DNA from: Micavibrio sp.
GTDB lineage: Bacteria > Pseudomonadota > Alphaproteobacteria > UBA9219
Assembly (NCBI GenBank): GCA_020718105.1
Contig: DYDA01000019.1
Coordinates: 1 to 38,119 of the forward strand
DNA: 38,119 bases
Direction of reading: 5' to 3'
The position numbers and the translations under genes are program-made. Below the pieces are notes generated by a model. The model saw only the letters and a program-made list of their open reading frames with translations. It had not been told where the DNA came from and ran no database searches. Within the stretch, counting starts at the first letter, position 1. Each line of letters opens with the position of its first letter. Of the stretch, positions 1-38,119 are shown in pieces.

Positions 1-40
1 AATTTTGTCCATTATGCCAATTATTTCTGTAATTTCTCCT

Positions 41-162
41 CCCGTCATTGCGAGCGCGTGAAACGCGCGTGGCAACCCATCACCTAAACCTCCCACTAGA
101 ATCCCTATCTGCCCTTTCAGGAGATGGCTCGCCACGTCGGCTACGCCTCCTCGCGATGACGG
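41..162. repeat. Palindromic intergenic repeat (GTCATTGCGAG type)
   Basis: The outer arms CCGTCATTGCGAG (42-54) and CTCGCGATGACGG (150-162) are inverted repeats with one mismatch. Just inside them, CGTGGCAACCCATC (69-82 region) pairs with GATGGCTCGCCACG (123-136 region), 12 of 14. The element can therefore fold into one long cruciform or hairpin. Elements starting GTCATTGCGAG are scattered through intergenic regions of several bacterial groups and behave like small non-coding palindromic repeats or MITEs. No coding potential is seen. Confidence 0.65.
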
Positions 163-189
163 ATTAACTTGGCTACAGGGTTTCACGCA

Positions 190-213
190 AGAAGAAAGAA
201 GGGGCGTTCTTCT
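190..213 (-). terminator. Possible terminator after pntB
   Basis: A 7-bp inverted repeat, AGAAGAA (190-196) and TTCTTCT (207-213), lies about 105 bases past the pntB stop. Read on the minus strand it has a C-rich loop and a pyrimidine-rich tail. It would end the pnt transcript, but the T tract is not clean, so this is a weak call. The rest of 163-318 shows no gene. Confidence 0.3.
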
Positions 214-318
214 CTGTGGTGGTGACAAAAAGACGCAGGAAAAGGATATTAAACAAGCCAAAGCCCATAGTAAACCCTGATGAGGTAGAAAGCATCTTCC
301 GAAAAGGGAAGCCATGCT

Positions 319-1722
319 TTACGAAGCTTCTAACGCTTTCACGACGTCTTCGCACATTTTCTTGGCATCGCCGAAAAGCATCATCGTGTTGGGGCGGAAA
401 AACAGCTCATTCTCCACGCCCGCATAACCCGTTGCCATCGAGCGTTTGATGAACAAAACCGTCTTGGCTTTTTCCACGTCTAAAATTGGCATCCCATAAA
501 TGGCTGAGGTTGGATCGTTCTTAGCCGCAGGATTGGTGACATCGTTCGCGCCGATCACAAAAGCCACGTCAGTCATGCCAAAATCACGATTGATCTCATC
601 CAGCTCTAACACTTCATCGTACGGCACGTTGGCTTCGGCCAGCAGCACGTTCATATGGCCCGGCATACGTCCCGCAACGGGATGGATGGCATAACGCACT
701 TTGACGCCATTGGCTTTTAACTGATCCGCCATCTCACGCAGCGCGTGCTGGGCTTGCGCGACGGCCATGCCATAGCCGGGAACAATAATGACGCTGGAAG
801 CATTTTTCATGATAAAGGCCGCATCCTCGGCAGAGCCTGCCTTGACAGGACGATCCCCCGCGCCATGAACGCCCGCGCCCGCCGCCGCCGCATCGCTGCC
901 AAAGCCGCCAAGGATCACATTGAAGATGGAGCGGTTCATGCCTTTGCACATGATATAGGAAAGGATCGCGCCCGATGAACCAACAAGCGCGCCCGTGATA
1001 ATCAACAGCGGGTTTTCAAGCGTAAAGCCCGTGGCCGCCGCCGCCCATCCTGAATAGGAATTCAGCATCGAAATCACGACGGGCATATCCGCCCCGCCAA
1101 TCGGCAAGATAAGCAAGAAGCCCAGCAGCATCGTCACGCCAACAATGCTCCAAAACACGGTGACCGATTGCCCAAGCACCAGCGCAACGATCAAAAGGAG
1201 CGCCAAAACGCCAAGCCCCAAATTAACGTGGTGCTGAAAGGGAAACACGAGCGGCTTGCCGCCGATGATGCCTTGCAACTTGGCGAATGCAATGATCGAT
1301 CCGGTAAACGTGATCGCGCCAATCGCCACGCCAAGGCCAATTTCAATCAGGCTAGAGAGATGAATGCGTGAGCCTTCCATCATGCCGAAGGCTTCCGGCT
1401 GCATCATGGCCGCGCCCGCGACCAGCACAGCAGCAAGACCCACCAGCGAGTGAAACGCGGCGACCAGTTGGGGCAGAGCCGTCATCTTGATCTTTTGAGC
1501 CACCAACGCGCCAATCGCGCCGCCGATCACAAGGGCTATCGCAATCAGGCCATAGGACGTGACTTGCGGTAAAAGAAGCGTCGTGACAATGGCAATCGCC
1601 ATGCCGATCATACCGAATTTATTGCCCTGCTGCGCCGTTTCTGGCGAAGATAGCCCGCGCAACGCCAGAATAAACAAAACGCCCGACACCAAATAGGCCA
1701 TTGCGATTAAAGAAGTTGTCAT
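319..1722 (-). CDS. pntB: NAD(P) transhydrogenase subunit beta
   Basis: This is the membrane and NADP(H)-binding beta subunit of proton-translocating transhydrogenase. It transfers hydride from NADH to NADP+ using the proton gradient, in the inner membrane. The protein is 467 aa against 462 in E. coli. The N-terminal half is a run of hydrophobic helices. The C-terminal third has the dIII NADP-binding domain, with a VPGYGMAVAQAQ-type nucleotide loop and a HPVAGRMPGHMNVLLAEA stretch typical of PntB. An open frame extends upstream to 1809, but the family starts at MTTSLIAMAYL. The ATG at 1722 lies 4 bases past the pntAB stop, with an AAAAAGGG-like ribosome site inside the upstream gene, so I chose it. 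It is the last gene of the pnt operon. Confidence 0.95.
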   Translation of the reverse strand: MTTSLIAMAYLVSGVLFILALRGLSSPETAQQGNKFGMIGMAIAIVTTLLLPQVTSYGLIAIALVIGGAIGALVAQKIKMTALPQLVAAFHSLVGLAAVLVAGAAMMQPEAFGMMEGSRIHLSSLIEIGLGVAIGAITFTGSIIAFAKLQGIIGGKPLVFPFQHHVNLGLGVLALLLIVALVLGQSVTVFWSIVGVTMLLGFLLILPIGGADMPVVISMLNSYSGWAAAATGFTLENPLLIITGALVGSSGAILSYIMCKGMNRSIFNVILGGFGSDAAAAGAGVHGAGDRPVKAGSAEDAAFIMKNASSVIIVPGYGMAVAQAQHALREMADQLKANGVKVRYAIHPVAGRMPGHMNVLLAEANVPYDEVLELDEINRDFGMTDVAFVIGANDVTNPAAKNDPTSAIYGMPILDVEKAKTVLFIKRSMATGYAGVENELFFRPNTMMLFGDAKKMCEDVVKALEAS

Positions 1723-1726
1723 GACT

Positions 1727-2143
1727 TTACGACCCTTTTTTCTTATACATATGAAGCATGCGCCCCGTGACAATAAAGCCGCCAAAGATATTGATGGACG
1801 CCAAAACAACGGCCGCCAACCCCATCCATGCCGAAGGGGTCAGCTCTGGCAGGCCAGCGGCCACAAGCGCGCCAACAATAATGACCGAAGAAACGGCATT
1901 CGTCACAGCCATCAGTGGCGAATGCAACGCAGGCGTAACGCGCCAGACAACATAGTACCCGACAAAACAAGCAAGAACGAAAACCGTCAGACCCGTGATG
2001 AAAAACCCATGAGAGCCGCCCGCGCCTGCGCCGTTCAAGGCAAGATTTTGCGCTTGCGCCATCAGGGCGCTGGTGGCCTCGGCCAGCTTTTGTTGCTCTC
2101 CAGCCAACCGGCTTAATCCATCCAAGAGTGTTTGCTGTTCCAT
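1727..2143 (-). CDS. pntAB: NAD(P) transhydrogenase subunit alpha-2 (membrane part)
   Basis: This 138-aa protein is the separate membrane domain of the transhydrogenase alpha subunit, as in Rhodospirillum and other alphaproteobacteria where PntA is split. It has a Gln/Ala-rich soluble N-terminus of about 45 residues. Three or more membrane segments follow, including the conserved [13 protein letters not shown] proton-channel stretch (about residues 73-85) and an [13 protein letters not shown] segment near the C-terminus. A GGAAG-like ribosome site sits about 6 bases before the ATG. It is followed almost directly by pntB. A second open frame over the same DNA (1743-2180) is a shadow. Confidence 0.95.
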
Positions 2144-2222
2144 AGTTTCTTCCTAATCTTTGTGAAAGGGATGATGACACCCAATACGATCTTACAAATT
2201 CGGCGCGAAGAAGAGTAACGGT

Positions 2223-2702
2223 TTACTTTTTCGCAGGACTTGCCTTAGGGGCTGGCTCTGCCGGAACAATGATGTCGTCTGGCGCTGGCTCTTCCATGGG
2301 AATCACAATTTCCATCTTTTCTTGAAGCGCCGCAGGAGCCATCATCGTCGCAGGAGCGGGAACCGCCACAGGGGGCTGCGCCTGTCCAGAAGGCACCGCG
2401 CCAGAGGCCGCGCCACCATTTTCTGACGGCTGCGAGATGGTCAACATGCTTGGGGACACACCGTTGATTTGAACCACAGGGCCTTTACGCAACATCGAAA
2501 TCTCATGCGTCATGTTGTCATTACGCTCTTTTAAAAGCTCAACCCTCAACGACAACAAATTCATTGTCTCCTGAATTCGAACGATATACCCCGCAAAAAC
2601 GATAAAGAGAATAGCACAACAAATAACCGAAATGGCAAGACTTGTGATCCACTGCGTAATGGCATGATTGGGCATCGAGGGTGACATTTCATCGTTCGTC
2701 AT
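2223..2702 (-). CDS. Single-TM coiled-coil protein within the pnt operon
   Basis: I do not recognise the family of this 159-aa protein. It has a short polar N-terminus and one strong membrane segment at about residues 18-43. A probable coiled coil follows at about 44-75, containing RVELLKERNDNMTHEISMLR. The last ~80 residues are rich in Pro, Ala and acidic residues and end in a Lys-rich tail, probably outside the membrane and disordered. A strong GGGAGGA ribosome site precedes the ATG. It lies 27 bases after pntAA and 79 bases before pntAB, so it is almost certainly co-transcribed with them. Its position suggests a partner or assembly role for the transhydrogenase, but that is inference from context only. 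Confidence 0.8.
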   Translation of the reverse strand: MTNDEMSPSMPNHAITQWITSLAISVICCAILFIVFAGYIVRIQETMNLLSLRVELLKERNDNMTHEISMLRKGPVVQINGVSPSMLTISQPSENGGAASGAVPSGQAQPPVAVPAPATMMAPAALQEKMEIVIPMEEPAPDDIIVPAEPAPKASPAKK

Positions 2703-2729
2703 GGGGTATCCTCCCTTAAGTCAACGCGA

Positions 2730-3878
2730 TCAGATGGATTGGAACTGGGAATGTACGATGCCGCCGCCGCGCGTCAGGGTCACCGCTTTAACGATCTCAT
2801 CCTCCCAATTGATAGCCAAAGCGCCACCCGCTTTGGCCGACAACAGGGCCACATAGTTATACACGTTTCGCGCATACAAAGCCGAAGAATCGACGGCGAT
2901 GCGAGACGGCATATTCTTGTATCCGACGATCTTAACGCCATTGTAATCAACAACCGAGCCTGCTTCGCTCACCTCGCAATTGCCGCCTTGCTCAACGGCC
3001 AAATCAACAATGACACTGCCCGTTTTCATAGAGGCCACCATCTCCTTAGAAACCAGCTTAGGCGCGGCGCGTCCCGGAATAAGCGCCGTGCAAATAACGA
3101 TGTCCTGCTTTTTAATCGTTTCTGCCACCAAGGCCGCTTGCTGACGCTTATAGTCGTCGCTCATCTCCTTGGCATAGCCGCCAGAAGTTTCCGCTTGCTT
3201 CGTTTCCTCATTTTCAACCATCACGAACGTCGCGCCAAGGCTTTGCACCTGTTCCTTGGCCACAGGGCGCACATCGGTCGCCGACACAATAGCGCCAAGA
3301 CGACGCGCCGTCGCAATCGCTTGAAGCCCCGCCACGCCCGCGCCCATAACAAAAACACGCGCCGGAGGCACAGTCCCCGCCGCCGTCATCATCATGGGAA
3401 AAGCGCGGCCAAAGACGGAAGCCGCATCCAAAACAGCCTTATAACCAACTAAATTGGACTGACTAGAGAGAACATCCATGCTTTGCGCGCGCGTGATGCG
3501 TGGCATCAACTCCATCGCCATCGCGGTGACGTTCTTGGCGGCGTAGGTCTTAAGTTCCTCTCGCGCTGCATAGGGATTCAACATCGCAATAAGCAAAGCA
3601 CCATCGGGAAGCGCCGCAATTTCATCAAGGCCCTCACCCGCGCTCATGGGACGCTGAACTTTCAGGACAATGTCCGCGCCCTGCATGGCGCCTTGCGCCG
3701 AAGACGCGACAGCCGCGCCCGCCGCAACATAAGCTTCATCAAGATAAGACGATTCAATGCCACAGCCCGTTTCGATCACAACGTCATAGCCCAACGCCTT
3801 AAACCTTTTGACGGTATCAGGCGTAGCGGCAACGCGCATTTCAAGAGGGCGACGCTCTTTAAGAACAGCAATTTTCAT
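2730..3878 (-). CDS. pntAA: NAD(P) transhydrogenase subunit alpha-1 (NAD-binding)
   Basis: This is the soluble NAD(H)-binding dI domain of proton-translocating transhydrogenase, about 382 aa. It begins MKIAVLKERR and contains the alanine-dehydrogenase/PNT features: RVAATPDTVKR near the N-terminus, a SSQSNLVGYKAV segment, a Rossmann loop VMGAGVAGLQAI around residue 175, and the RQQAALVAETIKKQDIVICTALIPG stretch in two parts. It lacks the membrane helices, which pntAB supplies. An upstream ATG at 3887 would add MVV. I prefer 3878 because the family starts MKI, but neither start has a clear ribosome site. It is the first gene of the pnt operon. Confidence 0.93.
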   Translation of the reverse strand: MKIAVLKERRPLEMRVAATPDTVKRFKALGYDVVIETGCGIESSYLDEAYVAAGAAVASSAQGAMQGADIVLKVQRPMSAGEGLDEIAALPDGALLIAMLNPYAAREELKTYAAKNVTAMAMELMPRITRAQSMDVLSSQSNLVGYKAVLDAASVFGRAFPMMMTAAGTVPPARVFVMGAGVAGLQAIATARRLGAIVSATDVRPVAKEQVQSLGATFVMVENEETKQAETSGGYAKEMSDDYKRQQAALVAETIKKQDIVICTALIPGRAAPKLVSKEMVASMKTGSVIVDLAVEQGGNCEVSEAGSVVDYNGVKIVGYKNMPSRIAVDSSALYARNVYNYVALLSAKAGGALAINWEDEIVKAVTLTRGGGIVHSQFQSI

Positions 3879-4041
3879 GACAACCATAGGTGAAGACAGG
3901 ACGGAATCAGGAGTCTATCCTTAACTTGCCCTATTTCCCAACGACTGTGAAGGGGTTTGTCACTGAGGCGTCACTTAGCCATAACAAACAAAAACGGCTC
4001 TTGCGCAAAAAGGGATTCGGGGTGAATAGCCCCCTTCCCGC

Positions 4042-4599
4042 TTAAAGCACCCGTCTAACTTCTTGGACTTCGGGGATAAAATGGCGGAGCATCTGCTCAA
4101 TGCCAACTTTCAGCGTCGCGGTTGCGCTGGGACAACCGGCGCAAGCGCCCTTCAGACGCAGATAGACGATGCCGTCCTCATACCGCTCAAACGCGACATC
4201 GCCGCCGTCTTGCGCGATTGCAGGGCGGATACGCAAATCAAGAAGCTCATTAATCTGGCGAACGACATCGCTGTCTTCGGCATTGGCCTGCGTCAATCTA
4301 GCGGCAGGCGCGTCGTCAAGGATCACGGGGCGGCTTTCAGTGAAATGATCCATAATCGCGGCAAGCAGCGCAGGACGCAAAACAGGCCACGCGGCTCCAC
4401 CCGCTTTGCGCGTGATACTGATAAAATCTGTCCCCAGAAAAACGGAAGCCACGCCCCCCGTGGCAAACAAAGCCTGAGCGAGCGGAGAGAGAGCGGCTTT
4501 TTCCTCGCTATCAATATCAATTGGATTGTGAACCACAAGCCGAGAGGGCAGGAACTTCATGGTATCAGGGTTGGGCGTATCTTCGGTTTGGATAAACAT
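4042..4599 (-). CDS. Nfu/NifU-type Fe-S cluster scaffold
   Basis: This 185-aa protein carries Fe-S clusters to client enzymes in the cytoplasm. Residues 1-90 form the Nfu N-terminal domain, starting MFIQTEDTPNPDTMKFLPS, the hallmark of the mitochondrial and alphaproteobacterial Nfu1 type. Residues about 112-185 form the NifU C-terminal domain, with RPAIAQDGGDV and the cluster-binding CAGC (Cys153, Cys156). Length and domain order fit the family. An AAGGAT ribosome site lies about 12 bases upstream. A 163-base gap without a gene separates it from pntAA; I see no clear terminator in that gap. Confidence 0.93.
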   Translation of the reverse strand: MFIQTEDTPNPDTMKFLPSRLVVHNPIDIDSEEKAALSPLAQALFATGGVASVFLGTDFISITRKAGGAAWPVLRPALLAAIMDHFTESRPVILDDAPAARLTQANAEDSDVVRQINELLDLRIRPAIAQDGGDVAFERYEDGIVYLRLKGACAGCPSATATLKVGIEQMLRHFIPEVQEVRRVL

Positions 4600-4622
4600 G
4601 AAAAGAGTGATCCTTAAGTCGG

Positions 4623-5156
4623 TTAGTCGTGATGACGCACGGCATCGGCGGCATGAGCATCGTGAAGCGCATTCATAAGATGGGAATGAAAGTGATAGGG
4701 ATTGGCAACATGATCGATGGGAGAAATGCCGCCCCCTGTGCCTTTGACCATCAACGTACCAAAGCCCAAAAGACGCCCTCCGATGGATTGTTCAATCGTT
4801 GCGCCTTCAACCTTGGTCATCATCAATTCATAGCTTGTTGTCGCAATAAAGCCGTGTTTGGCAATAACGCGCTGATCCGTGATCACAAGCTCGGTCGATA
4901 TTTGCCGGATATAGGAGGCTATAAGTTGGAAAGCGCCAAGAGCGATAAGACCAGCGGAAACGTAACTCACTGCTGGCAAAATCATGGCCGCTATGGAATC
5001 ACCTAAAAACGCCTTAACGGGTAAAGGCGCAAACCGCCCCACCAAAAAACCCAGAAGCGTGATGGTGATGCCCATCTTATAAATAATCCAGTGCAACTGC
5101 GTTTCATAAAGGATGGTTTCGTTCGGTTGCATCGCACGTTTAACATAGGCTCCCAT
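4623..5156 (-). CDS. PH-domain (DUF304-like) membrane protein
   Basis: This 177-aa protein has two or three membrane segments in its first half (about residues 25-47 and 58-85). A bacterial PH domain follows, with the typical strand ELVITDQRVIAKHG (about 90-103), then KVEGATIEQSIGGRLLGFGTLMV in two halves and a KGTGG turn. Such YdbS/DUF304 proteins are membrane anchored, with unknown ligands. The C-terminus is His-rich (HFHSHL, HDAHAADAVRHHD), which is unusual and could bind metal. An AGGAG site sits 9 bases before the ATG. It is tightly placed between trxB and the Nfu gene. Confidence 0.85.
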   Translation of the reverse strand: MGAYVKRAMQPNETILYETQLHWIIYKMGITITLLGFLVGRFAPLPVKAFLGDSIAAMILPAVSYVSAGLIALGAFQLIASYIRQISTELVITDQRVIAKHGFIATTSYELMMTKVEGATIEQSIGGRLLGFGTLMVKGTGGGISPIDHVANPYHFHSHLMNALHDAHAADAVRHHD

Positions 5157-5173
5157 GACGCTTGCTCCTTTTG

Positions 5174-6121
5174 TTATTCTTCTAACGATGCTAGATATTT
5201 TTCAACTTCCAACGCCGCCATGCACCCCATGCCCGCCGCTGTGACGGCCTGCCTGTAACGCTTATCCTTGACATCGCCCGCAGCAAAAACGCCCGCTATA
5301 GACGTTGCTGTTGAATCCGGCGCGGTCAAAAGATAGCCCTCGTCATCCATAGGCAATTGGCCTTTGAAGATTGCTGTCGCTGGCGCATGACCAATAGCGA
5401 TAAAGACTCCGTCAACGTCAAGCTCTGTTATAGCGCCCGTTTTCACATGAGAAACAGCCAAGCCTGTCACACCGCGCACAGGTTGTTCAATGCCCTTAAT
5501 CGATTGAACAACACTATCCCATAAGACGGTGATTTTAGGATTCTTGGCGATACGGTCATGCAGGATTTTTTCGCCACGAAAGGCATCTCTGCGATGGATC
5601 ATCGTGACATGACTGGCAAGCCCTGCCAGATAAAGGGCTTCCTCCATCGCTGTGTTACCGCCGCCAACAACAGCAACCTTCTTGCCACGATAAAAGAAAC
5701 CATCGCACGTCGCACAACCCGACACGCCATAACCTTGAAAATGCTTTTCCGCCTCAAGACCAAGCCAGCGCGCCTGAGCACCCGTAGCGATCACGACGGA
5801 ATCCGCCGTATAAACCGTTCCTGAATCACCAACGCACCGGATGGGTCTTTGATCAAAGGCCACCTCAACGATAACGTCCTGCACCAAGCTTGCCCCAACG
5901 CGCTGCGCTTGCGCGGCCATGAACTCCATAAGTTGAGGGCCAGCGATGGGTTCTGCAAAACCAGGATAATTTTCAACATCGGTTGTGATCGTCAGCTGGC
6001 CGCCCGGTTGCATGCCTTGGACAAGAACGGGGGCAAGATTGGCCCGCGCCGCATAAATGGCCGCCGTATAACCGGCTGGCCCCGCGCCAATAATCAAGAC
6101 TTTTGTATGCTGTGTGGCCAT
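5174..6121 (-). CDS. trxB: Thioredoxin reductase
   Basis: This 315-aa FAD enzyme reduces thioredoxin with NADPH in the cytoplasm. An FAD Rossmann motif GAGPAGYTAAIYAARA lies near residue 12. The redox-active Cys pair is CATC (Cys136 and Cys139), followed by the NADPH-binding GGGNTAMEEA and a C-terminal FAD motif GVFAAGDVKDKRYRQAV. The length matches low-molecular-weight TrxB. An AAGGA site lies upstream of the ATG. It is followed 17 bases later by the PH-domain gene. Confidence 0.96.
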   Translation of the reverse strand: MATQHTKVLIIGAGPAGYTAAIYAARANLAPVLVQGMQPGGQLTITTDVENYPGFAEPIAGPQLMEFMAAQAQRVGASLVQDVIVEVAFDQRPIRCVGDSGTVYTADSVVIATGAQARWLGLEAEKHFQGYGVSGCATCDGFFYRGKKVAVVGGGNTAMEEALYLAGLASHVTMIHRRDAFRGEKILHDRIAKNPKITVLWDSVVQSIKGIEQPVRGVTGLAVSHVKTGAITELDVDGVFIAIGHAPATAIFKGQLPMDDEGYLLTAPDSTATSIAGVFAAGDVKDKRYRQAVTAAGMGCMAALEVEKYLASLEE

Positions 6122-6248
6122 AGGTATCTTTCCTTAAGAAAAAAGAGGAGCCAAGTTAAGCACAGCCCCCACCCCATAACAAATGCCATACAGGTTCTTT
6201 TTAGGCTACTGAAAAAGAAAAACCGTTACATCTATTACAGAACGGCCT

Positions 6249-7235
6249 TTACGCCGCAGGATGGGTTTGTGTGTGCCGATGCCATGCGAGAGCGGATTCA
6301 ACGATTTCGTCCAGATTATAGCGTGGGCTCCACCCCAGCTTTTCACGGGCGCGAGCAGCGTTCGCCACGAGCATCGGCGGATCGCCTGCGCGGCGCGAAT
6401 GACGGCTTTGAGGAATGGAATGGCCAAGGGCACGCTCGGCCGCCTGCACGACTTCCAAAACCGTTGAGCCTGTCCCCGTCCCCAAATTGCAAGCGTCTGT
6501 CTCACCACCCGTCGCCAAATAGTCAAGCGCGGCCAGATGCGCCGCCGCCAGATCCAGCACATGAATATAATCACGCAACGCCGTTCCATCACGCGTGGGA
6601 TAATCTGAGCCAAACAGCTTCACCTCATCCTTCACACCAAGCCCCGCAAGCAGCACATTAGGGATCAAATGCGTTTCAGGATCGTGTGCCTCGCCAATGC
6701 CTTCCTCTAGCGGCGCAGCGCCAGCGGCATTGAAATAGCGCAAGGCAAGCGAACGCATCCCCTGCCCTTCCAGAGAACGCAAATGTTTCTCAGCCAGCAG
6801 CTTGGCCTCGCCATAGGGATTGATCGGGTTTTGCGGATGATCCTCGGCAATCGGCGCGTCACTGACAGGCGTGCCATACACCGCCGCTGTCGAAGAAAAC
6901 ACAACGCGCTTCACGCCCCCCGCGCACAGCGCATCAAAGAGCCTTTGCGCTTTGTGATAATTGTTCTCGATATATTTGGCAGGATTCGCAACCGATTCGC
7001 CCACTTCGATAAAAGCGGCGAAGTGAATCACAGCCTCTGGCTTATGCTCGGCGCACACCCGCACCACCAGATCCGAATCACCAATGTCGCCCTTCACAAG
7101 CGGGCCATACTTAACCGCCCACGCATGGCCGTTAACCATACTATCCAAGACGATGGGTTCATGCCCCGCCTTTTTCAAAGCAAACGCCGTATGGGAACCG
7201 ATATAGCCCGCACCGCCCGTAACCAAGACTTTCAT
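6249..7235 (-). CDS. galE: UDP-glucose 4-epimerase
   Basis: This 328-aa short-chain dehydrogenase interconverts UDP-glucose and UDP-galactose for surface polysaccharides. It has the NAD motif GGAGYIGS (residues 7-14), the catalytic Ser/Thr of FSSTAAVYG (about 113-121) and the catalytic YGEAK (Tyr141, Lys145). The downstream NLGTGTGSTVLEV and RAGDPPMLVA blocks are typical of GalE. An AAGGAT site lies 8 bases from the ATG. It is transcribed away from the LOG gene, with which it shares a divergent promoter region. galU is encoded 4 kb away on the other strand and supplies the UDP-glucose substrate. Confidence 0.95.
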   Translation of the reverse strand: MKVLVTGGAGYIGSHTAFALKKAGHEPIVLDSMVNGHAWAVKYGPLVKGDIGDSDLVVRVCAEHKPEAVIHFAAFIEVGESVANPAKYIENNYHKAQRLFDALCAGGVKRVVFSSTAAVYGTPVSDAPIAEDHPQNPINPYGEAKLLAEKHLRSLEGQGMRSLALRYFNAAGAAPLEEGIGEAHDPETHLIPNVLLAGLGVKDEVKLFGSDYPTRDGTALRDYIHVLDLAAAHLAALDYLATGGETDACNLGTGTGSTVLEVVQAAERALGHSIPQSRHSRRAGDPPMLVANAARAREKLGWSPRYNLDEIVESALAWHRHTQTHPAA

Positions 7236-7254
7236 GAAATATCCTTTTTAAGTT

Positions 7255-7263
7255 TTATCCACA
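7255..7263 (+). promoter_or_regulatory. Perfect DnaA-box consensus
   Basis: TTATCCACA, the consensus DnaA-binding nonamer, stands alone in the galE/LOG divergent region, 20 bases upstream of galE. A single box can be chance, so functional confidence is low. Confidence 0.3.
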
Positions 7264-7268
7264 CCTTT

Positions 7269-7298
7269 TTGACATAAAAAATTTATGAAACCATTAAT
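7269..7298 (+). promoter_or_regulatory. Candidate promoter for the LOG gene
   Basis: A perfect -35 TTGACA (7269-7274) is followed after 18 bases by ATTAAT (7293-7298), 4 of 6 to the -10 consensus. It is oriented toward the plus-strand LOG gene at 7347. It lies in an A/T-rich intergenic stretch. Confidence 0.45.
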
Positions 7299-7346
7299 GA
7301 ACCTTTTCATTTCGGCGGCGATAAGGTTTACTCTAACAAGAAGTTT

Positions 7347-8930
7347 ATGAAATGGTTTATTTTTATGTCAGGTTCACGCATGACTCATCCGATTGATTCA
7401 TCATCCCCCTATATGCCCTTTCTTTATGATTTGCCTACCAATTCTGTCGGTCGCTTGACCCCCTCCACCATGATGCGAAGCCTTGGGGCCAGGGCTCTTC
7501 GTTGGCAGCTTGAGAAAAAACCTTTTATCGCAGTCTATAGCGGCTCTCGCACAGGGAAATCGCCGAACCACATGGCTGTTGCCAAAGAACTAGGCCAGTC
7601 AATTGAAAACGTAGAAGGCGTCGCCGTCACAGGGGGAACATCTCCAGGGCTTATGGGCGCTGTCTTAAATGAATGCTCTCGGCAAGTTTGTTTTATCCCC
7701 AAGCTTTTTGCGTCAAGAACAGGCGCGGGCGTGGCTATCGAAGACGTTCACGCCCATGCGGTCAATCACGTCGTCCCCGATTTTTGGGAACGCAAGACGG
7801 CGATGACCCTCATCGCTGATGCCGGTTTTATCGTCCTGCCGGGAGGCTATGGTTCTTTGGATGAAGCCTTTGAATCGTTGATCTTTGCGGCGCGTACCAA
7901 CAGGCGCGTCACTTTTGTCAACCCTAACGGCTATTGGGACAGCACCCTATCCTTATTTTCCTCCTTTGCAAAACAAGGCTTGATGCCACCCGAATACCTA
8001 AACTGCATTTCCAGCGCTCCTGACGCTTCAACGGCTGTTGAGGGACTTCTTCAGCACCAACAAGCCAACGCAAAAAACACACTGACACCGCAGAAAAAAG
8101 CCATCGCGACGACAAGTCTGCGAAATTTTTTTGAAACGAATCCTCAAAAGCTGCCTAACGCGATTTTTTCCTTTATTGGAAAAGCCCCACGTATTGGTCT
8201 TATTGCCTCTGGCAATATCGGCAAAGAGGAAGCCGATTTCAATCTGTCTCAAAGAACCTATCGCTCTCGCTTTGTTGATAATACGACCATGATTGCGCGC
8301 CAATTTGTCAAGGCAGGCGCAGCGTTGGTTCTTATGGGGGATCGTCGCGGCCTTCGCGCCAGAATGGCACAAGCGGCTTTAGAAGCAGGCGGCAAAGTGA
8401 TCTGGCTTCAAAGAAATCCAACGCGCCTGCCTTTGAATATAAGGCGGCTTAATGAGCAGGAAATGCAAATTGATGTACCGCGTTATTTCGAAAGAGCGCG
8501 GCTTTTCGCAACCATCGTTCAAGGCCAATGCATTATCGCAGGCGGCATTCACACCGCCAACGAAGCGCTTTCGCATGTCACGCGCAACCAAACAGGGCAT
8601 GGCGATTATTGCGACGTTGTTCCACACTGCCGCGATATGGGGCGCCCCCGCATGGTTGCCCATGCCTATGACCCACACCTTGATGATAACGGGCTTCGTT
8701 TATGGGAGCCCTTAGCCAAGCAAGTCTGGCACTGTGCCAACGAAGGCTTTATCAATAAAAAAGACTTAGGCCTGTTGCTCTTTCACAGACGCGCTGAATC
8801 GATCACAGGAAATGTTATGAGTGGCCTTGGCCATCAGCCGGATTTTCTGGTTGAGCTTTCCAAAATGGGAAAACAAAGAAGCCCTTCTTCCACCCCTGTA
8901 CCTTGCGCCCCAAAACCAACTCTAGGATGA
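7347..8930 (+). CDS. Double LOG/Rossmann-fold nucleotide-binding protein
   Basis: In this 527-aa protein, residues about 55-235 form a LOG-family domain. The nucleotide-binding loop IAVYSGSRTGKSP comes first, then VTGGTSPGLMGAV, WERK (Arg149, Lys150) and the signature PGGYGSLDE (165-173). LOG enzymes cleave the N-glycosidic bond of nucleoside 5'-monophosphates, and E. coli PpnN is a large relative. Residues about 280-440 look like a second, degenerate copy: IGLIASGNIGKEEADF, GAALVLMGDRRGLRARMAQAALEAGG, and no PGG signature. Starts at 7365 and 7380 are possible, and no strong ribosome site separates them. It is followed by a 5'-nucleotidase, suggesting joint nucleotide breakdown. Confidence 0.8.
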   Translation: MKWFIFMSGSRMTHPIDSSSPYMPFLYDLPTNSVGRLTPSTMMRSLGARALRWQLEKKPFIAVYSGSRTGKSPNHMAVAKELGQSIENVEGVAVTGGTSPGLMGAVLNECSRQVCFIPKLFASRTGAGVAIEDVHAHAVNHVVPDFWERKTAMTLIADAGFIVLPGGYGSLDEAFESLIFAARTNRRVTFVNPNGYWDSTLSLFSSFAKQGLMPPEYLNCISSAPDASTAVEGLLQHQQANAKNTLTPQKKAIATTSLRNFFETNPQKLPNAIFSFIGKAPRIGLIASGNIGKEEADFNLSQRTYRSRFVDNTTMIARQFVKAGAALVLMGDRRGLRARMAQAALEAGGKVIWLQRNPTRLPLNIRRLNEQEMQIDVPRYFERARLFATIVQGQCIIAGGIHTANEALSHVTRNQTGHGDYCDVVPHCRDMGRPRMVAHAYDPHLDDNGLRLWEPLAKQVWHCANEGFINKKDLGLLLFHRRAESITGNVMSGLGHQPDFLVELSKMGKQRSPSSTPVPCAPKPTLG

Positions 8931-8979
8931 AATAATACAGCTCTATCGATCCCTTAAAAAAGTTTGTATCAGGTCTAAA

Positions 8980-10023
8980 ATGTCACCCAACAAGCCATCT
9001 CCTCTCCTTCATATTGGCATTTCTTTAGATGCCTTGTTTGATTTTTCAGAAGAGAAACGCATTTTAAAAAAGCAAGGCAACGAAGCTTATAAAAAATATG
9101 TTCGCGCTAACATGCAAACAACGCTTGAGCCCGCCAAAGCGTTTCCCTTTGTCGCCAAAATGCTCTCTTTCAACGATCCTCAAAACACCCTTGTTCAAGT
9201 CACCATTATCGCCAACTGCCAATCAGAAACGATCTTTCGCGCTCAACAAGCGATGCATCATCACAAATTGATCGATTCCCTGCGCCCCGAACATCACAGT
9301 GGCCTAACTTCCCAATTCGGGAGCAACGCCCTTAACAAAGTCCTTTTTAAGAACTCTGTCGATTTGCTTTTATCTTCCAACACCAAGGACGTGGAAAATC
9401 TTTTGACCCTTGGCTATTGCGCTGGCCATGTCGAAGCGGGACGGGCACGAGACGAGCAATTTGAGAATCATAAAGACGTCGTCATTGCCTTTGATTTTGA
9501 TCGCGTCGTCGGGATTGCTTGTGGCCCACAGGGAACATGCGATCAATTCCTCGATAACGAAAAATACACCGATGTGAAAGGCATAGAAGCCGCGTGGCAA
9601 AGAGAGCATGAATGCCGGAAAATACCGGCCCATAAAGGCCCCCTCTCCCCTTTCTTTGAAAAGCTTTTTGCGCTCCGTGATCTAACAAACGGGCAGCCCG
9701 ATAAATATACGCTCAACATTCCCATCGTCACGGCACGCACGGGGAAATCTCTTGATCGCGTTAGAACATCTCTTGACGCATGGGGTGTTAAGCCCGATGA
9801 AATTTTCTCAACGGGGTGGGATTGCAAAGGCGACTTACTCAAAAATATCCATGCCACAGTTCATATCGATGACGGCCTTCATCACATTCAAGGCGTCTAT
9901 GAAAGAAGCCCGCAAACAACGCCCTTTCATATTCCATGGGTTGAGGCGCATCTCGATAAAATACAAAAGCGTTGCCAAGCTCCTTTAAACCGCTTTCTGC
10001 CAATGCCTGCCTGCGCCCCATAA
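8980..10023 (+). CDS. 5'-nucleotidase, cytosolic NT5C1-like
   Basis: This 347-aa protein resembles the 5'-nucleotidase family of animal NT5C1 and its bacterial relatives. The N-terminal pattern ISLDALFDFSEEKRIL, the AFPFVAKML block and VDLLLSSNTKDV are the features I recognise. Three HAD-type catalytic elements are present in order: DFD (Asp172, Asp174), the Thr of VTARTG (Thr251) and IDDG (Asp297, Asp298). These support dephosphorylation of nucleoside monophosphates. It lies 49 bases after the LOG gene on the same strand, so the pair could turn NMPs into nucleosides or free bases. I see no signal peptide. Confidence 0.75.
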   Translation: MSPNKPSPLLHIGISLDALFDFSEEKRILKKQGNEAYKKYVRANMQTTLEPAKAFPFVAKMLSFNDPQNTLVQVTIIANCQSETIFRAQQAMHHHKLIDSLRPEHHSGLTSQFGSNALNKVLFKNSVDLLLSSNTKDVENLLTLGYCAGHVEAGRARDEQFENHKDVVIAFDFDRVVGIACGPQGTCDQFLDNEKYTDVKGIEAAWQREHECRKIPAHKGPLSPFFEKLFALRDLTNGQPDKYTLNIPIVTARTGKSLDRVRTSLDAWGVKPDEIFSTGWDCKGDLLKNIHATVHIDDGLHHIQGVYERSPQTTPFHIPWVEAHLDKIQKRCQAPLNRFLPMPACAP

Positions 10024-10066
10024 CGCTCTTGCCCGCCTTCACCTTAAAACCTATAAGGTAAAGGCC

Positions 10067-10804
10067 ATGATCATTGTCTGCAAAAGCTGCCACGCGTCAT
10101 TTTTGATTCCATCGTCTTTGTTCCATGGCGCGTCGAACCTTGTCCGTTGTGGAAAGTGTGGAAAGGTCTGGCGCGAATTTTCCTCTGGCAAGGCGGACGA
10201 CGACGCTCCCCCCTCTTCGGCTCCTGCTGACTCGTGGCTTTTTTCTGCGGAAAAAGAAGCCCTTTCCCTATCCTCATTGCCAGAGACAGCCAATGCAGAG
10301 CCCTCACCTCCTGCCAAAAAACTGACCTTTTCGAATGTAAAAAATCTCATCTCCAGCTTCTTGAAGACGGCAGGTTTTATTCTCCTCACCCTTCTGGCAC
10401 TGTCGGTTTTGGGGTTTTTCACGGGGCATCGCTATATCGCCCAGACGTGGCCTTCTACCGAAACGCTCTATCGCTCGCTTGGCCTTTCCCTAACCTCTTC
10501 TTCGGATGAAATCCTTCTTATTCAAAACATTTCTTCAGAAAGACATTATAGGGATGGGGCTATGCAATTGATTGTCAACGGAGAAATTAAAAATAGCTCT
10601 CAAAAACCACAAATCGTTCCCGATTTGAATGTCGATGCCATGGGGCCGGACGGAAAGATTATCCAAAGCTGGCGTATTAAGCCTTCTGCCGCTACATTAG
10701 GGGCAGACTCAGTCCTTCCTTTTTCCTCATCGATTCTTTCGCCTGAGGGAACTGTCGTCGAAGTTAATCTTAGCTTTGTAGAAACGCCTCATGCCCAACC
10801 CTGA
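10067..10804 (+). CDS. MJ0042 zinc-ribbon, DUF3426-like membrane protein
   Basis: This 245-aa protein has an N-terminal MJ0042-type zinc ribbon with CKSC and CGKC (Cys5, Cys8, Cys28, Cys31). A Ser/Pro-rich linker follows, then one membrane segment around residues 100-122 (FILLTLLALSVLGFF). The C-terminal domain has the DUF3426-like strand pattern with an NGEIKNSSQ turn. Such proteins are common in proteobacteria and their function is unknown. Its last 14 bases overlap the start of the CpdR-like gene in another frame, implying translational coupling. An AAGG site occurs just before the ATG. Confidence 0.8.
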   Translation: MIIVCKSCHASFLIPSSLFHGASNLVRCGKCGKVWREFSSGKADDDAPPSSAPADSWLFSAEKEALSLSSLPETANAEPSPPAKKLTFSNVKNLISSFLKTAGFILLTLLALSVLGFFTGHRYIAQTWPSTETLYRSLGLSLTSSSDEILLIQNISSERHYRDGAMQLIVNGEIKNSSQKPQIVPDLNVDAMGPDGKIIQSWRIKPSAATLGADSVLPFSSSILSPEGTVVEVNLSFVETPHAQP

Positions 10805-11186
10805 CCCCGCCACACCGCGCCCCCTTACCATCCTTGTCGCTGAGGACAACCCTGCCGTGCGCGAGTTTGTCGTGAGGGCGCTGCAAACGACAGGCGCGAC
10901 GATCAAGGCTGTGCCGGACGGACAAGCCGCCTTAGATGCCTTGGCCGCCGAAAAGTTCGATGTCCTGATTACCGACATCGTGATGCCCAACGTGGACGGC
11001 ATCGCCCTCGCCCTTAAAGCCGTCCGGCAATATCCTGATTTACGTATCATCATGATATCGGGCTATGCGCAAGAACGCATGCGAGCGCATAATCTTGACG
11101 CTCTTGTTCATCGCATTATTGCCAAGCCCTTTTCTCTTGAAGAAATATGCGAGGCTGTGCAAAACGTCATGCCTCATTCTGTTTAA
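10791..11186 (+). CDS. CpdR-like single-domain response regulator
   Basis: This 131-aa CheY-like receiver has no output domain. The acidic pocket is AEDN (Asp19), the phosphoacceptor lies in LITDIVMPNVDG (Asp62), and Ser90 and Lys112 (AKPF) complete the active site. The LITDIVMP..DGI.LA and ISGYAQ segments resemble CpdR of Caulobacter and Rhizobiales, an adaptor for ClpXP proteolysis in the cell cycle. Identity as CpdR is inferred from similarity and from the alphaproteobacterial setting. It overlaps the upstream zinc-ribbon gene by 14 bases. Confidence 0.82.
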   Translation: MPNPDPATPRPLTILVAEDNPAVREFVVRALQTTGATIKAVPDGQAALDALAAEKFDVLITDIVMPNVDGIALALKAVRQYPDLRIIMISGYAQERMRAHNLDALVHRIIAKPFSLEEICEAVQNVMPHSV

Positions 11187-11214
11187 ACCGACACCACCCC
11201 ATAGGAGTTTTTTT

Positions 11215-12087
11215 ATGAAACAACGCATTCGCAAAGCCGTCTTTCCTGTCGCTGGCCTCGGCACGCGCTTTTTGCCCGCCACCAAGGCGATGCCCAAGGA
11301 AATGCTGACGCTGGTGGATCGTCCACTGATCCAGCACGCCGTGGACGAAGCCCGCGCAGCGGGCATTGAGCAATTCATCTTTGTGACCTCACGCGGCAAG
11401 GGTGCGCTGGAGGATCATTTTGACAGCAACAACGACCTTAAGCGCACGCTGGAAGCCCGCGATAAACAGCGTGAGTTGGCCATTTTGCAAACGACCGAAA
11501 TTCCTTCAGGTGACCTTCTCTTTGCAAGGCAACGCGACCCGCTGGGCCTTGGCCATGCCGTTTGGTGTGCGCGTCATCTGGTGGGGCGTGAGCCTTTCGC
11601 CATTCTTCTCCCCGATGATGTGGTGCTGGCCAAAACGCCATGCCTGAAACAAATGATCGAAACCTATGACGAGATTGGCGGCAACGTCGTGGCCGTTGTG
11701 GACGTTCCACGTGAGCACACCAACCGCTATGGCATTTTGGACATTGAAAGCGACAACGGCAAACTGGCCAAAATTAAAGGCCTTGTCGAAAAACCCGCGC
11801 CAGAGCTTGCACCCTCTACCCTCTCGATCATTGGCCGCTATATCCTGCAACCCGAAATCTTTGATGAGCTGGAATCGCGGCGCATCGGCGCAGGCGGTGA
11901 GATTCAGCTGACCGACAGCATGGCGCAGTTGATCGGGCGGCAGCCCTTCTACGGGATGCGTTATGAAGGGACGCGCTATGATTGCGGCGATAAGATCGGC
12001 TTTATCGAGGCCAACGTCGCTTTTTCTTTGGCTGATTCCGATATAGGCGGCAAAGTCCACGACGCTTTGGCCAAATACTTTGCCTGA
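11215..12087 (+). CDS. galU: UTP-glucose-1-phosphate uridylyltransferase
   Basis: This 290-aa enzyme makes UDP-glucose from UTP and glucose-1-phosphate. It has the nucleotidyltransferase loop PVAGLGTRFLPATKAMPKEM near residue 10, VDRPLIQHAVDEA, the FAILLPDDV metal-binding block and a VEKPAP substrate loop. The open frame reaches back to 11065. The family N-terminus MKQRIRKAVFP and an AGGAG site 8 bases upstream place the start at the 11215 ATG. It is co-directional with the CpdR-like gene 28 bases upstream. Together with galE it serves surface-sugar synthesis. Confidence 0.95.
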   Translation: MKQRIRKAVFPVAGLGTRFLPATKAMPKEMLTLVDRPLIQHAVDEARAAGIEQFIFVTSRGKGALEDHFDSNNDLKRTLEARDKQRELAILQTTEIPSGDLLFARQRDPLGLGHAVWCARHLVGREPFAILLPDDVVLAKTPCLKQMIETYDEIGGNVVAVVDVPREHTNRYGILDIESDNGKLAKIKGLVEKPAPELAPSTLSIIGRYILQPEIFDELESRRIGAGGEIQLTDSMAQLIGRQPFYGMRYEGTRYDCGDKIGFIEANVAFSLADSDIGGKVHDALAKYFA

Positions 12088-12203
12088 CAGAGGCTCTTTT
12101 TATGGTTAATGCCCCTTCTTGTAATAGAAAAGGCTTTTCGCTAAGATAAAGGATGTTCTTGGCACAAAAAACAGACTGTGGCGGGGGCTAGGGAACAAAG
12201 CCT

Positions 12204-12821
12204 ATGTCAGATATTGAGAACGCTAAACCGTCTTATGACGAGTGGATGTATTGGGCGCAGATCGTTATTGATCGCCTGACAACGGTTGCTCATGTCTATG
12301 CCAAGCCACCTCATTCCGAAATCTTTTTTGTTGAAAAAGAACGTCAAGAGCGATTGATGAACACGACGAGCATCATGCGCCGTCTGCACGATTTGACAGA
12401 TGAGCACGAATTTTCCATCCCTAAAGACGCGACTGAAGAAAAGGCTTATGAGGAGAATCTTATCACGATGATCTCCCCCCTTTTCTATGACGTCATGCGT
12501 CGCTTGCCCGAATGGTCTGAGGATATGCAAAAGCTTTTGCAATCCCCATGGTCGCGGGATTGCGCTGGAAGACTTGCTTCGATCCTTTTTTGCGGCCCTG
12601 ATGGGCGCTTGGCTGAAGGTCTTGGAAGCGGCATGGTGGAAAATGGACGTCTCCCCGCCTCTCTTGCGGCTCTTCTGGATCGTGAAGAGGCTGGAGGCAA
12701 CCGCGCCCCCCGCATTGAAAAACCTCGTTTTGCGGAAAAGCATATGCGTCGCGAGGAATTGGCCAGCCTGTGGAGCAAAAAGAACAGCTCTTTCTTGCGC
12801 TCAGCAGGACGAATGAATTAA
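12204..12821 (+). CDS. Unknown protein, paralogue 1 of a tandem pair
   Basis: I do not recognise this 205-aa soluble protein. It has no signal or membrane segment. Its N-terminal YDEWMYWAQIVIDRLTTVAHVY and the later F.GP.GR..EG..SGMVENGRLPASLAALLDREEAGGNRAP pattern recur in the next gene, so the two are tandem paralogues that have diverged strongly. It lies 116 bases after galU with only a weak ribosome site (GGGA). Confidence 0.75.
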   Translation: MSDIENAKPSYDEWMYWAQIVIDRLTTVAHVYAKPPHSEIFFVEKERQERLMNTTSIMRRLHDLTDEHEFSIPKDATEEKAYEENLITMISPLFYDVMRRLPEWSEDMQKLLQSPWSRDCAGRLASILFCGPDGRLAEGLGSGMVENGRLPASLAALLDREEAGGNRAPRIEKPRFAEKHMRREELASLWSKKNSSFLRSAGRMN

Positions 12822-12866
12822 AAGAAAAAAGAGAAAAATTCTCCGTTTTTAAAAGGACCCTTATGA

Positions 12867-13562
12867 ATGGCTCAAAGTTACGCACAACGTGCCCCCTTTA
12901 ATGATTGGTGGTATTGGTCAGAATGCCTTGTAAAGCGCTTTAAAACCATCGCCGACATCTACCGCGAAAACAACGAAATGGAACGCAGTGAGCAAGCCGC
13001 CGACTGGGCGCGCAAGCTGAAGGACAACTGCATGGTCCCCGTCATGGCGGCCCGCAAAGGCATGAAAACGGACGAAGAAAAAGAAGAAGTCCGTAAGCTG
13101 GAGGAAGCCTCGATCCTCAACGCCGCAACGATGTTCCGCGAGATTCTTATCAACCTGCCCTTTGTTTCCAGCGCAATCCAAGATTTTTTGTATATCTATT
13201 GGGAAGATGTCAATTGGGACGGAGGCGATGATCAAGAAGAGTACGACGAAGAAACCGGCCTGATCAAAAAGAAGAAAAAGAAAAGCGCAGGCGATCAGCG
13301 TGTCACTGAACTTTTTTGGGGGCCTAAAGAACGACAGGATGAAGGCATCCGCAGCGGCAAGGTGGAGGATGGCGGGCTTCCGGGGTTGCTCCTCAACCTT
13401 ATTCAAGCCGAAAAAACATCCTCAAACCGCTCTCCCACGGATTATGGGCAGGTCATGCAAGCGGCAGCCACACAGCAATATATCGCCACCACGGCTCAAG
13501 CCAACCAAAAGTGGGAACAGGCGGGCGTTAAGATGAACTTTAAACCAGGTGGATCGTTGTAA
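12867..13562 (+). CDS. Unknown protein, paralogue 2 of a tandem pair
   Basis: This 231-aa protein has the same layout as its upstream neighbour: N-terminal FNDWWYWSECLVKRFKTIADIY, a central helical region, and FWGPKERQDEGIRSGKVEDGG followed by LPGLLLNLIQAEKTSSNRSP. It differs by an inserted acidic then Lys-rich segment, with EDVNWDGGDDQEEYDEE followed by KKKKKK around residues 110-137. An AAAGGA site precedes the ATG. No enzyme motif is visible. Conservation of aromatic residues near the N-terminus suggests a binding interface, which is inference. Confidence 0.75.
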   Translation: MAQSYAQRAPFNDWWYWSECLVKRFKTIADIYRENNEMERSEQAADWARKLKDNCMVPVMAARKGMKTDEEKEEVRKLEEASILNAATMFREILINLPFVSSAIQDFLYIYWEDVNWDGGDDQEEYDEETGLIKKKKKKSAGDQRVTELFWGPKERQDEGIRSGKVEDGGLPGLLLNLIQAEKTSSNRSPTDYGQVMQAAATQQYIATTAQANQKWEQAGVKMNFKPGGSL

Positions 13563-13595
13563 GAGCCCGCTTGCGTAATGCCTTTAAGTGTGGCA

Positions 13596-13611
13596 AAAAG
13601 CCGCAGCTTTT
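13596..13611 (+). terminator. Hairpin after the paralogue pair
   Basis: AAAAGC (13596-13601) and GCTTTT (13606-13611) form a 6-bp stem around a CGCA tetraloop. It lies 34 bases past the stop at 13562 and is a modest intrinsic terminator candidate. The remaining gap to the tRNA shows no gene. Confidence 0.4.
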
Positions 13612-13776
13612 GTTATGAAACCTCCAAAGTCGGAGCGCTTTTTTTACAAGAGCGACTATAATTGCGCCTAGGCGGCCTGCATAGACAGATGTATTGTTTT
13701 GCCTGCCCGCCACAGATAGATTGTAGTTTGTTGAGGGAGGCCGTAACATTCAAGCCCCCACGGGTTTAGCCCATTC

Positions 13777-13851
13777 GCTGCCGTAGCTCAGGGGTAGAGC
13801 ACGTCCTTGGTAAGGACGGGGTCCGCGGTTCAATTCCGCGCGGCAGCACCA
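13777..13851 (+). tRNA. tRNA-Thr (anticodon GGT)
   Basis: A full cloverleaf can be drawn. The acceptor stem GCTGCCG (13777-13783) pairs with CGGCAGC (13841-13847). The D stem is GCTC/GAGC, the anticodon stem is CGTCC/GGACG with loop TTGGTAA giving anticodon GGT, and the T stem is CGCGG/CCGCG with loop TTCAATT. The discriminator A is followed by an encoded CCA (13849-13851). It is the probable integration target of the adjacent prophage. Confidence 0.97.
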
Positions 13852-13888
13852 GTTTTTCTTTTATGTTTCAAAGACTTCCTCTTTTCAG

Positions 13889-14010
13889 GGGGTAGAGCAA
13901 GTTCGCTAGTATGAGAGCAAACATGAGAGCAGATTATCCTTTTTGGCTCTGCTTCTCCTTTCTTTTCAATCAGATATATCCTTAACGGCTATGAGACGAA
14001 CGTGAGAGCA
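13889..14010. other. Candidate left attachment region (arm-type repeats)
   Basis: This stretch lies between tRNA-Thr and the integrase stop. It holds two pairs of short direct repeats: ATGAGAGCA at 13911-13919 and 13923-13931, then ATGAGAC at 13991-13997 and GTGAGAGCA at 14002-14010. An 11-base copy of the tRNA D-arm, GGGGTAGAGCA, lies at 13889-13899. Short direct repeats beside int are typical of integrase arm-binding sites. The matching right attachment site would lie beyond the window, so the core cannot be defined. Confidence 0.4.
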
Positions 14011-14031
14011 GTTTCGTTTTGCTTGGGTTTT

Positions 14032-15222
14032 TTAGTGAACAACCGCAGGCCGCTCGGCGTTGTTCACGCGGGTCAATTGACCATGATAGGCGGCGGTCGC
14101 CAGCACATCGACCGCGCCGCGCAGGTAGTTGGGTTGGAGGTGGGCGTACAGCTCGGTCGTCCTTTGCACTGAATGGCCAAGGAGCCGCGCAATGAGGAAA
14201 AGGTCGACACCAGCCAAGGCCATGAGTGTTCCCGCCGTGTGGCGCAACGTGTGCGGCGTAACGTCCTCTATTCCGGCGCGCTCGCATGAGCGGCGGAATC
14301 CCGTGCGGATGTTTTTGACGGACTCAAAATTATACGCGATCACCTTCCCGCAAGGCGGCACGGTTTCTCCGGCCACCTCCGACTGCCCGCGCGCAAACTC
14401 TTCCTGCGCTTTTTTCGTTTCTATCAGGTCGCGGTAAAGATACTCGCTGATGGGAACGATGGCGCGACGCTTCTTGGTTTGTTGTCGGCCTTGTGGGTTC
14501 AGGTAAATAATCTTGTTCGCAAAATCCACCTGATCCCATGTGAGTTCCATCAGTGCGCCTTTTCGCGCCCCCGTGGTAACGGCTAGCTTGATAAAAAGGC
14601 GCACATGCGCTTCGGGACAATTGTCGAGCAGCCGCTCGATCTCTTCGGGCTCAAGATAGCGCATCTTGTGCTGCCCCATCGGCGGCAGCGGAATCTTGGG
14701 CGCGGAAGTCAACCGCCCGTTGACGATGGCGTGATTGAGGGAGGCCACGAGAACGACCAACTCGCGGCGGATGGTCGCCGAGGTGATGGGTCGCGTGTCT
14801 TCGACTTTTTTGATACCGTCTTTTGTTTGATAGACGCGAACTTTTCTCGTGCGTTCGCGCTCATAGCGTTTCAGTACCTGTGGCGTAAGGGTCGAGACGG
14901 TTGTCTCGCCCCCGAAGAACCCGACGAAGTTTTCAACGGTGCGCGCCGCCAGATCGGCGGTGGCGAGTTCGGGGCCGTGTTCCTGCAAATACCAGCGCAA
15001 GGCCGTAGCGATGGGATATTTTTCTGGTTTGGCGATGGGGCCGTGTTCTTCTTGATCGGCATATTCTAAGATGAACTCGCCGAGGATTTTTTCAGCTTCT
15101 GCGCGATCATCAGTGCGCGCACTGCGTCGCCGGATCCGTCTGGTGCTTTCGAACCAATAGATGTACCAAACTTTTTGATTGGGCTCTTTACCGAGCCACG
15201 GGGTTTTTCGCGCTCCTGACAT
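14032..15222 (-). CDS. int: Phage tyrosine integrase
   Basis: This 396-aa tyrosine recombinase catalyses site-specific integration and excision. The N-terminal ~100 residues form the arm/SAM-like region, starting MSGARKTPWL with WYIYW and RRRSARTDDRAEAE. The catalytic domain shows Arg220 (TTGARKGAL), a Lys near 250 (QQTKKRR), His324 and Arg327 (HTLRHTAGT), His350 (LLGHS) and Tyr359 (TTELYAHLQ), so all active-site residues are present. It reads toward tRNA-Thr, the usual layout for tRNA-integrating phages. An AAGG element lies upstream of the ATG at 15222. The first 157 bases overlap the 3' part of the Xis-like frame. Confidence 0.95.
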   Translation of the reverse strand: MSGARKTPWLGKEPNQKVWYIYWFESTRRIRRRSARTDDRAEAEKILGEFILEYADQEEHGPIAKPEKYPIATALRWYLQEHGPELATADLAARTVENFVGFFGGETTVSTLTPQVLKRYERERTRKVRVYQTKDGIKKVEDTRPITSATIRRELVVLVASLNHAIVNGRLTSAPKIPLPPMGQHKMRYLEPEEIERLLDNCPEAHVRLFIKLAVTTGARKGALMELTWDQVDFANKIIYLNPQGRQQTKKRRAIVPISEYLYRDLIETKKAQEEFARGQSEVAGETVPPCGKVIAYNFESVKNIRTGFRRSCERAGIEDVTPHTLRHTAGTLMALAGVDLFLIARLLGHSVQRTTELYAHLQPNYLRGAVDVLATAAYHGQLTRVNNAERPAVVH

Positions 15223-15395
15223 GGCGTCAATGACCTTTTTAAATAATCCTCCACATCGTCAATGCGGAACCGTACTTGGCTTCCAATTTTTACAAACGCA
15301 AGTCTTCTTTGCGTGCGCAGGCGAAGGACGGCGCTGGGGCTAATCTGCAATCTTTGGGCGACTTGCCCCACCGTAAGAACGAGGGGCTCGTTCAT
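15066..15395 (-). CDS. AlpA/Xis-like excisionase-type DNA-binding protein
   Basis: This is a 109-aa protein. Residues 4-58 form a winged helix of the AlpA/excisionase (HTH_17) type: LTVGQVAQRLQISPSAVLRL, then FVKIGSQVRFRIDDVEDYLKRS. It probably directs the integrase to excision or regulates int. The ATG at 15395 has a GAGGGG ribosome site 6 bases away, which I prefer to the longer frame from 15536. The C-terminal ~50 residues (Lys/Ser-rich) overlap the integrase start by 157 bases in another frame. That tail may be non-essential. Confidence 0.75.
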   Translation of the reverse strand: MNEPLVLTVGQVAQRLQISPSAVLRLRTQRRLAFVKIGSQVRFRIDDVEDYLKRSLTPCQEREKPRGSVKSPIKKFGTSIGSKAPDGSGDAVRALMIAQKLKKSSASSS

Positions 15396-15459
15396 GATGA
15401 ACCCCTCGCCCAAACGGTGCGCCACCAGCGCCAGAGCTGCTGAAAGAATCGTAGTTTCT

Positions 15460-15699
15460 TCACGCGCTACGGCCCGCCTTTTGTTTTGGCTCGGACGGAT
15501 GCGGCGTTCTGAGCGCGGTGTGGATGAAGAGAGCATCTTCCTCAGTGCTGGAAGAAGGCGCGGCCTCGTGATAAAGATCGACGGCCATACAGCCGACTTC
15601 GAACACTTCGGTGAAGCGGCCTTGGCTAAGCAAGTGAAGCATTTCTCTCAGGCAGCGATGTGAAAAATCCAGATATAGCTGGGCGGAAACGGATGACAT
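15460..15699 (-). CDS. Small phage protein of unknown function
   Basis: I do not recognise this 79-aa protein. It is predicted soluble and helical in the first 45 residues, with an acidic/Ser-rich tail. A very good AGGAGA ribosome site lies 8 bases before the ATG, and a promoter with an operator-like site lies 50-80 bases upstream. These make it a real gene and the first of the xis-int transcript. It may be a regulator of excision, but only position supports this. Confidence 0.65.
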   Translation of the reverse strand: MSSVSAQLYLDFSHRCLREMLHLLSQGRFTEVFEVGCMAVDLYHEAAPSSSTEEDALFIHTALRTPHPSEPKQKAGRSA

Positions 15700-15754
15700 A
15701 AAGGGATCTCCTTACAAGGTGTTTGGGGCCGACGGCGTGCCAGTCCTTTTCCCT

Positions 15755-15783
15755 GTTGTATCCAAATAGGCAACATGAGTCAA
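15755..15783 (-). promoter_or_regulatory. Promoter with embedded operator for the xis-int unit
   Basis: On the minus strand a -35 TTGACT (15783-15778) is followed after exactly 17 bases by -10 TACAAC (15760-15755), placing the transcript start about 50 bases before the 15699 ATG. On the plus strand 15756-15774 reads TTGTATCC, then AAATA, then GGCAAC. This is the same GTATCC-N5-GG pattern found in the cI/cro region, and it covers the -10. The phage repressor therefore probably silences xis-int. Confidence 0.6.
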
Positions 15784-15827
15784 TAAAAAGGATTGTCTGT
15801 TGCCAAAATCATCTTTCCGGATGAGAA

Positions 15828-16475
15828 TCAGCCTTGGGCAACCCTTTTCTTGCCTGAAGGCGGTAGTGTGCTTCGGTCATCCCCGTCTTCATCCGGCAGC
15901 ATTCCCCAAAGCATCTCGAATATCTCCCCCAGCCCCTCGGCAAGCATGTTCGAGCGGGTCAAAAGTATTTTATCAGGGGCAACCATCTGGGCTACGGTCG
16001 ACCCATAAACAAGTTGAAGAACGGAGGGGTTAAACTGGACGGGCATTGTCTTAATTGGAAAAGGACAGTCCACCGCCTGACAGATGCAGCGCGAAGGAAA
16101 GCCTTTTTCCTTGAGAGCCTCGCAAAAAGAGGCGATCTGCAAAGAGTTGTCGGCGGGGTTTCCGCACAAAACCAGCAATTCTGTTCCCTGCCGATTCTTT
16201 GCAATATCGTCCAGCAGAAAATCCTTCGCGTGTTCCCCTTCCAAAATGAGGTGGCCTTTCTCCCGCAATGCAACGCCGCGATCCCCGATGAACTCTAGCC
16301 GCTCCAAGAAAAAGGCCATCAGCGAATTGATCGTTTTTTGTTGCAGGCTTGTCGTATTGCCCAGCTCAAATTGGCGTACGGACGTAACCGCAACGCCTGC
16401 TTGGGTGGCGAGATCGTCTTGCGAGATATTAAGCAGGGCGCGCGCGGCGCGGAGTTGTTCGGGGGAAAGCGTCAT
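15828..16475 (-). CDS. XRE-family transcriptional regulator
   Basis: This is a 215-aa protein. Residues 4-60 form a Cro/CI-type HTH: LSPEQLRAARALLNISQDDL, then AGVAVTSVRQFELGN. The style is common in alphaproteobacteria. The remaining ~150 residues form a domain I do not recognise, with an LLVLCGNPADNSLQIASF stretch and three scattered Cys in SRCICQAVDC. No LexA-like Ser-Lys peptidase motif is visible. It may be a second prophage regulator or a sensor-type repressor. An AGGAGA site precedes the ATG, and a 19-bp palindrome lies 21 bases upstream as a probable own operator. Confidence 0.8.
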   Translation of the reverse strand: MTLSPEQLRAARALLNISQDDLATQAGVAVTSVRQFELGNTTSLQQKTINSLMAFFLERLEFIGDRGVALREKGHLILEGEHAKDFLLDDIAKNRQGTELLVLCGNPADNSLQIASFCEALKEKGFPSRCICQAVDCPFPIKTMPVQFNPSVLQLVYGSTVAQMVAPDKILLTRSNMLAEGLGEIFEMLWGMLPDEDGDDRSTLPPSGKKRVAQG

Positions 16476-16495
16476 GGGTCTCCTTACGGCTTAAA

Positions 16496-16514
16496 TAGAC
16501 TGAAGTTCAGACTA
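16496..16514. promoter_or_regulatory. Palindromic operator-like site
   Basis: TAGACTGAAGTTCAGACTA pairs 8 of 9 positions around a central G. It lies between the XRE gene start (16475) and a minus-strand TTGACA (16532-16527 region). Position and symmetry fit an autoregulatory operator of the XRE protein. Confidence 0.5.
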
Positions 16515-16623
16515 ATTTTAGCTAAATGTCAAGTTTTTGATTGAAACTTTTCCTCTTTTCAGGCATGATGCGTTCATGGTTGCTCTTATTTGGTAGTTGG
16601 ACATATCCGATCTGAGATATTTG

Positions 16624-16920
16624 ATGAATAATTTCAAAAAGATAGTTCGCCTCACCTTTGAGGGCGTCGCAGAGGAGCAAAGCCTTTATTCTTCAGGCGA
16701 TCTTACTCCCCTTGCCTGTTGGGCTTCTCCCATCGGACGCATTGAAAGCGAAATGCTGGAAGCGCTGGTTTTCTATCGCGCTCAAAAAATCGGCTGCGCC
16801 AAAATACATGTGCACACAGCTTTGGAGTGCCGCTTTCAGGTCGAGGAGCTGTCGGATATCCCCACCTTTAAGTTCGAGGAAGCGATGGCGTATCTTCTCA
16901 ATTTTGCGGGAGCGAATTGA
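16624..16920 (+). CDS. Small phage protein of unknown function
   Basis: This protein has 98 aa from the ATG at 16624; an in-frame TTG at 16597 would give 107 aa. No family is recognised. The sequence looks like a small alpha/beta domain, with LTFEGVAEEQSLYSSGDLTP and CAKIHVHTALECRFQV. It sits alone on the plus strand between two minus-strand regulators, converging on the CI-like gene with 6 bases between stop codons. The ribosome site is weak. Confidence 0.6.
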   Translation: MNNFKKIVRLTFEGVAEEQSLYSSGDLTPLACWASPIGRIESEMLEALVFYRAQKIGCAKIHVHTALECRFQVEELSDIPTFKFEEAMAYLLNFAGAN

Positions 16921-16926
16921 AGCGCG

Positions 16927-17313
16927 TTAGAGAACGCAAGCCAGCATATCGTCGACTTTTTCTTTGATTTGGCCTGTTTTCACGTCTTCTTTGGCCTTTT
17001 GGCAGCGGGCGTAGGTTATGGCGATAACCTTGACGAGGGTCTTTCCATCGACTTTCTCGTTCTTGCATCGCTCAATGGCATACCCGACCACTTCTTCCAG
17101 CAACGTCGTATCGATTTGCGCGTCGAAATCGTCCGTCACAAGCTCGGCGATGTTCACGCCGTAGTAATCGGCAAAGCGTTCAAGCCAGTTAAGGTTGACA
17201 TTACGCTGCCCCGTCTCAAAACGCTGGACGGTACCGCGCGTGACACTCAACGCTTGGGCAACTTCCTCAAGCGTTTTGGCCTTCATTTCTCGTATGGTTC
17301 GTAATCTGTTCAT
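16927..17313 (-). CDS. CI-like repressor (XRE HTH), probably leaderless
   Basis: This is a 128-aa protein. Residues 3-62 form an XRE HTH: RLRTIREMKAKTLEEVAQAL, then SVTRGTVQRFETGQRNV and LERFADYYGVNIAEL. The C-terminal ~65 residues are helical, likely for oligomerisation, without a self-cleavage peptidase. The frame reaches a TTG at 17349, but the ATG at 17313 begins the HTH properly. There is no ribosome site. Instead TACAAT (17325-17320) with TTGCTT (17349-17344, 18-bp spacing) predicts transcription starting exactly at the ATG, as for lambda cI. The divergent neighbour is Cro-like. Confidence 0.8.
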   Translation of the reverse strand: MNRLRTIREMKAKTLEEVAQALSVTRGTVQRFETGQRNVNLNWLERFADYYGVNIAELVTDDFDAQIDTTLLEEVVGYAIERCKNEKVDGKTLVKVIAITYARCQKAKEDVKTGQIKEKVDDMLACVL

Positions 17314-17319
17314 GGAAAC

Positions 17320-17349
17320 ATTGTATCCTTTTCGGATATATGAAAGCAA
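17320..17349 (-). promoter_or_regulatory. Repressor maintenance promoter with operator B
   Basis: -35 TTGCTT (17349-17344) and -10 TACAAT (17325-17320) are 18 bases apart and place +1 at the A of the repressor ATG (17313). The operator-like site TTGTATCC (17321-17328), TTTTC, GGATATA (17334-17340) covers the -10 and spacer, suggesting negative autoregulation. Confidence 0.6.
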
Positions 17350-17361
17350 GTAAAATAAATT

Positions 17362-17412
17362 AGTTGCCTAAATGACAACTTTTCTCTTGATTGCTGTTGC
17401 CATATAGGATAC
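17362..17412. promoter_or_regulatory. Operators between cI-like and cro-like genes
   Basis: Two further symmetric sites occur. AGTTG-N9-CAACT spans 17362-17380. GTTGCC (17396-17401), ATATA, GGATAC (17407-17412) is the reverse-oriented match to the GTATCC-N5-GGCAAC site upstream of xis-int. A lone half site GTTGCC lies at 17416-17421, touching the cro-like ATG. A plus-strand -35 TTGATT (17387-17392) is visible, but the -10 is ambiguous. Confidence 0.5.
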
Positions 17413-17422
17413 TTGGTTGCCT

Positions 17423-17635
17423 ATGAAGCTTTCCGATTATCTTATTGAGAAAAAGTTAACGTATGCCGCTTTTGCCAAGCTGCTGGGCATGACCAGCACG
17501 GCTGCGGCCATGAATGTGTGCCGCTACGTCAAGGGCACGCGCAAGCCCAGACCCGCCGTGGCCAACAAAATGGTCGAAGTCACCAAAGGCCGCGTCACGC
17601 TGAACGACATCTATAGCGTGAGGGATCAGCCATGA
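17423..17635 (+). CDS. Cro-like HTH protein
   Basis: This 70-aa protein has a small XRE/Cro-type HTH: MKLSDYLIEKKLTYAAFAKLLGM in two parts, then VCRYVKGTRKPRPAVANKMVEVTKG, typical of YdaS/Cro-like phage proteins. It is the first gene of the early plus-strand operon and is divergent from the CI-like repressor. The ATG at 17423 is preferred over a TTG six bases upstream. No ribosome site is visible, so its message may also have almost no leader. Its stop overlaps the next start (ATGA). Confidence 0.8.
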   Translation: MKLSDYLIEKKLTYAAFAKLLGMTSTAAAMNVCRYVKGTRKPRPAVANKMVEVTKGRVTLNDIYSVRDQP

Positions 17636-18120
17636 CGCTTTTCATCGGCATCGATCCCGGCCTGTCGGGCGCTCTGGCTTTTCGCTCCGGCGAGGAGATG
17701 AGCGTTCTGCCTATGCCCGTTCTCACGATCACAAAGAGCAAAGGCGTTCGCCGCGTTCTGGATCTGACGGCTCTTGCAAACATCATCGACGACAAAACCA
17801 AAAACGCCGCGCGCGTGAGCGTTTTCATCGAGCGCGTCGCGTCCATGCCCAAACAGGGCGTGGCCAGCATGTTCTCTTTTGGAGAAAGCTATGGCGCGAT
17901 CAAAGGGATCATCGCGGCCAATTTTCTTCCCATGACGCTCGTTACGCCGCGCACATGGAAAAGCAAACTCAAAGTCTCCAGCAACAAAGACGATGCCCGT
18001 TATCGCGCCAGCCAATTGATGCCGCGCTTCGCGCATCTGTGGACGCGCCGCAAAGATGACGGCATGGCCGAGGCTGCGCTCATCGCCCTTTACGGACAAA
18101 ATTATGGAGGAGTTCAATGA
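17632..18120 (+). CDS. RuvC-like Holliday junction resolvase
   Basis: This 162-aa protein has the RNase H-like fold of RuvC resolvases. The catalytic acids are in order: Asp8 (IGIDPGLSGAL), Glu67 (VFIERV), and Asp142/Asp143 with Glu147 (RRKDDGMAEAAL). Between them lies the conserved QGVASMFSFGESYGAIKGI block. It would cut four-way junctions during phage recombination or replication. It is translationally coupled to the Cro-like gene (ATGA overlap) and to the next gene (ATGA at 18117). Confidence 0.9.
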   Translation: MTLFIGIDPGLSGALAFRSGEEMSVLPMPVLTITKSKGVRRVLDLTALANIIDDKTKNAARVSVFIERVASMPKQGVASMFSFGESYGAIKGIIAANFLPMTLVTPRTWKSKLKVSSNKDDARYRASQLMPRFAHLWTRRKDDGMAEAALIALYGQNYGGVQ

Positions 18121-18590
18121 TCCTTCGCAATTTTAGTCCCGCCGCGCTTGATGAGATGGACATCACCGCTATTGCAACGCTGGCGACGCCGGAGTTGGCG
18201 GAGTTGATCGATTTAATCGACAAAGACGCAACGCTTCTCAAACTGCGCAAAGACAAACTCGCTTGCGCACTCAACCGCAAGTACGGCGATGCCGCACAAA
18301 AGGCGCGTCTCGACGCCGGAAAAGATACAGGCGTCGTTCATCTTGAGGATGCTGGGTTCGACGTCTCTGCTGAGGTTGGTAAAACCGTCAAATGGGATCA
18401 GGCGAAGTTAATCGAGGCGCTGGATTCCCTGCCGACCGAAACGGCCAAGCATTATGCCAAGGCCGAGTTCAAAGTGGACGAGCGCAAATACGCCGCCGCG
18501 CCTCCAGACATTCAGAAAATCCTCGCACCCGCGCGCGCCGTCGTGCCGAGCCGAGCGACCTACACCCTCAAACGTAAAGCAAAGGAGTGA
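18117..18590 (+). CDS. Phage early protein of unknown function
   Basis: This is a 157-aa soluble protein. The first half is helical (PELAELIDLIDKDATLLKLRKDKL) and could be a coiled coil. The second half contains TGVVHLEDAGFDVSAEVGK and KWDQAKLIEALDSLP, which I associate with small proteins beside recombination ATPases in alphaproteobacterial prophages. The function is not known to me. GGAGGAG precedes the ATG. It lies in the same operon as the resolvase and the ATPase. Confidence 0.7.
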   Translation: MILRNFSPAALDEMDITAIATLATPELAELIDLIDKDATLLKLRKDKLACALNRKYGDAAQKARLDAGKDTGVVHLEDAGFDVSAEVGKTVKWDQAKLIEALDSLPTETAKHYAKAEFKVDERKYAAAPPDIQKILAPARAVVPSRATYTLKRKAKE

Positions 18591-18591
18591 C

Positions 18592-19479
18592 ATGACGTTT
18601 CAAATCATTACTGCTGATCAGCGATTAGCCGAAAAGCGCGGCATCAAGGGCTGCATTTTCGGGCGCTGGAAAATCGGCAAGACCAGTTTGCTCTGGACGC
18701 TTGATGCGCCCAGCACCTTGTTCATCGATCTTGAAGCGGGCGATCTTGCCGTCGAAGGCTGGGCGGGCGACACAATCCGACCGCGCACATGGCAGGAATG
18801 CCGCGACTTTGCCGCCTTTATCGGCGGCCCGAATCCGGCTTTGCGCGACAACCAGCCCTACAGCCAAGCGCATTATGATCATGTGTGCAGTCAATTTGGT
18901 AATGCGGAAGCGCTCGATAAATACGACACGATCTTTGTCGACAGCATCACGGTTGCGGCGCGTCTCTGTTTCCAATGGTGCACAGGACAGCCCGAAGCCA
19001 TCAGTGAGAAAACAGGCAAGCCCGATACACGCGGCGCTTACGGCCTTCTTGGCCGCGAGATGATTGGCTGGCTCACGCATCTACAGCACACGCGCGGCAA
19101 AAGCGTCTGGTTCGTCGGGATCCTCGACGAGAAAACGGACGATTTTAACAGGCGTGTCTATTCGCCGCAGATCGACGGCAGCAAGACAGGTCTTGAGCTG
19201 CCTGGCATCGTCGATCAAGTCGTGACCATGACCGAGATTAAAGTGAACGATGGGACGCTTCACCGCGCTTTCGTTTGCCAGACCCTCAATCCGTGGGGCT
19301 ATCCGGCGGGCGACCGTAGCGGACGGCTCGACATGATCGAGGATCCACATCTTGGGCGCCTGATGGACAAAATCAGACAACCCCTCACCAAGACGGCATC
19401 GGAACGGCTGGAGTTTTGCAGGCCACAGCCGACCGATGCCGAAACCCCCGCAACTGTCGTTCAACAAGCACAGGAGTAA
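18592..19479 (+). CDS. Sak4/AAA_24-type RecA-like ATPase
   Basis: This 295-aa protein has a Walker A FGRWKIGKTSLL (residues 23-34), a strand LFIDLEAGDLAVEGW with a Walker-type acid, KYDTIFVDSIT as Walker B-like, and a sensor region VWFVGILDEK. This layout matches phage AAA_24 ATPases, some of which (Sak4) act as single-strand annealing recombinases. The neighbouring SSB-like gene supports a recombination role. The longer open frame from 18454 is ignored because AAAGGAG lies 5 bases before the ATG at 18592. Confidence 0.8.
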   Translation: MTFQIITADQRLAEKRGIKGCIFGRWKIGKTSLLWTLDAPSTLFIDLEAGDLAVEGWAGDTIRPRTWQECRDFAAFIGGPNPALRDNQPYSQAHYDHVCSQFGNAEALDKYDTIFVDSITVAARLCFQWCTGQPEAISEKTGKPDTRGAYGLLGREMIGWLTHLQHTRGKSVWFVGILDEKTDDFNRRVYSPQIDGSKTGLELPGIVDQVVTMTEIKVNDGTLHRAFVCQTLNPWGYPAGDRSGRLDMIEDPHLGRLMDKIRQPLTKTASERLEFCRPQPTDAETPATVVQQAQE

Positions 19480-19485
19480 AAACAC

Positions 19486-20112
19486 ATGTACCAGAATCAA
19501 GGGATGGATTTCAATGACGCCGGACAACAACAGGTCGGCGAACTTATTCCGGCGGGCACTATCGCCAAAGTCGTGGTCACCGTTCGCCCCGGCAGCGCGG
19601 GCCAAGGCGGCTGGCTGACCCGCAGCAATACGAGCGACGTGGAATATCTCAATTGCGAGTTCACAGTTCTGGAAGGCCCCTTCGCGCGGCGCAAGTTTTG
19701 GCAAAACATGACCGTCTCCGGCGGTAAGCTAGATGAGCGTGGCCAATCGAAAGCATGGGGCATCACAAAGGCGTCTTTGCGCGCCATGCTGGACAGCGCG
19801 TTTGGGTTGGATCCGGACGACGAAAGTCCCGCTGCAAAGCAAAAGCGCATCACGCAAGATTGGGGCGCGTTCAACGGCCTGCAGTTCGTCGCCAAGATCG
19901 GCATCGAAAAAGGCAAGGACGGCTATGCCGACAAGAACCGTCTTCAGTTCGTTCTGACGCGCAAAAATCAGGAATACGCTGGGGTCATGTTCGGGGCGCA
20001 AGGTAGCTATGCGGCCCCACCCGTGCAAACTGCGCAGCAAACGCAACCACAGGCTCAACCTCAACAGCAGACAGGAACGCAAGGCGGCGGCATGCCCGCC
20101 TGGGCGCGCTAA
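19486..20112 (+). CDS. SSB-like phage protein
   Basis: In this 208-aa protein, residues about 20-160 look like an OB-type beta domain: AGTIAKVVVTVRPGS, VEYLNCEFTVLEGPFARRKFW and WGITKASLRAML. A Gln/Pro-rich low-complexity tail (QTAQQTQPQAQPQQQTG) ends in GGGMPAWAR. Such tailed beta proteins beside annealing ATPases are commonly single-strand DNA-binding. The usual acidic SSB tip is missing here. The assignment rests on shape and neighbours, not a firm motif. AGGAG precedes the ATG. Confidence 0.6.
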   Translation: MYQNQGMDFNDAGQQQVGELIPAGTIAKVVVTVRPGSAGQGGWLTRSNTSDVEYLNCEFTVLEGPFARRKFWQNMTVSGGKLDERGQSKAWGITKASLRAMLDSAFGLDPDDESPAAKQKRITQDWGAFNGLQFVAKIGIEKGKDGYADKNRLQFVLTRKNQEYAGVMFGAQGSYAAPPVQTAQQTQPQAQPQQQTGTQGGGMPAWAR

Positions 20113-20148
20113 TCCCCGTTTCCTATTTCTGAAGTTTGAGAGTGTCCC

Positions 20149-21840
20149 ATGTTGCTCCGGCCACGGCAGAAGATCTTTGTCGAAAATTGCGTCGCTGCGC
20201 TGAAGCAACGGAGCAATACGCTCGGCGTTGCCCCGACAGGTGCTGGTAAAACCATCATGCTGTCGGCGGCGACGGGCGAGATTTTGCGCGAAACAGGAGG
20301 CAAGGCCGCAATCCTCGCCCACCGCGATGAGCTGACGGCGCAAAACGTCATGAAGTTCGCGCGCGTTAATCCGAGTCTCAGTACATCTATCTATGACGCG
20401 AACAGCAAATCGTGGCATGGCCGCGCGACCTTTGCGATGGTTCCGACTCTGGCGCGACCAGACAATCTCACCAAAATGCCGCCGCTTGATCTGCTTGTCA
20501 TCGACGAAGCGCATCATGCGGCTGCCGCGAGCTATTTGCGCATCATCGAAGAAGCGAAGGCCAAAAACCCGAACCTGTTGCTCTTCGGTTTGACCGCCAC
20601 GCCCAATCGTGGCGATCAGAAAGCTCTGCGCCCGATCTTCGACAATGTCGGCGATCAGATCAGGCTGGCTGAACTCATCCAGTCCGGCCATCTCGTGCCA
20701 CCGCGCACCTTTGTGGTGGATGTCGGTGTTCAGGATGAGTTGAGACAGGTGCGCAAGACAGCGCTTGATTATGACATGGGTGAAGTGGCGCAGATCATGA
20801 ACCGGCCTGTCGTCACCAGCGCGGTCGTGAAGCATTGGCAGGAAAAGGCGGAAGACAGAAAGACCGTGGTCTTCTGCTCCACCGTCGCTCACGCTGAGAA
20901 CGTAAGACAAGCTTTTCAGAACAACGGCATCGAAGCCGTAATTGTCCACGGCGAGATGTCAGGCTCCGACCGTCGCTTAGCCCTCGCACGCTTTCAACAA
21001 GGCAGCGCGCGCGTGATCGTCAATGTGGCGGTATTGACGGAAGGTTGGGATTATCCGCCGACTTCTTGCGTTCTATTGTTGCGCCCAAGTTCCTATCGCT
21101 CAACCATGATCCAGATGGTCGGGCGGGGCTTGCGCACCATAGATCCCAAGGAACATCCCGGCATCATTAAAACCGACTGCATCGTGCTCGATTTCGGCAC
21201 ATCGACATTAATGCACGGCAGTCTGGAACAGGACGTTCTTCTCGACGGCAGTGTCCACCAAGGTGAATCGCCGACAAAGGAATGCCCTGATTGTGGAGCG
21301 ATAGTTCCGTTGTCCGCGCAGGAATGCGCCCTGTGCGGCTATGAGTTTATATCCGACGTTACAAGCGAAGATTTAGAATGTTTCGCGGGACGTCGGCCAC
21401 TCGAAAACTTCTCCCTGACGGAAATTGACCTTCTGAAACGGAGCAGCTTCCGCTGGATTGATTTGTTCGGCGACGATGCCGCATTGATGGCATCCGGCTT
21501 TTCAGCTTGGGTCGCCATTTTCTGGCTCGGCGGCTACTGGCATGCGGTTGGCGGGTTTGAACGCAACGTGCAATTGCTCGGCACGGGCGAGCGTACCGTC
21601 ATGATGGCCGTCGCCGACGATTTTTTGAACGAGCACGAAACAAGCGAGAGCGCCCATAAGACCCGCCGCTGGATGAACGAGCCCGCCAGTGAAAAGCAGC
21701 TCGCGCTGCTCGGCGAGGCCTCGCGGTTTGATTTCAGCATGACGAAATACCGCGCGTCTTGCCTGCTTAATTTCCGTTTCAACAAAGGCCGCATCCGCCA
21801 ATTGATCGAGCAGGCTATCGGGCAAAGGGAGGCTGCGTGA
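20149..21840 (+). CDS. DEAD/DEAH-box helicase with zinc ribbon
   Basis: This 563-aa superfamily 2 helicase has Walker A APTGAGKT (28-35), DEAH (119-122, VIDEAHHA), motif III TATPNRG (149-155), and motifs V and VI ending QMVGRGLRT (322-330). A four-Cys ribbon CPDC/CALC (379-396) comes next. The last ~160 residues are a separate domain I do not recognise. It probably unwinds or remodels DNA in phage replication or recombination. The initiation site is weak (GAGAG). It abuts the following gene with no spacer. Confidence 0.92.
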   Translation: MLLRPRQKIFVENCVAALKQRSNTLGVAPTGAGKTIMLSAATGEILRETGGKAAILAHRDELTAQNVMKFARVNPSLSTSIYDANSKSWHGRATFAMVPTLARPDNLTKMPPLDLLVIDEAHHAAAASYLRIIEEAKAKNPNLLLFGLTATPNRGDQKALRPIFDNVGDQIRLAELIQSGHLVPPRTFVVDVGVQDELRQVRKTALDYDMGEVAQIMNRPVVTSAVVKHWQEKAEDRKTVVFCSTVAHAENVRQAFQNNGIEAVIVHGEMSGSDRRLALARFQQGSARVIVNVAVLTEGWDYPPTSCVLLLRPSSYRSTMIQMVGRGLRTIDPKEHPGIIKTDCIVLDFGTSTLMHGSLEQDVLLDGSVHQGESPTKECPDCGAIVPLSAQECALCGYEFISDVTSEDLECFAGRRPLENFSLTEIDLLKRSSFRWIDLFGDDAALMASGFSAWVAIFWLGGYWHAVGGFERNVQLLGTGERTVMMAVADDFLNEHETSESAHKTRRWMNEPASEKQLALLGEASRFDFSMTKYRASCLLNFRFNKGRIRQLIEQAIGQREAA

Positions 21841-22473
21841 ATGAAGGATTATGAGATTACCATTAAGGTCAGAAACAATTTTCTGCTCTCCGCTATTCGG
21901 AAAGCCGGTTTTGAATCGCAAGCAGCTTTCGCGCGACACTGCGGTATCGGTTATGAAACGTTGTGCGCTTTTATTGCTCTCAAGCGATTACCCTTGCGCG
22001 TCAACGCACAAGGCGTTGAGCAATGGGCTGTCGCTGTCCAAAAAATGGCGGACGCCCTTGCAACGACGCCGGAGAGCCTGTTTCCGCCCCAGCATATACG
22101 CACTTGCCTTGAGAAGAATTCCGCAACTATCGAAATGGATGCCGGAGAGGCAGCATTTCTTATCGAAAACCACAGGGCATCCGCGCCAGACTACCTTTTG
22201 GAACAAAAGGAATTAGCCTCTCAACTCGACAATGCGCTGCAAACCCTTTCGCCACGCGATGCATCCGTTATCAGGGATCTGTTCGGCTTCGACGGACTAG
22301 CGTTGCAATACAAGGACTGCGCCAAAAAATACAACGTAAGCAGCGCGCGCATCCACTCCATCAAGCTCAGGGCACTAAGGGGGCTTGCGCGCCCATCCGT
22401 AAAAAGAACCTTACGGCCATTTCTTATCTCCCATGATGATTTACCGCAGGACTGTCAAATGGAGGCCATGTGA
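21841..22473 (+). CDS. HTH plus sigma-70 region-4-like protein
   Basis: This is a 210-aa protein. An N-terminal XRE-like HTH spans residues about 13-55 (LLSAIRKAGFESQAAFARHC). A sigma-70 region 4-like block lies at about 135-180: LSPRDASVIRDLFGF, then QYKDCAKKYNVSSARIHSIKLRAL. Regions 2 and 3 of sigma are absent, so it is not a complete sigma factor. It may redirect host RNA polymerase for phage genes or act as a plain transcription factor. GGAGG lies 9 bases before the ATG, which directly follows the helicase stop. Confidence 0.75.
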   Translation: MKDYEITIKVRNNFLLSAIRKAGFESQAAFARHCGIGYETLCAFIALKRLPLRVNAQGVEQWAVAVQKMADALATTPESLFPPQHIRTCLEKNSATIEMDAGEAAFLIENHRASAPDYLLEQKELASQLDNALQTLSPRDASVIRDLFGFDGLALQYKDCAKKYNVSSARIHSIKLRALRGLARPSVKRTLRPFLISHDDLPQDCQMEAM

Positions 22474-22811
22474 AATGGTGCGTCCTTTGTTACCGCGAAC
22501 AGCGGGGCTTTGGCTTTATGCCAGCCTTGATCAAACAACCCAACAAACCCGCACAGCGGTTTTGCAGCATGCGCTGCCTCGATCTTTACGCACGTCTGTT
22601 TAAGGAAGGAAACGGCATGATTGACATGACGGATTTTGAACGCGCATCCATCAACGCTTGCCTCACCCCCCTTGGCGAATGCGTGGCCGAGATTGGCATG
22701 GACAAGCCGCTTTCCGCTTACAGCAAGGGACAGGTTCTCACGCTGATCGAAGTCATCGTCACGGCCTATCAGGACGCCATGCGCAAAGGTAGTCCGGAGG
22801 TGCCGTTTTGA
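22470..22811 (+). CDS. Small zinc-binding phage protein (DUF6511-like)
   Basis: This is a 113-aa protein with two Cys pairs (CVLC at 4-7, CSMRC at 32-36) forming a likely zinc site. A helical domain with TPLGECVAEIGMDKPLSAYS and VLTLIEVIVTAYQDAM follows. From memory this matches DUF6511 of alphaproteobacterial phages. It ends SPEVPF, which resembles the acidic SSB-type tail that docks replication partners. The start is a GTG at 22470 overlapping the previous stop (GTGA), with GGAGG upstream. Confidence 0.7.
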   Translation: MKWCVLCYREQRGFGFMPALIKQPNKPAQRFCSMRCLDLYARLFKEGNGMIDMTDFERASINACLTPLGECVAEIGMDKPLSAYSKGQVLTLIEVIVTAYQDAMRKGSPEVPF

Positions 22812-23578
22812 TGCTCGACTTCAATCACGACTCCGAACGCGACGCGCAGGATCCGCGCGCGCTCCCCATCGGTCAGCGCATCAACGATCTCATTGATGCC
22901 GCGCTGATAGCGGAACGCGCAACGCAGCCGCGCCGTGAATATCTTGGCGCATCCATGCTGGGCGATCCCTGTTCGCGTCGCATTCAGTACGAGTATGTCG
23001 GCGCGCCGAAGGATCCCGATAAGGATTTCAACGGCCAAACTCTGCGCATCTTTGCGGCAGGGCATCAATTTGAAGCTCTATCGATCAAGTGGTTGCGCGG
23101 CGCTGGGTTTAATTTAAGAACCGAGAAAGCGGACGGCGGGCAATTCGGGTTCTCGGTCGCCAAGGGGCGCATCAAAGGTCATATCGACGGCGTGCTTGTC
23201 GATGGGCCGTCATGGTTTTTTTATCCCGCGTTATGGGAACACAAGGCGCTTAAGGACAAAAGTTGGCAGGATTTGGCGAAGCGCGGGCTTGCGATCTCCA
23301 AGCCGCTTTATGCTGCGCAGGTCGCCCTTTATCAGGGCTACATGCCTGATCTGGCGCAAAATCCTGCGCTGTTTACCGCGCTGAACAAGGACACGCAGGA
23401 GCTTTATCACGAGCTTGTGCCTTTCGATGCCTCGCTGGCGCAAAGCACAAGCGACAAGGCCGTCAACATCTTGCAGTCCACCGACGCTGGCCAACAATTG
23501 CCGCGCATGGCGGCCAACCCTGACTTCTATCTGTGCCTCTGCTGCCCTTATGCGAAAAGGTGCTGGCATGGCGCATGA
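22811..23578 (+). CDS. Cas4-like PD-(D/E)XK nuclease with Fe-S cysteines
   Basis: In this 255-aa protein the nuclease core is visible as GHIDGVLVD (Asp126) and EHK (Glu143, Lys145), then QVALYQGYM. Cys54 (GDPC) and the C-terminal cluster at residues 242-251 (LCLCCPYAKRC) give the one-plus-three Cys layout of Cas4/AddB 4Fe-4S nucleases. No CRISPR or cas gene is nearby, so it is probably a phage recombination exonuclease. The start at 22811 overlaps the previous stop (TGATG). Confidence 0.85.
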   Translation: MLDFNHDSERDAQDPRALPIGQRINDLIDAALIAERATQPRREYLGASMLGDPCSRRIQYEYVGAPKDPDKDFNGQTLRIFAAGHQFEALSIKWLRGAGFNLRTEKADGGQFGFSVAKGRIKGHIDGVLVDGPSWFFYPALWEHKALKDKSWQDLAKRGLAISKPLYAAQVALYQGYMPDLAQNPALFTALNKDTQELYHELVPFDASLAQSTSDKAVNILQSTDAGQQLPRMAANPDFYLCLCCPYAKRCWHGA

Positions 23579-25733
23579 GCAGATGGATTTCAACGATGCG
23601 CGCCGCCAAGGCAACGAGCCGCGCGGCAAGATCGACATCGTTCTGCTCAAAGAACGCATGGGTGATTGCTATCGGCAGATTCTCGATCATCTTCTACCGA
23701 ACGGCGTTTATGTCGGCGAAGAGTTCCATTGCGGCGATATTTACGGCGCGCCCGGTGAAAGCCTGAAACTCAGCGTGCGCAAGAACAAGATGGGGGTCGG
23801 TGAGGATTTTGCCACAGGCCAGAAGTTCGGCGACCTGATCGACGTTTGGATGATCGTTCGGAGCGAGAATTACACGACGGCGATCAAAAACATCGCCGAA
23901 TTTCTGAACATAGCCGAACGCCTTCCTGCGCCAGCCGCTAAAACTCAAAAAAGCAAAGCGCCAGAAATGGGAGCGCCTGTCGCTCAATACAATTACACCG
24001 ACGCGCAAGGCACGATCATCCTCGTTGTCTATCGCCATGAGTTTGATGACAACGGCAAGCGCAAGAAGACCTTCCGGATTTGGAACGCCGTCACGCGCAA
24101 GTCAGAAGCCCCGATATCAGGCCGTCCTCTCTATAACCAAACAGGCATCGTCAAAGCCGATCTCGTCGTACTGGCCGAGGGCGAAAAAGCGGCAGACGCG
24201 CTTATTGCGGCGGGCGTTACGGCGACGAGCGCCGTGTGCGGATCCAACGCCCCGACCGACAAAACGGACTGGTCGCCTTTGGCAGGAAAGCGCGTTCTGA
24301 TCTGGCCAGATAACGATCTACCGGGAATGTCTTATGCGCAAAAATCGGCACAAGCGGTTCTGGCTGCCGGAGCTTTAAGCGTCGGCATTCTGCCCATTCC
24401 GCAAAGCAAGCCCGGTGGCTGGGATGCTGCGGACGCTGTTGCCGAGGGCATGGATGTTCGGGCTTACGTTGATGCCGCGATGCCGGAACCTGTCGTGCCG
24501 CCTGCCGCCGCGACGATCCCCGCTTATCCGGTTGGGGCTATCTTGGACGACGACAGCCCCATGCCGGACGACCTGATAGCCCCGCGCATTCTGACGCCCA
24601 GCGGCCTTGCGGTCTTCGGCGGCGCGCCAAAAGTCGGCAAGTCCGATTTTCTTTTTTCCCTTCTGGTACATGCGGCGGCTGGAAGGCCGTTCCTCGGCAT
24701 GATACCGCCGCGTCCCCTCAATGTTTTTTGTCTGCAAACCGAGATCGGCTACCACTATTTGCGCGAACGCCTTAAGCAGATGAAGATCGATCCTGAGATA
24801 CTTCCTCTCGTTCGCAAGAACCTCGTCATCACGCCGCAAGTGCGCCTGATCCTCGATGACAAGGGCGTCGAGATGGTGCGCGAGACGATCCTGCGCCATT
24901 TCGATCCGAAACTGCTGGACATTATTGCCATCGATCCCCTGCGCAACGTGTTCGACGTGGGCGAAGGCACGGGCGAAAACGATAACACGGCCATGCTGCA
25001 CTTTCTTCAGGAACGTGTGGAAAAACTGCGGTTTCTCGTCAATCCGGATGCGGGCGTCATTCTCGCCCACCACACGCGCAAGATCACCAAGCGCATGCTG
25101 GAGGAAGACCCATTCCAAGCCCTTAGCGGAGCGGGCAGTTTGCGAAGTTTCTATACCACGGGCGTGATCATGTTCCGCCCCGACGAGAACCAGAGCTTGC
25201 GCGAGCTGATGTTCGAGCTGCGCAACGGACAGGCCATCCCGACGAAAGGCATCGACAAGATCGACGGCGTCTGGCGCGAGGTCGAACGGCATTCCAAGCG
25301 TCTCGTCAACAAGGAGCATGGCGAGCGCCTCGATAACGAACGCCGTCGCCGACATGATGTGATCTTGCAACTCCTCTACGACGAAGGGCTGCGGGGCAAG
25401 CTCTACACCCCAAGCCAGTTCTGCCAAGCCTTCGAAAACAAGGCAGGCCTCGGCGGTCGTCATTCCATTCATGATCGCATCGACGTTTTGACCACAAAGG
25501 GTTTCATCAAGTTCAACAAGGAAGGCGGCGCAGCCAAAAGCAAATACGGTATGATGTGTGTCGAAGGCATGGAAATTCCGCGCGCGCAGCCGGACGTCGA
25601 TCCGCAAACGGGCGAGATCACAGACGTGATGATTTCGTATCTGCCAACTCACTTCAAGCAACCGACAGATGGCGCGATCCTGCCCGTCGAAAATTCGGAA
25701 GTCTGGATTTACCACGAGGGGGTTGAGCCATGA
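23568..25733 (+). CDS. Toprim primase - RecA-like helicase fusion
   Basis: This is a 721-aa replication protein. Residues 50-120 carry a CHC2-style primase region without the zinc Cys (GEDFATGQKFGDLID). A Toprim domain follows, with Glu204 (LAEGEK) and Asp248/Asp250 (WPDND). Residues 345-560 form a RepA/AAA_25-type helicase: Walker A GAPKVGKS (352-359), Walker B IIAIDPLRN (Asp456) and ILAHHTRK. A winged-helix-like C-terminus ends the protein. The open frame extends to 23415, but MAHEQMDF at 23568, with AAAAGG upstream and a short overlap with the nuclease gene, is the best start. The repeat-rich candidate origin lies directly downstream. Confidence 0.9.
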   Translation: MAHEQMDFNDARRQGNEPRGKIDIVLLKERMGDCYRQILDHLLPNGVYVGEEFHCGDIYGAPGESLKLSVRKNKMGVGEDFATGQKFGDLIDVWMIVRSENYTTAIKNIAEFLNIAERLPAPAAKTQKSKAPEMGAPVAQYNYTDAQGTIILVVYRHEFDDNGKRKKTFRIWNAVTRKSEAPISGRPLYNQTGIVKADLVVLAEGEKAADALIAAGVTATSAVCGSNAPTDKTDWSPLAGKRVLIWPDNDLPGMSYAQKSAQAVLAAGALSVGILPIPQSKPGGWDAADAVAEGMDVRAYVDAAMPEPVVPPAAATIPAYPVGAILDDDSPMPDDLIAPRILTPSGLAVFGGAPKVGKSDFLFSLLVHAAAGRPFLGMIPPRPLNVFCLQTEIGYHYLRERLKQMKIDPEILPLVRKNLVITPQVRLILDDKGVEMVRETILRHFDPKLLDIIAIDPLRNVFDVGEGTGENDNTAMLHFLQERVEKLRFLVNPDAGVILAHHTRKITKRMLEEDPFQALSGAGSLRSFYTTGVIMFRPDENQSLRELMFELRNGQAIPTKGIDKIDGVWREVERHSKRLVNKEHGERLDNERRRRHDVILQLLYDEGLRGKLYTPSQFCQAFENKAGLGGRHSIHDRIDVLTTKGFIKFNKEGGAAKSKYGMMCVEGMEIPRAQPDVDPQTGEITDVMISYLPTHFKQPTDGAILPVENSEVWIYHEGVEP

Positions 25734-26110
25734 CTTTTGCCCTTCAAAACCCTGTCCCTGAGCGCGTGAATCTGGCCATTGGCGGCGTGAATCTGGGCCA
25801 GATTTACGTAAATCTAGAGGCCACGGGAATCTGTGAATCTGGAATACGCCTGTTTTATCATACGCTTAACGATCATTTCCAGATTCCCCGTGAATCTGGA
25901 CGTGAATCTGTAAATCTAGAAAATACGCCAACCATTTCAGGGCGTTATTCCAGATTCACAGATTCACAAAATCCCACTCTCCCTACGGGAGAGAGAGACG
26001 CCTTACGGCGTTCTCTCCTCCAACGGTCGAGGGAGTTGCGCTTGGACATGATCCGCGATGCCCCAAACCCCGTTCCCACCACCCGCAAAAAACGAAGGAG
26101 AAATTTATGA
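25730..26110 (+). CDS. Doubtful ORF over the repeat cluster
   Basis: This 126-codon frame begins with an ATGA overlap on the primase stop. Its N-terminal half repeats VNL because the DNA repeats GTGAATCTG, and the same repeat occurs in other frames and on the other strand. Conservation is therefore probably at the DNA level. The C-terminus (RDAPNPVPTTRKKRRRNL) is basic. It could be a small real protein, a leader, or no gene. Confidence 0.3.
   Translation: MTFALQNPVPERVNLAIGGVNLGQIYVNLEATGICESGIRLFYHTLNDHFQIPRESGRESVNLENTPTISGRYSRFTDSQNPTLPTGERDALRRSLLQRSRELRLDMIRDAPNPVPTTRKKRRRNL
25766..25967. repeat. Iteron-like cluster, candidate phage origin
   Basis: The octamer TGAATCTG occurs exactly at 25767, 25788, 25834, 25891 and 25903, and as its complement CAGATTCA at 25951 and 25959. 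Near copies lie at 25799, 25809, 25826, 25880 and 25911. A perfect 16-bp palindrome, AGATTTACGTAAATCT, lies at 25800-25815. CCAGATTC/GAATCTGG face each other at 25879-25899. Twelve copies in 200 bases directly after the primase-helicase gene fit an initiator-binding origin. Confidence 0.6.
25977..26017. other. Two tandem hairpins
   Basis: CTCTCCC (25977-25983), TAC, GGGAGAG (25987-25993) is a perfect 7-bp stem. The second hairpin (25993-26017) has CGCC-TTAC-GGCG at its tip and a GAGAG/CTCTC base with one bulge. The two share the last G. They could be origin secondary structure, a transcription pause or a terminator; there is no T tract. Confidence 0.45.
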
Positions 26111-26427
26111 TGAGGAATGATCCGATCAAGGCCCGCGATGCCAACATCTACTGGCGCTATTCCCACACGAACCGCGTCTATGACGTGCGGGTTCGTGATC
26201 GGTATGATCTGTGCGAAAGTCGCGTCACATCGAGCGGCTCGTTCTGGACGGGCTGGAAACACGCCCGCGCCACAAGCCCCGAAGCGTTGTTCGGCGAAAT
26301 GCTGTTTCGCTTCGGCTTCACCACGCTTGAAGAAGCGCGGATCGCTCTTTTGCAATTTGCCAAGATCGACAACTGCCAGTGGGCGCGTGACATGCTGGAG
26401 GCCCGCACCTACGGGAGGGTCGCATGA
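26107..26427 (+). CDS. Small phage protein of unknown function
   Basis: This is a 106-aa soluble protein with aromatic/Arg-rich strands (IYWRYSHTNRVYDVRVRDRYD), then helices, one of them LFGEMLFRFGFTTLEEA. No family is recognised. AGGAG lies 7 bases before the first ATG, and a second ATG follows at once. The stop overlaps the next start (ATGA), so the two are coupled. Confidence 0.65.
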   Translation: MMRNDPIKARDANIYWRYSHTNRVYDVRVRDRYDLCESRVTSSGSFWTGWKHARATSPEALFGEMLFRFGFTTLEEARIALLQFAKIDNCQWARDMLEARTYGRVA

Positions 26428-26855
26428 GCAAAGGCAAAAGCCTCACGCTCAAGGACGTTGCCGACCGCATCGAGCAAGCGGCGCACACCCTGCGTAAGCT
26501 GCCCAAGGTTACCGTGCAAGGCTACTTCAACGCTTGGCCGCCTATCGTGCGTGAAGCGATGGACGCGTATGGATGGGAGGACGCGCACATCCACCCCGGC
26601 CCGCCATCCGCGCGTCAGATCACCGAGATGGACGAAGTGATGCTCTGGCTCATGGGACTGGAGCGCGAGGAGGTACGCATCGTGTGGCTGCGCGCCAACG
26701 GCATTCGCTGGAAACGCATCGGGCTTGAGCTGGGCTGGTCGGTGCGCAAGCTGCAATACGATTGGCGCGTCGCCCTCATGAAGATCGTGCATCGTTTGAA
26801 CAATCCAAACGAGAAAATCGTGCTCCCTTACAAGCGGCGTATCCATGGTGGATAA
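26424..26855 (+). CDS. DUF6362-like HTH protein
   Basis: This is a 143-aa protein. The AWPPIVREAMDAYGWEDAHI block and PSARQITEMDEVMLWLMGLE are followed by a region-4-like HTH, IRWKRIGLELGWSVRKLQYDW. From memory this is the DUF6362 family of alphaproteobacterial phages, whose role is unknown. The HTH suggests late-gene control or DNA packaging. GGGAGG precedes the ATG. It is the last gene before the long non-coding repeat region. Confidence 0.75.
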   Translation: MSKGKSLTLKDVADRIEQAAHTLRKLPKVTVQGYFNAWPPIVREAMDAYGWEDAHIHPGPPSARQITEMDEVMLWLMGLEREEVRIVWLRANGIRWKRIGLELGWSVRKLQYDWRVALMKIVHRLNNPNEKIVLPYKRRIHGG

Positions 26856-26858
26856 GCA

Positions 26859-26940
26859 AAAATGCGCAATCGATCTTTAAGCAATTCATTTGATTGGCAA
26901 ACCCCATGCGCATTTTAGTTCTGCGTGTTTTGCGCATTTT
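26859..26940. repeat. TGCGCATTTT repeats
   Basis: AAAATGCGCA at 26859-26868 is the exact inverse of TGCGCATTTT at 26907-26916 and 26931-26940. The first two could pair as a 10-bp stem just after the DUF6362-like gene. They may be a terminator-like structure or regulator sites. Confidence 0.5.
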
Positions 26941-27014
26941 CTGGCATGGTTTTGATTATGGTCGGGAGACGTGCGGGCGGGCAACGCGGCCCTGAGGAAC
27001 CACCTTACACCGTC

Positions 27015-27402
27015 TGACATCATCGAACAGTAAGCAAGATTTTCGCACAGTATCCGAGGTTTTTCGAACATCATCCGACATCACCTCACATCATCGCACA
27101 GTATCCGAGATCTTTCGGACATCATCGCACAGTATCTCACATCATCCGACATCATCGAACATCATGCGGATAGTGTCGCCTCTTTCAGCAATTTTATGAC
27201 GCTTTCGGCAAGGAAAACGCATCGAAGATTGCCGATTAAGCGCAACATCATCTGACACTATCGAACACCATCCGACATCATCTCACATCATCGAGCATTA
27301 TCTTACATCATCTCACATGAACGCATATGAACGCACATCATCGCGCATTATCTCGCATGAACGCGCATCAACTCACATCATCGCACAGTATCTCACATGA
27401 TC
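27015..27402. repeat. 10-bp phased direct-repeat array
   Basis: The unit is NNACATCATC, with common variants ACAGTATC, GCATTATC and ACATGAAC. In 27243-27402 sixteen units follow each other with exactly 10-bp spacing. A first block at 27045-27177 has 13 units of 10 or 11 bp, with outliers back to 27015. The 27179-27242 gap is unrelated and shows no gene. The period equals about one helical turn and not a codon multiple, so this is a DNA-level array. Confidence 0.85.
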
Positions 27403-27521
27403 GCGGCGGGTTTGGCCGCGCCCAAGCCGCAAAGGATACGGCCTCCATCCACAACGGATACAGGCATGCCTCCCATCCCTTTGAAATCAAAAGGTACTTC
27501 CCGCCGCGAACCCTATGGGGG

Positions 27522-27554
27522 CGGGCGGAGCCCGATTGAACCCTACATGTAGGG
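27522..27554. other. Hairpin and 14-bp palindrome before the methyltransferase
   Basis: CGGGC-GGA-GCCCG (27522-27534) is a 5-bp hairpin. CCCTACATGTAGGG (27541-27554) is a perfect palindrome. Both lie just before the methyltransferase start, and they may end upstream transcription or bind a regulator. Confidence 0.4.
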
Positions 27555-27583
27555 GTTAAAAGCGGGCAGCCACCCCACATGTT

Positions 27584-29098
27584 GTGGTCTGGAAGGCTCC
27601 CGATAAAGAACAAGAAAACAAAAACTTAGCTGCCGCCTTGCGCGGCTTCCCCTGCATGGATTCTTGGGGCGCAGGAATCCGGCCCCCACAACAACCGAGG
27701 TTGGCTTTGAATGGTCTGGCTTTATCTGCCGCCGGAGGCGATCACGCATGCCCAAACGAAGGGCGCGCGTTGTTCGGCCTCTCGCTTTGCGCGGGCGCAG
27801 GCGGACTCGACCTCGGCCTCCACCTCGCTTTGCCAGACTATCGAACTGTTTGTTACGTTGAGCGGGAAAGCTACGCCGCGTCCACGCTCGTGGCGCGGAT
27901 GGAAAACGCGGCCTTGGATCCTGCGCCTGTCTGGGACGATGTTAAAACCTTCCATGGTAAAGCGTGGCGCGGCGTGGTGGATATCGTCCATGGAGGCTAT
28001 CCGTGCCAGCCGTTCTCCGTCGCGGGTCGTAAGCTCGGCGACAAAGACCCACGCCACCTGTGGCCGGACATTGCGCGGATCGTGCGCGAGATCAAGCCGC
28101 CGCTCTGCTTCTTCGAAAATGTCGGCGGACATCTACGACTGGGGTTCGAACAAGTCCACGATGACCTTCGATCAATGGGTTATCGCGTTAAGGCGGGTTT
28201 GTTTACTGCGGAAGAAGTCGGCGCGCCCCACAAGCGCGAGCGATTGTTCATCTTGGCCTACCGTGAGGGTGTCTTCGGCGAACGGGGCATCACGCAAAGA
28301 GATCTCGGCTGGAAATCCGAAGGGGCGTTTGGAAGTGAGCGCGGCCCTATGGTTGACCCCGCGCGCGCAGGAGACGACAGAAAAACAGGAAAGCTTCATA
28401 AAGCGGAACGGCGACCGGACGGATCGGTGCTTCGGATCGCTGACGGCGCAGACGACCCTATGGCCAACGGCGACAGCGACGGACTCGCTCGTTCAGCGCG
28501 CGCGACCACCGGAGAAAATGATCCGCAAGGACGGAAGAAACGTCCTTCGCACGCCGAGCCTCGCGGAGACGGTTCTACAGCCGGAAGGTTTTCCTTACAC
28601 GAAGCAGGATTTAGCGAAGGCAATGAGCGGCGGACAATATCGGATAGCGAAAGCGCAGTGGCCGACACCACGCGCCAATCCAAACAGCGACCGACAGACC
28701 AAACCGACGCCATCTCAGTTGAAGGGCGAACACGGACTCAATCTGGCGATGGTGGCCGTCACGCACACTTGGCCGACGCCCCAATCATCGGATTACAGGG
28801 AACGGGGGAATCTCGCGAACCCCTGCATCCAGAGGCGGATGGCCATGGGGAAGCAACTCAATCTGTCGATGATGGCCCATCCGGCGACATTCCGCTCTGG
28901 CCCCCAAGACCAAACGATTACGCGGCATGGGGAAGCGTCCCCGCTGACCTTAAACCCGCCGTTTGTCGAATGGCTGATGGGTTGGCCTATCGGGTGGACA
29001 GACTCCGCCTTTGCGGCAACGGCGTGGTTCCGTTGGTCGCGGCTTATGCGTTTTGCACTTTGGCAACTCAAGCAATTTCAGAAACCGGAACAGAATGA
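27584..29098 (+). CDS. C5-cytosine DNA methyltransferase (orphan)
   Basis: This is a 504-aa frame. Cytosine methyltransferase motifs appear in order: I, LSLCAGAGGLDLG (about 67-79); IV, GGYPCQPFS with catalytic Cys141; VI, ENVGGH (177-182); VIII, PHKRERLFIL; then a long variable region with repeated MAD/LAD-like words (residues ~240-440); and motif X, LCGNGVVPLVAAYAF. No restriction gene is nearby, so it probably protects phage DNA. The start is uncertain: a GTG at 27584, or an ATG at 27656 that better fits motif I distance. The whole gene is overlapped by an open +1 frame. Confidence 0.88.
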   Translation: MVWKAPDKEQENKNLAAALRGFPCMDSWGAGIRPPQQPRLALNGLALSAAGGDHACPNEGRALFGLSLCAGAGGLDLGLHLALPDYRTVCYVERESYAASTLVARMENAALDPAPVWDDVKTFHGKAWRGVVDIVHGGYPCQPFSVAGRKLGDKDPRHLWPDIARIVREIKPPLCFFENVGGHLRLGFEQVHDDLRSMGYRVKAGLFTAEEVGAPHKRERLFILAYREGVFGERGITQRDLGWKSEGAFGSERGPMVDPARAGDDRKTGKLHKAERRPDGSVLRIADGADDPMANGDSDGLARSARATTGENDPQGRKKRPSHAEPRGDGSTAGRFSLHEAGFSEGNERRTISDSESAVADTTRQSKQRPTDQTDAISVEGRTRTQSGDGGRHAHLADAPIIGLQGTGESREPLHPEADGHGEATQSVDDGPSGDIPLWPPRPNDYAAWGSVPADLKPAVCRMADGLAYRVDRLRLCGNGVVPLVAAYAFCTLATQAISETGTE

Positions 29099-29117
29099 CC
29101 TCTTCAGCGACGCATAG
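27711..29117 (+). CDS. Overprinted +1-frame ORF (WPTP-repeat type)
   Basis: This 468-codon frame lies almost wholly inside the C5-methyltransferase gene, one base out of phase. It starts MVWLYLPPE and has SSWPT, LWLTPRAQE, LWPTATATD, QWPTPRANP and TWPTPQSSD repeats, then LNPPFVEWLMGWPIGWTD near the end. I recall phage proteins with this same beginning, WPTP repeats and ending. Each WPTP word is the same DNA as a MAD/LAD word of the methyltransferase frame. It may be a real second protein, the product of a frameshift, or a shadow that gets annotated often. The N-terminal half is biased to Ser/Arg/Ala, as shadows are. Confidence 0.4.
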   Translation: MVWLYLPPEAITHAQTKGARCSASRFARAQADSTSASTSLCQTIELFVTLSGKATPRPRSWRGWKTRPWILRLSGTMLKPSMVKRGAAWWISSMEAIRASRSPSRVVSSATKTHATCGRTLRGSCARSSRRSASSKMSADIYDWGSNKSTMTFDQWVIALRRVCLLRKKSARPTSASDCSSWPTVRVSSANGASRKEISAGNPKGRLEVSAALWLTPRAQETTEKQESFIKRNGDRTDRCFGSLTAQTTLWPTATATDSLVQRARPPEKMIRKDGRNVLRTPSLAETVLQPEGFPYTKQDLAKAMSGGQYRIAKAQWPTPRANPNSDRQTKPTPSQLKGEHGLNLAMVAVTHTWPTPQSSDYRERGNLANPCIQRRMAMGKQLNLSMMAHPATFRSGPQDQTITRHGEASPLTLNPPFVEWLMGWPIGWTDSAFAATAWFRWSRLMRFALWQLKQFQKPEQNDLFSDA

Positions 29118-30324
29118 TCTTGCAAGCAAGATCGAGCTTTGGGACGTGGAAAGGCTTGTACCCTACGCCAACAACCCGCGCACGCATTCGAAAGAACAAA
29201 TTGCAAAGGTCGCCGCCAGTATAGCTCGCTTCGGTTTTGTGAACCCCATCTTGGTAGACGCATCAGCTAATGTCATCGCTGGCCACGGGCGACTGCAAGC
29301 CGCAAAGCAATTAGACCTGAAACAAGTTCCTGTGATCATCCTCGATCACTTAACCGAGGAAGAAAAACGCGCTTATGTGATTGCCGACAATCAACTGGCC
29401 CTTGAGGCTGGATGGGACGATGACCTGTTAAGAACGGAACTCGGCGCTCTTGCCGATCTTGACTTCGATTTATCCGTCATCGGTTTTTCGGATAAAGAAT
29501 TGTCCGAGATAATGGAAGGGCTCGATGGAACCGAAGGTAACACGGACGACGATGCCGTGCCGGAAGCACCTTTGGATCCGAAAACAAAACTTGGCGATAT
29601 TTATATCCTTGGCAACCATCGCTTGCTTTGTGGTGATAGCACGATGCTTGAAAGCGTCGAGCGCGTCCTTGACGGCGCGCTGGCCGATATGGTGTTTACC
29701 GATCCGCCCTACAATGTCGATTACGGCAACACGGCCAAGGACAAGATGCGCGGCAACAATCGCACGATCATGAACGATAATCTCGGCGAAGGGTTCGAGG
29801 CGTTTCTTTACGACGCTTGCGTGAATATGATTGCCGTTTGCAAAGGCGCGATTTACGTTTGCATGTCATCGAGCGAGTTGCATACGCTGCAAAAGGCCTT
29901 CGTTGCGGCAGGCGGCAAATGGTCAACCTTTGTCATCTGGGCAAAGAACACCTTCACGCTCGGTCGCTCGGATTATCAGCGTCAGTACGAACCGATCCTC
30001 TACGGCTGGAAGCAAGGCACGGATCATTTCTGGTGCGGCGCGCGCGATCAAGGCGATGTGTGGTTTGTGAATAAGGCCGCGAAGAACGATCTGCACCCCA
30101 CCATGAAACCCGTTGAGCTTGTGGAGCGCGCTGTCCGCAACAGCAGCAAGAGCCGAGATATTGTTCTGGACTGCTTTGGCGGCTCCGGCAGCACGCTCAT
30201 CGCTTGCGAAAAAACAGGTCGCCAAGCGCGGCTCATTGAACTTGATCCAAAATACTGCGACGTGATCGTCAAGCGATGGGAGGACTTTACAGGTCAAAAG
30301 GCCGAATTAGTTTCTGCGCCTTAA
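29095..30324 (+). CDS. ParB-domain adenine/N4 DNA methyltransferase
   Basis: This is a 409-aa protein. Residues ~10-110 form a ParB/Srx domain: LVPYANNPRTHSKEQIAKVA, then NPILVDASANVIAGHGRLQAA. The methylase follows with DPPY (motif IV, about residue 200) before FGGSGST (motif I, near residue 360), the beta-type order also seen in CcrM. HPTMKPVEL is the usual preceding block. It methylates A-N6 or C-N4, and the site is unknown. The frame extends upstream to 29011; the ATG at 29095, overlapping the C5-methylase stop (ATGA), is preferred. Confidence 0.92.
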   Translation: MTSSATHSLASKIELWDVERLVPYANNPRTHSKEQIAKVAASIARFGFVNPILVDASANVIAGHGRLQAAKQLDLKQVPVIILDHLTEEEKRAYVIADNQLALEAGWDDDLLRTELGALADLDFDLSVIGFSDKELSEIMEGLDGTEGNTDDDAVPEAPLDPKTKLGDIYILGNHRLLCGDSTMLESVERVLDGALADMVFTDPPYNVDYGNTAKDKMRGNNRTIMNDNLGEGFEAFLYDACVNMIAVCKGAIYVCMSSSELHTLQKAFVAAGGKWSTFVIWAKNTFTLGRSDYQRQYEPILYGWKQGTDHFWCGARDQGDVWFVNKAAKNDLHPTMKPVELVERAVRNSSKSRDIVLDCFGGSGSTLIACEKTGRQARLIELDPKYCDVIVKRWEDFTGQKAELVSAP

Positions 30325-30830
30325 ATGCAAAAGAACCAGCGCTCACAAGCGGCAATCAGTTGTTCACGATCCCCGCTTGACGCTTCAGCTACAAACGCCT
30401 TGATTTCTTCCTTCGGCACGCCTTCTTTCATGGCGGCGCGGTGCGCTTGCTTGATGATGGACATGCGGTTGGCCTTGCGATCCAAGAGATAAACACGCAC
30501 ATCCGGATAGCGGCAAGTTGGCTCCGACACGCGCACACCGACATAGCGACCGTAGGCTGAGCCTGACGGGTCAACATAAAGCGTTTGGCGATCCGGCGCG
30601 GTGACTTCGATAACCTGACACTTCAGGTTGAGGTATCCGCCTTTGCCAGCAAGCCATGCGTGATCCTGCAGCAGGGAATTGGTAAAGGCATCGTATTCTT
30701 CCGCGCTCAACACTTTTGTCTCGATAATGTTAACGCGGCGACCCGGATCGTTCGTGTCTCTGGCGGCAGCAATGACCTCGTCAAGACGGTAGGGCTTGCG
30801 GGCAAAGCGGACAAATATTTCTTCTGACAT
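30321..30830 (-). CDS. Unknown protein of reverse-strand island
   Basis: This is a 169-aa soluble protein, not recognised. It begins MSEEIFVRFARKPYRLDEVI, with a beta-rich middle (YLNLKCQVIEV, GRYVGVRVSEPTCRYPDVRVYLLDR) and a helical C-terminus. A strong GGAGG site lies before the ATG. It converges on the ParB methyltransferase, overlapping its 3' end by 4 bases, and follows the DUF6900-like gene by 10 bases. The opposite orientation to the surrounding phage genes suggests separate expression. Confidence 0.65.
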   Translation of the reverse strand: MSEEIFVRFARKPYRLDEVIAAARDTNDPGRRVNIIETKVLSAEEYDAFTNSLLQDHAWLAGKGGYLNLKCQVIEVTAPDRQTLYVDPSGSAYGRYVGVRVSEPTCRYPDVRVYLLDRKANRMSIIKQAHRAAMKEGVPKEEIKAFVAEASSGDREQLIAACERWFFCI

Positions 30831-30840
30831 AATGACCTCC

Positions 30841-31308
30841 TTATTTGGTTTCTTGTTTCAGCATGCCGCGCACCCATTCGATGGCATCGGATTGGGTTCC
30901 ATCGACGCTCCACTCGCGGACGTCTTGAAGGCGCGGGTTGGCTTTGTCGTAAGATTGGCTGTTTTTATAATTGTAGATTTGAACTGAAATGTCCGGCGTT
31001 AAATCGACAGCCCAAACCGCCTCGGTCTTGTAGCCGTCGCCTTCCATCGGTTCGCCAAAGGTGGCAACCAGTTTGCTGTAGCTGGCTTCGATGGTTCCAA
31101 GCAGCATCATCGCGGGAGCCCCGCGCATGGTGCGCACGGTTGTTTTCTGGTTGGATTTCTGTCCGGCCTCGTAAGCGGCTTGCAGGGCTTTCTTGATGCC
31201 CCTGACGTTGCAGGCAGGAAAATCGAGCCCGTCTCTATTGCGCGGGGTCAGCGTTTCAACACAAAGGTGCTTTTTGGCGAGTTGTTCAAAAAGAGCGTCC
31301 GTCGTCAT
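30841..31308 (-). CDS. DUF6900-like two-part protein
   Basis: This is a 155-aa protein. Residues 3-48 (LFEQLAKKHLCVETLTPRN, then ALQAAYEAG) resemble DUF6900, a short helical domain common in phage and plasmid proteins. Residues 58-150 form a second domain, with SKLVATFGEPMEGDGYK and a strand motif VQIYNYKNSQSY, that I have seen in small phage proteins without a known role. It is placed between two small genes with spacings of 10-11 bases, so it is in the same operon. Confidence 0.65.
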   Translation of the reverse strand: MTTDALFEQLAKKHLCVETLTPRNRDGLDFPACNVRGIKKALQAAYEAGQKSNQKTTVRTMRGAPAMMLLGTIEASYSKLVATFGEPMEGDGYKTEAVWAVDLTPDISVQIYNYKNSQSYDKANPRLQDVREWSVDGTQSDAIEWVRGMLKQETK

Positions 31309-31319
31309 GGCTGCCTCCC

Positions 31320-31535
31320 TTAGTTGTTGCCGCGATGTAAAGCCATCGCTGCGGCGAAGAGCGCTTGCGTTTCTGGCAAGCGTTTTTCAAAATCAAGCAC
31401 CGTGCCGATGGCGAGGTTTTGCTTGCCTTGTTCCATCGCCTCTTGGGCTTCTTTTGCAAGCGCCGCCGCTTCAGTAAGACGCTCCGATAAGGCAGCGAGG
31501 TTGGCGGCGATGGCGGTTTGAATTGCGTTTGTCAT
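31320..31535 (-). CDS. Small helical protein
   Basis: This 71-aa protein is Ala/Glu-rich and almost wholly helical (ANLAALSERLTEAAALAKEA), possibly a coiled coil. GGAGG lies before the ATG. No family is recognised. It is the first gene of the three tightly spaced reverse-strand genes. The 138-base gap upstream holds a strong hairpin and the first copy of a 14-bp repeat. Confidence 0.6.
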   Translation of the reverse strand: MTNAIQTAIAANLAALSERLTEAAALAKEAQEAMEQGKQNLAIGTVLDFEKRLPETQALFAAAMALHRGNN

Positions 31536-31594
31536 TTTGTCCTCCGTTAAATGCGTCTCTGATTACATGGTAATGATCGCTCTTCTTCGCAAGG

Positions 31595-31608
31595 TTATCC
31601 ACTCAATT
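31595..31608 (+). repeat. 14-bp direct repeat, left copy
   Basis: TTATCCACTCAATT, identical to 32192-32205. The two copies bracket the DUF3489-like gene. The first nine bases differ from a DnaA box in one position. Confidence 0.6.
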
Positions 31609-31633
31609 AGGGATCATAAGATTGCGAAGAACA

Positions 31634-31666
31634 GCGCGGATTGATTGTTTGATAATCAACCCGCGC
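31634..31666 (-). terminator. Strong hairpin after the DUF3489-like gene
   Basis: GCGCGGATTGATT (31634-31646) and AATCAACCCGCGC (31654-31666) pair 12 of 13 around a 7-base loop, 8 bases past the stop. The T run after it on the minus strand is poor, so it may be a weak terminator or a regulator site. Confidence 0.5.
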
Positions 31667-31673
31667 CGCATGA

Positions 31674-32087
31674 TCATTTTATTGCTAGGGTTTCCACGAT
31701 TTTATAGCTGCGTTTCCCGCCTTTCGGCTTTTCGGAAACGATTTGGTAACCACGTTTCTTGCCGAGCGCGTGCGAGATGGCGGCGCGCGCGGTGTGTTTT
31801 TGCCAACCTGTCGCGTCGGTAATCTCGTCAATAGTCGCGCCGTTTGGGCGACTAAGAAGTGCGATCACGTGCGTAAGTTTGGTTTCTTTAATCGGTTTGT
31901 CGTTTGTCGGCTCCATGACCGCGACGGCGGCAAGACCCGCCTGCATCGGTGCGGAGAGTTTGCTTTCGTCAATGGGGCTGCGTGCCTTGCCGTTGCTCTT
32001 GGGTGTGGATAGTCCGTTGCTCTTGATGGGCTTTTTGACCAGCTTCACGGGCTTGGCTTTACTTGGTGTTTTGGACTTTTTCGGCAT
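31674..32087 (-). CDS. DUF3489-like protein
   Basis: This is a 137-aa protein with a Lys/Pro/Ser-rich basic N-terminal half (about 45 residues, likely disordered or DNA-binding). A winged-helix-like domain follows at residues 70-130: KLTHVIALLSRPNGATIDEI, then WQKHTARAAISHALGKKRG. From memory this is DUF3489, frequent in alphaproteobacterial mobile elements and of unknown function. AGGAG lies before the ATG. It is bracketed by a 14-bp direct repeat. Confidence 0.75.
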   Translation of the reverse strand: MPKKSKTPSKAKPVKLVKKPIKSNGLSTPKSNGKARSPIDESKLSAPMQAGLAAVAVMEPTNDKPIKETKLTHVIALLSRPNGATIDEITDATGWQKHTARAAISHALGKKRGYQIVSEKPKGGKRSYKIVETLAIK

Positions 32088-32191
32088 AAGCGTTCTCCTT
32101 GAAAAGTTGTTGTCTTAAATGCGCCGCGACTGCTCTGCGCTTCGCGCAATCGCGACTGCGGTCGATGACATGAACGCTTCATTCGCAGCAC

Positions 32192-32205
32192 TTATCCACT
32201 CAATT
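32192..32205 (+). repeat. 14-bp direct repeat, right copy
   Basis: This is the second exact copy of TTATCCACTCAATT, 597 bases from the first and upstream of the terminase. A 7-bp inverted repeat, CGATCAT-TTG-ATGATCG, follows at 32239-32255. Confidence 0.6.
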
Positions 32206-32290
32206 GTGAGCAATCAAATGGCTTTCTTCGGCTTATCCCGATCATTTGATGATCGTGCAACAAAGACGCGGGAGCGCAGGAATATGGCCC

Positions 32291-32827
32291 ATGGGAGTCA
32301 GTCAACGAGAATTCGCCGCGCTCTGGGGCAAAAGTCGCGGGGCTGTGCAAAAGGCCATCGCATCGGGGCGCGTTTCGCCTGAAGCCGATGGGACAATCGA
32401 TCCTGACAAGGCGCTTGCCGCGCTGAAGGTCAACACGGATCCCTCACAGGTTCGCGGTAAAAAGCGCATTCCCCAAGCCGCCCTTCAATCGCTGCAAGAA
32501 ACCTTGCAGGAGTCGGGACATGGCGCAGGCGGCGGCACAACCTTTGTTCAAGCGCGAACCGCGAACGAAGTGCTTAAAGCGCAAGAACGCAAACTGCGCG
32601 TTCAGAAACTTAAAGGGGAATTGATCGACCGTTCGTTGGCGACGGCTTTGGTTTATCAGATTGCGCGACAGGAACGCGATGCGTGGCAAATGTGGCCGAC
32701 CCGCGTTGCCGCTGCGCTGGCGGCGGAGATCGGCGTGGATACGCACCTTGTGCAAACCGCCCTTGAGAAATTCGTGCGCGAGCATTTGGGGCAACTCGCC
32801 GACATCAAGATCGATTTACGCGCATGA
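32291..32827 (+). CDS. Terminase small subunit (Nu1-like)
   Basis: This is a 178-aa protein with an N-terminal winged helix MGVSQREFAALWGKSRGAVQ that should bind the packaging site. A linker follows, then a helical region (NEVLKAQERKLRVQKLKGEL) and a C-terminal part (WQMWPTRVAAALAAEIGVD) common to phage DNA-packaging proteins. The frame begins at 32246, but the HTH and the AGGA site favour 32291. Its stop overlaps the large subunit start (ATGA), the typical packaging pair. Confidence 0.85.
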   Translation: MGVSQREFAALWGKSRGAVQKAIASGRVSPEADGTIDPDKALAALKVNTDPSQVRGKKRIPQAALQSLQETLQESGHGAGGGTTFVQARTANEVLKAQERKLRVQKLKGELIDRSLATALVYQIARQERDAWQMWPTRVAAALAAEIGVDTHLVQTALEKFVREHLGQLADIKIDLRA

Positions 32828-34758
32828 TCGTCATTAGTGAAACACTCGCCTCGTTCGACGGCGCGGACGAGATCCTGCGCGGCTGGGCAAGCGGCCTCAT
32901 GCCCGATCCATCTCACACCGTTTCGTCATGGGCTGATGAAAACCGCATCCTGTCGCCGCGCGGCGCGAATGAAGCGGGACCGTGGCGCACAGAGCGAACG
33001 CCCTACTTGCGCGAGATCATGGATGCGTGGTCGCCGTCCTCGCCTTACCAGCGCATCGTTTTGATGAAGGGCGCGCAACTCGGCGGCTCGGAATGCGGCA
33101 ATAATTTCATCGGCTATGTCATTCATCACGCTCCCGGCCCGATGCTGGCCGTGCAACCGACCGTCGAGCTTGCGCGGCGCTTTAGCCAACAGCGCATCGA
33201 TCCGCTGATCGAGGAAAGCGTCATCTTGCGCGAGCGCGTGGCTCCTGCGCGGGCGCGGGATAGCGGCAACACCATTTTGTCAAAAGAGTTTCCCGGCGGC
33301 ATTCTGGTCATGACAGGCGCAAACAGCGCGGTCGGCCTGCGCTCGATGCCCGCAAGGTATCTTTTTCTGGACGAGATCGACGCTTATCCGGCAAGCGCTG
33401 GCGAAGAAGGCGATCCCGTGATGCTGGCCGAGGCGCGCACGCGCACCTTCTCGTGGCGGCGCAAAGTTTTCTTATGCTCGACGCCGACGATCAAAGGCAT
33501 CTCGCGCATTGAACAAGAATATGAGGCCAGCGACAGACGCAAATACTTCGTGCCGTGCCCTTTCTGCGGACACAAACAGACTTTGCTGTTCGAAAGATTG
33601 CGTTGGGAAAAAGGAAAGGCGGAAACCGTTGCGTACTCTTGCGATCATTGCGAAGCGCGGATTGAAGAACACCACAAGACGCGGATGCTGGCTGATGGAG
33701 AATGGCGGGCCGAGCGGGCGAGCGATGATCCTTTAACGGTCGGTTTTCACATCTCAAGCCTTTACTCGCCCTATGGCTGGATGAGTTGGGAGCGCATCGC
33801 CCGCGATTGGGAAGCTGCGCAAGGAAAAGATGAGTCCATGAAGAGCTTCAAAAACAGCGTGCTTGGCGAAACATGGGCCGAAAGCGGCGAAGCCCCCGAT
33901 TGGCAGGCTCTCTCGGATCGCTGCGAGGCCTATCGCATCGGGACGATCCCCGCGAAGGGCTTGTTCCTGACGGCGGGCGCGGACGTTCAGAAAGATCGCA
34001 TCGAGATCGACATTTGGGCGTGGGGGCGTGGCCTTGAAAGCTGGCTCATCGAACATATCGTCGTCTATGGCGGGCCGGACGATCAAACGGCATGGCAAAC
34101 GCTGACCGATCTACTGACACGGACATGGTCGCATGAAAACGGCGCGCGCTTGTCGATTGCAAAACTGGCCATCGACTCCGGTTTTGAAGCGCCGACCGTC
34201 TATGCATGGACGCGCCGGATGGGCGTAGGGCAAGTGATCGCCGTCAAAGGCATGGAAAGCTTCAATCGCGCAAGCCCCGTCTCCGGCCCCACCTATGTCG
34301 ATGCGACCGAAGGCGGGCGCAAGATCAAACGCGGCGCGAAACTTTGGATCGTCGCGGGATCAACCTTCAAGACGGAGACCTATCGTTTCTTGCGCCTTGC
34401 GCGACCTACTAAGGAAGAAATGAGCGAAGGCGCAGCCTATCTTCCCGGCACCATTCATCTGCCGGACGGCATCGATACCGAATGGATCAAACAGCTTACG
34501 GCTGAACAGCTTGTGACCGTCAAAACCAAGCGCGGATTTACGCGCCTCGAATGGCAAAAACTGCGCGCGAGGAACGAGGCGCTGGATTGCCGTGTGTACG
34601 CCCGCGCTGCCGCTTGGCTTCTTGGCATTGATCGCTTTTCGGAAGGCCGCTGGGACAGTCTTGAAGCAAGCGTTCAAAAAACGGTGGATCGCGATGAGAA
34701 AGCGCAAAGCCAGAAACCAGTCCAAGCCAGACGCATCATTCGGAGCAGTTATCTATGA
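32824..34758 (+). CDS. Terminase large subunit, GpA family
   Basis: This 644-aa DNA-packaging motor and nuclease is of the lambda GpA type. The N-terminal region has PWRTERTPYLREIMDAWS, the Walker A-like MKGAQLGGSE, the Walker B FLDEIDAYP and a motif III-like CSTPTIKG. A zinc-ribbon pair CPFC and CDHC lies at about residues 240-280. The C-terminal nuclease region includes TAGADVQKDRIEIDI. Length and order are normal. Confidence 0.95.
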   Translation: MIVISETLASFDGADEILRGWASGLMPDPSHTVSSWADENRILSPRGANEAGPWRTERTPYLREIMDAWSPSSPYQRIVLMKGAQLGGSECGNNFIGYVIHHAPGPMLAVQPTVELARRFSQQRIDPLIEESVILRERVAPARARDSGNTILSKEFPGGILVMTGANSAVGLRSMPARYLFLDEIDAYPASAGEEGDPVMLAEARTRTFSWRRKVFLCSTPTIKGISRIEQEYEASDRRKYFVPCPFCGHKQTLLFERLRWEKGKAETVAYSCDHCEARIEEHHKTRMLADGEWRAERASDDPLTVGFHISSLYSPYGWMSWERIARDWEAAQGKDESMKSFKNSVLGETWAESGEAPDWQALSDRCEAYRIGTIPAKGLFLTAGADVQKDRIEIDIWAWGRGLESWLIEHIVVYGGPDDQTAWQTLTDLLTRTWSHENGARLSIAKLAIDSGFEAPTVYAWTRRMGVGQVIAVKGMESFNRASPVSGPTYVDATEGGRKIKRGAKLWIVAGSTFKTETYRFLRLARPTKEEMSEGAAYLPGTIHLPDGIDTEWIKQLTAEQLVTVKTKRGFTRLEWQKLRARNEALDCRVYARAAAWLLGIDRFSEGRWDSLEASVQKTVDRDEKAQSQKPVQARRIIRSSYL

Positions 34759-34961
34759 CCTACACGACTTCCCAACGCGATGCCTTGCGCGCCGCCATTG
34801 CAAGCGGCGTCCTGCGCCTTTCCTATGACGGCAAGAATGTCGAATACAGATCCCTTGCCGATTTGAAGGCGGCTTTGGCGGAGGTGGAGCAAGGCCTCGC
34901 CAAGGACAGCGGCCAGCCGCAGACGCGCCGGATCAAGATTTACGCCGACAAAGATCTTTAA
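34755..34961 (+). CDS. gpW-like head-tail joining protein
   Basis: This is a 68-aa protein. Small size, position between GpA and the portal, and the pattern LRAAIASGVLRLSYDGKNVE, then YRSLADLKAALAEVE, are those of lambda gpW, which seals the head after packaging. It is coupled to GpA (ATGA). Confidence 0.9.
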   Translation: MTYTTSQRDALRAAIASGVLRLSYDGKNVEYRSLADLKAALAEVEQGLAKDSGQPQTRRIKIYADKDL

Positions 34962-34973
34962 GAAGGATTTCTC

Positions 34974-36503
34974 ATGAACCTGTTCTCTCGGCTCGGTGCG
35001 GCGGCTAAATATGCCGCAACCGGACGCTTAAGCATGTCCGCTTTGGCGGGCGGCTTTGAAGGCGCGATGCGTAAACGCAGGCTCCTTGGCTGGCAAGCAA
35101 CGCAAGAGAACATCAACTCTCTTATCGCAAGCGGCGGCGATCTTTTGCGCGCGCGGGCGCGGCAGATCGTGCGGTCTAACCCCTACGCCAACAACGCCGC
35201 GAACAGTTTTGTCGCCAACGCCGTGGGTGACGGCATCCGTCCGTCCAGCCTGATTGAAGATGTGAGCCTCAAACAGGACGTGCTTCAACTTTGGAAGGAT
35301 TGGGTTCTTGAGGCCGACGCCGATGGGCTGACAGATTTTTACGGTATGCAGGGGCTTGTGGCGAACGCGCTGTTCGAGGCGGGCGAATGTTTTGTGCGGT
35401 TTCGTCCGCGCCGTTTGTCCGATGGGCTGACGGTTCCGCTTCAGCTGCAACTTTTGGAGAGTGAAATGCTGCCGCTTTCCAAGATCGAGCTGGGGCCGAC
35501 AGGCAATGCTGTCCGGTGCGGGATCGAGTTCAACGGCATCGGCCAGCGCGTGGCCTATCATTTTTATCGCAAACATCCCGGCGACAGCACAGAAAACGGC
35601 AACAAGGGAGAGCTTGCCCGCGTTCCGGCTTCAGAAATCCTCCACATATATCGCCCGCAACGCCCCGGTCAGATCCGTGGCGTGCCGTGGATTGCCCCCG
35701 CGCTCGTCAAGCTCTATCTGCTCGATCAATATGACGATGCCGAACTGGATCGCAAGAAAGTCGCCGCCTTGTTTGCGGGTTTTATCACAAAGGACAATCA
35801 AGACGATAATCTTTTAGGCGCAAGCGCCCCTGACGAAACGGGCGCATCCCTCGCGGGTCTTTCCCCTGGCACCATGCAGGTTCTTTTGCCAGGTGAAAAC
35901 ATAACCTTTTCGACTCCTGCCGATGTCGGCGGCTCCTACGAGCCCTTTCAATACCGCAACATTCTGGCCGCCTGCGCCGCGATGGGCATGCCTTACACAA
36001 ACGTCACGGGCGATCTGAAAGCCGCCAATTATTCCAGCATCCGCGCGGGCACGGTCGAGTTCCGCCGCCGCCTGAACCAGTTTCAGGAAGCGACGCTGAT
36101 TTTCCAGCTTTGCCGTCCAATCTGGCAGCGGTGGCTGGAGACCGCTGTGCTCTCCGGTGCCTTGCGCTTGCAAGACTTTGCCAAAAACCCGCGCCCCTAC
36201 AATCGCGTGAAATGGATCAAGCCCAAATGGGAATGGGTCGATCCGCTTAAAGACAGGCAGGCCGAACAAATCGCGCAGGAAATGGGTTGGAAAGCGCCTT
36301 CCGACATTATCGAGGCCGAGGGCAACAATGTGGACGAGACGATGCAGCGCATTGCCGAAGACCAAGCCCGCATGAAGGCTCTCGGTATCAAAACGGGCGC
36401 ATCAAGCGCAGCGCCAACAGCGCAGTCCCAAGAAATGCCTGCTGACGAAAACGATCCAACCGATCCTTCCACCGACCCCGTAAAGAAAGACGACAACGCA
36501 TGA
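34974..36503 (+). CDS. Portal protein, lambda GpB family
   Basis: This 509-aa dodecameric portal forms the packaging channel and tail junction. Typical features are RARQIVRSNPYANNAANSFV, LFEAGECFVRFRPR, QLQLLESEMLP, GVPWIAPAL, the FEPFQY-like region (YEPFQYRN) and NYSSIRAGTVEFRR. The C-terminal tail is acidic. An AAGGA site precedes the ATG, 12 bases after gpW. It overlaps the protease gene (ATGA). Confidence 0.94.
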   Translation: MNLFSRLGAAAKYAATGRLSMSALAGGFEGAMRKRRLLGWQATQENINSLIASGGDLLRARARQIVRSNPYANNAANSFVANAVGDGIRPSSLIEDVSLKQDVLQLWKDWVLEADADGLTDFYGMQGLVANALFEAGECFVRFRPRRLSDGLTVPLQLQLLESEMLPLSKIELGPTGNAVRCGIEFNGIGQRVAYHFYRKHPGDSTENGNKGELARVPASEILHIYRPQRPGQIRGVPWIAPALVKLYLLDQYDDAELDRKKVAALFAGFITKDNQDDNLLGASAPDETGASLAGLSPGTMQVLLPGENITFSTPADVGGSYEPFQYRNILAACAAMGMPYTNVTGDLKAANYSSIRAGTVEFRRRLNQFQEATLIFQLCRPIWQRWLETAVLSGALRLQDFAKNPRPYNRVKWIKPKWEWVDPLKDRQAEQIAQEMGWKAPSDIIEAEGNNVDETMQRIAEDQARMKALGIKTGASSAAPTAQSQEMPADENDPTDPSTDPVKKDDNA

Positions 36504-37714
36504 ACCTGTTGCCCCATATCGCGGAGCGCGTCTTTGCCGCGCCGCTGATGATCGCACGCCCTAAACTCGACGTGATCCTTGGCGTTCTTGCGCCTCGTTT
36601 GCAAGGCAATCCCCTTGCGCCCAAAGAATCCGTCGCGCCGCGTTCTCTTTTTGAGGTCACGGCGGAAGGCGTTGCCATCATTCCGGTCGCCGGAACGCTT
36701 GTGCGGCGGGCGACGGGGCTTGAAGCGCAAAGCGGGCTGACCAGCTACGGAGGTCTTTCCGAGCAAGTTGCGGAGGCTACAGCCGATCCCTCCATCCGCG
36801 CCATTCTTCTTGATGTCGACAGCTCCGGCGGCGAGGCCGGAGGCGTGTTCGATCTGGCCGACCAGATTTTTGCGGCACGGCAGGTGAAACCCGTCTGGGC
36901 CGTCGCTAACGAGAGCGCCTTTTCGGCGGCTTATGCCTTGGCGGCTTCGGCAGAAAAGATTTACGTCACGCGCACGGGCGGCGTGGGCTCCATCGGCGTA
37001 ATCGCCGTGCATCTCGATCAAAGCCAAGCGGACGAACAGGATGGCTTTAAATACACGGCCATTTTCGCGGGCGAACATAAGAACGACTATTCCCCGCACG
37101 AACCGCTGACCGACCCCGCGCGCGCCTCTTTGCAAAAAGAAGTGGATCGCGTTTACGGCCTGTTCGCTCAAAGCGTCGCGCGCGGGCGCGGCCTGTCCCT
37201 TGAGGCCGTTCAAAAAACGGAAGCCGCCTTGCTCTTCGGCAAAGACGCGCTGACGGCAGGCCTCGCGGACAGGATCGGCACTCTCGAGGCCGCCTTAGCC
37301 GATTTAACGGCCTCTCTTTCTTCTCCCTTTAACAACCCCAGCAGAAAGGAACTATTTATGAGCAAACCGGAACAAAGCCCACCTATCGAGGCCAAGGAGG
37401 ATCTTCCCGATCTTGAAACGCTCAAGGCGGACTTACTCGAGAAAGCCCGTGCCGAAGCGAAAGCCGAAGCGATGGCCTATGTCGCCGAGGTGCATGATCT
37501 CTGCGCTTTAGCGGGCGCAGCGCATAGGGCTACGGATTTTATCGTCAAAGGCATGGCCATTGACGCTATCCGCCATGAACTCTTGGAGGCCAAAGCCAAA
37601 GCCTCTGAAACCACGACGTTGACGGGACACATCCCGCCTCAAGAGGCGCAAGCGGCAGCCAAGATCGATACGACTGCCATCTACGCCAAACGCAACAACA
37701 TGAAAGGAGACTAA
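36500..37714 (+). CDS. S49 prohead protease (GpC-like)
   Basis: In this 404-aa protein, residues ~1-270 form a ClpP/SppA-type S49 protease: VAGTLVRRA, ILLDVDSSGGEAGG, the nucleophile Ser in ANESAFSAAYALA, GGVGSIGV and GEHKNDYSP with the likely catalytic Lys. It cleaves scaffold and portal or connector during head maturation. The last 118 residues are a helical Lys/Glu/Ala-rich scaffold domain that also has its own start at 37358. Confidence 0.93.
   Translation: MNLLPHIAERVFAAPLMIARPKLDVILGVLAPRLQGNPLAPKESVAPRSLFEVTAEGVAIIPVAGTLVRRATGLEAQSGLTSYGGLSEQVAEATADPSIRAILLDVDSSGGEAGGVFDLADQIFAARQVKPVWAVANESAFSAAYALAASAEKIYVTRTGGVGSIGVIAVHLDQSQADEQDGFKYTAIFAGEHKNDYSPHEPLTDPARASLQKEVDRVYGLFAQSVARGRGLSLEAVQKTEAALLFGKDALTAGLADRIGTLEAALADLTASLSSPFNNPSRKELFMSKPEQSPPIEAKEDLPDLETLKADLLEKARAEAKAEAMAYVAEVHDLCALAGAAHRATDFIVKGMAIDAIRHELLEAKAKASETTTLTGHIPPQEAQAAAKIDTTAIYAKRNNMKGD
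37358..37714 (+). CDS. Nested scaffold protein (Nu3-like), in-frame internal start
   Basis: An ATG inside the protease gene, in the same frame, is preceded at 8 bases by GAAAGGAA. From there 118 residues (MSKPEQSPPIEAKEDLPD onward, with a long ALA/LYS/GLU helix) would be made separately. Lambda gene C contains the nested Nu3 scaffold in exactly this way, so I infer the same arrangement. Confidence 0.75.
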   Translation: MSKPEQSPPIEAKEDLPDLETLKADLLEKARAEAKAEAMAYVAEVHDLCALAGAAHRATDFIVKGMAIDAIRHELLEAKAKASETTTLTGHIPPQEAQAAAKIDTTAIYAKRNNMKGD

Positions 37715-37717
37715 CAC

Positions 37718-38119
37718 ATGACCGAAGTCAAAGAAGGCCAACACAAGGCGGAGTTTATCGTCACGGAAACAGAAGGCACGATCTCGCGGGAAACGGTCAC
37801 GCTTCTTGCGGGGCAAAACCTGAAAGCGGGCCATGTGCTCGGCAAAGTCTCGGTGGGCACAGCCTCCGCGCAAGCCTCAAGCGGCAACACAGGCAACGGC
37901 ACGATCTCCGCCATCACGGTGGGCGCAGGCGCGAAGGCGGGCAATTACAAAATCACCTGCATCGAGCCGATTGCGGGCAGCGGCGTCTTTGCCGTCGAGG
38001 ATCCTGACGGCATCACCATCGGCTCGGCGCACGTTGGCGCGGTCTTCACAGGGCCGATCAACTTTACGCTGACGGATGGAGCGACCGATTTTGTGGCGGG
38101 CGATCTCTTTACCGTCACG
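37718..38119 (+). CDS. gpD-like head decoration protein (partial)
   Basis: 134 codons are present, with no stop before the window end. The N-terminal pattern AEFIVTETEGTISRETVTL, then LLAGQNLKAGHVLGKV, matches the lambda gpD-like head decoration family (HDPD). A Gly/Ala-rich beta region follows, including FTGPINFTLTDGATDFVAGD. It trimerises on the capsid to stabilise it. AGGAG lies before the ATG. The major capsid gene should follow. Confidence 0.88.
   Translation, partial: MTEVKEGQHKAEFIVTETEGTISRETVTLLAGQNLKAGHVLGKVSVGTASAQASSGNTGNGTISAITVGAGAKAGNYKITCIEPIAGSGVFAVEDPDGITIGSAHVGAVFTGPINFTLTDGATDFVAGDLFTVT

Follow-up and report, generated by a model that had tools for sequence, protein, structure and literature searches.

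The tandem array of 10-bp units described here is a confirmed cis element that is conserved in one bacterial family and lies within a predicted late leader. It is located in a prophage in the window, i.e. the whole analysed stretch of 38,119 nucleotides, which forms part of a 1.91-Mb, 42-contig genome. As a tentative explanation, we propose that the array acts as a stop zone of the Rho type in the leader of the late operon, which would be passed only by antiterminated polymerase. We infer the promoter activity, the termination of transcription by the array and the action of both Rho and the DUF6362 protein at this place.

Block 2 of the array (27245-27404, plus strand) consists of 16.0 copies of a 10-bp unit with the consensus ACATCATCNN and zero indels, as obtained by unit decoding and with Tandem Repeats Finder. 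An earlier, sequence-only reading had already described these sixteen indel-free units, placing them at 27243-27402. Its second block of 10/11-bp units is present as well, but begins about 40 bp before the reported start of 27045. Unit decoding located this block 1 at 27007-27179 (plus strand), with 17 units in steps of 10 bp, three steps of 11 bp and a higher degeneracy than in block 2; Tandem Repeats Finder reported 10.1 copies at 27064-27165 with 2% indels. The blocks are separated by a 45-bp dyad, GCAATTTT ... AAGATTGC (27188-27232, plus strand), and the step from the last unit of block 1 to the first unit of block 2 is 75 bp in the window. A GC-rich inverted repeat, CGCGGC..GCCGCG (27402-27420, plus strand), closes block 2. 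Each block is followed on its 3' side by a potential hairpin, the dyad after block 1 and the GC-rich inverted repeat after block 2, and a GC-hairpin resembling the latter was also present 3' of the array in the relatives L008 and G022. When the dyad was evaluated as a covarying RNA stem, 79% of the cells were paired and the covariation was weak, not clearly above shuffles.

The autocorrelation at lag 10, calculated in 150-bp windows, reached 0.71 in block 2 and did not exceed 0.43 at any lag outside the array region of the window. Within the unit of block 2, the columns C2, A3, A6 and C8 are invariant or nearly so, and columns 5 and 9 vary freely, differing between most adjacent units. This uneven change per column (p about 0.00015) departs from the expectation for a young tandem array under unbiased drift. 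The sequence-only reading had seen one copy on every helical turn, on one face of the DNA. With 10.0 bp per unit and about 10.5 bp per helical turn, this holds true locally, but over the 16 units the drift amounts to roughly three quarters of a turn. The gap between the flanking genes (26856-27710) contains no convincing gene. A coding origin of the array was rejected, as its period is not a codon multiple, in line with the earlier reading, and the frames are closed. A structured RNA was also rejected, the folding of the whole leader being ordinary (z-score -0.8).

Relatives of the prophage were gathered via homologues of the upstream DUF6362 gene, from viral contigs and from genomes of the same family. 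The sequence-only reading had suggested a search for the same array at the same place in related prophages and had regarded absence from all of them, together with the lack of a bound protein, as a sign of neutral expansion; the array was found at the same place in related phages. Two blocks and a dyad follow the same gene in the L008 group (L008, L009 and L011) and in G013/G014. The inter-block step of 75 bp is identical in the window and all of these phages, which over this step share 41-55 of 75 positions with the window and show no indel. In G013/G014, array and dyad are unchanged though DUF6362 (39-40% identical) and the promoter repeats (TGCAACA) differ. L010 lacks the dyad and carries a single block of about 10 units; 3-4 units are present in each of G022 and G008:C43, and G007 has degenerate blocks of the ACACTGTCGG type. 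In G008:C23 (L271), five dyads AGCAAT...ATTGCT with a period of about 98 bp extend from about 200 to 640 bp 3' of the DUF6362 gene; their interiors are variable, and short unit blocks lie in between. This series is a different expansion of the same leader. The copy number among relatives ranges from 0 to about 33 units. The array was not found in L007 and G001, the two closest relatives (DUF6362 identity 80 and 78%), which retain the flanks on both sides, nor in more distant DUF6362 prophages. As the unit-score matrix was trained on these same arrays, only its contrast with array-less loci is to be relied on: G001 and L007 scored about as low as shuffles. Within the family, the unit pattern occurred nowhere but at this locus, and among 398 genomes of the phylum it matched this genome and one isolated run of three units, with zero matches for reversed-pattern controls. 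Among GenBank phage records, nothing matched at the DNA level, and a single weak match was obtained at the protein level. The DUF6362 tree is too poorly resolved for counting gains and losses of the array.

The prophage is arranged in the order integrase, repressor, recombination and replication genes, DUF6362, array, two methyltransferases, three small genes on the opposite strand, terminase, portal and protease. A predicted late-type promoter falls between the DUF6362 gene and the array in this order, and the first gene 3' of the array encodes a DNA methyltransferase (27711-29117, plus strand, phrog_1008). Among the replication genes, 21841-22470 codes for a protein containing a sigma-70 region 4 domain (RpoD-like C-terminus). 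A comparison with 15 relative loci, several of them spanning this region, detected nothing similar to this protein. A predicted iteron-type origin with GTGAATCTGG / CCAGATTCAC copies on both strands (25764-25967) adjoins the primase-helicase gene. The ORF called at 25730-26110 is probably this origin and not a gene, and was rejected for that reason as gene content tracking the array. Relatives have other iteron words at the same place (GTCATTCTTGG, GTCACTA and CAGTTGGC). The GTCACTA type is common to L008 and G001, yet only L008 carries the array. Origin type and presence of the array hence vary independently, and the array is unlikely to be the origin itself. An AT-rich stretch at the origin is also present in G001 (TATATATAAATATATA) and, with one base different, in L008.

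The DUF6362 gene (26424-26855, plus strand; Pfam DUF6362, 4e-31) is predicted to encode a late antiterminator similar to Q of phage 21. A Q-like role had been considered from the gene order before the structure search was performed. In the comparison of the AF2 model (pLDDT 76) with solved structures, the best aligned entry was the phage 21 Q protein 6p1c with an rmsd of 3.1 over 108 of 143 residues and a Z of 9.3, a moderate value for a helical protein that is suggestive and not proof. Structures of sigma region 4 ranked behind it (Z about 7.5). The structural alignment with phage 21 Q contains 8% identical residues, which is no meaningful sequence identity, and Foldseek alone gave no significant match for the model. 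The model moderately resembles the Q21-type fold, a helix-turn-helix like that of sigma region 4 with extra N-terminal helices. Taken together, fold, promoter layout and gene order make DUF6362 a probable late antiterminator of the Q type, accompanied by a recognisable promoter module. It is unlikely to bind the array, since array and dyad are preserved in phages in which DUF6362 and the promoter repeats have diverged. DUF6362 was not mentioned in the literature searched. For this uncharacterised and widespread protein, the assignment, if true, would provide a testable role as late-gene antiterminator of many phages.

Directly upstream of the array, and absent from the earlier reading, lies a late-promoter module predicted by homology of layout. 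Direct repeats resembling a Q binding element, TGCGCA / TGCGTG / TGCGCA (26907-26936, plus strand), follow each other in steps of 15 and 9 bp (24 bp overall). They precede a predicted -10 element, CATGGT (26945-26950, plus strand), and a predicted -10-like pause element, TATGGT (26957-26962, plus strand), located 12 bp from the -10 element as in relatives. When the 150 bp 3' of the gene were compared at 54 DUF6362 loci, the best direct repeat was spaced by exactly 24 bp in about 24 of them. The repeated word is TGCAACA in most DUF6362 phages and TGCGCA in the group of the window, and on its 3' side follow a -10-like hexamer, a second one 12 bp further on and a G-rich stretch (GGGGAG in most). 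At the level of sequence, direct repeats beside a -10 element and a -10-like pause element thus recur across diverse DUF6362 loci, and the module found 3' of DUF6362 in many diverse phages is probably a late promoter of the Q type. The same genome contains another prophage (G000:C30, near 14150-14524) with a 42-43% identical DUF6362, promoter repeats of the GCAACATTTT type and no array.

In lambdoid phages, polymerase starting at PR' encounters a terminator in the leader, which it passes after modification by Q. The array, being 3' of the predicted late promoter, would accordingly occupy the leader, the place of the terminator tR' in these phages. 21Q binds QBE subsites arranged as direct repeats at a promoter whose earliest transcribed bases include a -10-like pause element (PMC6606751). 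The PR'/QBE/tR' region of phage 21 with 21Q shares with the window a regulator gene of the Q fold, direct repeats by the -10 element, a -10-like element and a leader before the late genes (PMC6606751). The repeat spacing differs (about 8 in phage 21, but 9, 15 and 24 bp here), and a single terminator in phage 21 contrasts with the long repeat array.

According to the proposed mechanism, the predicted late promoter (about 26907-26962) would fire by default and the array would be transcribed as the leader of the phage late operon. The nascent RNA, which would be unstructured, C-rich and G-poor and would present a YC dinucleotide in almost every stretch of 10 nt, could load the Rho factor of the host, and the dyad and the GC hairpin 3' of block 2 may slow RNA polymerase. 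DUF6362 would load at the direct repeats by the promoter while the polymerase pauses at the -10-like element, and may render it resistant, so that the leader is passed and the downstream genes and the terminase are reached.

The composition of the array RNA is consistent with loading of Rho, for which the host genome has a gene. C>G bubbles and (YC)N9-13 motifs serve to describe rut sites (PMC9160355). The C/G ratio of the sense RNA was 2.8 in block 2 and 2.1 in block 1, and the array RNA contained 1.6-1.9 YC per 10 nt (about 1.6 in block 2). The sense RNA of block 2 was the least structured among the 160-nt prophage segments compared. When windows of 80 nt were ranked by C>G, the top one of the array region reached at least the 99th percentile of its own contig in seven of nine array loci. 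The features of a rut tract (C>G, unstructured, spaced YC, sense strand) were found in both blocks of the window and in most relatives, and were weak in G007 and G008:C23. The constancy of array and dyad in G013/G014, where DUF6362 and promoter repeats differ, also suits a generic terminator.

Several observations count against the Rho reading. The leaders of G007 and G008:C23 show little overall C excess (C/G 1.1 and 1.0), and their near-palindromic units fit a DNA-binding dimer better. Moreover, Rho needs no strict 10-nt phasing. The array shares C-rich, G-poor, unstructured RNA with YC at intervals of 9-13 nt with rut sites but differs in being a strictly phased tandem repeat, which to our knowledge is not found in other rut sites. 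The absence of any array from two sister phages also counts against the stop zone, as do the ordinary folding of the whole leader, the weak covariation of the dyad arms, and the moderate Z of the DUF6362 model with no significant match by Foldseek alone. A general C-richness downstream of DUF6362 in distant phages was not supported; the window itself gave 0.19, with a test region that stops short of block 2. In a more speculative and rather improbable extension, each 10-nt unit would be one docking dinucleotide of a modular Rho-loading array, the copy number of which would tune the dependence of late genes on DUF6362 in Alphaproteobacteria. If the stop-zone reading as such is true, the array would be a terminator built from phased short repeats.

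A terminator made of repeats has a precedent in the gene transfer agent cluster of Caulobacter: experiments showed terGTA, which consists of three direct repeats of 150 bp along with imperfect inverted repeats, to be a strong terminator that polymerase passes, in part, only when modified by GafZ (PMC11150451). Common to both systems are an alphaproteobacterial phage-like late cluster and tandem and inverted repeats early in the transcript, 3' of a promoter served by a known or, here, predicted antiterminator (PMC11150451). The five dyads of G008:C23 with their period of about 98 bp and their short unit blocks may be set beside this precedent. In contrast, the three 150-bp repeats of terGTA are GC-rich and follow the first gene, whereas the 10-bp units of the window are C-rich and precede it, and GafZ is reported to be unlike Q proteins (PMC11150451), whereas the DUF6362 model resembles 21Q.

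As an alternative, which the sequence-only reading had raised for a repressor and which we consider possible though not likely, the array could be a cooperative DNA-binding site. A small dimer of the ribbon-helix-helix or HTH type, from phage or host, would occupy one unit per 10 bp and coat the leader, as a roadblock or as an operator of late transcription. MetJ and ParR coat their own arrays cooperatively in this way. The strict 10-bp steps with four near-invariant columns and the exact, indel-free 75-bp step between the blocks at 41-55 of 75 identities favour such an array, as do the units of G007 and G008:C23, which are near-palindromic (GACANTGTC; close to a 9-bp palindrome) with 2.4 and 2.3 of 4 pairs versus about 0.5-1.1 when slid. 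The units of the window, however, are hardly palindromic (1.26 of 4 pairs), and no candidate binder was found in the ORFs scanned. The genes common to array phages also occur in array-less ones, and a copy number that falls to 0 and rises to 33 fits a binding array poorly. Precedents for split direct-repeat arrays are parC and tubC (PMC5016525). The parC of ParMRC and the tubC of TubZRC likewise have separate blocks made up of direct repeats of about 10-11 bp; here, by contrast, no partition genes were found, the unit is near-symmetric only in some relatives, and the prophage is integrated.

It is unlikely that the array is a minisatellite evolving neutrally or nearly so, which slippage and recombination have spread and removed in an untranslated leader that tolerates such changes. 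The variable copy number would suit this explanation, and L010 looks like an L008-type locus minus block 1 and dyad; the sisters L007 and G001 lack the array between intact flanks. Opposed to it are the same motif, place and orientation across several genera, with DUF6362 identity down to 39%, the uneven conservation of the columns and the fixed inter-block step. The conserved promoter module 3' of DUF6362 would make late-gene control in these phages directly testable even if the array merely served protein binding or were a minisatellite.

A partition centromere, a second replication origin or a packaging site, all considered in the sequence-only reading, is highly improbable: two blocks of tandem 10-bp direct repeats around a spacer do resemble parC (PMC5016525), but an integrase is present, neither an adjacent ParM-type NTPase with a ParR-type ribbon-helix-helix protein, as in a type II (ParMRC) centromere, nor a ParA or TubZ gene was recognised in the ORFs scanned, iterons adjoin the primase gene and not the array, their words varying independently of it, the terminase small subunit gene (32246-32824, phrog_57) lies 5 kb downstream and not next to or around the array as expected of cos or pac, and close relatives of the same gene order lack the array.

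A wider spread of the array was rejected, as scans of viral and genome contigs match 10-bp tandem arrays in unrelated phyla, but with a pattern that selects for such arrays. Arrays of the ACANNATC type with a 10-bp period, for which the pattern likewise selects, were seen in L205, L192, L155, L114, L121, L168 and others, from Treponema, Ignavibacteriae, Bacteroidaceae, Dehalococcoidia and Algoriphagus. A small gene or gene pair (MNLL/MSIL..., then MTDP...), missing in the window, is located 3' of the array in L226, L227, L008, L010 and L272.
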